In this document: positions 1 to 34,033 of the stretch, piece by piece
Position numbering within the stretch: position 1 is the stretch's first letter
How the letters are laid out: each line of letters starts with the position of its first letter
Assembly (NCBI GenBank): GCA_945905295.1
Contig: CAMDPX010000057.1
Location: 1 to 34,033, forward strand
Direction of reading: 5' to 3'
DNA: 34,033 nucleotides
Source of the DNA: Planctomyces sp. SH-PL62
GTDB lineage: Bacteria > Planctomycetota > Planctomycetia > Planctomycetales > Planctomycetaceae
Notes under the pieces: generated by a model
What the model was told of the DNA's origin: nothing
What the model saw: only the letters and a program-made list of their open reading frames with translations
The model's database searches: none
Translations under genes and position numbers: made by a program

Positions 1-133
1 GGAAAGAAGCCCTGTTCAGTACATTTACACTAATTTGAATTTGGCACTTTAAGCGTCCGAATGACATTTTTTTGAAGTGACCTGCAATTTGGACGCTTAT
101 ACGCGAACACGCTTCGATTAAACCGACAGGCCC
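1..133. mobile_element. Right part of a 151-bp MITE-like element (continues at 33900-34033)
   Basis: Bases 1-116 are identical to 33918-34033. Bases 115-133 are the exact reverse complement of 33900-33918 (GGGCCTGTCGGTTTAATCG), so the two window ends overlapped on the 116-bp repeat give an element of 151 bp with 19-bp perfect terminal inverted repeats. It is flanked by CAAG at 33896-33899 and at 134-137, a likely 4-bp target duplication. Inside is an 8-bp inverted repeat, AAGCGTCC at 51-58 and GGACGCTT at 91-98. No coding capacity is visible, so it would be non-autonomous. What follows at 138-151 (CTCGGTGGGGTTGG) continues the repeat arm interrupted at 33899. The structure is seen directly; mobility is inferred. 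Confidence 0.6.
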
Positions 134-191
134 CAAGCTCGGTGGGGTTGGTGGCAATGTTTCTCGCTTGGAGAACATCGGACATCGGCTT

Positions 192-1436
192 TCATTCGGA
201 CAAAACTTCGCACACCGCCAGCGCGCTGTTCACGCCGTCTTCGTGGAAGCCGTTGCCCCAATAGGCTCCACAAAACGACGTGCGGTTGACGTTCAACACT
301 TCGCGATGCCGAGCCTGCATGGCTGCTCGGCGAGTCGTGAAGATCGGATGATGGTACTCGAACCGGCCGAGCACTTTCGCGGGATCGATCCGATCGTCGC
401 TGTTGAGCGTCACGCAAAACGTGTTCTTCGACCGAATGTGCTGGAGGATGTTCATGCAATAGCTGACGGTCGCGTGAGCCGTCGGCTCGGCGGGGATCTG
501 ATAATTCCAACTGGCCCATGCGAGGCGACGTCGCGGCAGCAGCGATTCGTCGGAATGCAGGACCGCGCTGTTCCGTTCATAAGGAAACGCTCCTAGCAAT
601 TCCTGCTCGGTCGATGACGGGTCGGCGAGCATTCGCAGCGCTTGATCGCTGTGACACGCGAAGACAACGTGGTCGAAACGCTCGGCGGTCTGCCCACGCG
701 GCGTGACGTCAACGCCGTCAGCGAGACGACGCACGGCTTCCACCGGCGTGCTGAGTCGGACCCGGTCGCGGAATCGCGGCAACATCGCGGCGACGTATGT
801 TCGCGAACCTCCCTCGATGACTCGCCAAGTCGGCCGATGCCGCACGCTGAGCAAACCGTGATTGCGATAGAACTCGACGATGAAGCGGATCGGGAACTCG
901 GCGAACGTGCCGGTCGGGCAGGACCAGATCGCGGCTCCCATCGGCAGCAGGTATTGATCGGCGAACTCGCGCGAGTAGCGGTGTTGCTTCAGGAACTCAC
1001 CGACCGTCATCGCGTCATCAACCGGGCGGCTGAGGACCAGTTCTGGACCCTCGCGATTGAAACGCAGGATGTCGCGAATCATGCGATGAAAGCTCGGCCG
1101 AAACAGATTCAACCGCTGGGCGAACAAGCCATTGAGCGACGAACCGTTGTACTCCAGGCCGGTGCGATCACAGCGGACGCTGAAGCTCATCGAGGTTGGT
1201 TGCGAAGCGATTCGCAGTTCATCCAGCAGTGCGATGAAATTTGGATACGTCCAATCGTTGAAGACGATGAAGCCGGTGTCGATCACATGCCGCTCACCGC
1301 CGAACTCGACATCGACGGTGTGCGTGTGCCCGCCGAGATAATCGTTGGCTTCAAAGAGCGTGACTTCGTGATGTAGGCTCAACCGATAAGCGGCGGTCAG
1401 TCCGGAGATCCCGGCTCCAATAATGGCGATTCGCAT
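192..1436 (-). CDS. NAD(P)/FAD-dependent amine-oxidase-like protein (COG2907 type)
   Basis: This encodes 414 residues starting MRIAIIGAGISGL, a textbook Rossmann dinucleotide-binding motif (GxGxxG, residues 8-13) followed by an acidic ribose-binding residue (LFEA) and the LGGHTHTVD segment seen in the predicted NAD/FAD-binding proteins of COG2907. Homologues usually sit beside a DUF1365 gene and a cyclopropane-fatty-acid synthase and are thought to act in lipid modification; neither partner is in this window. The frame stays open upstream to 1502, but that extension is encoded by a repeat hairpin (1455-1480), so I start at the ATG at 1434-1436, where family homology begins. It is divergent from the CPBP protease gene with a 64-bp gap. 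The substrate cannot be read from the sequence. Confidence 0.85.
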   Translation of the reverse strand: MRIAIIGAGISGLTAAYRLSLHHEVTLFEANDYLGGHTHTVDVEFGGERHVIDTGFIVFNDWTYPNFIALLDELRIASQPTSMSFSVRCDRTGLEYNGSSLNGLFAQRLNLFRPSFHRMIRDILRFNREGPELVLSRPVDDAMTVGEFLKQHRYSREFADQYLLPMGAAIWSCPTGTFAEFPIRFIVEFYRNHGLLSVRHRPTWRVIEGGSRTYVAAMLPRFRDRVRLSTPVEAVRRLADGVDVTPRGQTAERFDHVVFACHSDQALRMLADPSSTEQELLGAFPYERNSAVLHSDESLLPRRRLAWASWNYQIPAEPTAHATVSYCMNILQHIRSKNTFCVTLNSDDRIDPAKVLGRFEYHHPIFTTRRAAMQARHREVLNVNRTSFCGAYWGNGFHEDGVNSALAVCEVLSE

Positions 1437-1454
1437 GGCGGCGGAGTCTAGCGA

Positions 1455-1480
1455 CGTGGGGCACGTTTCCAACGTGCCCG
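1455..1480. repeat. Solo GTGG-type hairpin (family A)
   Basis: A single copy of the 26-bp family A hairpin with core GGCACGTTTCCAACGTGCC. It lies in the 64-bp gap between two divergent start codons. Elsewhere in the window this hairpin always occurs as an inverted pair. It is open in both neighbouring reading frames, which gives false N-terminal extensions to both genes. Confidence 0.85.
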
Positions 1481-1500
1481 GACCAACTACACTTCGCCAC

Positions 1501-2268
1501 ATGGCAAGGAACTCGAAGTCCGATTACTGGCATCAGTCGCGACTGCCGTGGCCGTCGCTGGTCTTCTTGATGCCGATGTTGGTGGCCTATGAGGCGGGTG
1601 TCCTTTGGGTCGGGGGGGCAAACGCGAAAGAGATTCGCAGCGGTGCCGATCTCTGGCTGCGCGGCGGCCTCGACGCCATCGGCTTGGGAGTGAGCTGGTT
1701 GCCTCCGCTGTTGGTCGTGCTGGGATTGCTGGTGTGGCAGTGGATTGAGCGGCATCCGTGGCGAGTCTCGTGGGAGACGTTGGCGGGGATGTTTGCAGAG
1801 AGCGTGATCTTCGCGTTCATCTTGCTGTTGCTCGGTCAGCTACAGAGCCGAGTTTTTCCGTCGTCGGTCGTTGACTGCCACGATGTTTCTGGCGGCGCAG
1901 GACTCATCGCCGCAATGTCGCCGGGCGGCCTCGAAACGCTCTCGCTCGCGTTGAATTTCGTGGGTGCGGGGATCTACGAAGAAGTCCTCTTCCGATTGGC
2001 ATTGCTGCCTCCGACGATGGCGGTCTTGAGGCAGCCTGTGTTTTTGCGCCGCTGGGCCACGCCGTTAGCAGTGCTCATCACTAGCCTTTTGTTTGCGGCC
2101 GCCCATCATGCCGGACCTTCGGGGGAGGCGTTCGATCTCTTCAAGTTTTGTTTCAGAACGTTGGCCGGTGGCATCTTCGCGGCACTGTTCGTGCAACGCG
2201 GCTTCGGCATCACGGTCGCCAGTCACACGCTGTACGACTTGCTGGTCGGCGTCTTGCTGGTCGAATGA
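1501..2268 (+). CDS. CPBP-family intramembrane (Abi/CAAX-type) protease
   Basis: A 255-residue polytopic membrane protein with the three motifs of the CPBP (Rce1-like, PF02517) glutamic protease family: EExxFR (YEEVLFR, glutamates 160-161), FxxxHH (FAAAHH, about residues 197-202) and HxxYD (HTLYDLL, from residue 242). Several hydrophobic stretches precede and separate the motifs. Members cleave membrane-bound peptides or prenylated proteins in the membrane plane; the substrate here is unknown. An in-frame ATG at 1423 would add 26 residues, mostly encoded by the repeat hairpin at 1455-1480, so the ATG at 1501 is preferred. No clear Shine-Dalgarno sequence precedes it. Divergent from the flavoprotein gene. 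Confidence 0.88.
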   Translation: MARNSKSDYWHQSRLPWPSLVFLMPMLVAYEAGVLWVGGANAKEIRSGADLWLRGGLDAIGLGVSWLPPLLVVLGLLVWQWIERHPWRVSWETLAGMFAESVIFAFILLLLGQLQSRVFPSSVVDCHDVSGGAGLIAAMSPGGLETLSLALNFVGAGIYEEVLFRLALLPPTMAVLRQPVFLRRWATPLAVLITSLLFAAAHHAGPSGEAFDLFKFCFRTLAGGIFAALFVQRGFGITVASHTLYDLLVGVLLVE

Positions 2269-2345
2269 ATTGCCTTTGACGGCCTCGCTTCTAAGTTGGA
2301 TCATGGCATCGCGAACGACTTCTCCCAATTCCAGGAGTATGCGTC

Positions 2346-2828
2346 ATGTCTTCTGAACCACCTCTCGCCGTCGAAACCGATCCGCGCTTTCCAAGCGGCC
2401 GCTGGCTGGGATTCTTCCTCGATGCCCGCATACCCGGCCGGCATGAGATGGAGCTGGACCTGACGTTTCGCGACGAGGTGCTCACCGGCGAAGGCCGCGA
2501 CATCGTCGGCGAGTTCTTGATTCGCGGGCGTTACGAACTGGAAGAGGGTCACTGCCATTGGACCAAGCAGTACATCGGCCAACACTCGGTCGCGTATCGC
2601 GGCTTCAACGAGGGCAAAGGGATTTGGGGCACCTGGGAAATCCGCTTCCAAGCTTGGCAAGTCACCGGTGGCTTCCACATTTGGCCAGAGGGCATGGCCG
2701 ATCCCACGGGGGAGAAACTTCACGAGGAAGCCGATGCGCCGTTGTCTTGGGAGTCGCTCGACAATGAGTCGCTGTTTGGGGAACGTGAACCGGCGGTCGC
2801 GCCGGGCATCGCGATCGACGACCGTTGA
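2346..2828 (+). CDS. Conserved-looking hypothetical protein, 160 aa
   Basis: A 160-residue soluble protein with no signal peptide or membrane segment, rich in Trp, Phe and acidic residues (for example GIWGTWEIRFQAW and GGFHIWPEG). I do not recognise the family with certainty. The alternating hydrophobic and polar pattern (VTGGFHIWPEG, ELEEGHCHWTKQYIG) suggests a small beta-barrel or sandwich, which is inference. AGGAG at 2332-2336 sits about 10 bases before the ATG and supports the start. It follows the CPBP gene by 77 bases on the same strand and is followed by an inverted-repeat unit. Confidence 0.75.
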   Translation: MSSEPPLAVETDPRFPSGRWLGFFLDARIPGRHEMELDLTFRDEVLTGEGRDIVGEFLIRGRYELEEGHCHWTKQYIGQHSVAYRGFNEGKGIWGTWEIRFQAWQVTGGFHIWPEGMADPTGEKLHEEADAPLSWESLDNESLFGEREPAVAPGIAIDDR

Positions 2829-2840
2829 ACCAATGAGACA

Positions 2841-2912
2841 GGCGAGCGGTGCGGCGTCAGCCCCTCGGTCCGACGGCGAACACACCGGTGGGCTGACGCC
2901 GACCCGCTCGCC
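2841..2912. repeat. Inverted-pair repeat, family B (GGCGAGC...GGCGTCAGCC)
   Basis: Left arm 2841-2869 and right arm 2884-2912 are inverted copies with a few mismatches; each begins GGCGAGCGG on its own strand and contains GGCGTCAGCC. The unit fills the gap between convergent genes (stop at 2828; pth stop at 2928). Related units are at 23595-23797 and 27348-27421. It could act as a bidirectional terminator. Confidence 0.8.
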
Positions 2913-2927
2913 GATCCCGTTCGCCCG

Positions 2928-3509
2928 TCAATCTTCACTCTGCGGAGGCGGCGCGTTGACGCGATTCATCGCCTCGGAGATGCCGGAGCGGACCCACAGC
3001 TCGACGCCGCTGGCCGCGCAGACGATCGCGTGTTCGATCTCCGGCAGTTCCGACTTCGCGAAGCGGGACAGCACAAAGTCCGCCGAATCCATCTGACCCG
3101 GCGGTCGGTTGATCCCGATCCGCAGCCGAGCGAAAGCGTCCGTTCCCAATTGCTGCTTGATGTCGCGCAGCCCTTTCTGACCTCCGTCGGAACCGGACGC
3201 GCGCATCCGCAACTGGCCGAGCGGCAAGTTCAGGTCGTCCGAGATCACCAGCAGATCCGCCGGAGCAAGCTGAAAGAATTCGAGGCACTGCCGCACGCTC
3301 CGTCCGCTGAGATTCATAAACGTCAGCGGCTTGAGCAACCACAACTTCTCGCCGTGGAGCTCCAACTCCCACGTCTCGGCCTCGAACTTGATCCGCGACT
3401 TAGGCAGAGCATGGCGGCGCACCAGCTCGTCGATCACGTCATACCCGACGTTGTGCCGAGTCCGCGCGTAACGATCTCCGGGATTGCCCAAGCCGACAAT
3501 GATTTTCAT
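2928..3509 (-). CDS. pth: Peptidyl-tRNA hydrolase
   Basis: This encodes 193 residues, the normal length for bacterial Pth, which hydrolyses the ester between peptide and tRNA to recycle prematurely released peptidyl-tRNA in the cytosol. The N-terminus MKIIVGLGNPG, Asn9, the catalytic His19 (RHNVGYD), Asn66 (TFMNLSG) and Asp91/92 (SDDLNLPLG) match the E. coli active-site set N10, H20, N68 and D93. The segment that is usually GGHNGL reads GGQKGL (residues 109-114), so the equivalents of His113 and Asn114 are Gln111 and Lys112. The ATG at 3507-3509 is chosen; GAGG lies 11 bases upstream, and an in-frame GTG at 3521 is an alternative. It stands alone on its strand, convergent with 2346-2828. Confidence 0.93.
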   Translation of the reverse strand: MKIIVGLGNPGDRYARTRHNVGYDVIDELVRRHALPKSRIKFEAETWELELHGEKLWLLKPLTFMNLSGRSVRQCLEFFQLAPADLLVISDDLNLPLGQLRMRASGSDGGQKGLRDIKQQLGTDAFARLRIGINRPPGQMDSADFVLSRFAKSELPEIEHAIVCAASGVELWVRSGISEAMNRVNAPPPQSED

Positions 3510-3601
3510 GGAAGTGACCACCTCGCTCCGTCATTGGATCGAGTATCAGATTAACGGGCGTTCGGAGACATGGGTAACAAGCGGAATGCGATCTTGGTTC
3601 G

Positions 3602-3719
3602 GGGCTGACAGAAAAATGGGGACAGAAAAAATCAGGACAACTCACTTCTGTGACGATCGGTCCCCATCGCTCAAACTTGCCCTCTTCCCTTTTTTCTGTC
3701 CCCATTTTTCTGTCAGCCC
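3602..3719. repeat. Perfect 30-bp inverted repeat with 58-bp loop
   Basis: Arms 3602-3631 and 3690-3719 are exact reverse complements (left arm begins GGGCTGACAGAAAAATGGGG and ends in six A; right arm begins with six T). The long stem and A/T tracts could give a hairpin or terminator in either direction. Unlike the other units here, the arms are not self-palindromic, so this is a different class. Confidence 0.9.
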
Positions 3720-3853
3720 TCTTCCCAATCCAAAACCAGCAGCAACCCCGGCACGTTGGCGATGAACTCGCGCGCCGCGTACCATGCCGCCCCGTGTTTT
3801 GTTCGCAGATGCCGAACCTTAAACCGACCGGCTGACCGGTCTGAGTTTTTCCT

Positions 3854-3860
3854 GGGAGGA
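3854..3860 (+). promoter_or_regulatory. Strong Shine-Dalgarno site of the first PVC cytochrome gene
   Basis: GGGAGGA ends six bases before the ATG at 3867. It decides the start: the frame is open from 3756, but only this ATG has a ribosome-binding site and is followed by a signal peptide. Confidence 0.8.
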
Positions 3861-3866
3861 CAAGTG

Positions 3867-6800
3867 ATGTTGCCGTTGCGAGCTCGTTGGACGTGTGCTG
3901 GTTCCGGGTTTGTTTGTGCCGCCGCAATGCTGGCTGGCTTGTCCGCGACGCCAGCGGCCGAACCGAGATTTGATAGCAAGGTCGTGACGGCTTCGACCAA
4001 AGGGCACGTGGTCGAGATTGACCTCGATATCTCCGGAGCGAAATCGCTGTTTCTCGTCGCCACCGATGGCGGCGACGGCTTCGGCTGCGATTGGGCCGAC
4101 TGGGCTGAGCCGCGACTCATTGGCAAAGATGGCAAAGAATCGAAGCTCACCGAGCTGAAGTGGAAGGCCGCGAGCGCCGGATTCGGCGAGGTCAACCTCA
4201 ACAAGAACTGCGGCGGCGACGCGCTGAGCATTGACGGCAAGAAGGTTGAATACGGCATCGGCACGCACGCGAACTCGGTGATCGAGTTTGCTCTGCCGGA
4301 CGGGCATGGCTTCACGAAGTTCAAAGGCCGAGCGGGACTCGATAGTCACGGGACAAATCAAGGCTGCGGCTCGACTGTGCGGTTCCTGGTCTTCACCGAC
4401 AAGCCCGATCCGAAATACCTCGTCGCTTCAGCAGCGGGAGGCGGAGGTCAGCCGGCCGGAGTCGGTAGCCGCGATCCGAAAGATGCGGTCAAAGGACTCG
4501 ATGTTGCCGAAGGACTCGAAGCGACGTTGTTCGCGTCCGAAGCGAGCAATCCGGCGATGCTCAATCCGACCAGCATCGACATCGACCATCTCGGCCGAGT
4601 CTGGGTCTGCGAGGTCGTGAACTATCGGCATCGCAACGGCGAGCGGAAGGAAGGGGATCGCATCCTGATCCTCGAAGACACCGACGGCGATGGCGTCAGC
4701 GACAAGCAGACCGTCTTCCATCAGGGCAAGGATGTGGATTCGGCTCACGGCATTTGCGTGCTGCCGACGCCGAGCGGCAAGGGGACGAAGATCATCGTCT
4801 CGGCGAACGACAACGTCTTCTTCCTGTACGACGACGACGGCGATTTGAAGTCGGATCGTAAAGAGATGTTCTTCACCGGCATCGGCGGCACGCAGCACGA
4901 TCACGGCATCCATGCGTTTCATTTTGGGCCGGACGGCAAGCTGTATTTCAACTTCGGCAACAGCGGCAAGCAGATCAAGGACAAGGAGGGCAAGCCGATC
5001 ATCGACCTGGCGGGCAACGAAGTGAACGACAGCAAGTCGCACTATCAGGAGGGGATGGTTTTCCGCTGCAACATGGACGGCAGCGAGTTTGAAACGCTGG
5101 GCTGGAACTTCCGGAACAACTGGGAGATCGCCGTCGATAGTTTTGGTTCGCTGTGGCAGAGCGATAACGACGACGACGGCAACAAGGGAGTGCGGATCAA
5201 TTTCGTGATGGAGTTCGGCAACTACGGTTATAAGGACGAGCTGACTCGTGCCGGCTGGCAGTCGCCGCGGACGAACATGGAGACCGAGATTCCGCTGCGT
5301 CACTGGCATCTGAACGATCCGGGTGTCGTGCCGAACCTGCTGCAAACGGGAGCCGGTTCGCCGACGGGCATCATCGTTTATGAAGGGGACTTGCTGCCGG
5401 AGGTGTTTCGGAATCAGGTGATCCACTGCGACGCCGGGCCGAACGTGGTGCGCGCCTACCCGGTGAAGAAGTCGGGAGCGGGCTACACCGCCGAGACGGT
5501 CAACATTCTGAGCGGTGCTCGCGACAACTGGTTCCGTCCGAGCGACGTGTGTGTGGCTCCGGACGGTTCGCTGCTCGTGGCCGACTGGTACGACCCCGGC
5601 GTGGGAGGCCACCGCATGGGAGACGCCGACCGCGGCCGCCTCTTCCGAGTCGCTCCGCCGAAGACCCCGTACAAATTCCCGAAGGTCGATGTCAGCACCG
5701 TCGAGGGCGCGATCGCCGCGCTGAAGAGTCCCAACGAAGCCACGAGGTATCTCGCTTGGACGGCACTGCACGCGATGGGTGAAAAGGCCGAAGCGGATCT
5801 CGTCAAGATTGCCATGTGGAAGAAACCTCCCGTCAGAAGAGCGGACGAGGGCAAAAATGATCCCAGCCCCGCTTTCCGCGCCCGAGCACTATGGCTCTTG
5901 AGCAAGATCGAAACAAAGGGGCCGTTGCATGTTTCGACAGCCCTTTTCGACCACAACAACGACGTCCGAATCGCTGCGATCCGCGCTGGTCGCGAATTGA
6001 TCAACTCGGGCAAGGGTAACCTGACGATCGAGTCGTTTGAGGGTGAGCAACGGAAAACGATTTCGTTTGAGGAGTCCATCATTCGATCGCAAACCAAGGC
6101 GATCATGACGGCGACGCCGATCGCTCCCGAACTACTCCGCGAAACAGCGATCGCGTTGCGACATGCGAAGACACCTTTGAAGGCGCAGTACTGGGCTCAG
6201 CTCGCCAGTCGTCACGACGGCAAGGACCGTTGGTATCTCGAAGCCCTCGGCATCGGCGCGGGCAACGATTGGGATGCGTGTCTCATGGCGTACTTGCAAC
6301 ATCCGGCTCGAGCAACCGCACCGGCTGGAACCGATCCGGCATTCATTGAAGTCATGAAGTCAAAGCGTGCCGCATTCTTCGATATTCTGTGGCGGTCTCG
6401 CTCTGGGATGACTCCCGAATTGCTCGCTAAGGTCGTCACTGATCCGGTCGGCACTGTTCCGAGCACGCCACCCGACGACTCACCTCGTTACCTCCGGGCG
6501 TTCGACTTCCAAGCGGACAGCCCCGAGAAGCAAGGCGCGCTGGTGAAGTTGGCATTCGGGGACTTCGGCGATCCGGCGAAAACGAAATTCGTCAACGCCG
6601 AAGGAATCAGCCGGCTGAAAGGGTTTGATGTCGCCAAGAATCCCGAACACAAGACGGCTCTGAACCGAGTGCTCGACGGCCTGAAAGGCCAGCCGCAGTT
6701 CGTCACGCTGGTCGAGAAGTTCAACGTCGCCGATCGCTACCCCGATCTGCTCGCCCTGGCTCAGGCCAAGCCCGATGACCAAATCGGCATCGACGCCATC

Positions 6801-7634
6801 CGAGTGCTGCTGAGCAAACAGGCCCGCGACCTGCTCGCCGTCGCCCTCGCCTCGGACAAGGACCAAGGCCGAGCCGCACTGGCGACGGCGACCGTGCTCT
6901 CCAACTCCGGCGACGGCACCGCCTCACCGTTGCTGCTGCCGATCGTCAAGAACGACAAAGCCCCCGCTGACATCCGCCGACAGGCGATCAAGGGAGCCGC
7001 TCGTACAAAGCCGGGAGCGACTGAGATCCTGAAGCTCGCCGAGGCGAAAGCGTTCGACGACACCTTCGCCCCAGCCCTGGCCGCGGCGCTCTCCTTGGCT
7101 CCGCTCGACGAGACTCAACGAGCGGTCGTGGCGAAACTCTTCCCACCCCCGGCCGGCAAAGACGCGAAACCGCTCCCGCCACTGACGGAACTAGCCAAGC
7201 TCAAAGGGAACGCCGGCAACGGAGCGAAACTCTTCGCCGAAGCGAAGACCGCCAAGTGCAATAACTGTCACATCGTCAACAACCAAGGCAAAGAGGTCGG
7301 CCCGAACCTCAGCGAGATCGGCACGAAACTCAGCCGCCAAGCGATGTGGGAGTCGATCATCTACCCCAGCGCGGGCATCAGCCACAACTACGAAACCTAC
7401 ACCGCCGCCCTGAGCGACGGCACGGTCTTCACCGGCCTGCTGATCAGCGAAACCGCCGACGCCGTGACGCTCCGCAACGTCGAAGCGATCACGAAGACAA
7501 TCCCCAAGAAGAGCCTCGAAGAACCGATCGTGAAGCAAAAGATCTCACTGATGCCGGCCGACTTGGCCAAGACGCTCAGCCTCGAAGAGATGAGCGACAT
7601 CGTCGAGTACCTGATGACGCTCAAAAAGAAATGA
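3867..7634 (+). CDS. Secreted PVC-type cytochrome protein: NPCBM, beta-propeller, HEAT repeats, CxxCH domain
   Basis: A 1255-residue exported protein. Domains in order: signal peptide (1 to about 32, ending TPAAEP); an NPCBM-like carbohydrate-binding module (about 35-180, with GIGTHANS and GSTVRFLVFTDKP); a propeller of the planctomycete membrane-bound dehydrogenase type (about 195-590, starting near GLEATLFASEASNP, with DTDGDGVSDK calcium-loop-like motifs); a helical HEAT-like region (about 600-1090); and a C-terminal heme domain with C1131-NN-C1134-H1135, followed by GPNLSEIG and a Met-containing ISLMPADL, the likely distal ligand. Such proteins are numerous in planctomycetes and are presumed periplasmic redox enzymes for sugar-like substrates; the substrate is unknown. 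An AAA ATPase gene begins eight bases after the stop. Confidence 0.9.
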   Translation: MLPLRARWTCAGSGFVCAAAMLAGLSATPAAEPRFDSKVVTASTKGHVVEIDLDISGAKSLFLVATDGGDGFGCDWADWAEPRLIGKDGKESKLTELKWKAASAGFGEVNLNKNCGGDALSIDGKKVEYGIGTHANSVIEFALPDGHGFTKFKGRAGLDSHGTNQGCGSTVRFLVFTDKPDPKYLVASAAGGGGQPAGVGSRDPKDAVKGLDVAEGLEATLFASEASNPAMLNPTSIDIDHLGRVWVCEVVNYRHRNGERKEGDRILILEDTDGDGVSDKQTVFHQGKDVDSAHGICVLPTPSGKGTKIIVSANDNVFFLYDDDGDLKSDRKEMFFTGIGGTQHDHGIHAFHFGPDGKLYFNFGNSGKQIKDKEGKPIIDLAGNEVNDSKSHYQEGMVFRCNMDGSEFETLGWNFRNNWEIAVDSFGSLWQSDNDDDGNKGVRINFVMEFGNYGYKDELTRAGWQSPRTNMETEIPLRHWHLNDPGVVPNLLQTGAGSPTGIIVYEGDLLPEVFRNQVIHCDAGPNVVRAYPVKKSGAGYTAETVNILSGARDNWFRPSDVCVAPDGSLLVADWYDPGVGGHRMGDADRGRLFRVAPPKTPYKFPKVDVSTVEGAIAALKSPNEATRYLAWTALHAMGEKAEADLVKIAMWKKPPVRRADEGKNDPSPAFRARALWLLSKIETKGPLHVSTALFDHNNDVRIAAIRAGRELINSGKGNLTIESFEGEQRKTISFEESIIRSQTKAIMTATPIAPELLRETAIALRHAKTPLKAQYWAQLASRHDGKDRWYLEALGIGAGNDWDACLMAYLQHPARATAPAGTDPAFIEVMKSKRAAFFDILWRSRSGMTPELLAKVVTDPVGTVPSTPPDDSPRYLRAFDFQADSPEKQGALVKLAFGDFGDPAKTKFVNAEGISRLKGFDVAKNPEHKTALNRVLDGLKGQPQFVTLVEKFNVADRYPDLLALAQAKPDDQIGIDAIRVLLSKQARDLLAVALASDKDQGRAALATATVLSNSGDGTASPLLLPIVKNDKAPADIRRQAIKGAARTKPGATEILKLAEAKAFDDTFAPALAAALSLAPLDETQRAVVAKLFPPPAGKDAKPLPPLTELAKLKGNAGNGAKLFAEAKTAKCNNCHIVNNQGKEVGPNLSEIGTKLSRQAMWESIIYPSAGISHNYETYTAALSDGTVFTGLLISETADAVTLRNVEAITKTIPKKSLEEPIVKQKISLMPADLAKTLSLEEMSDIVEYLMTLKKK

Positions 7635-7641
7635 GGTTGAG

Positions 7642-8880
7642 ATGCCTCAACTGTTGGGCATTCACATTGAGAATTTTCGGTCGCTTGCCGATGTGACGCT
7701 GGGGCAAGTGGCTCATGGCGAGGGAGAGCCACTTCCCCCGTTAATGTGCTTCATTGGGCCAAACGGGAGTGGCAAGTCAACACTGCTCGACGCTTTCGGT
7801 TTTCTGGGAGACTGTCTCGCCCAGGGAGTCGAGGCGGCCTGCGATCAGCCGCAACGGGGTGGTTTTGCAAGACTCCGAACTCAGGGACGCACCGCCCCGA
7901 TCCGTTTCAGTTTGTATTTTCAGCAACTTCCATCACGTCGCGGCAGATCTGCTTCACCGATTACCTACACGTTTGAAATCGGTGAGGAACACGGAGTTCC
8001 AATTGTCCTCAGCGAACGGCTTCGGCAACGCCGCAAAGGGATGAAAGTCGGAAAGCCCTATTCGTTTCTTCGTTTGGATCGTGGAAAAGGAGACGTGTGG
8101 GCTGGCGACACCTTTGAAGACGAAGAAGGGGCCGCCTCAGATCGCATTGAGTTGTCCGACTTGTCACGTCTGGCGATTACGACATTGGGCCAATTAACCG
8201 AGCATCCACGGATAGTGGCGCTCCGACAGTACATCGAGAGTTGGTATCTCTCTTACTTCGTCCCCGATGCTGCTCGGCAGCTTCCTGTTGCCGGAGCTCA
8301 AAAACACCTCGATCGCACGGGAGCCAACCTCGGCAATGTCGTGCAATATCTGCAGCGCAATCATCCCGATAAGTTTCAGATTCTGCTGAAGCGAATTGCT
8401 CAGCGAATTCCGGGCATTCAAAAGATCGAACACGACATCAGTGCCGATAAGCGCCTGCTTTTGAAGTTCAACGAGCGTGGCTACACCGATCCGTTCTTTC
8501 AAAACAGCATGTCGGACGGCACGCTGAAAATGTTCGCGTACTTGCTGTTGCTCGAAGACCCGGAACCGCACTCGTTCATCGGTATCGAGGAACCGGAGAA
8601 CGGCCTGTACCACAAACTACTCTCGCGACTCGCGCGGGAATTTCGCGATCACGCCGCCAAATCGCAGCGACAAATTCAATTGCTGATCACGACACACTCG
8701 CCGTACTTCGTGGATGCACTCTCGCCAAATCAAGTTTGGTTGCTGGAAAAGGATGACAACGGATTCACTCAAACCAAACGGACGGCCGACATGCCGCAAA
8801 TCAAAGAACTGACCGCTGAGGGAATTCCGTTGGGCAGCTTGTGGTACAGCAACCACTTCGAGGAGCGGCTCAAGTCATGA
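7642..8880 (+). CDS. AAA/ABC-type ATPase, OLD-like (COG4637/AAA_21)
   Basis: A 412-residue soluble ATPase of the SMC/ABC-like class. It opens with the IHIENFRSL strand typical of OLD and RecF-like ATPases. Walker A is GPNGSGKST (39-47), an ABC-signature-like SDGT is near 291, Walker B with catalytic acids is FIGIEEPENG (about 311-320), and the H-loop is TTHSPYF (about 349-355). No TOPRIM domain is fused; the downstream gene overlaps it by ATGA and supplies one, so the pair resembles a split OLD, Gabija or PARIS type nuclease. GAGG at 7633-7636 precedes the ATG. The pair looks less GC-rich and more irregular in codon use than its neighbours by eye, consistent with acquisition. Defence is an inference from family and context. 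Confidence 0.88.
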   Translation: MPQLLGIHIENFRSLADVTLGQVAHGEGEPLPPLMCFIGPNGSGKSTLLDAFGFLGDCLAQGVEAACDQPQRGGFARLRTQGRTAPIRFSLYFQQLPSRRGRSASPITYTFEIGEEHGVPIVLSERLRQRRKGMKVGKPYSFLRLDRGKGDVWAGDTFEDEEGAASDRIELSDLSRLAITTLGQLTEHPRIVALRQYIESWYLSYFVPDAARQLPVAGAQKHLDRTGANLGNVVQYLQRNHPDKFQILLKRIAQRIPGIQKIEHDISADKRLLLKFNERGYTDPFFQNSMSDGTLKMFAYLLLLEDPEPHSFIGIEEPENGLYHKLLSRLAREFRDHAAKSQRQIQLLITTHSPYFVDALSPNQVWLLEKDDNGFTQTKRTADMPQIKELTAEGIPLGSLWYSNHFEERLKS

Positions 8881-9548
8881 GGTTGCACATTCTCGTCGAA
8901 GGCCCTTCCGAGGAAGCGTTTCTGAATGCTTGGCTGCCGCGTTTTCTTCCCAGCCAGCATTCGTTCCAGATCGTGACTCATCAAGGGAAAGGAAAACTTT
9001 CCGGTGATCTCGATGGAAAACCCAAACCGGATCAGCGGGGACTGTTGGACCAACTGCCGGCCAAACTTCGTGCCTACAACAAGACATTGAATCCCGACAC
9101 CGATTGTATACTGGTGCTGGTCGATGCCGATGACGAACCGTGCCAACAATTGAAGAAACGGCTCACCAAAGCGTTGAAACATTGCGCTCCCGGAATCGCC
9201 AATTCGACCCTCATTCGCATTGCCGTTGAAGAAATCGAAGCCTTTTATCTTGGGGATCGCCGCGCGCTGAAGTTGGCATTTCCAAGAACTGCCAAGCTCC
9301 ACAAATTGAATGCGTATCAGCAAGACAGCATTTGCGGCACTTGGGAACAATTTCGAGACGTGATTGGTGCTACGTTTGAGAACAAGGTCACATGGGGAGA
9401 AAAGATAGGCGAAGTCCTCGACACGAAATGGCCGAGCGCCAATGAATCCGTTTCCTTTCGCCACTTCTGCGCGGGCATTCTTTGGTTGGCAGGTGAAACG
9501 ACCAGTCGATCGCTTCCGAATAGAAAACGGAAACCGAAGCGAATGTGA
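8877..9548 (+). CDS. DUF4276-like TOPRIM-fold partner protein
   Basis: 223 residues, translationally coupled to the ATPase through an ATGA overlap (ATG 8877-8879, stop 8878-8880). The N-terminus HILVEGPSEEAFL (Glu8, Glu12), the DxD motif VDADDEP (Asp83, Asp85) and the acidic cluster VEEIEAFYLGD (118-121) match DUF4276-like proteins, whose core resembles the metal-binding TOPRIM domain of OLD nucleases and topoisomerases. The likely role is the nuclease or effector half of a two-protein ATPase-nuclease system; I have no direct evidence of activity. The C-terminus is strongly basic (RKRKPKRM). It converges on the ThuA/PVC gene with a 53-bp gap. Confidence 0.8.
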   Translation: MRLHILVEGPSEEAFLNAWLPRFLPSQHSFQIVTHQGKGKLSGDLDGKPKPDQRGLLDQLPAKLRAYNKTLNPDTDCILVLVDADDEPCQQLKKRLTKALKHCAPGIANSTLIRIAVEEIEAFYLGDRRALKLAFPRTAKLHKLNAYQQDSICGTWEQFRDVIGATFENKVTWGEKIGEVLDTKWPSANESVSFRHFCAGILWLAGETTSRSLPNRKRKPKRM

Positions 9549-9601
9549 ACCGGCATTCCGGCAGGTCGAACTTCTCGATGAGTGATTCCATCGAGAGTTG
9601 A

Positions 9602-12600
9602 TCACTTTGCCTGTGGACTGCTTGTGGTTGCACGCGGGGCCAGCGATTCAAGGTACGTCAGCAGTGACGCCAATTCTTCCAGCGTCAGATCTTTGGCGAG
9701 ATTGTCCGGCATCATGGAGATCGTCTGCTTCGCTCGTTCGTCGATGTCTTCGACGCGGAGCTTCAGTTCGTTCCCTTCGTTGTTGCGGATAGTGACGACG
9801 TCGGCTGCCTCGCTGATCACGAAGCCGCTGATTTGCTTGCCGTTGTTCATCACGAACAGATTCGTGACGAAGCCCTGCGCGATTGTCTTGTTGGGGAACA
9901 GGATCGATTCGGCCAGTTGTTCGCGCTTGTAGGTCTTCGCAACGTTGGGGAGGTACGGGCCGCGAATCGGCTCGTCGGGCTTCACGGTGTGACACTTGTT
10001 GCAGCTCAGCTTCACGAAGACTCCTTCGCCACGGGCCGCATCCCCTTTGAGCTTCACAACTGCCACCAGCGCCTCGTCGGCCTTCATCGAGCCGATCTTT
10101 GGGCCGGTTGGCGCGGACTGGTTGATCTTCCAAGTGTCAGCCAGCTTCTTGGCCAGCGCGGCGACGGCGGGGTCCGCGTCCTTGAGTCCCTCGCGCACGA
10201 GTTCTTCGTGAGTCCGCGCGTTAACCAGTTGTGCGGCTTCCAAAAGTTGCTGGCGTCGAGCGGGCTGCGACCAAGCGGCGGTCAGTGCTTGTTCCGCCGC
10301 GTCCTGATTGCCGTTCTTGCGGTTCTTCTTCCGATCTTCGGCGAGCAGCAGCAATCCGCCATCGGTCCAAATGGAGGACTTCTCAACTGCGGCCAGCGCG
10401 AGCAATCGCTTGGCGTGACGATTTAACGTCCCGGCTTCTTTGAAGAGAGTGACTGCTTCGCTCGTAGGCGAGTCATTCCCCTGGCTCGCACTCCCCGATC
10501 GTAGTTGCTCAAGCCCCGCGATGGCCGCGACCAGCGCGTCGTCGTGATTGGACTTCAGCAGCGCGACGACCGCCTGAGTTCGCAACTCGGGCGCAGAACC
10601 CTTCGCGGTGGCGATGTCCGTCACGAGCGGCAGCGCGTCCGCCGACAAGTTTCCGCTGCGATAGACCTGAGCGATGACGGCCGGGACGAATCGCGGATCG
10701 GCTTTGACCTTCGCGAGCAGCGACTTCAGCCCGTCCTTCAACTCGATGCGATGCAGAGCCAACTGAGTGGCGAGGAACTGCGTCCCGTCGGCATCTGCTT
10801 TGTCGAGTTCCGCTTGCAGGACCGCCGCGATCTTCTCGGATTCAGACCAGGTTTCCGGCTGAAAGTACGGCCCGCGCGTGTCCGGCCGAGTCCCCCAGCT
10901 ATTCCCTTTCCAAATCCCCTCGACGAAGTGCAGTCGGCAGAGTGCGATCAAGAACCCGTGCCGCTTGTCGATGTCCGATTCATTGGTCAGCCGCGCGATC
11001 ACACCCTCGACGACGTTGGCTTCGTGCATCGACTGCAACGCTCGCAACGCGCCGGTTCGGAGCTGGTCTTTGGCGGACGATTGATCGAGCGCCGCGAAAC
11101 ATGCTTCCGCCGCTTTGAGCCGGATCAAGCACTGCACGGCGGTGTGAACGATGACCGGGTCGGTATCGGACAGCAGCGTCACAACCGCGCCGGCCTGATT
11201 GGTCAGGCCCAAGCGAGCGATTGTATTTGCCGCTTCAAGACGGACTCGCGGTTCCGCAGATGTGACAGCCGCCGTGAGGAATTCCAGTGGCACGCCTGAT
11301 CGCTGATCCGCTCGGTCCCCTACCGCGCGAACGACGAACGGCCGAATGGCGGCATCGTCCGCAAGCGCGATCATCGTCGCGTGGGATTTCTCTCCCAACC
11401 ACTGCTTGAGCGTGAACAGAGCAGCGACTCGCGACGCCAACGGCTGTGTGGTCTCCTTCGCCAACCGAACCAACTCGAAGGTCGCCCGGTCGCTGACCGG
11501 TCGTCGCAACAACGTCCGTTGTGCTTCGAGCCGACGGCGATGGCTCGGTGATTTCAATTCGGCGACGAGTTCCTCATCGCTGGCCTTCGCGCCGTCCAGC
11601 AGCTTCTGCGATGGAACACCCTTCGGCCGGACGCGGACCAAGTAGCCGACGTCTTCTCCGGCATAGTTGAAAGTCGCTCCCTTCCAACTGGCGACGTAGA
11701 TGTTGCTGTTGGCATCGACGTCGAGATCGGTCACGCGCTGGATGCCGAGGAACTGCGTTTGGTCCGGCTTGAAGGTCGCTCCGTTTGGTGTGAGCTGATG
11801 CCGATAGACGATCGAGCGTCCCCAGTCGGCCGTGTAGAGCGCGGGGGAAAAGCCCTTCGGGAAACCAGGCTCGTCGAGGAACAACGCGCCGCAGCCGGAG
11901 CCTCCGCCGTAGTCGGCCAGCGGCTGAATGATCTCGTCGTTGAAGTTCATATAGAGCCGCGGATAGCCGTGATCCTCCAGCCCGGTGAAGTGATGCAGGC
12001 GAATGTCCCAGCCGCCGCCATCGTTGGTGTTGTCGCGTGTGAAGCCATTGAGCAGCGGGTCCAGCGCCACTTCGAGAATGTTCCGCGTGCCGTTCGAGTA
12101 CAGCTCCAAACCGGTGCCGTCGGGACGAACGCGAACGACTCCGCCGCCGCGAAGTTGCAACTTGCGACCGTCGGTTCCCTCGGCCTCCAGGAATCCGAAG
12201 TCGCCGATCGCCAAATACAGCCAGCCATCAATGCCGAGCGTCACGCCGTTCGAGGTGTGATCCGCCGGCCGATCTTTGAATCCGAACGCGATGTTCTTGA
12301 CGAGAATCTTTTGCTCGTCCGAGATGCCGTCGCCGTCCTTGTCGATGAAGGCGCTCAGATGCGGCGGGTGCATCAAGTAGAGCCGGTCGTGATCCCAGAC
12401 GAGCCCGCGCGGCGAATCGACATCGGCGACGAACAGTTTCGATTCGTCCGCTCGGCCGTCGCCGTCGATGTCCCGCAGCCGCACGACCGAGCCACGCTTG
12501 AGTTGCCGATCGAGCGATCCATTCTTGTCGACGGAGACATACACCGTCCCATCCGGCGCGGCCGCGACGAACGTCGGATAGTTCACGGCGGGCGGTGCGG

Positions 12601-13975
12601 CGAAGAGGGTCGCCTCGAAGCCGTCGGGAATCTGCAAGTCGGCCAGCTTCGAGCTTTCGGCCTCGGCCTTGGTGGCGGCGGGATCGACTTTGATCTTCTC
12701 GTCGCCGAACAGCGAAAACTCCCAAATGCTGGCCCATTGGCCCGGCTTGGTTCCGAGACAGGTCACTCGGACGTAGCGCGGCTTCGTGTCGAGTTCGTGA
12801 ACGGCGTTGACCTCGGTTTCGTTCTGCGAGCGATCGGCCAGCATCGTCCAAGTCTTCGCGTCCTCCGAACCTTCGACCGTGTACTTGTACGGCGACGTGC
12901 GACCTTCCCAATCAATCCGGCAACCGGTGAGGTGCGTCGGTTTCCCCAAGTCCACCTGCAACCACTGCGGGACACTACCGCCGTCCGCGCACCAGCGACT
13001 GCCGCTCTTGCCGTCGAAGGCGTTCTTGGTGTCGTTGCCCGATTGCACGCTGGAGGCCGTGCTCGGCTTGTTGAGCGCGACGTTGACCGGGACGTACTCC
13101 GGTTCGGTCGGCTTCTGGATTTTGAGGTAGGGGGATTCGTGGGGCACGTTTTCAACGTGCCTCTTGGGTTCCTTCTTCTTGGGGCTGGCACTATCGAGCA
13201 CGTTGGAAACGTGCTCCACGTCCAACTTCCCGCAGGCCCACAGCGTCCCGCGCGTGAGCAGGTCGAGAAACTTCGGATCGCTGACCGTTTCGTTGTGATG
13301 TCCGAGCGTCGTGCCGAAGACGCGCGTCTTGTTCTCGCCGTACAGGTTCGTCCAAACGCAGACCTCTTCGGTCCCGCGCTCGCGGTTCTTGGCCGAGGCC
13401 AACGCCTGCGCCGTCGGCCAGAGCTTCTCGATCCAGTACAGCTCGCCGGCCGGATTGGCCCAGCCGGCTCCGAAGCCCGCCATGATCGGATGCGTGGCGT
13501 CGCGGTTGAGCACCTCATGCGGATACGCCGCTCCGTGCATCCGCGAAGTCACGCCGCAGAACGAGAACCAATCGTCCCGCCCGTCGCGATAACAGTGCAT
13601 CGCACAATGCACGACGACCGCCGGCAGCCCCGCTTTGTGCGGTTTCAGAATGTTGTCGACCCACGCTCGATCTTTGACGTCCGCAAAGCATTCGTCGTGA
13701 ATGACGACGTCGAAGCCGCGGCTCCAATCGGCCGACTCGTACAACGGGATCTTCGCGTTCGTCGAGCTGCCTCCTTGCCGCACGACCGTCACATCGAATT
13801 GAGCCCGCTGCTCAAGCCCCTTGGCGATCAAATCCTTTTGAACGTCGTAATCGTGACAGCAGCCGCCGGTCACAAGCAGAACCTTGAGCGGCTTGGGAGG
13901 CTCAGCCGCAAGCAACGAATCGGAGACGAAAACTAGCAACAGCAACAGCGAACGATTCAGCAGATTGAATTTCAT
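9602..13975 (-). CDS. Secreted ThuA / discoidin / PVC-type cytochrome fusion
   Basis: A 1457-residue exported protein. Domains in order: signal peptide (1 to about 23, LLLLLVFVSDSLLAAEP); ThuA-like domain of the glutamine-amidotransferase fold (about 28-245, KVLLVTGGCCHDYD, VVVHCAMHCYR); a repeat-encoded segment (about 253-280, EHVSNV and HVENVPH); an F5/8-type discoidin domain (about 295-425, NKPSTASS, WLQVDLG); a dehydrogenase-type propeller (about 460-810, GFEATLFAAPP, DGDGRADE); HEAT-like helices (about 820-1290); and a heme domain C1325-NK-C1328-H1329 with SMMPDNL as probable distal Met. ThuA plus PVC cytochrome fusions are a planctomycete theme in presumed periplasmic sugar oxidation. 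The ATG at 13973-13975 is chosen for the signal peptide; there is no clear Shine-Dalgarno. Confidence 0.88.
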   Translation of the reverse strand: MKFNLLNRSLLLLLVFVSDSLLAAEPPKPLKVLLVTGGCCHDYDVQKDLIAKGLEQRAQFDVTVVRQGGSSTNAKIPLYESADWSRGFDVVIHDECFADVKDRAWVDNILKPHKAGLPAVVVHCAMHCYRDGRDDWFSFCGVTSRMHGAAYPHEVLNRDATHPIMAGFGAGWANPAGELYWIEKLWPTAQALASAKNRERGTEEVCVWTNLYGENKTRVFGTTLGHHNETVSDPKFLDLLTRGTLWACGKLDVEHVSNVLDSASPKKKEPKRHVENVPHESPYLKIQKPTEPEYVPVNVALNKPSTASSVQSGNDTKNAFDGKSGSRWCADGGSVPQWLQVDLGKPTHLTGCRIDWEGRTSPYKYTVEGSEDAKTWTMLADRSQNETEVNAVHELDTKPRYVRVTCLGTKPGQWASIWEFSLFGDEKIKVDPAATKAEAESSKLADLQIPDGFEATLFAAPPAVNYPTFVAAAPDGTVYVSVDKNGSLDRQLKRGSVVRLRDIDGDGRADESKLFVADVDSPRGLVWDHDRLYLMHPPHLSAFIDKDGDGISDEQKILVKNIAFGFKDRPADHTSNGVTLGIDGWLYLAIGDFGFLEAEGTDGRKLQLRGGGVVRVRPDGTGLELYSNGTRNILEVALDPLLNGFTRDNTNDGGGWDIRLHHFTGLEDHGYPRLYMNFNDEIIQPLADYGGGSGCGALFLDEPGFPKGFSPALYTADWGRSIVYRHQLTPNGATFKPDQTQFLGIQRVTDLDVDANSNIYVASWKGATFNYAGEDVGYLVRVRPKGVPSQKLLDGAKASDEELVAELKSPSHRRRLEAQRTLLRRPVSDRATFELVRLAKETTQPLASRVAALFTLKQWLGEKSHATMIALADDAAIRPFVVRAVGDRADQRSGVPLEFLTAAVTSAEPRVRLEAANTIARLGLTNQAGAVVTLLSDTDPVIVHTAVQCLIRLKAAEACFAALDQSSAKDQLRTGALRALQSMHEANVVEGVIARLTNESDIDKRHGFLIALCRLHFVEGIWKGNSWGTRPDTRGPYFQPETWSESEKIAAVLQAELDKADADGTQFLATQLALHRIELKDGLKSLLAKVKADPRFVPAVIAQVYRSGNLSADALPLVTDIATAKGSAPELRTQAVVALLKSNHDDALVAAIAGLEQLRSGSASQGNDSPTSEAVTLFKEAGTLNRHAKRLLALAAVEKSSIWTDGGLLLLAEDRKKNRKNGNQDAAEQALTAAWSQPARRQQLLEAAQLVNARTHEELVREGLKDADPAVAALAKKLADTWKINQSAPTGPKIGSMKADEALVAVVKLKGDAARGEGVFVKLSCNKCHTVKPDEPIRGPYLPNVAKTYKREQLAESILFPNKTIAQGFVTNLFVMNNGKQISGFVISEAADVVTIRNNEGNELKLRVEDIDERAKQTISMMPDNLAKDLTLEELASLLTYLESLAPRATTSSPQAK
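13138..13220. repeat. Family A hairpin pair inside the ThuA/PVC gene
   Basis: Arms 13138-13161 and 13195-13220. On the gene's strand the second hairpin reads GAGCACGTTTCCAACGTGCTC with one base inserted in the usual core; both sides of the stem change (GAGCAC with GTGCTC instead of GGGCAC with GTGCCC), a compensatory pair. It is in frame and lies in the linker between the ThuA and discoidin domains. Confidence 0.85.
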
Positions 13976-14101
13976 GGCGGTGATCGTTGAAACTCCGGCG
14001 GAGAAAAAACTCCCGGTCGGAACCGATCCGATCGGGAGTCGCGCCATCCTACAAGATTTGGGAATTACGGACGACTTTCGGAACGTTCAGGATCAAACAA
14101 C

Positions 14102-15040
14102 ATGGAAATCTTCTTCAATCGTCGAACGTTTCTCAGAAGAACTTCTTACGCCACGGCTGGTGCGATGACCGCAGCGCTGTCTTCTGCAATGTCCAAAGCC
14201 GACGAGAAACGCTCGCCGATCGTGGACACTCACGTTCATTGTTTCGCAGGAACGACCGACGCGCGGTTCCCGTATCACAAAGACGGTGTGTATCGCCCGG
14301 AGAAAGCATCGACTCCTGAAGAGTTGCTCGATTGCCTGAAGCAGGCGGGCGTGGACTTCGCCGTCATCGTGCATCCAGAGCCGTATCAAGACGACCATCG
14401 GTATCTCGAACACTGCTTGGAGGTCGGCAAAGGAAAACTCAAAGGCACCTGCCTGTTCTTCGCGGGCCGACCGAACAGTATCCGTGAGATGACCGCGCTC
14501 GTGAAACGGCAACCGGGGAAGATCGTCACGCTGAGAATCCACGCCTACTCGCCGGAACGATTGCCTCCGTTCGGCAAGCCGGAATTGCGTGAACTCTGGA
14601 AAGCGGCCAGCGAATTGGGACTCGCGATCCAACTGCACTTTGAGCCGCGCTTCGCTCCTGGCTTTGAGCCGTTGATCCAAGAGTTCTCAAAGACGCGCGT
14701 CATCATCGACCACCTCGGCCGCCCATTGCAGGGGACTCCGGAAGAACATGATCGAGTCGTGAAGTGGTCGCGGTTCGAGAACACCGTGATGAAGCTCTCG
14801 TCGATTCCAGAAACGAGCACTGATCCGCAACGGGGTATCGGCCCGATCATCACCACGCTCGTCAAAGCCTTCGGCCCCGACCGCCTGATCTACGGCGGCG
14901 GCTGGGGGGAAGGATCGACTGGCGAGTCGTATCGCGCGAACGTCGAACGAGTCCGCTCATTCCTGCCGAGCCTGTCGGCGGCCGATCAAGCCAAGGTGCT
15001 CGGTGGCACGGCCGCGAAGTTGTTCGGATTCCGCTTGTAG
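14102..15040 (+). CDS. Exported amidohydrolase-family TIM-barrel protein (COG3618-like)
   Basis: 312 residues. The N-terminus has a twin-arginine-like signal (NRRTFLRR, residues 6-13, then an Ala-rich hydrophobic stretch to about 30). DTHVH (Asp42, His44, His46) is the first metal-binding motif of the amidohydrolase_2 superfamily, followed by VIVHPEPY, LQLHF-type AIQLHFEP, VIIDHLGRP and a C-terminal YGGGWGEG where relatives usually have a GSDWP-like metal ligand; the missing Asp is unusual. Relatives include lactonases such as 2-pyrone-4,6-dicarboxylate hydrolase and fuconolactonase-like enzymes; the substrate is unknown. The stop is the TAG of a GTAG that begins a repeat unit. It is divergent from the ThuA/PVC gene with a 126-bp gap. 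Confidence 0.85.
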   Translation: MEIFFNRRTFLRRTSYATAGAMTAALSSAMSKADEKRSPIVDTHVHCFAGTTDARFPYHKDGVYRPEKASTPEELLDCLKQAGVDFAVIVHPEPYQDDHRYLEHCLEVGKGKLKGTCLFFAGRPNSIREMTALVKRQPGKIVTLRIHAYSPERLPPFGKPELRELWKAASELGLAIQLHFEPRFAPGFEPLIQEFSKTRVIIDHLGRPLQGTPEEHDRVVKWSRFENTVMKLSSIPETSTDPQRGIGPIITTLVKAFGPDRLIYGGGWGEGSTGESYRANVERVRSFLPSLSAADQAKVLGGTAAKLFGFRL

Positions 15041-15112
15041 TGACCCGATTTATCGGGTCGATGGTTCAGCCACCACGAGCATTTCGATCGACCGCATAAA
15101 TGCGGTCACTAC
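15037..15112. repeat. GTAG hairpin pair, family D
   Basis: Left hairpin GACCCGATTTATCGGGTC preceded by GTAGT; right hairpin, read on the minus strand, GACCGCATTTATGCGGTC also preceded by GTAGT. The loop ATTTAT is kept while three stem pairs change together. The unit fills the gap between convergent genes, and its first GTAG carries the stop codon of the amidohydrolase gene. A relative is at 28164-28221. Confidence 0.88.
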
Positions 15113-15121
15113 GAGCGCTCC

Positions 15122-17023
15122 TCAATCCAGCGTGAACTCTTTGAGGTACTTCTCCAGCGTCTGCTCGGTCGCGTTGGGCTGGTCTTTCTTCAGAAGCACA
15201 AAGCGTTCGAGGACGAGGGTGTCCATGTTGGTCGCGAGGAAGCAGCGGTAGGCGTGTTCGTGGTTCATGACGATCGGCTCGCCGCGGACGTTGAAGCTGG
15301 TGTTGATGAGCACTGGGCTGCCGGTCTGAGCCTCGAACGCTTTCAGCAGCTTGTAGTAGCGGCCGTGACGTTCGGCATCGACGGTTTGGATACGGGCGGA
15401 GTTATCGACGTGAGTCACCGCCGGGATGCACGACCGCAGCTCTTTGAGCTTGTCGATGCCGGTCAGCTTCGGAGCATCCGCCGGTCGTTGGGTTCGCTTC
15501 GACTCGCGCACGTTGGCGACGAGCAGCATGTAAGGCGAGGACTCGTGCGGTCGAGTTTCAAAGTATTCATCGACTCGTTCTTCAAGCACCGATGGAGCGA
15601 ATGGGCGGAAGGACTCGCGGAACTTGATGCGGACATTCATGGCGGATTGCATCTGCGGACTGCGGGCGTCGCCCAGGATGCTGCGGCTGCCGAGTGCTCG
15701 CGGGCCGAACTCCATGCGGCCTTGGACCCAGCCGACGACGTGTTCGTTGGCGATCAGGTTGGCGACGTGCTGGCAGAGTTCGTCGTCGTTGTCGAAGTGG
15801 CGGTACTTCGCTCCCTTCGCGTCGAGGAACTGTTTGATGTCGACTTCATCGCAACGGGGGCCGAGCAGCGAGCCGTGTTGTAAATCGTGGGGCACGTTTT
15901 CAACGTGCCCGTTTTGACGGTGCATTGCGGAGTCTTTGACGGGCACGTTGGAAACGTGCCCCACGAGGCGCGGCCGTCCCAACAACTGATGCCAGACGAA
16001 GAGCGCGGCTCCGAGTGCTCCGCCGGCGTCGCCGGCGGCGGGTTGAATCCATAAGTCCTCGAACGGGCCTTCGCGGAGGATGCGGCCATTCGCCACGCAG
16101 TTGAGCGCGACTCCGCCGGCCAGACAGAGACTCTTCTCGCCAGTGATAGCATGCACGTGGCGTGACATCCGCAACAGGATCTCTTCCGTGACTACTTGGA
16201 TGGATGCGGCAAGATCCATCTCGCGTTGCGTCAGCGGTGATTCCGGTTGTCGTGGTGGTCCGCCGAAGAGTTGGTCGAACTTCTTCGACGTCATCGTCAG
16301 ACCTTGGCAATAGTTGAAGTACGACAGGTCCATGCGGAACGAGCCGTCCTCTTTCAGATCGATCAGCTTCTCACGGATGAGGTCGGCGTACTTCGGTTCG
16401 CCATAGGGGGCGAGTCCCATCAGCTTGTATTCGCCGGAGTTCACCTTGAAGCCGCAGAAGAAAGTGAAGGCCGAATAGAGCAGCCCCGGTGAATGCGGAA
16501 AGTGCATCTCATGCGTCAGCCGCAGTTGGTTCCCTTCACCGATACCGATACTGGCGGTGGCCCATTCGCCGACGCCGTCGACGGTCAGCACGGCGGCATG
16601 CTCGAAGGGGGACGGATAGAACGCGCTGGCGGCGTGGGATTCGTGGTGTTCGGTGAAGACGAATCGTTTTTCGTATCCGGGGAGTTCTCGACGCATCGCG
16701 CGCGGCAGATACAGTTTGTCCTTCAGCCACACCGGCATCGCTTTGACGAAGGAACCGAAGCCGCTCGGCGCGTAGCCGAGATACGTCTCCAGCAGCCGAT
16801 CAAACTTGAGCAGCGGCTTGTCGTAGAACGCGACGTAATCGAGTTGGCTCGGTGTGATCCCCGCGGCGCTCAGGCAGTATTCGACCGCCAGCTTGGGGAA
16901 TCGCTCGTCATGCTTCTTGCGCGAGAAGCGTTCTTCTTGCGCGGCGGCGACGATCTCGCCATCCACGACGAGGCACGCGGCGGAGTCGTGATAGAAAGCG
17001 GAGAGGCCGAGGATACTGGTCAT
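15122..17023 (-). CDS. Carbamoyltransferase (NodU/CmcH/TobZ family)
   Basis: 633 residues, close to the family's usual 550-600 plus an insertion. The ASKHA-like N-terminal domain shows ILGLSAFYHDSAA at the start, HHESHAASAF (from 126), VDGVGEW (148-154) and GGVALNC (303-309). The C-terminal domain has GRMEFGPRALGSRS (435-448) and NTSFNVRGEP. The family transfers carbamoyl from carbamoyl phosphate to hydroxyl groups of sugars or secondary metabolites through a carbamoyl-adenylate; the acceptor is unknown. Residues 354-379 are encoded by a repeat pair inserted between GRPR and LLGP. The frame is open to 17314, but homology starts at the ATG at 17021-17023, only eight bases from another repeat pair, with no Shine-Dalgarno. 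Confidence 0.93.
   Translation of the reverse strand: MTSILGLSAFYHDSAACLVVDGEIVAAAQEERFSRKKHDERFPKLAVEYCLSAAGITPSQLDYVAFYDKPLLKFDRLLETYLGYAPSGFGSFVKAMPVWLKDKLYLPRAMRRELPGYEKRFVFTEHHESHAASAFYPSPFEHAAVLTVDGVGEWATASIGIGEGNQLRLTHEMHFPHSPGLLYSAFTFFCGFKVNSGEYKLMGLAPYGEPKYADLIREKLIDLKEDGSFRMDLSYFNYCQGLTMTSKKFDQLFGGPPRQPESPLTQREMDLAASIQVVTEEILLRMSRHVHAITGEKSLCLAGGVALNCVANGRILREGPFEDLWIQPAAGDAGGALGAALFVWHQLLGRPRLVGHVSNVPVKDSAMHRQNGHVENVPHDLQHGSLLGPRCDEVDIKQFLDAKGAKYRHFDNDDELCQHVANLIANEHVVGWVQGRMEFGPRALGSRSILGDARSPQMQSAMNVRIKFRESFRPFAPSVLEERVDEYFETRPHESSPYMLLVANVRESKRTQRPADAPKLTGIDKLKELRSCIPAVTHVDNSARIQTVDAERHGRYYKLLKAFEAQTGSPVLINTSFNVRGEPIVMNHEHAYRCFLATNMDTLVLERFVLLKKDQPNATEQTLEKYLKEFTLD
15886..15965. 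repeat. Family A hairpin pair inside the carbamoyltransferase gene
   Basis: Arms 15886-15911 and 15940-15965, separated by 28 bases. Each arm is a 9-bp-stem hairpin with TTC/TCC-type loop. Translated in the host frame the pair gives VGHVSNVP and GHVENVPH. It sits at the junction of the two domains. Confidence 0.92.
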
Positions 17024-17030
17024 GGATTTG

Positions 17031-17094
17031 TTCGTGGGGCACGTTTTCAACGTGCCGAGGATGGAACGGGCACGTTGAAAACGTGCCCCACGAA
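17031..17094. repeat. Family A hairpin pair next to the carbamoyltransferase start
   Basis: Arms 17031-17056 and 17067-17094; the outer ends TTCGTGGGG and CCCCACGAA pair exactly. The unit begins eight bases upstream of the carbamoyltransferase ATG, so it occupies the place of a ribosome-binding site and lies in the mRNA leader. Confidence 0.88.
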
Positions 17095-17210
17095 TGGGGG
17101 CGTACTCTAGCGAGTGACTCGACTGGTCACAGCCTGTGCGACAGGACGGCTCGTGCCTAAGATTCGCTTCTCTTTTGGACCAAATCCCTTCCCTTTGAAG
17201 AGGGTCAATC

Positions 17211-18674
17211 ATGTTTCGATTCAGCCGAGTTTCCGCCGTGTTGCTCGCACTGACTGTCAGCACCGCGTTGGCCGATGACGACAAGAAGCCGGTCCCTGAG
17301 ACCGCCACGCCCACGAACCAGCCTCCCGATCCGAACCTGCTGCCAGCACACGATCAGGCGCGCAACGAGGCCGATCAGGCGTACCGCCGCGGCGATCACA
17401 AGAAAGTGATCGAGCTCACGTCGGGAGTGCTGTTGCAGAATCCCAAAGACCATGTCGCGCTGTACCTCCGGGGAAGTTCGCGAGTGGATCTGGGAGCGGC
17501 CACTCGCGACGCGGCGTTGGTGCGAAACGGCATCGCCGATGCGCGGCAGGCCATCAGCATCAAAGCGGAAGACAACTTGAATTATTACCTCCCGTACCTC
17601 TTCGGCATGACGAATCTCGCCGGGTTGGAGAGCAAGCCGGCACATGCTCAAGTGGCGATCGACTTCGCCACGCAATTGCTGGCTCAACCCAAGTTGAAAG
17701 GGGAGCAACGGTCCAACACGCTCTATCAACGGGCACTCGCTTTCCAGGTTCTTCCGGATCAGGTGCGAGCGATCGCCGATTATCAGGAAGCGATCCGTGT
17801 CACACCGGCCCACTTGGGCGCGCGGATCGGCTTGGCCGACACACTGGCCGCCTCGGGCAAGACGGTCGCCGCGATGAACGCTTACAACGACGCGGTCAAA
17901 GCGTTTCCGACCAATCCGCTGGTCTACAACAACCGGGGCATGTTCGAGCAATCCACTGGCAAATACGAAGAAGCGATCCTCGACTTCAGCAAGGCGTTGG
18001 AACTCGACCCGCAGTTCGTGGTCGCGATCACCAACCGCGGCTTTGTGATGATGAGCCTCGGGAACTTCGAGGGAGCCGAGAACGACTTTACCGAATCGTT
18101 GAAGCTGGACGCGGCACAGCCGATGGTCATCAGCCTGCGTGCGGGGAGTAAGCTCTCGCGCGGTGACGTCGAAGCCGCGATCAAGGATTACAACGAAGTT
18201 CTGAAGTGGGACAGCAAGAACGCCGTCGGCCACGCGGAGCTCGGCTTCGCGTTCTTCTTCGCCGGCAAGACACAGGAAGCGCTCGCCGAATTCGACCTGG
18301 CGGCGGAGCTCGACAAGAAGCTGCGGTTCCTGCATCCGTGGAGGTATCTGGCGATGCTGACGTTGGGCCAGAAGCAACAAGCCGACGCCAAGTTCGCGGC
18401 GGACCTCGCGATCCCGGCGGCGAAACGGGAATGGGGCGACGCGCTGTTGATCTATCTGAGTGACAAGCTCTCGGAGCAAGACCTGCGCAAGGCGATTAAC
18501 ACGACGGATGCGAAATCGGCCGACGCTCAAATTTGTGAGGCGGAATTCTTCATCGGCCAACGCAAGCTCGTCGCCGGCCAGAAGGACGCCGCAAGGATTC
18601 ACTTCGCCGCAGCGCTCAAGTCTAAGTCGACGCAGTTGTCCGCGTATCGCGGGGCGAAGTTCGCGTCGAAGTAG
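17211..18674 (+). CDS. Secreted tetratricopeptide-repeat protein
   Basis: 487 residues. A signal peptide (1 to about 22, VLLALTVSTALADD) is followed by a short acidic/proline linker and an array of TPRs from about residue 55 to 440; recognisable units include VYNNRGMFEQSTGKYEEAI, VVAITNRGFVMMSLGNFEGA and GHAELGFAFFFAGKTQEAL. TPR arrays mediate protein-protein contacts; nothing shows a catalytic domain. AAGAGGG at 17198-17204 is six bases before the ATG, one of the better Shine-Dalgarno sites here. The stop is a TAG within GTAG, followed by a weak palindrome that may be a decayed hairpin unit. Partner unknown. Confidence 0.88.
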   Translation: MFRFSRVSAVLLALTVSTALADDDKKPVPETATPTNQPPDPNLLPAHDQARNEADQAYRRGDHKKVIELTSGVLLQNPKDHVALYLRGSSRVDLGAATRDAALVRNGIADARQAISIKAEDNLNYYLPYLFGMTNLAGLESKPAHAQVAIDFATQLLAQPKLKGEQRSNTLYQRALAFQVLPDQVRAIADYQEAIRVTPAHLGARIGLADTLAASGKTVAAMNAYNDAVKAFPTNPLVYNNRGMFEQSTGKYEEAILDFSKALELDPQFVVAITNRGFVMMSLGNFEGAENDFTESLKLDAAQPMVISLRAGSKLSRGDVEAAIKDYNEVLKWDSKNAVGHAELGFAFFFAGKTQEALAEFDLAAELDKKLRFLHPWRYLAMLTLGQKQQADAKFAADLAIPAAKREWGDALLIYLSDKLSEQDLRKAINTTDAKSADAQICEAEFFIGQRKLVAGQKDAARIHFAAALKSKSTQLSAYRGAKFASK

Positions 18675-18870
18675 TTGCCGGAAGTTTCCTGCGGTGCAAG
18701 TTTCCGAGACGCCCGATTGATTGATGCGGCGCATTGCCTCATTCGTCGTCTCCTTCAATTCCTCGGGCTCTTAGGATTCCCGACGAATCCAAGGAGAGGA
18801 CGAATGCTGGACCTCCGCCAATTCAAAGTTTTGACCGATCCCTCACTTTTCGATGGTTTTGCCCAGTCAC

Positions 18871-18883
18871 GGAGTTCTTTGTG
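18871..18883 (+). promoter_or_regulatory. Shine-Dalgarno and GTG start of the epimerase gene
   Basis: GGAG at 18871-18874 is six bases before GTG at 18881-18883. The frame is open from 18734, but the extra 49 residues are basic and unlike the family; this site places the start directly before the Rossmann fold. Confidence 0.7.
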
Positions 18884-19894
18884 GTTCTCACTGAAACGGA
18901 TCTCATTCTCGTCACCGGCGCGACCGGACTCGTTGGCAGTCATGTCGCCGAGCAAGCGCGGAAACGCGGCTACAAAGTTCGTGCGATCGTGCGTCAGCCG
19001 AGCCAATGTTTCGATCTCAAAAGCTGGGGCGTCGAACTGGTCGAAGGGGACATGACCAATCGCGAGTCGCTGGTCAACGCGGCGAAAGGGGCGACGGTCA
19101 TCATTCACTGCGCAGCGAAGGTCGGCGATTGGGGACCGACCGACGACTATCGCACGGTCAACGTCGAGGGCCTGCGGCATCTGCTCGCTGCGGCGGAGTC
19201 GAGCGGTTTGCTGAAGCGGTTCGTCCACATCAGTTCGTTGGGGGTGTATCCCGCTTGCGACCACTTCGGTACGGATGAGTTCACACCGGTCAGCATGACC
19301 GGAATCGACGGCTACACGCTCACGAAGGTCGAGGCCGAGAATCTCGTGCGGGACCACATCCGAGATCACCGGCTGCCGGCCGTGATTCTGCGGCCCGGTT
19401 TCATCTACGGCCCGCGCGATCGCACGATCCTGCCGAAAGTTTTGGCGCGTCTCAAAAGTGGCGGCTTCAAGTTTCTCGGTGACGGACGGCAACTGCTCAA
19501 CAACACCTATGTCGGCAATCTCGTTGCGGCGATCTTCTTGGCGATTGAGAAAGACGATGTCGTCGGCGAGCTGTTTAATGTCACCGACGGCCGCTTGGTC
19601 TCGCGCCGTGAGTTCATCGGCACGATTTGCGAATCCGCCGGACTGTCGACTCCAACCAAGTGCGTGCCGCTGCCGGTTGCCAAATCACTGGCCAAGGTGA
19701 TGGAAGCTGTCTACCGCCTGTTGGGCAAACAAGAAGCTCCGCTGCTGTCGAGCGCCCGCATCAAGTTCCTGGCACTGAATCTGGACTACAGCATCGACAA
19801 AGCTCGGCGATTGCTGGGATACGACCCGCCGACGGATTTCAGCGATGCGATGCGAACGACCGTGGCGTGGTGCCGCGAGGCGGGACTGACGTAG
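18881..19894 (+). CDS. NAD(P)-dependent epimerase/dehydratase (extended SDR, 3-beta-HSD-like)
   Basis: 337 residues from the GTG start. The Rossmann motif TGATGLVG (12-19), HISSLGVY (116-123) with the catalytic Ser, and the catalytic YTLTK (Tyr145, Lys149) identify an extended short-chain dehydrogenase. RPGFIYGPRD and NNTYVGNL are typical of the substrate-binding part of NAD-dependent epimerases and 3-beta-hydroxysteroid-dehydrogenase-like reductases. It acts in the cytosol on a sugar nucleotide, sterol-like or other secondary alcohol; which one is not evident. The stop codon is the TAG of the GTAG that starts the nested repeat unit. It follows the TPR gene by 206 bases on the same strand. 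Confidence 0.88.
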   Translation: MVLTETDLILVTGATGLVGSHVAEQARKRGYKVRAIVRQPSQCFDLKSWGVELVEGDMTNRESLVNAAKGATVIIHCAAKVGDWGPTDDYRTVNVEGLRHLLAAAESSGLLKRFVHISSLGVYPACDHFGTDEFTPVSMTGIDGYTLTKVEAENLVRDHIRDHRLPAVILRPGFIYGPRDRTILPKVLARLKSGGFKFLGDGRQLLNNTYVGNLVAAIFLAIEKDDVVGELFNVTDGRLVSRREFIGTICESAGLSTPTKCVPLPVAKSLAKVMEAVYRLLGKQEAPLLSSARIKFLALNLDYSIDKARRLLGYDPPTDFSDAMRTTVAWCREAGLT

Positions 19895-20054
19895 CCTGAC
19901 TCTCCGAGGCTGTGAACTTTTTGGTAGCTGAAGTCGCCAGACTTCAGCATTCGCCGTGAAATCTGAACTCTGGTGAGTCCAGCTACCAATTCTTTCACAG
20001 GCTCTCCGAGTCGGGAATGTTCCGTAGAATGACCCGACTCGGAGAGTCAGGCTA
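19891..20054. repeat. GTAG hairpin pair interrupted by another pair
   Basis: The right arm (20031-20054) is intact; read on the minus strand it starts GTAGCCTGACTCTCCGAG and goes on TCGGGT. The left arm has the same sequence but is split after GAG at 19908 and resumes at 20011 (TCGGG). The first GTAG supplies the epimerase stop codon. The interruption is the element at 19909-20001. Confidence 0.88.
19909..20001. mobile_element. 93-bp hairpin-pair element flanked by a 9-bp duplication
   Basis: Terminal inverted repeats CTGTGAA (19910-19916 and reverse complement at 19994-20000) enclose two GTAG hairpins with stems CTGAAGTC/GACTTCAG and, on the other strand, CTGGACTC/GAGTTCAG, which differ by a compensatory pair. 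CTCTCCGAG occurs at 19900-19908 and again at 20002-20010, as expected of a target-site duplication, because it restores the outer arm exactly when one copy and the element are removed. Confidence 0.8.
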
Positions 20055-20087
20055 CGAATCGATCGGCACACTCGATAGCTTGGCGAC

Positions 20088-20381
20088 ATGTCGCTCGCAC
20101 CTGCTGCCACTGACGTCCCAGCATCAGCCGAAACACCGGCCGGGATGACGTGGCCGAAATTCCGTCGCTGGGCCGTGCGGCGGCTGATCGCTCTACTGGT
20201 GGTTCTGACGTTGTATGTCCTCTCCATCGGCCCGATGTGGTGGGAGTGGTACAGCGGAATGTACGTCTCGACCGGCGGCAATTACTGGGTCATCGCGATC
20301 TACGAACCGCTGCGGCTGGCATGTCAGATCGACTGCATCAACTCGGTCGTCACGGCGTACATCGAGTGGTGGATTTTGTGA
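20088..20381 (+). CDS. Small single-pass or two-pass membrane protein, hypothetical
   Basis: 97 residues. A cytoplasmic-like N-terminus rich in Ala, Pro and Thr, then a basic FRRWAVRRL and a clear transmembrane segment (about 34-50, IALLVVLTLYVLSIGP), followed by an aromatic-rich tail (MWWEWYSGMY, YIEWWIL). I do not recognise the family. The ATG at 20088 has no good Shine-Dalgarno. The positive-inside pattern and strong hydrophobic helix support a real gene, but a spurious reading cannot be ruled out. Confidence 0.6.
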   Translation: MSLAPAATDVPASAETPAGMTWPKFRRWAVRRLIALLVVLTLYVLSIGPMWWEWYSGMYVSTGGNYWVIAIYEPLRLACQIDCINSVVTAYIEWWIL

Positions 20382-20463
20382 GGTCAAGATTCAATGACGA
20401 ATGACGAAATAGCCGGTTAGAATCCGACTTCGTTAGCCCGCACACGGGGGACATCGACACAAA

Positions 20464-20577
20464 CCCCACCGAGCTTGCCTCGGTGGTTCCAGGCTTTTGC
20501 ACTACGCGACGCAGGACTCAATTCCTCAATCATTCGTAGTGCAAAGGCCCGTTTCCACCGAGGCAAGCTCGGTGGGG
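20464..20577. repeat. GTAG double-hairpin pair, family C
   Basis: Outer arms CCACCGAG-GCAAG-CTCGGTGG at 20464-20486 and, inverted, 20555-20577; inner GTAGTGCAAA-type motifs at 20495-20506 (inverted) and 20536-20545. GACATC occurs on both sides (20450-20455 and 20583-20588), a possible short target duplication. It sits about 60 bases upstream of the SPFH gene. Relatives are at 24176-24289 and 33796-33899. Confidence 0.88.
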
Positions 20578-20639
20578 TTTGTGACATCCTCACCCGCGCG
20601 GGAGATATCCCGTCACTTTTCCGTTCTGGAGATCACATC

Positions 20640-21740
20640 ATGGGGTTGCTCGACAAACTGCGCGGCGAACTGATCGACATCATCGAGTGGGTGGATGATT
20701 CCAAACACACGCTCGTGTGGCGGTTTCCGAGGTATCAGAACGAAATCAAGAACGGCGCGCAGCTCATCGTGCGGCCGGGGCAGAAGGCAATCTTCGTGCA
20801 TCGGGGAGAGATCGCCGATGTGTTCGACGAAGGACACTACGAACTCAAGAGCGACAACCTGCCGATCCTCAGCACGATCATGGGCTGGAAGTATGGCTTC
20901 AACAGCCCGTTTCGCTCGGAGGTGTATTTCGTCAGCACGCGGCAGATCACCGACCTCAAGTGGGGGACACCGAATCCCGTGATGCTGCGCGATCCGGAGT
21001 TCGGCCCGATTCGCTTGCGAGCGTTCGGCACCTACACGCTCAAAGCGGTCGATCCGAAAGCGTTGCTCAAAGAGTTGGTCGGTGCCAACGGTGAGTTCAG
21101 CAGTGATGAACTCTCGGAGCTGATGCGGTCGATCATCACGCAGGCGTTTACCGACATGCTGGGGACGTCCAAAGTCGCCGCGTTGGACTTGGCGAGCCAC
21201 TATCAAGAGATGGCGGTCGAACTCCGCAAACTGGTCGCCGAGCGAATCGACGACGAATACGGGCTCGATATCCCGCAGTTGTTCATCGTCAATGTGTCGT
21301 TGCCGGAGGCGGTCGAGAAAGCGCTCGACGTGCGGACGAGCATGGGCGTCGTCGGCGACATGAACAAGTACCAGCAATATCAAATGGGCAACGCGATGAT
21401 GGCCGCCGCCGACAATCCTGGCGGAGGCGGATCCGAAGGGATGGGTTTAGGGATGGGCTTCGCGATGGCGAATCGGATGGCTCAGATGGGAGCGGCTCCG
21501 GTGGCACAGTCAGTTTCCGCACCTCCACCCGTTCCCAACGCGGCGACGTGGCACGCGGCGATTGGCGGGCAATCGTCAGGGCCACACACGCTGGCTCAGA
21601 TCCAGACTGCGATTCAGGGCGGGCAGATTGATCGTGCGACGCTCGTGTGGTGTGTCGGGATGAGTAACTGGCAACCGGCGGGCGAGGTGCCTCAAACGGC
21701 CGGCCTGTTCGGAGCCGCTCCGCCGCCGTTGCCGCGATAG
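20640..21740 (+). CDS. SPFH-domain protein with C-terminal GYF_2 domain (YdjI/COG4260-like)
   Basis: 366 residues. The N-terminal two thirds match the 'virion core protein' SPFH family typified by Bacillus YdjI: MGLLDKLRGELIDIIEW, LVWRFPRYQNEIKNGAQLIV, GQKAIFVHRGEIADVF, a central RAFGTYTLKAVDP and a helical ELMRSIITQAFTDML. A Gly/Met-rich linker (about 275-305) leads to a GYF_2-type domain (about 318-360, WHAAIGGQSSGPHT, WCVGMSNWQPAGEVP). Such proteins form membrane-associated assemblies linked to envelope stress with PspA-like proteins; no PspA gene is visible. GGAG at 20628-20631 is eight bases before the ATG at 20640. An upstream in-frame extension is encoded by the family C repeat and is not used. 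It precedes the zinc-ribbon gene. Confidence 0.88.
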   Translation: MGLLDKLRGELIDIIEWVDDSKHTLVWRFPRYQNEIKNGAQLIVRPGQKAIFVHRGEIADVFDEGHYELKSDNLPILSTIMGWKYGFNSPFRSEVYFVSTRQITDLKWGTPNPVMLRDPEFGPIRLRAFGTYTLKAVDPKALLKELVGANGEFSSDELSELMRSIITQAFTDMLGTSKVAALDLASHYQEMAVELRKLVAERIDDEYGLDIPQLFIVNVSLPEAVEKALDVRTSMGVVGDMNKYQQYQMGNAMMAAADNPGGGGSEGMGLGMGFAMANRMAQMGAAPVAQSVSAPPPVPNAATWHAAIGGQSSGPHTLAQIQTAIQGGQIDRATLVWCVGMSNWQPAGEVPQTAGLFGAAPPPLPR

Positions 21741-21777
21741 GAGGATTGAGTGCGGTTGTCGTGACCGCACTCACTTC

Positions 21778-21917
21778 GCACACGGATGCGAGAGGCGCAC
21801 ACGGATGGAATCGGAGCGAAGGATTCGTCGATCCGTGTGCGCCTCTCGCATCCGTGTGCGCCTCTCGCATCCGTGTGCGCCTCTCGCATCCGTGTGCGCC
21901 TCTCGCATCCGTGTGCG
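21778..21917. repeat. 19-bp tandem repeat array with inverted copies
   Basis: Four full copies of ATCCGTGTGCGCCTCTCGC at 21831-21906 and a partial fifth copy at 21907-21917. About one and a half copies in inverted orientation lie at 21778-21807, so the whole can fold into a long hairpin with alternative registers. It fills the gap between the SPFH and zinc-ribbon genes. It is open on the minus strand and creates repetitive false reading frames. Confidence 0.92.
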
Positions 21918-21978
21918 AAGGACGGACGCAACACTTTCCGATCCGCAATCCCAATTCAGGTAACCCCGGAGTCGATCC

Positions 21979-23112
21979 ATGTCTGACGCCGAAGCTCGCT
22001 CCAAGGCCGGTGAGTCCGTCGATGACGGCAAGGGGCGGATCTTTCCGTGCGAGAAATGCGGCGCGGACTTGGAGTTCAGCATCGGGCAGCAAGATCTCAA
22101 GTGTCCGTACTGCGGACATGTGAAGCTGATTGAGCTCGCAGCCGACGCGGACATCGGCGAGCAGGATTTTCACGCGATCCTCGAGAAGGTCCGCGAGTGG
22201 CGTGAGAAGTCCAGCGGCGAGGATCAATCTGATCAGAGCGAAGTTCGTTGCGTCGGCTGTGGAGGGAACGTCGTCTTCGTCGGTTCGCTGACCAGCAGCG
22301 AGTGCCCGTACTGCGGCTCGCCGATTCAGCTCGACAAAGTGCATGACTCGCCGAAACGCATCCCGGTGCATGGCGTGCTGCCGTTTCAGATCGAGAAGGA
22401 GAAGGCTCGGCAGAACCTGACGGCGTGGGTGCGGTCGCGCTGGTTTGCTCCCAGCGAGTTCGCATTGCGCGGTGTCGATGGGCGTTTCAACGGCGTCTAT
22501 CTGCCGTTTTGGACTTACGACTCGATGACCTTCAGCCGCTATTGGGGCGAACGCGGCGACCATTACTTCGTCACGGTCACGGAGAACAATCAGACGAAGC
22601 AAGAACGCCGCACGCGCTGGTCGTCGGTCAGCGGCAGTCATCAGCGGTTCTTCGACGACGTGCTGGTACTCGGAACGAATGGCATGCGCCGTGACATGAT
22701 GGATGGGCTCGAACCGTGGCCGCTGGAAAGCCTGCAGCCGTTCTCGCAAGAGTTGCTGGCCGGATTCCTGGCTCGGACTTATGAGGTGGAACTCGACGAA
22801 GGATTCCCAATCGCGAAAGAGAAAATGGATGCCGGCATCGCGTCCGACGTCCGCGGCTTGATCGGCGGCGACGAGCAGCGTGTCAGCGAGATCAAGACTC
22901 GCTATGACGCAATCACCTTTAAGCATCTGCTGCTGCCGGTGTGGTTGCTGGCGTATCGCTATCACAATAAGTCGTACCAAATCTTCATCAACGCCGTGAC
23001 GGGCGAAGTGCAGGGCGAGCGGCCTTATAGCTTCTGGAAAATTTTCCTCACCGTGCTGCTGGCCGTGGGCATCGTGGCGACCGTGGCGTTGGTCAGCAAA
23101 CTCATGAAGTAG
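21979..23112 (+). CDS. Double zinc-ribbon membrane protein (YdjG-like)
   Basis: 377 residues. Two zinc ribbons near the N-terminus use C24-C27-C42-C45 (CEKCGADL, CPYCGHVK) and C91-C94-C109-C112 (CVGCGGNV, CPYCGSPI). A central domain with FKHLLLPVWLLAYRYHNKSYQIFINAVTGEVQGERP follows, then a transmembrane helix (about 352-373) and a short basic tail. This is the architecture of Bacillus YdjG-like proteins, which with partners recruit PspA and an SPFH protein to the membrane; an SPFH gene directly upstream supports that reading. GGAG at 21968-21971 is seven bases before the ATG. The stop is the TAG of a GTAG hairpin unit. Confidence 0.87.
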   Translation: MSDAEARSKAGESVDDGKGRIFPCEKCGADLEFSIGQQDLKCPYCGHVKLIELAADADIGEQDFHAILEKVREWREKSSGEDQSDQSEVRCVGCGGNVVFVGSLTSSECPYCGSPIQLDKVHDSPKRIPVHGVLPFQIEKEKARQNLTAWVRSRWFAPSEFALRGVDGRFNGVYLPFWTYDSMTFSRYWGERGDHYFVTVTENNQTKQERRTRWSSVSGSHQRFFDDVLVLGTNGMRRDMMDGLEPWPLESLQPFSQELLAGFLARTYEVELDEGFPIAKEKMDAGIASDVRGLIGGDEQRVSEIKTRYDAITFKHLLLPVWLLAYRYHNKSYQIFINAVTGEVQGERPYSFWKIFLTVLLAVGIVATVALVSKLMK

Positions 23113-23169
23113 GACGGACAATCCTGTCCGTCTTCAAGACCTCACGACGGACAGGATTGTCCGTCCTAC
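23109..23169. repeat. GTAG hairpin pair, family E
   Basis: Identical 24-bp arms at 23109-23132 and, inverted, 23146-23169; each is GTAG followed by hairpin GACGGACA-atcc-TGTCCGTC. The first GTAG carries the stop codon of the zinc-ribbon gene. Confidence 0.93.
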
Positions 23170-23184
23170 GTTTGAAGTGATGAC

Positions 23185-23287
23185 GGGGTCGGGAGTCTTT
23201 TTCAGGTCGGGCCGATGGTCATTGGACGTCTGATGGCGAGTTGTTTGTCGATGGTTCAGTGCCGACCTGAAAAAGACTCCCGACCCC
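23185..23287. repeat. Perfect 26-bp inverted repeat that supplies the next gene's start
   Basis: Arms 23185-23210 and 23262-23287 (GGGGTCGGGAGTCTTTTTCA at the left) are exact inverted copies with a 51-bp loop. All plausible ATG starts of the following membrane-protein gene (23215, 23233, 23251) are in the loop, and the right arm is read through as CRPEKDSRP. Confidence 0.92.
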
Positions 23288-24705
23288 TGGCCCGCTGGTG
23301 GGCCATCGCGGGACTGACGCTGCTCGCCGCGACGTGGCAACTGTGGACTCCGCAGACTGAGTTCCCGCAAGTGCCGTTGTTCGGCTGGGCCGAATCGCTG
23401 CCGTTGTTTGTCGATTGGCTGGCGTTCGGTGTTCTGCTGGCGGCGTTGATGTTCGCGACCTGGAAACCCGATTCGCGACGAAGTTGGTTGGCGTTTGTCG
23501 TCTCGATAAGCGTGTTGATCGTCCTCGACCAGCACCGACTTCAGCCGTGGGCGTGGCAACTGCTGTTGATGGCGATTGTCTACGCGAACTTTCAGGCGAG
23601 CGGGGGGCGTCAGTCCCCCGGTTTGATCGAGTCAGATCAACGCCCCACCAGGGTGCTGACGCCCAATGGCACTTACTTTGAGCGGAATGGCGCTAGCCAC
23701 CGGTGTTGTGGGTGCGATGTTCCTCGCGAAATACCGGCGGCTAGCGCCTCGCCGCTCACTAAAGTGAGTGCCATTGGGCTGCCGCCCCCCGCTCGCCTGC
23801 TGCGAGTTTTGACCATCAGCATTTATTTCTGGTCTGCCGTATCGAAATTCGATGCGGGTTTCTACGCCTCGCACGGACAGACGTTGGTCGAGGCCCTGTT
23901 TCAATCGGTGAGTATCAACGCGGCTGGTTGGCCGGCGAGCGTGAAGTGGTGGTTGGCATTCTCACTTCCTCTTGCCGAGTTGTTTGTGGCCGTCGGCTTG
24001 TGTTGGCCGCGCACACGGCGAGCGGCGCTGATTGCGGCGACGGCGCTGCACGTTGGACTGATCCTCGCCTTGGGACCGACGGGCTTGGGACATCGGCCCG
24101 GCGTGTTGTTGTGGAACATCGCATTCATCGGCCACGACTGGTTGCTGTTCGGAGCGCGAGCGAACAGCTCTGATACCCCGCCGAGCTTGTCTCGGTGGTT
24201 CCGGGCCTTTGCACTACGAGCCTCTGCACTCGAATCGTCAATTGCCGTAGTGCAGAGGCCTGAAAACCACCGAGGCAAGCTCGGTGGGGTCGGATGTGTG
24301 TCGGTCATCCTCTTCGCGTGCGTGTGGCCGATCACGGGGCGGTGGGGCCTGTGCGATCATTGGCTGGCGTGGAGCGTGTACTCGACGCGGATTGAGCGGG
24401 TTGGTGTGACGCTGACCGACGAAGGTGTGCGACGATTACCAGAGTCGGCTCGACGACTCGCGGCGGATGGTGAGCTGTGGCTGGATCGCTGGTCGCTCGC
24501 GGCGCTGGAGGTGCCGGTTTATCCGCAGTTGCGGTTTCAGTTCGGTGTTGTTGAGGGACTTCGGCAACGATGTGGCACGGACAATCTTGTTGAGGTCAAC
24601 GTGCAGCGCTCTCAGCGCGACGGTGGCGCGTTTGAGCGTCTGACGGTTGAGCAGTTCGATGAACGGAGCCGTGCGTTCTGGATCAACACGCGGCCGCGCC
24701 CGTAG
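23215..24705 (+). CDS. DoxX/HTTM-like integral membrane protein with in-frame repeat insertions
   Basis: 496 residues as read. Several transmembrane stretches (for example WWAIAGLTLLAATW, LAFGVLLAALMFATW, WWLAFSLPLAELFVAVGL, LIAATALHVGLILAL) and the segment ISIYFWSAVSKFDAGFY, like that of DoxX, MauE and HTTM-type proteins, are native. A C-terminal soluble part (about 380-496) has no family I can name. Two stretches are repeat-derived: residues about 128-195 (203-bp nested unit) and about 321-359. The start is uncertain, since every candidate ATG is in a repeat loop; I give the first, but 23251 is equally possible. The stop is the TAG of another repeat. It may be a working protein with loop insertions or a decaying gene that stayed open. 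Confidence 0.72.
   Translation: MVIGRLMASCLSMVQCRPEKDSRPLARWWAIAGLTLLAATWQLWTPQTEFPQVPLFGWAESLPLFVDWLAFGVLLAALMFATWKPDSRRSWLAFVVSISVLIVLDQHRLQPWAWQLLLMAIVYANFQASGGRQSPGLIESDQRPTRVLTPNGTYFERNGASHRCCGCDVPREIPAASASPLTKVSAIGLPPPARLLRVLTISIYFWSAVSKFDAGFYASHGQTLVEALFQSVSINAAGWPASVKWWLAFSLPLAELFVAVGLCWPRTRRAALIAATALHVGLILALGPTGLGHRPGVLLWNIAFIGHDWLLFGARANSSDTPPSLSRWFRAFALRASALESSIAVVQRPENHRGKLGGVGCVSVILFACVWPITGRWGLCDHWLAWSVYSTRIERVGVTLTDEGVRRLPESARRLAADGELWLDRWSLAALEVPVYPQLRFQFGVVEGLRQRCGTDNLVEVNVQRSQRDGGAFERLTVEQFDERSRAFWINTRPRP
23595..23797. repeat. Nested inverted repeats inside the membrane-protein gene
   Basis: Outer arms GGCGAGCGGGGGGCG (23595 onward) and its inverse ending at 23797 belong to family B. 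Nested inside is a second pair: CCCAATGGCACTTACTTT...GGCGCTAGCCACCGG on the left and an inverted copy with substitutions (TCACTTTAGTGAG, GCTAGCCGCCGG) on the right. The whole is stop-free in the host frame. Confidence 0.82.
24176..24289. repeat. Family C double-hairpin pair inside the membrane-protein gene
   Basis: Outer arms 24176-24198 and 24267-24289, inner GTAGTGCA motifs around 24215 (inverted) and 24247. It is translated as a segment containing RWFRAFALRA and HRGKLGGVG, the same frame that is open upstream of the SPFH gene at 20475. Confidence 0.9.
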
Positions 24706-24782
24706 GTCAGCCTTTCCAGGCTGACCCAACCGGGAACGACGCGGATTGGAGCATTCGGGTCAGGCTAGAAAGCCTGACCTAC
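24702..24782. repeat. GTAG hairpin pair, family F, between convergent genes
   Basis: Left hairpin GTCAGCCTTTCCAGGCTGAC and right hairpin (minus strand) GTCAGGCTTTCTAGCCTGAC, each after GTAG. A C-G pair in the first stem is G-C in the second. The left GTAG gives the stop of the membrane-protein gene; the right arm runs into the M28 peptidase gene and provides its last codons and stop. Confidence 0.93.
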
Positions 24783-25643
24783 GGCGCGGCGGATCGCTCG
24801 CAAGCAGCCAGCGGTGACTTGGTAAAGGAAGTTGATGTCGAGCGTTTCGATGGTGTCGCTGCCGCGGTGATAGTGGGGGTTGCGCAGGAAGCTGGTGTCG
24901 GTGATCATCACGGCGGGGAAGCCGGCGTCCCAGAACGGGCTGTGATCGCTCAGCCGAGTTGCTTGCAGCAGGTTGCCGTTCTCCGGGACTTGCAGCGTTT
25001 CGGTTGGCAGACCGGCAATCTCTTGCAGGCCGTCGCGGAACAGTTCGATCAGGGATGACGAGTTCTGGTTGCCGATCACGGCGATGAAGTTGCCGGTCGT
25101 CGGATACTTGCCAACCAGTGGCTTGGGGAGCATCTGCGTATGCGGCCGTTGATCGCAGTAGCCGATCATCTCCAACGCGACCATGCCGAGCAGTCGCTCT
25201 GGCCGAGACAGCCACAAGCGTGCGTGCTCGGTCCCGCCCAACATCCCTTCCTCTTCGAGATCAGTGACGACCAGTTCGACTTCTGCGCCGTGGGCCGGTC
25301 GCCATTCCGGCCAACAACGGGCGATTTCCAACAGCCCGACAACCCCGCTGGCGTTGTCGTCCGCTCCGGGAGTTTCGAATCGCGAATCGAGATGCGCGGC
25401 GACGCACAACCAGGACTCCGCCCACGATGAAGAGGGCAGCGTCGCGATCAATTGGATGCCGGTCAGACGGTCGCCGATCCCGTTCACCACTTCAAATTCG
25501 TGACGGCGGACATGCCAACCGAACTGCTGAAGCTGATCCGTCACGTAGGTCCGCAGGGATTCCAGCTCCGCGCTGCCGTTGGGACGCGGGCGCACGATCG
25601 CCGCCAGATGTTGTTGCAAGCGGTCCGCTTCGATATCGGTCAT
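24765..25643 (-). CDS. M28-family zinc aminopeptidase-like protein
   Basis: 292 residues with no signal peptide. Metal ligands of the M28 fold are visible: AHLDS (His84, with Asp86 supporting), GADDNASG (bridging Asp95), LEEEG (Glu131 general base and Glu132), and a final HYHRGSDT (His257 or His259). M28 enzymes are di-zinc aminopeptidases or related amidohydrolases. The ATG at 25641-25643 overlaps the stop of the upstream TPR gene (ATGA), so the two are co-transcribed and translationally coupled. The last residues, VGQAF, and the TAG stop are encoded inside a hairpin arm of the repeat at 24702-24782, so the original C-terminus has been replaced or extended. Confidence 0.88.
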   Translation of the reverse strand: MTDIEADRLQQHLAAIVRPRPNGSAELESLRTYVTDQLQQFGWHVRRHEFEVVNGIGDRLTGIQLIATLPSSSWAESWLCVAAHLDSRFETPGADDNASGVVGLLEIARCWPEWRPAHGAEVELVVTDLEEEGMLGGTEHARLWLSRPERLLGMVALEMIGYCDQRPHTQMLPKPLVGKYPTTGNFIAVIGNQNSSSLIELFRDGLQEIAGLPTETLQVPENGNLLQATRLSDHSPFWDAGFPAVMITDTSFLRNPHYHRGSDTIETLDINFLYQVTAGCLRAIRRAVGQAF

Positions 25644-26182
25644 GACTTCTCACGAGTCTTCTTCTTCGGTTCGGAAAGTTGCATCAAGTAGAGGAACTCT
25701 TGATCGTTGCGGATCGAGTCGAAGTCGGATTCGAGTGGTACACGAAGGCGGTACGAACTCTCCATGCGAATGGCTCGGCCGAGCCAGGAGAGGGCTTCTT
25801 CCTTCTCTCCGGCCAGCGCGTAGTAGCAGGCAAGGTTGTAGAGCACGACCGCGGTCTTCGGTGATTCGCGATACGCCGCCTTCATCGCTTCGATGGCCTT
25901 ATCCAATCGGCCGATCCGTTTGAAACACCACGCCATGCTCATGCGCAATTCGACATGGCTTCCCTCGTCCGTTGGGACACGCTCGAAGTGCTTGAGCGCC
26001 CGCTCGTAGTCCTGTTTCTGCCGATAGATCTCGCCTCGCAGTTGCTCGACGGCGGGAGGGGTGGATTCGGCGTCATCGAAGAGACCCAATCGCCGCAGCG
26101 CGGCGTCGGGCAGTTCGAGCACCAAGTAGCCCTGTGCCGCTTCGATCGCGCGTTGCTTCTGAATGTCGGAGACTTCGGACAT
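25640..26182 (-). CDS. Small TPR protein
   Basis: 180 residues, no signal peptide. TPR-like helices run from about residue 45 to 150 (EIYRQKQDYERALKHFERV, MAWCFKRIGRLDKAIEAMK, VLYNLACYYALAGEKEEALSWLGRAI), followed by the ESDFDSIRNDQEF ending common in planctomycete TPR proteins and a basic tail (PKKKTREKS). It is coupled to the M28 peptidase gene by an ATGA overlap, suggesting a shared role, perhaps as adaptor. The ATG at 26180-26182 is used; an in-frame GTG at 26200 lies inside the repeat just upstream. No Shine-Dalgarno is apparent, and the repeat starts about 11 bases before the ATG. Confidence 0.82.
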   Translation of the reverse strand: MSEVSDIQKQRAIEAAQGYLVLELPDAALRRLGLFDDAESTPPAVEQLRGEIYRQKQDYERALKHFERVPTDEGSHVELRMSMAWCFKRIGRLDKAIEAMKAAYRESPKTAVVLYNLACYYALAGEKEEALSWLGRAIRMESSYRLRVPLESDFDSIRNDQEFLYLMQLSEPKKKTREKS

Positions 26183-26193
26183 ATTGCTGGTCC

Positions 26194-26255
26194 GTAGCAC
26201 AGGCGGCTCGCCTGTGAGAATTGTGAGATCATTGCAGGCGAGCCGCCTGCACTAG
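26194..26255. repeat. GTAG/CTAG hairpin pair, family G
   Basis: Left hairpin CACAGGCG-gct-CGCCTGTG after GTAG at 26194-26197; right hairpin on the minus strand TGCAGGCG-gct-CGCCTGCA after CTAG. The outer stem pairs differ in a compensatory way. On the minus strand the CTAG overlaps the TAG stop of the oxidoreductase gene, and the other arm is the leader of the TPR gene. Confidence 0.9.
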
Positions 26256-27310
26256 GCCACAGCCGGCACCGCGACGTTCAATTCGCCAGCGAGTTTCACG
26301 AGCGCTTGCCAGTTGCCATCGTCGAGCGGGATGCCCTTCGCAGATCGATCGGCGAGAACGCGGCGCTCGGGATCGCCCGGCAATGTGACCTCTATGACGC
26401 CGTCGATCAGCGGGACGCTGCGGACGAATTCTTCGAGGCCAGTGACTTGCTGGAACAAGTGCTCGACACCGCAGAACAGTTTCGGGTCGATGACGATGAA
26501 GATCGCTTCGTTGCCCAGCGGCGGCGGCGGATTCGGACCGACGCATGGGCCGCCCGACAGGCCGCCGCAAAACATTTCGATCAGAAACGACAGGCCGAAT
26601 CCTTTGTAAGCCTGGTCGCCTCCCATCGGCAGGATCGTGCCGGGCGGATCGCCGTACAGCGCGGCGGGATTCGTCGTCGGCTTGCCATCTGGATCGAGCA
26701 CCCAACCCAACGGGATCGGTTGGCCGGCAATGTGTTTGACTCGGACTTTGCCTTCGGCCGTCGCGCTCGTGCCGAAGTCGAGCACGAACGGATCGCCGTT
26801 CGCGCGGGGCATGCCCATGCACAACGGGTTCGTGCCGAGCCTCGGTCGCTTACCGCCGACAGGAGCAACTCGCGGAGCACCGCCGTGCGTGTTGGCCACG
26901 ATGATGGATGCCATCTGGTTCGCGGCGGCCATCTCGGCGTACTCGCCAAGCCGTCCGATGTGGGCGGATTGACGCAGTGCTCCGCACGCGATGCCGGTAA
27001 TCGCCGCCTTCGCGATCAGGCGGTTGGTCAGATCGCGAGCGAGCACTTGTCCGAAGCCCCAGTCGCCATCGACCACGAGCACGCTGGGAGTCTCGCGAAG
27101 AATCGTCAGCCGCGCTCCGGCGTGCAGACGGCCGCTCTTCACATTCGCCAAATAGAAGGGAATACGCATGACGCCGTGTGAGTCATGTCCGCGCAAGTTT
27201 GCCCCAACGAGACTATCGGCAACGATCGCGGATTCCTCGGCGTCGGCCCCTCCTTTGGAAAGCAATTGACCGGCGAATTCAATCAATGTGACAGAGGCGA
27301 TAACGGGCAC
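26252..27310 (-). CDS. Ldh-family (malate/L-lactate/ureidoglycolate-type) NAD(P)-dependent dehydrogenase
   Basis: 352 residues, the standard length of the Ldh_2 family (PF02615), cytosolic enzymes that oxidise 2-hydroxyacids or reduce the ketoacids with NAD(P) and do not use a Rossmann fold. Seen in the sequence: NLRGHDSHGVMRIPFY (39-53, with the catalytic-region His45), AHIGRLGEYAE, VANTHGGAPRVAP, LGTNPLCMGMP and DQAYKGFGLSFLIEMFCGGLSGG. The start is a GTG at 27308-27310, supported by AAGGAG seven bases upstream (27318-27323). The natural substrate cannot be assigned; YlbC, AllD, ComC and archaeal Mdh all share these motifs. The stop lies in a repeat. Confidence 0.88.
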   Translation of the reverse strand: MPVIASVTLIEFAGQLLSKGGADAEESAIVADSLVGANLRGHDSHGVMRIPFYLANVKSGRLHAGARLTILRETPSVLVVDGDWGFGQVLARDLTNRLIAKAAITGIACGALRQSAHIGRLGEYAEMAAANQMASIIVANTHGGAPRVAPVGGKRPRLGTNPLCMGMPRANGDPFVLDFGTSATAEGKVRVKHIAGQPIPLGWVLDPDGKPTTNPAALYGDPPGTILPMGGDQAYKGFGLSFLIEMFCGGLSGGPCVGPNPPPPLGNEAIFIVIDPKLFCGVEHLFQQVTGLEEFVRSVPLIDGVIEVTLPGDPERRVLADRSAKGIPLDDGNWQALVKLAGELNVAVPAVA

Positions 27311-27317
27311 GGTGAGG

Positions 27318-27323
27318 CTCCTT
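27318..27323 (-). promoter_or_regulatory. Shine-Dalgarno site for the GTG start of the Ldh-family gene
   Basis: AAGGAG on the minus strand, seven bases before the GTG at 27308-27310; it justifies the non-ATG start. Confidence 0.75.
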
Positions 27324-27347
27324 CAAAGTTGGTTCGACAAAACACAT

Positions 27348-27421
27348 GGCGAGCCGGAGGGCGTTAGCCCCCGGACGATCGCCATAACAAATGTCCGGGG
27401 GCTGACGCCTTCCGGCTCGCC
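27348..27421. repeat. Inverted-pair repeat, family B
   Basis: Arms 27348-27376 and 27393-27421, beginning GGCGAGCCGGA and containing GGCGTTAGCC or GGCGTCAGCC, with a 16-bp loop. It lies upstream of the Ldh-family gene, in the 403-bp gap 27311-27713 before the small hypothetical gene; the rest of that gap shows nothing I can name. Confidence 0.9.
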
Positions 27422-27713
27422 TAGGTGCATTTCAATTGGCAAAGTCGGCAAAGTTTCCGCGAGGCTCAGCGTCTGACTTAACAACTGTTTTGCAAGTCCG
27501 TTTCAGATCGCTGAACAGGGGCGGCATCGTAGCGATTTTGTTTGCGATGCGGATTCATCGCGGCTCGAAAAATTCCGAAGAGACCGGTTCGTCCGCTGAG
27601 TCGCATCGTGCGGGGCAAGCCTGTGATGTCGGTTGCTCGGCGGCACGGTGATGGATCGCAGGTTCTCCGCATCAACGCCGATACCCAATCGGCTTCCTGA
27701 CGGAGAACACCGA

Positions 27714-28019
27714 ATGAGCGACATCGTGCCGGGCATCCGCAATCTCGACGACCTGCTGTCGTTTGTGCGGACGAAGCTCTGCGAAAAAGAAAACTTGCTG
27801 TTGGAGCAGTCCAAGGTGCGGCAAGCTCCGCTGATCAAGCAGGGCAAGCTGTGCGGGTATCAGTTCTCAGTCCAGGGGCCTCGGCAAGTTCGCTTAGGAG
27901 CCGTCTGGGCCAGCGACCACAACGACATCTACTTCTACGACACGCGCGGCAACCGTTACCACAAAGTGCATCTGCCCGAACAAATTGCCCTCCCGGAGCA
28001 AACGGCCGCGTCGGCATAA
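27714..28019 (+). CDS. Hypothetical protein, 101 aa
   Basis: A 101-residue soluble protein (MSDIVPGIRNLDDLLSFV at the start; LGAVWASDHNDIYFYDTRGNRY near the middle). I do not recognise the family; the alternating VRLGAVW and DIYFYDT strands suggest a small beta-rich fold after an N-terminal helix. GGAG at 27702-27705 is eight bases before the ATG, which selects this start over an in-frame ATG at 27633. Alone on its strand, followed by two repeat units. Confidence 0.75.
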   Translation: MSDIVPGIRNLDDLLSFVRTKLCEKENLLLEQSKVRQAPLIKQGKLCGYQFSVQGPRQVRLGAVWASDHNDIYFYDTRGNRYHKVHLPEQIALPEQTAASA

Positions 28020-28061
28020 CTGACCGTACATTCGAGCTCGACGTTCCGTCAGGAATGCGAG

Positions 28062-28140
28062 CCGAACCGACCGCGGGTCTGGTGGCGTTCACCCTCGAGT
28101 TTCGACTCGAACGGCTCAGCCATGAGACCCGCGGTTCGGG
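28062..28140. repeat. Inverted-pair repeat, family H
   Basis: Arms CCGAACCGACCGCGGGTCT (28062-28080) and AGACCCGCGGTTCGGG (28125-28140) are inverted copies with a small indel; the loop holds a smaller palindrome, CTCGAG-tttcga-CTCGA. It lies between the hypothetical gene and the family D pair. Confidence 0.75.
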
Positions 28141-28163
28141 TTGTTTGGCGTGCCGCGCTTGTC

Positions 28164-28221
28164 GTGACCCCATTCATGGGGTCGAACGCGCGACCCCGAC
28201 CACATGAATGTGGTCACTACG
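28164..28221. repeat. GTAG hairpin pair, family D, second copy
   Basis: Left hairpin GACCCCATTCATGGGGTC, right hairpin on the minus strand GACCACATTCATGTGGTC after GTAGT. The loop ATTCAT is kept and one stem pair changes on both sides. It ends CACTACGAGCGCTC directly before the stop of the HEPN gene, as the first copy does before the carbamoyltransferase stop. Confidence 0.9.
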
Positions 28222-28226
28222 AGCGC

Positions 28227-28958
28227 TCAGTTCCCCGCCACCGCCTCGATCGTTGCCGGCTGGCAATAGGGGCAAAGCGTGCTGTAGATGATGCGATGGC
28301 AGCGCGGACACTCATGCGGCCCCAAGCTCAGCGGCTGCGGCTGTAAGCGTTTGTAGGTCAGGAACGTGAGCGAGACCACGATCATCACCACCAGGATCCA
28401 ACCCGGCGATCCCAGTCGATTGATCGATTCGTACGAGAGCGCCGCTGCGCAGATGACGTAGATGGCCAACGTCTCGGCGAAGTTGCGCCGTGACATCAAA
28501 GCTTTGGTGGCGCGGTTCAGCTCTTCCGAGACCTCTTCGTGAATGAGCGCTTGGCGTTCTTTGCGCACGGTCTCGAATTCGGCGGACCCGACCGCTTTCA
28601 GCAAGCGCTCGACACTGTCGAGGATGCGGTACGTGTCCTCGAAATTAAACTTCTGCTGATGTGCCCAACGATTTCGGTACTCGCGCAGTTCGCTGACCAG
28701 ACTGCGTTCGAGATGCCCCAGCTTGTGACGAAAGACCCCATTCCACTGGTCCCACATCACGGTCAACAACGAGTGGGTGTCCCAGCGGATCGTCTCGCCT
28801 TTCGTGATCGCGATGCCGCGATCTTCGCGAAAGCTGCCGCGAGCCGCGTCTTTCCAATTGTCGCGATAGCACGCTTGAAGTTCTCGCTCGATAAACGGCG
28901 ACACACCTTGAGTCAGCAAGTCCAAGGCTCGGTTGATGCGGTCTTGATGGCTGGGCAT
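28227..28958 (-). CDS. HEPN (Swt1-like) membrane protein with C-terminal zinc ribbon
   Basis: 243 residues. Residues about 5-125 resemble the Swt1-type HEPN domain (SPFIERELQACYRDNW, WDTHSLLTVMWDQWNGVF, REYRNRWAHQ). The motif R95-N-R-W-A-H100 fits the RxxxxH catalytic signature of HEPN ribonucleases. A coiled segment (about 125-156) follows, then two transmembrane helices (about 159-178 and 186-202) and a zinc ribbon C217-C220-C229-C232. HEPN domains of this type occur in defence and stress proteins, often as RNases. The membrane anchor and ribbon are unusual. No antitoxin-like partner is adjacent. ATG at 28956-28958, weak Shine-Dalgarno. The RNase role is inferred from the motif only. Confidence 0.8.
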   Translation of the reverse strand: MPSHQDRINRALDLLTQGVSPFIERELQACYRDNWKDAARGSFREDRGIAITKGETIRWDTHSLLTVMWDQWNGVFRHKLGHLERSLVSELREYRNRWAHQQKFNFEDTYRILDSVERLLKAVGSAEFETVRKERQALIHEEVSEELNRATKALMSRRNFAETLAIYVICAAALSYESINRLGSPGWILVVMIVVSLTFLTYKRLQPQPLSLGPHECPRCHRIIYSTLCPYCQPATIEAVAGN

Positions 28959-29092
28959 GAGAGTTTGCTGCGGAGACCGGAGGGGGGTGGCGGGGCGGGG
29001 CGAGGTATTTCAGCGAGACGCCACGATCATGTCCACGCCGTCGCGCATGTGGTCCACCGCGGGTCGATTCTTCGACCTGGAATGTCTGTCGC

Positions 29093-29178
29093 CCGACCCC
29101 TTGTGGGTCGGTGGATTTTGATTCGGCCACATTTCTGCAGAAACATCGAATCATCCGACCCACAAGGGGTCGGACTAC
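29093..29178. repeat. GTAG hairpin pair, family I
   Basis: CCGACCCCTTGTGGGTCGG at 29093-29111 and its inverse at 29155-29173, with GTAGT on the minus strand at 29174-29178. Each arm is a hairpin, CCGACCC...GGGTCGG. Confidence 0.88.
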
Positions 29179-29212
29179 AGTTTGCCCAGACGGTCACTGG
29201 ATTCCCTTCGAA

Positions 29213-29266
29213 GTAGGTTGGGACTCTGTCCCGACTTCGACTGGTCGGGACAGAGTCCCAACCTAC
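29213..29266. repeat. GTAG hairpin pair, family J
   Basis: Exact inverted arms 29213-29235 and 29244-29266: GTAG followed by hairpin GTTGGGAC-tct-GTCCCGAC, loop of 8 bases. A second copy is translated within the gene at 32821-33684. Confidence 0.93.
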
Positions 29267-29281
29267 AAATCGCTCCGTCCA

Positions 29282-31744
29282 TCAATTCGCTTCGGCATCG
29301 GCGGTCGCGTGTCCGCCGCGCACCAGTTTTCGAGTCATCAGCACCTCGCCCACCAGCAGCGCGAGGAACGCCAGAAACAACAGTTGCCAGAGTTCGTGGC
29401 GCGGCAGTTCGTTGGAAGCGGCGGCCTGAATCTCGCGAGCCTCGCGAATGAATTGCAGTCGCTCGTCGGCGGTGATCGATGCGATTTGCTCATCGGTCAA
29501 CGGCGTGAGATTGGACTCCGCCCGATCGGCGTTGACGACGAATAATTCACGACCCGGCGCGGCGAGCGGCTTCACGGGTTTGTTCTTCTCAGGCGCGACC
29601 GCCTGGCCCGACAGGCGCTGCTCGTCAGCCGGCTCTTTGCGTCGCAGCGAGTAAACGCCCGGCAGAGACGTGTCGTCGAGGATCAACAACTGCGAGGCCC
29701 CCTCGCCGCGGAGTTTCGCTTCGCGTGGCTCGCCGTCCGGTCCTTCAAAGACGAAGGCCGTTGGAGTTCCGCCGTCCGCCGGCTTATCAGACGGCGGGAG
29801 TGATCCGACCAACGGTTGTCCCACCGCGACGTTTCGTTCGCCGCGCCGCGATGCGAGCTGAAACAACCACTCATGCACGAACGCCACGAAATCCGGCTTG
29901 GCCAGCAGCGTGCTCCAGTCAGCATCCAACGGTGAGGTCAGCAACATCACGTTTCCGCGGCCGTATTGACCACCGATCAGATACGGCGCGCCGGTCTGCA
30001 ACCGCGCCAGAACGACGGCTGGCCGGCGTTCGCCCTCGTCCTTCTCCGAGTCGTCATCTGGCCGGGGGGCTTCACCTTCTTCGGCCTTCTTCTGTTTGTC
30101 CTCCACCATCTGCACCTTCCACCAACGACTGAATCGCGCGGTCGTGAACGCGGCACCACGCTCGGCACGGAAGCGTTGCAGCCACGGCGATTCGAGCGTC
30201 GGATTCGCAATGAACACTCCTTGCTCACGATGCTCGGCCGGTTCGGATTCGATCTCAACCAACGACACGCCGAGCAAGCCCGTCTCTGCCGCGAAGAGCT
30301 GGCTGTTGTAGCGATCCTTCTCGACCCGATTGCCCAGCGCGAGCCCGACTCCACCACCCCGCTTCGTGTAGTCGGCCAGCGCGGCGAACTGAGCGTCGGT
30401 CAGTTGCGGCACATTCGCCAGCACGACCGTCGCGTACTTGTCGAGTTCGTTTTTCTCGTGGGGCACGTTTTCAACGTGCCCGTCCTTTGGGTTCGCTTTT
30501 GGAGCATCTCCGGGCACGTTGGAAACGTGCCCCACGTTCCATTCGGACCACTTCACAACGGTCGGTTTGACCCACGGCGTGTCGTTGCCACTTGCGGCGA
30601 GCGCGGCACGCACGAAGAACGTTTCGCTCTGGACCGGATCGGGACGCGGATCGCCATCGACCAGTAACACCGGCAGTGCTTCCGTCACGACGATCACCGC
30701 TTCGCTCGTGTTGTCGGTCGGCAAGTCATCGGCATCGAGAGCGACTCGGACGAGATGCGAACCCGTACTCTCGAAGCGATGCTCGAACTCGACGTTCGCT
30801 TCTCCCCCCGGCGCGAGCGTCACGGAGACCGTGCGTTCGGCGAGACGTTGCCCATCGACCTCAAAATGCACTTGCCGAGTCACGTTGGTCGAACCGCCGC
30901 TGAAGCGGACTCGCGATTGAACACGCACGGGAAAGCCGGGCACCGATAACTCGCGCGACGGCTGCAAGCGCTCGACGTGGAAGTTCAATCGCTCGGCCGA
31001 AGGGGGCAATTCCTGGTCATCGCCGGCACCGGCGGCGAGCACGTTGACGACCCACAAATGCGGCGTGACCGACGACTGCTTCCGCAGATCATCCAGCCGC
31101 AACCAGAGATTCGAGTCCTCGGAGAACCAACCTTGCGCCTGCCCATCGGTCAGCAGGATGACCTCACGCCGCAGGTGATTCGTCCGGCTGAGCAGTTTGA
31201 CCGCGTGAGCCAGCGACTCCGGAAAATTCGCCGTTCCGGCCGGCGGCGGCAGTCGCTTGAGCACGTCGCGCACGCGGTCCATATCGCGTGTCGGCGGGTC
31301 GATCAACGTGCGAACTTGCTCGCGAGCTTCCAGCAGCGTGACCGTGTCCCCCGGCCGAAGCCGACTCAAGAACTTGTCGATCCAACGCACCGATAACTCT
31401 TGCGGCGTGACCGATGTCGCCTCCCAAGCCGTGCTGTACGAGCCATCGAGAATGATCACCACATCGCGATTCGGCTGTGGCCCGATATCACCCAGCCACC
31501 TCGCGCTCACCCACGGCCGAGCCAACGCGATCGCCAACCACACGATCAACGCCATCCGCAGCAACAGCAGCCACAAGTCTTCCAGCCACACACGTCGCCG
31601 AGTCTCCTGGCCCAGCTTGAGAAACTGCATCGCGCCCCAAGAGACGATGTCGTACTTCTTCTTACTCAACAGATGCGCGATCACCGGCAAGGCGACGCCC
31701 GCCAAACCTGCCAGCATCCACGGATTGAGCAGTTCAAAAGACAT
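29282..31744 (-). CDS. BatA/vWA membrane protein
   Basis: 820 residues. The N-terminus is the BatA-type membrane region (LLNPWMLAGLAGVALPVIAHLL, helix 1; LLLLRMALIVWLAIALARPW, about 59-78). A von Willebrand A domain follows with MIDAS residues D100-G-S102-Y-S104 and LLTDG near 198. Next come a beta-rich region and a class-I glutamine-amidotransferase-like domain (about 365-620) and a C-terminal helix (about 783-803, LWQLLFLAFLALLVGEVLM). Such proteins usually lie with MoxR and DUF58 genes and are thought to act in envelope assembly; neither is here. Residues about 403-430 are repeat-encoded. ATG at 31742-31744 directly abuts a repeat, with no Shine-Dalgarno. Last gene of a three-gene minus-strand cluster. 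Confidence 0.88.
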   Translation of the reverse strand: MSFELLNPWMLAGLAGVALPVIAHLLSKKKYDIVSWGAMQFLKLGQETRRRVWLEDLWLLLLRMALIVWLAIALARPWVSARWLGDIGPQPNRDVVIILDGSYSTAWEATSVTPQELSVRWIDKFLSRLRPGDTVTLLEAREQVRTLIDPPTRDMDRVRDVLKRLPPPAGTANFPESLAHAVKLLSRTNHLRREVILLTDGQAQGWFSEDSNLWLRLDDLRKQSSVTPHLWVVNVLAAGAGDDQELPPSAERLNFHVERLQPSRELSVPGFPVRVQSRVRFSGGSTNVTRQVHFEVDGQRLAERTVSVTLAPGGEANVEFEHRFESTGSHLVRVALDADDLPTDNTSEAVIVVTEALPVLLVDGDPRPDPVQSETFFVRAALAASGNDTPWVKPTVVKWSEWNVGHVSNVPGDAPKANPKDGHVENVPHEKNELDKYATVVLANVPQLTDAQFAALADYTKRGGGVGLALGNRVEKDRYNSQLFAAETGLLGVSLVEIESEPAEHREQGVFIANPTLESPWLQRFRAERGAAFTTARFSRWWKVQMVEDKQKKAEEGEAPRPDDDSEKDEGERRPAVVLARLQTGAPYLIGGQYGRGNVMLLTSPLDADWSTLLAKPDFVAFVHEWLFQLASRRGERNVAVGQPLVGSLPPSDKPADGGTPTAFVFEGPDGEPREAKLRGEGASQLLILDDTSLPGVYSLRRKEPADEQRLSGQAVAPEKNKPVKPLAAPGRELFVVNADRAESNLTPLTDEQIASITADERLQFIREAREIQAAASNELPRHELWQLLFLAFLALLVGEVLMTRKLVRGGHATADAEAN
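30457..30536. repeat. Family A hairpin pair inside the BatA/vWA gene
   Basis: Arms 30457-30482 and 30511-30536, 28-base spacer, the same arm and spacer lengths as at 15886-15965 though the spacer sequence differs. It is translated VGHVSNVPG and GHVENVPH. Confidence 0.92.
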
Positions 31745-31745
31745 A

Positions 31746-31805
31746 GTGAGGGATGAGGGGCGAGGGATGAGGGGCGAGACTAATCCCTCGCCCCTCGTCC
31801 CTCAC
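31746..31805. repeat. Inverted repeat that makes up an intergenic gap
   Basis: GTGAGGGATGAGGGGCGAGG... (31746-31768) and its inverse with one mismatch (31783-31805). With one base on the BatA side and two on the other, it is the whole gap between the stop of the glycosidase-like gene and the start of the BatA/vWA gene. Confidence 0.88.
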
Positions 31806-31807
31806 CC

Positions 31808-32824
31808 CTATTCGTGCAGCCAAACTTCGGAGTGCATCGTGTAAAGCCGAAATCGCTCGCCGTCGCGGATCACAATGCCGCTGGACCGATTGAGCTCGCG
31901 CGGCAGCAGCGGATTGCCGTCGTACTTCTTCCACGAACGGAGATCGTCTGAGACCGCGACACAGGTGCTCCACAGCGAAGGCGTCTCCCCTTTGGCCGAG
32001 CCGTGGTAGTAGGTGTAGTAACGCCCCTTGTGCTTCACGATCTGATTCATCGCGATCAAGTCGCGGTCGTGAAGACCTTGCCCCGGACGCAGCACCGGTT
32101 CGTCGCTGACGTTGGTCCAGACTTTGAGATCGCGAGAAGTCGCCAGCCAGACGCCGGCGTCGTGCCGCTCGTAGAACAAATGCCACACGCCGTCTTCCAG
32201 CCACGCAGTTGGAGTGCCATACGGTCCCGGCTCAATCGGCTGGCCGTTTGATTTGCGGACATCGAGTGATCCGGCTCGCTGCCACTTCACTCCGTCGCGG
32301 CTAGTCAGCAGTTGTGCTTGATCATCACGGCCCTCGGCGAACATGTGCCATGTGCCGCCGTGAGGCACGAGCATCATGTCTTCAACCCAAAGCTGATCGA
32401 CAAGCGGATTGTCTTTGTGCCGACTCCAAGCAATGCCGTCGACCGAGGTCGCCAAACCCAACCGCTTGATCCCTTCACGCGTCCCGTCGTAGCCGGTGTA
32501 CCACATCCGATACTTCGGCTTCGCGTTGGCTTCGTTTGCCGTCGGATCGAAATGAATCCAACCTCGCTCGCGAATTTTGACTTCCCACGTTCCCGGCCCC
32601 GCAGCCGTGAAGACCGGCTTGTCGCCGTGCTGCTTGAACTTCACCAACTCCGGCGGAAAGTCCTCGGCCAGAGTGGCGGACGGTTGCCAAAGCCAAAGCG
32701 CAACGAGAACACAGACCGCAGACTTCCAGGCTCGATCCGCGAAATCTGTGTTCTTCAATGCCGCAGGATTGAAACACGGATCACGCGGATTTTGCGGATG
32801 AAACACGGAGACAGATCGCATCAT
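31808..32824 (-). CDS. Glycosidase-like five-bladed propeller protein (GH32/43/130-like)
   Basis: 338 residues from the first of two adjacent ATGs (32822-32824 and 32819-32821), which overlap the stop of the upstream gene. The leader is odd: about 30 residues partly encoded by a dispersed repeat (FHPQNPRDPCF), then a hydrophobic signal-like core AVCVLVALWLW and ATLAED. The mature part has repeated blade motifs of the GH43/GH32/GH130 superfamily: YRMWYTGYDG, LATSVDGIAWSRHKDNPL, MFAEGRD, TSRDGVKWQRAG, LFYERHD, GRYYTYYHGS. Probable secreted glycan-acting or glycan-binding protein; the catalytic acids cannot be assigned with certainty. Coupled to the sugar isomerase-like gene. Confidence 0.8.
   Translation of the reverse strand: MMRSVSVFHPQNPRDPCFNPAALKNTDFADRAWKSAVCVLVALWLWQPSATLAEDFPPELVKFKQHGDKPVFTAAGPGTWEVKIRERGWIHFDPTANEANAKPKYRMWYTGYDGTREGIKRLGLATSVDGIAWSRHKDNPLVDQLWVEDMMLVPHGGTWHMFAEGRDDQAQLLTSRDGVKWQRAGSLDVRKSNGQPIEPGPYGTPTAWLEDGVWHLFYERHDAGVWLATSRDLKVWTNVSDEPVLRPGQGLHDRDLIAMNQIVKHKGRYYTYYHGSAKGETPSLWSTCVAVSDDLRSWKKYDGNPLLPRELNRSSGIVIRDGERFRLYTMHSEVWLHE
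32771..32808. repeat. Short dispersed-type repeat in the leader of the propeller gene
   Basis: GAAACACGG occurs at 32771-32779 and 32800-32808 around ATCACGCGGATTTTGCGGAT. On the minus strand it is translated FHPQNPRDPCF. I recall similar stretches in environmental genomes, but no other copy is in this window. Confidence 0.5.
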
Positions 32825-33684
32825 AGCCTCGACAAAAACTCGAACGATTCGCGCAGCACTTCGGGAGCCATGTGGCTGTGCCGGCTGAGTTCCACGTTCA
32901 CGCAGCCGGTGTAACCAATCTCGCGAAGCGTCGCCATGACCGGTGGGAAGTCGATCTCTCCCTCGCCGAACCGCAGATGCTCGTGGACGCCGCGCCGCAT
33001 GTCTTCGATGTGAACGTTGCACAGCCGGTCGCCCCACTGCCGCAGATGTTCTGGGATCGAGCCGGCCTCGACGCATTGCACGTGGCCGATGTCAATCGTT
33101 AGTCCGAATCGTGGTGAACCGACTTGCTCGGCGAGTTGCCCGTATTGCTCGAGCGTCTCGATCAACATGCCCGGCTCCGGCTCGAAGGCGAGTTGCATGT
33201 GGTTCTGCTCGGCATAGCGAGTGACTTGGCGACAGCCATCGAGCAACCATTGCCACGCGATGTCGTTGTCTGCCGTAGGTTGGGACTCCGTCCCGGCCCG
33301 GTCGGGACAGAGTCCCAACCTACTCACGCCCGACCAGAACGAGACCGCGTCGGAGTTCAACTCCTTCGCGATGTCGATGCAGCGGCAGAGAAAATCGACG
33401 CGGCGTGAACGGCCCTCGGTCGGCGGCGAGATCAACGTCGGCTCGTGCTTCTGACGCGGGTCGAGCAGAAACCGCGCGCCGGTCTCGATTACCGAGCGTA
33501 GCCGCAGCCGTTCGAGCGTGCGGCGCATCTCGGCAAGTTCGCTCGTGAAGTTCGATGCGAACGGATTGAGGCAATGCTGATCGACGGTGATCGCGACCGA
33601 TTGATAGCCGACTTCGGCCAGCAGTTCGAGGCCGTCTTGCCAGCGATGAAACGCCAAGCCATTGGTGTTGTAGCCGAGCAGCAT
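32821..33684 (-). CDS. Sugar phosphate isomerase/epimerase-like TIM-barrel protein (AP endonuclease 2 fold)
   Basis: 287 residues. MLLGYNTNGLAFHRWQDGLELLAEVGYQSVAIT is the typical N-terminus of this family (PF01261), and metal-binding positions are recognisable: FEPEPG (Glu), TIDIGH (Asp, His), NVHIEDM (His) and CVNVEL (terminal Glu). Members isomerise or epimerise keto-sugars or inosose; the substrate is unknown. The ATG at 33682-33684 starts the fold; an open extension to 33849 comes from a family C repeat. Residues about 121-137 (RLGLCPDRAGTESQPT) are encoded by a family J repeat. The gene overlaps the glycosidase-like gene by ATG/TGA, suggesting a joint role in carbohydrate use. Confidence 0.85.
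   Translation of the reverse strand: MLLGYNTNGLAFHRWQDGLELLAEVGYQSVAITVDQHCLNPFASNFTSELAEMRRTLERLRLRSVIETGARFLLDPRQKHEPTLISPPTEGRSRRVDFLCRCIDIAKELNSDAVSFWSGVSRLGLCPDRAGTESQPTADNDIAWQWLLDGCRQVTRYAEQNHMQLAFEPEPGMLIETLEQYGQLAEQVGSPRFGLTIDIGHVQCVEAGSIPEHLRQWGDRLCNVHIEDMRRGVHEHLRFGEGEIDFPPVMATLREIGYTGCVNVELSRHSHMAPEVLRESFEFLSRL
33275..33323. repeat. Family J hairpin pair inside the sugar isomerase-like gene
   Basis: Arms 33275-33297 and 33301-33323 start with GTAGG on their own strands; the copy at 29213-29266 is intergenic. The pair is translated in frame between SFWSGVS and ADNDIAW. Confidence 0.88.
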
Positions 33685-33795
33685 GACGACGCCGGGGCAA
33701 AAAACGGGATAACGGCATTCGGCGAGAGACCGATCGCCGATTAGGACTCCGCAACACGCTGTAGAATTAGTCCTCACCCAAGCGATGTTTGCAAA

Positions 33796-33899
33796 CCCCA
33801 CCGAGCTTGCCTCGGCGGATTCGGGCTTTTGCACTACTCGGCGATTCACTCGAAATCATGGTCGACGTAGTGCAAAAGCCCGCTAACCACCGAGGCAAG
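33796..33899. repeat. Family C double-hairpin pair, right arm interrupted
   Basis: Left arm 33796-33818 is complete; the GTAGTGCAAAAGCC inner motif is near 33867-33880; the right arm begins at 33887 and stops after GAGGCAAG at 33899, where the MITE-like element starts. The missing remainder, CTCGGTGGGG, is at 138-147. Confidence 0.85.
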
Positions 33900-34033
33900 G
33901 GGCCTGTCGGTTTAATCGGAAAGAAGCCCTGTTCAGTACATTTACACTAATTTGAATTTGGCACTTTAAGCGTCCGAATGACATTTTTTTGAAGTGACCT
34001 GCAATTTGGACGCTTATACGCGAACACGCTTCG
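33900..34033. mobile_element. Left part of the 151-bp MITE-like element
   Basis: Starts with terminal inverted repeat GGGCCTGTCGGTTTAATCG (33900-33918), preceded by CAAG (33896-33899). Bases 33918-34033 equal 1-116. The gap 33685-34033 contains no gene. Confidence 0.6.

Follow-up and report, generated by a model that had tools for sequence, protein, structure and literature searches.

A 97-bp element in the window (the whole 34,033-nucleotide stretch analysed here) is very probably a non-autonomous mini-transposon (MITE) of an IS1182-family insertion sequence (IS), mobilised in trans by an IS1182 DDE transposase into hairpin loops that carry CTCCG. The terminal inverted repeats, made up of AGNCTGTGAA and a looser inner part, would be the substrate of the transposase, and a head-to-head pair of REP hairpins would be the cargo. 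Acting in trans, the enzyme would direct the MITE into other palindromes, most of them GTAG-tagged REPs, at the CTCCG of their loop, and the insertion would duplicate the five loop bases. A first-pass annotation of this DNA had suggested movement as a MITE by a DDE transposase rather than by a RAYT enzyme, and that suggestion is now well supported, since other copies also have duplications and an IS of the IS1182 family shares the ends.

Structure of the insertion

The nested arrangement at 19891–20054, described in the first-pass annotation as one hairpin pair within another, is borne out by the window sequence, where a REP-dimer element sits inside another REP hairpin (Table 1). Fusing the flanks with a single CTCCG gives CGTAGCCTGACTCTCCGAGTCGGG, which is exact over 24 bp to the reverse complement of the partner REP; the match had been described correctly, while the partner's position (given as 20031–20054) was off by 2. 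The insertion lies directly 3' of an epimerase-family gene (18734–19894), the TAG stop of which falls within the GTAG tag of the target REP.

Table 1. Features of the nested insertion (window coordinates).
Feature	Position	Strand	Remarks
Left half of target REP hairpin	19890..19906	+	GTAG tag at 19891-19894; ends in the left CTCCG
Left CTCCG of the 5-bp target duplication	19902..19906	+	
97-bp putative IS1182-type MITE, family 1, orientation F	19907..20003	+	AGGCTGTGAA...TTCACAGGCT; copies in contigs C166 and C132 identical over the 93-bp query
Left terminal inverted repeat, AGGCTGTGAACTTTTTG	19907..19923	+	
Cargo REP dimer (BIME/REPIN-like), GTAG tags outward, GTAGCTGAAGTCGCCAGACTTCAG ... CTGAACTCTGGTGAGTCCAGCTAC	19924..19986	+	
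Right terminal inverted repeat, reverse complement AGCCTGTGAAAGAATTG	19987..20003	-	Compare IS left end AGCCTGTGAAACAATTGA
Right CTCCG of the target duplication	20004..20008	+	
Right half of interrupted target REP, AGTCGGG	20009..20015	+	
Intact partner REP of outer dimer	20033..20056	-	Exact reverse complement of the restored target; the appearance of an empty site

The inserted unit had been taken as 93 bp with a target duplication of 9 bp, and both values need correction. The 9-mer CTCTCCGAG is present on either side (19900–19908 and 20002–20010), an apparent duplication that arises because the AG/CT ends of the element coincide with the target GACT-CTCCG-AGTC. Only CTCCG is common to the copies, and it alone is duplicated where the target differs from ACTCTCCGAGT, as in L138 and in L085 (TTGATC-CTCCG ... 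CTCCG-CTTACC). The duplication is therefore 5 bp and the unit 97 bp. CTGTGAA, previously named as the terminal repeat, is indeed found at both ends of the unit, and these are its two occurrences in the window, while the full ends are longer, comprising AGNCTGTGAA.

The unit has no coding capacity and is below the limit of ∼300 bp for MITEs. Its cargo folds with a z of -7.1 into two inverted, GTAG-tagged hairpins. A search of Rfam gave no family match across the region, and the plasmid collection gave none either. A REPIN moved by a RAYT ends at its tags and leaves no duplication; here the unit reaches 17 bp past each GTAG tag, and the duplicated CTCCG lies outside it. A free dimer resembling the cargo, without CTGTGAA-type ends, is present elsewhere (L041).

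Copies in the genome and their targets

The assembly (G000) to which the window belongs, as contig C57, comprises 8.6 Mb in 476 contigs, and copies in it were counted from fetched regions together with the results of a similarity search and of two end patterns. There are about 112 readable copies, 68 of family 1 (the unit in the window) and 44 of family 2, the interior of which (CGTGGGGCACGTTTTCAACGTGCCC...) is unrelated to that of family 1; the two families have identical ends and length. The unit with its two CTCCG spans 107 bp in 75 of 78 exact end pairs, so that both families are 97 bp long. The 15-mer CTCCGAGNCTGTGAA has 97 matches in the genome and its reversed control none, a copy number far beyond chance. 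Mean identity to the consensus is 98.4% in family 1 and 97.7% in family 2, and between the CTGTGAA repeats 22 copies of family 1 do not differ at all, which suggests that the MITEs may have spread recently. A few further copies are degenerate (L140, L162, L239–L241).

The first-pass annotation had pointed to the flanks of other copies as a check on its reading, and identical CTCCG pentamers do flank both sides of 93/112 copies, with CTCCG at the left in 107/112 and at the right in 98/112. (The 111 tabulated copies give 106, 97 and 92 for left, right and both; the family-2 copy L141 adds one to each.) Beyond the pentamer, the outer bases follow the target and the inner bases are mostly AGN and NCT. 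Three GTAG-tagged REP types account for 51, 29 and 19 of the 111 targets; the other 12 include some non-REP sequences. When the sites are restored, at least 5 of 7 positions around CTCCG form Watson-Crick pairs in 100/111, compared with 24/459 for control CTCCG sites elsewhere in the window and in 30 loci, and what is recognised at the target is probably a hairpin or cruciform. A further 217 hairpins matching GWCWCTCCGWGWC are intact, with a single CTCCG, and the reversed pattern gives 4. In L004 a family-1 and a family-2 MITE stand back to back with three copies of CTCCG, as expected if every insertion adds one.

L238, from a genome of the same genus (G007), carries the variant pentamer CTCTG on both sides. 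This single case argues for a pentamer that comes from the target by duplication instead of belonging to the element. Three copies (L005, L037 and one in L151) pair CTCCG at one flank with CGGAG at the opposite flank. They look as if the segment separating the two REPs of a target dimer had been lost, through recombination or through the stem-loop replacement reported for IS1272, and could be replacements of the latter type. Such a replacement removes the stem-loop and leaves no duplication; the bulk of the copies, with a duplication in 93/112, differ from it. L151 itself (G000:C117:17743-18082) is made up of three repeats of a REP plus MITE unit, with a period of 127 bp.

This array and the inverted flanks of L005 and L037 suggest that recombination does occur, and one might ask whether nesting arose by recombination among REP repeats with no transposition at all. 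That is extremely improbable, given boundaries that agree to the nucleotide across about 112 differently flanked sites, the single-copy, non-REP targets of L085 and L138, and the many intact empty hairpins.

IS1182 relatives and the polarity of insertion

An IS with CTGTGAA ends had also been proposed as worth seeking, and one is found in a genome of the same genus (G011), where locus L207 (public contig QWQF01000236.1) holds a complete IS of 1706 bp (150–1855), flanked as CTCCG | AGCCTGTGAAACAATTGA ... TCAATTGATTCACAGACT | CTCCG. Its left end is the sole match to CTCCGAGNCTGTGAA in that genome. The transposase belongs to the IS1182 family (NCBIfam NF033551, 348 bits against a cut-off of 270), with matches to Pfam DDE domains. 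AGNCTGTGAA is common to the ends of the MITEs and of IS1182 elements; the best inner-end match to AGCCTGTGAAACAATTGA is 18/18 (L205, in G005), and the right end in the window matches at 16/18.

A contig search gave 4 relatives of the L207 transposase. Among the IS1182 elements, L232 has a duplicated CGGAG at the centre of ATCACG-CGGAG-CGTGAT, and L208 is similar with one mismatch (CGGAG/CGAAG between AACC and GGTT). L210, L219 and L233 each have one readable end, which adjoins CTCCG. L218 (CACAG) and L234 (CTCAG) are exceptions at one end, and the more distant IS1182 elements otherwise retain these ends and this target. The duplication is the same in MITEs and IS, being CTCCG in L207, CGGAG in L232 and CTCCG in most MITEs. 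From these shared ends and duplications we infer that an IS1182 transposase of this kind moved the copies. The draft of G000 contains no transposase close to that of L207, so that the source is either missing from the draft or lost. This tells against the reading, as a MITE usually shares its genome with its source transposase, although such company does not strictly define one. The one full IS1182 gene of G000 (contig C33) is 27% identical to the L207 transposase, and is ruled out as the source of the MITEs since it has no such ends. A further locus, L202 (G004:C62), has CTCCGAGCCTGTGAAACAATTGATT, similar to the left end of L207, followed by a possible start (MELVPSFAAL) near the contig end. 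This peptide is unlike the L207 transposase and there is no usable ORF; it is perhaps another IS with the same ends.

The elements are strongly oriented. Family 2 has one orientation relative to CTCCG (44:0). In family 1 the ratio of orientations depends on the base that follows CTGTGAA at the GTAGCTGAAGTC side, being 48:5 for C and 1:14 for G, so that the bases just inside the ends appear to set the polarity. A near-fixed polarity is not explained by transposition with equivalent ends and is unusual for DDE transposition of an element with symmetric ends; it is the best argument for a Y1 enzyme or a recombinase.

A RAYT or IS200-type Y1 (HUH) enzyme might insert the single-stranded REP dimer 3' of CTCCG, the right CTCCG then belonging to the element and no true duplication being made. 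In favour of this, Y1 elements typically have a fixed orientation, as seen here relative to CTCCG; REPs serve as both cargo and targets; and the genome has 13 Y1 matches. This is nevertheless very unlikely, because a terminal inverted repeat of 10–18 bp is common to unrelated cargoes and to a DDE IS with the same flanks, and because of the CTCTG on both sides of L238. At ten Y1 loci fetched of the 13 matches, a CTGTGAA end pair, such as would mark a TIRYT (a Y1 gene flanked by the same inverted repeats), was found in 0/10.

Integration of a circle by a site-specific recombinase (tyrosine, serine or IS110-like), with exchange in a common CTCCG core, would suit the nearly invariant core and fixed orientation, and a hypothetical circle junction would have inverted repeats around CTCCG. 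The same fixed core and polarity brought IS110/IS1111 elements into consideration, and the DDE transposase of L207 disfavours them. With the same ends found on an IS that encodes an IS1182-family DDE enzyme, and with CTCTG in L238 and CACAG or CTCAG at one end of other IS1182 elements, integration by such a recombinase is highly improbable. In our judgement, the ends shared with a DDE IS and the CTCTG case outweigh the argument from polarity, and transposition by an IS1182 enzyme is preferred.

REP dimers as cargo, and known systems

Elements in which these ends enclose different REP dimers occur in other genomes of the genus, a few copies in each, with lengths of 50 to 140 bp. L190, L196, L246 and L186 are variants of family 1 or family 2, and other cargoes are GAGCCGCGACCG (L189), a CACTAC type (L183, L198 and L286), a GCGAGCGGGG type (L201 and L275) and CGTGGGGTAGGC (L247). 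The genus genomes searched, including G000, yielded no end-to-end element free of REP sequence; the 50-bp element of L238 has half a REP dimer. The presence of different REP dimers between the same ends suggests that REP dimers were captured several times, and the capture of REPs by IS1182 ends would thus seem to be recurrent. The most likely route would be the insertion of a REP dimer between two IS ends. Alternatively, the palindromic interior possibly serves to bring the two ends together.

IS1272, an IS1182-family element of staphylococci, is reported to target hairpins or inverted repeats, and to delete or replace the target stem-loop with no duplication and no sequence consensus (PMC4923244, PMC5678879). 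The MITEs described here resemble it in DDE transposase family, short terminal inverted repeats and targets, and differ in that the loop CTCCG is nearly always present and duplicated. Their outcome corresponds to one branch of the model figure for IS1272, the one that leaves a copy of the loop sequence at each end (PMC5678879).

Several IS (IS1397, ISKpn1, ISPsy8, ISPpu9 and others) insert at one fixed point of REPs, ISPsy8 doing so at the symmetry axis of the hairpin with a 3-bp duplication; the families named are IS3, IS110, IS4, IS256 and IS5, with IS1182 absent (PMC1525189). The MITEs share the fixed insertion point, but those are full IS while these carry REP cargo. Dimers of GTAG-tagged or similar hairpins link the MITEs, through their cargo and most of their targets, to REPINs or BIMEs and RAYTs (PMC3116915, PMC2817692, PMC8266576). 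The MITEs differ in that the ends of the mobile unit are IS1182-type inverted repeats reaching 17 bp past the dimer, and in that a duplication is left behind. GTAG REP dimers in Anabaena variabilis and others lie regularly inside a conserved palindrome, itself not observed without a REP, which was read as the target of the REP (PMC3733652). Here the flanking palindrome is the end of a putative DDE element, and by analogy a similar reading might apply in Anabaena variabilis. A non-exhaustive literature search found no title or abstract that joins IS1182 with REPs or MITEs.

The spread of REPs is usually explained through RAYT enzymes. In the present case REP dimers would be cargo of a DDE mini-transposon that inserts mostly into other REPs, so that a second class of enzyme, unrelated to RAYTs, could spread, nest and disrupt REP families. 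A wider proposal, offered tentatively, is that an IS1182 subgroup reads the loop of a hairpin or cruciform by its structure and by CTCCG, with fixed polarity and duplication of the loop, and that REP dimers repeatedly exploit it as cargo since their palindrome helps to join the ends; REP families would then spread by a DDE enzyme besides RAYTs. The roughly 112 copies offer ample natural data on the structure-directed transposition proposed for the IS1182 family, and palindromes flanking REP dimers in other bacteria could merit re-examination as IS ends.

Other repeats were also seen. At L181, L192 and L199 of a genome from another genus (G017), CTCCGAGGCTGTGAAT precedes a REP-like dimer, but a right end to match is absent, and the sequence may be a relic with one end. 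The window has free REP dimers of the CGTGGGGCACGTT type, resembling the family-2 cargo, at 15885–15966 (without CTGTGAA ends), 17032–17093 and 30456–30537. Another REP-dimer family (CCACCGAG...CACTAC) is found at 20434–20607, 24154–24290 and 33792–33899, and the elements at L183 and L198 have a dimer of this kind between IS1182-type ends. A 19-bp repeat, ATCCGTGTGCGCCTCTCGC, is arranged in tandem at 21774–21925 with an inverted copy close by. The contig ends (1–116 and 33918–34033) are identical over 116 bp, indicating a circular molecule, an assembly overlap or a repeat shared by the ends.

Follow-up and report, generated by a model that had tools for sequence, protein, structure and literature searches.

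REP-like palindromes at the start, in two loops and at the stop of a planctomycete membrane-protein gene

The window, i.e. the whole analysed stretch of 34,033 nucleotides, contains on its plus strand an open reading frame of 496 codons (23215–24705) with two translated palindromic inserts, and we read its product as a MauE/GGCX-like membrane protein. The Pfam MauE family matches residues 194–286 (23794–24072, plus strand) with 28.8 bits, above the gathering score of 27. The AlphaFold model, built with an alignment of 30 relatives, has a mean pLDDT of 82.3; in it, long helices precede a C-terminal domain that combines helices and strands. All 11 Foldseek matches of this model at E ≤ 0.001 were to vitamin K-dependent gamma-carboxylase (GGCX; E 1.7e-5), but among the best 15 matches listed the TM-scores were 0.41–0.48, i.e. 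below 0.5, at an identity of 11–13%, and a search of the PDB with the sequence profile of the family returned no chain up to E of 10. The upstream gene (21979–23112, plus strand) has weak zinc-ribbon matches only, and its end is conserved beside the orthologues of the membrane-protein gene. The downstream gene (24765–25643, minus strand) is convergent and matches Pfam Peptidase_M28.

The preliminary description of this locus had the gene rebuilt by three repeat units; we count four, denoted here A to D, all on the plus strand. Unit A (23185–23287) is an inverted pair with arms at 23185–23210 and 23262–23287 that are complementary at 26 of 26 positions; its 51-nt spacer contains the ATG at 23215, and residues 1–24 of the protein are derived from the unit. 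By an analytic estimate, chance alone would yield about 4e-9 such pairs in 34 kb, and the RNA fold of unit A has z = -6.95 relative to dinucleotide shuffles. Unit B (23593–23799; residues 127–195) is a nested palindrome in an interhelical loop, with an outer pair at 23593–23616/23776–23799 (92%) and two inner pairs at 23651–23679/23761–23789 and 23679–23707/23730–23758 (83% each). Unit C (24175–24290; residues 321–359), a palindrome of 116 bp, also occupies an interhelical loop, and has an outer pair at 24175–24200/24265–24290 (92%) and an inner one at 24199–24218/24246–24265. Unit D (24700–24784) is a pair at 24700–24727/24757–24784 (89%) with GTAG at both feet (GTAG at 24702–24705, CTAC at the other end), and the TAG stop of the gene (24703–24705) coincides with bases 2–4 of this GTAG. 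Hence the other structural claims of that description stand: the start codon in the loop of a perfect 26-bp repeat, the translated nested pair, the translated family C pair, the stop within the GTAG of a fourth unit, and a frame open throughout. A fifth, GTAG-headed pair (23109–23169, plus strand; arms 23109–23132/23146–23169, complementary at 24/24 positions) provides the TAG stop of the upstream gene.

Repeats do contribute the start, the middle and the stop. Yet the word "rebuilt" is too strong: helices and C-terminal domain alike are ancestral, and the repeats are confined to the N-terminal tail, two of the loops and the final residues. The AlphaFold model is confident apart from the same tail and the two inserts: the block means of pLDDT are 43–53 for residues 131–190 and 47–48 for residues 321–350, compared to more than 90 in the flanking helices. 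At unit B the preceding helix ends at residue 126 and the next one begins at 192; at unit C the helix ends at 312, a low-confidence helix lies inside the insert, and the next confident helix spans residues 356–377. Thus, both inserts are modelled as disordered loops between well-folded helices, and the helix count would place both loops on one side of the membrane.

All in-frame starts preceding the first conserved helix (23215, 23233, the TTG at 23245, and 23251) are located within the loop of unit A. The sequence contains no in-frame start between the upstream in-frame stop (ending at 23175) and 23215, and the next one beyond the loop, at 23371, falls within the conserved part, so that its use would entail the loss of helix 1. 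As no usable in-frame start lies outside the loop, translation very probably begins inside a mobile unit. In nine other genomic copies of unit A the loop has a common sequence, and an ATG in the register of 23215 occurs in three of them.

All four families have many copies in the genome, with at least 97 matches, counted on both strands, for A, 88 for B, 79 for C and 57 for D, each number being a lower bound obtained by scoring 40 of 240, 433, 138 and 184 candidates, respectively. Family C is present in all nine genomes of the genus in which it was searched for. Examination of all 13 Y1_Tnp loci of the genome for flanking units revealed a RAYT-like Y1/HUH gene between two A units (L123) and a Y1 gene between two C units (L129). 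The L123 protein contains NHWH and YVERNG, which we take to be the HUH and tyrosine motifs of RAYTs; with the NCBIfam RAYT model (cut-off 80) it scores 70.2 and the L129 protein 21.6, both below the cut-off. Since A and C units bracket such genes, they are probably mobilised in trans by these putative Y1/HUH transposases. None of the 13 loci has a B or D unit beside the Y1 gene; no GTAG is found at the feet of the arms in families A and B, and family C has GTAG in the inner arm (CGTAGTGC), its outer foot being devoid of it. The lack of a Y1 gene bracketed by B or D and of a GTAG foot in A and B counts against the explanation preferred below.

At one further Y1 transposase locus of the same genome (L127, contig C225) we observed an adjoining GTAGGTTGGGACTCCGTCCCGA-type pair close to a pair in the window (29213–29266), and a second stretch of the window, 33300–33323, is grouped with it. 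This is probably another family with its own transposase.

A search of 149 genomes, its own included, located the core of the host protein (residues 198–319) in 95. The sequence relatives are almost all labelled as planctomycetes, the nearest being MAGs, and some are labelled as lake-derived. Within the genus, 9 of the 11 other genomes have an orthologue (none was found in G007 and G009), and in all nine the frame is open, with a length of 412–476 aa.

Comparison of ten genomes, including the one studied here (G000), shows that these places may harbour a different unit, a decayed one or none. At the start, unit A is present only in G000, L010 and L011, and the genomes without it likely start at or near the stop of the upstream gene. 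In the first loop (site 1), G000 has unit B, and L015 has a decayed insert which by eye retains the outer arms of unit B, with no BLAST match to the loci of the G000 genome. The same loop in L010, L011 and L013 is occupied by a palindrome with arms of 30–32 nt, read as QVFNLP...QVENLP or similar; L014 has a single short form of it, L012 and L016 have degenerate forms, and in L017 and L018 the loop is longer and shows no clear palindrome. In other genera the loop is mostly short. In the second loop (site 2), unit C is unique to G000; L010, L011, L012 and L015 have a CCCGAAGCG-type pair, of which L016 has a decayed version and L017 a single arm that is translated in another frame, whereas the pair of L013 and L014 is of a GTAGTCCCGCC type. 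At the stop, unit D is shared by G000 and L015, a different GTAG pair is present in L010, L011 and L013, and a remnant in L014; L016 and L018 have TAG without a clear pair, and L012 and L017 have TGA. Since families differ at the same places across relatives, at least three families have entered site 2, at least two site 1, and at least two the stop.

The distribution of the families does not follow the tree, as units B and D are shared by G000 and L015, and other families are present in the closer L010 and L011. Hence gene conversion, mixed with insertion, may have moved units. A possible sign of recombination is that over residues 28–124 G000 and L014 are unusually close (dS 0.46, as against 1.05 and 0.85 for the two remaining parts of the gene), but in a tree of these residues G000 is placed with weak support. 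It is also conceivable that GTAG stops existed beforehand and offered the units a place to land, but here the sequence points both ways: in L018 the stop lies in a GTAG with no clear unit, and in L010 and L011 the upstream gene ends in TGA.

We consider it highly likely that the locus is a functional planctomycete membrane-protein gene entered at four permissive places, one spanning its start, two in loops between helices and one at its stop, by several families of REP-like mobile palindromes. Y1/HUH transposases would mobilise the units in trans, and selection would remove most coding insertions, leaving those which have a multiple of three bases and a stop-free frame and fall in loops tolerant of extra disordered residues. 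Translation would now begin at the ATG of the unit A loop and end at the TAG provided by the GTAG tag of unit D, and the inserted peptides are probably without a role of their own.

Alternatively, the units could have been adopted, that is, kept for a role, such as regulation of translation by the unit A hairpin or a function of the inserted loops. The hairpin around the start codon is very stable, its arms match at 26 of 26 positions in G000 and L011 and at 25 of 26 in L010, with a more diverged loop, and of the loop ATGs of G000 only that at 23215 is retained in all three genomes. However, all nine other copies of unit A examined in the genome have nearly identical arms as well, so this conservation is not specific to the host gene, and the loop units vary between species, decay, and are modelled as disordered. 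Thus, adoption seems unlikely.

If, instead, the insertions had inactivated the gene, the open frame would be a chance survivor in GC-rich DNA. Four insertions within one gene could be taken as a sign of that, and so could the pairwise dN/dS at residues 28–124, which is 0.50 relative to L010 and 0.54 relative to L011; these values argue against strong constraint on the first four helices in this branch and hence count against the explanation by a functional gene. Outside this segment dN/dS is low, being 0.10 and 0.13 at residues 196–312, and 0.175 and 0.19 at residues 362–494, relative to L010 and L011, respectively. The host protein retains all 35 columns that are invariant in the 29 other sequences and all 55 in which 26 or more of the 29 agree, the predicted fold outside the inserts is confident, and most of the nine open orthologues also have inserts. 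The comparison with orthologues had been suggested in the preliminary description, and frame and domain order, a break in which was named there as refuting the claim, prove to be intact. Given the open orthologues in 9 of 11 genomes, the 35 of 35 invariant residues, and dN/dS of 0.10–0.18 relative to the nearest sequence in two of three parts, the comparative sequence data indicate that the host gene is not a pseudogene, and we regard inactivation as very improbable.

Misplacement of repeat copies in the gene by short-read assembly is the least credible alternative: the source is a draft MAG of 476 contigs and the contig ends fall in a repeat, but an error at the host gene is unlikely, as units A, B and C have no full-length copy elsewhere in the genome closer than 83–86% identity, so that reads can be told apart, unit A occupies the identical place in two other assemblies with conserved junctions and flanks, and the frame is maintained through all the units.

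At both contig ends (33900–34033 and 1–133) the sequence belongs to a 151-bp element, bounded by the inverted ends GGGCCTGTCGGTTTAAT...ATTAAACCGACAGGCCC, which interrupts a family C unit (33795–33899 and 134–148) and has CAAG at both sides. In the fetched copies of this element (L209–L223), CAAG or CTTG adjoins the left end in 14 of 15, and the flank, judged by eye, is a family C arm in 10 of 15; the 37 genome matches are mostly at contig ends. The element looks like a MITE or an IS end with the family C palindrome as its target. It also accounts for the 116 bp by which the window ends overlap, so that this overlap does not prove circularity.

For a gene of the kind preferred here, functional and repeatedly entered by mobile palindromes, we tentatively suggest a broader reading, which is possible rather than probable: that in this genus the palindromes are ready-made gene parts, with A units replacing starts, GTAG units replacing stops, and loops being landing pads. 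If so, since some A units have in their loop an ATG from which a frame without stops leads out of the unit, insertion of such a unit over a start would exchange start codon and N-terminus at once and place them under the hairpin of the unit, and the two interhelical loops would be landing pads in which units have been swapped repeatedly between species. The locus offers a comparative case of mobile DNA turned into coding sequence, start and stop of one gene that remains unbroken; with ten orthologues in one genus, where units are present, different, decayed or absent, the remodelling of the protein and the tolerated places become countable.

Rickettsia palindromic elements (RPE) are inserted in frame in genes that remain functional. 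By description, our case resembles these elements, named in PMC3733652, in having in-frame palindromes in genes that stay intact; the organism is unrelated, and in our case a Y1 transposase gene is bracketed by units of two of the families. With the REPIN/RAYT system (TnpA-REP), as portrayed in PMC8266576 and PMC6006769, the units share a Y1/HUH gene bracketed by palindromic units (A and C), the GTAG tag (family D), and short palindromic units in high copy number. The difference is that the families described here are longer than single REPs, and no bracketed transposase was found for B and D at the 13 loci. According to PMC3733652, GTAG/CGTC REPs inside ORFs, dimers adding residues, and TAG stops formed from GTAG are already described; insertion in loops or linkers is suggested there, recB of two Xanthomonas species has different REPs at about one site, and the intragenic REPs include the PVC superphylum. 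Hence in-frame REPs and REPs supplying stop codons are already known. Many N-terminal REPs are regarded in PMC3733652 as likely misannotation, whereas, judged by the sequence, the start of the host gene can lie only within unit A. Compared to the published intragenic GTAG/CGTC REPs, there are four families in one gene, A and B without a GTAG foot, and turnover within one genus; what the present case adds as new is thus the very probable donation of a start codon, the four families, and the turnover of families at fixed loops within a genus. Beyond PMC3733652, PMC6006769 and PMC8266576, the papers listed by our literature searches included no other on translated palindromes in planctomycetes.

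We examined 72 distinct genomic copies (C, n = 27; B, n = 25; A, n = 10; D, n = 10), which are the best-matching ones and not a random sample, leaving out L069, L075, L077, L079, L080 and L082 as second views of places already counted. Fourteen of the 72 are flanked on either side by at least 80 codons of an ORF, and two of these belong to ORF 23215–24705. Interior to ORFs with Pfam support, the host gene included, are 5 of 25 B copies and 1 of 27 C copies, and none of the ten A or the ten D copies. Family B units are in frame in genes of a PUA/SAM methyltransferase (L076), an RND transporter (L092), a DEAD-box helicase (L098) and a CheA-like kinase (L100), being situated between named domains in L076, L098 and L100. 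Eight others were not counted, having a domain on one side only (L047, L112, L115) or no Pfam match (L083, L090, L104, L108, L110). The helicase ORF (L098, contig C31) seemingly has a second repeat-like stretch further on, GSAGASPSR, presumably a repeat peptide.

The units are not coding-friendly as a rule, as the families split when compared to mononucleotide shuffles: of six frames, more are stop-free than in the shuffles in families A (2.80 vs 1.57) and C (2.48 vs 1.70), and fewer in families B (1.40 vs 1.80) and D (1.10 vs 2.32).

The earlier statement that few genes show such a structure therefore holds in part. Start, middle and stop all derived from repeats in one gene are unusual; yet one fifth of the B copies examined are in frame in Pfam-supported genes, two more genes of the window hold another palindrome between Pfam domains, and PMC3733652 already reports REPs inside genes as well as stops taken from the TAG of GTAG REPs.

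That other palindrome belongs to a family GTGGGGCACGTT...AACGTGCCCCAC, with two copies (15885–15966 and 17031–17094) in frame in a carbamoyltransferase gene, the first being between its two Pfam domains, a third (13137–13222) in a ThuA/F5-8/DUF7133 ORF between the ThuA and F5/8 domains, and a further one (30457–30536) in a BatA/VWA protein. A family C unit (20434–20607) covers the 5' end of a Band 7 protein ORF (20475–21740); since the Band 7 domain begins at residue 81, the real start may follow the unit. Finally, a 19-bp unit (ATCCGTGTGCGCCTCTCGC) at 21774–21925 is repeated head-to-tail about four times, with inverted copies immediately upstream.
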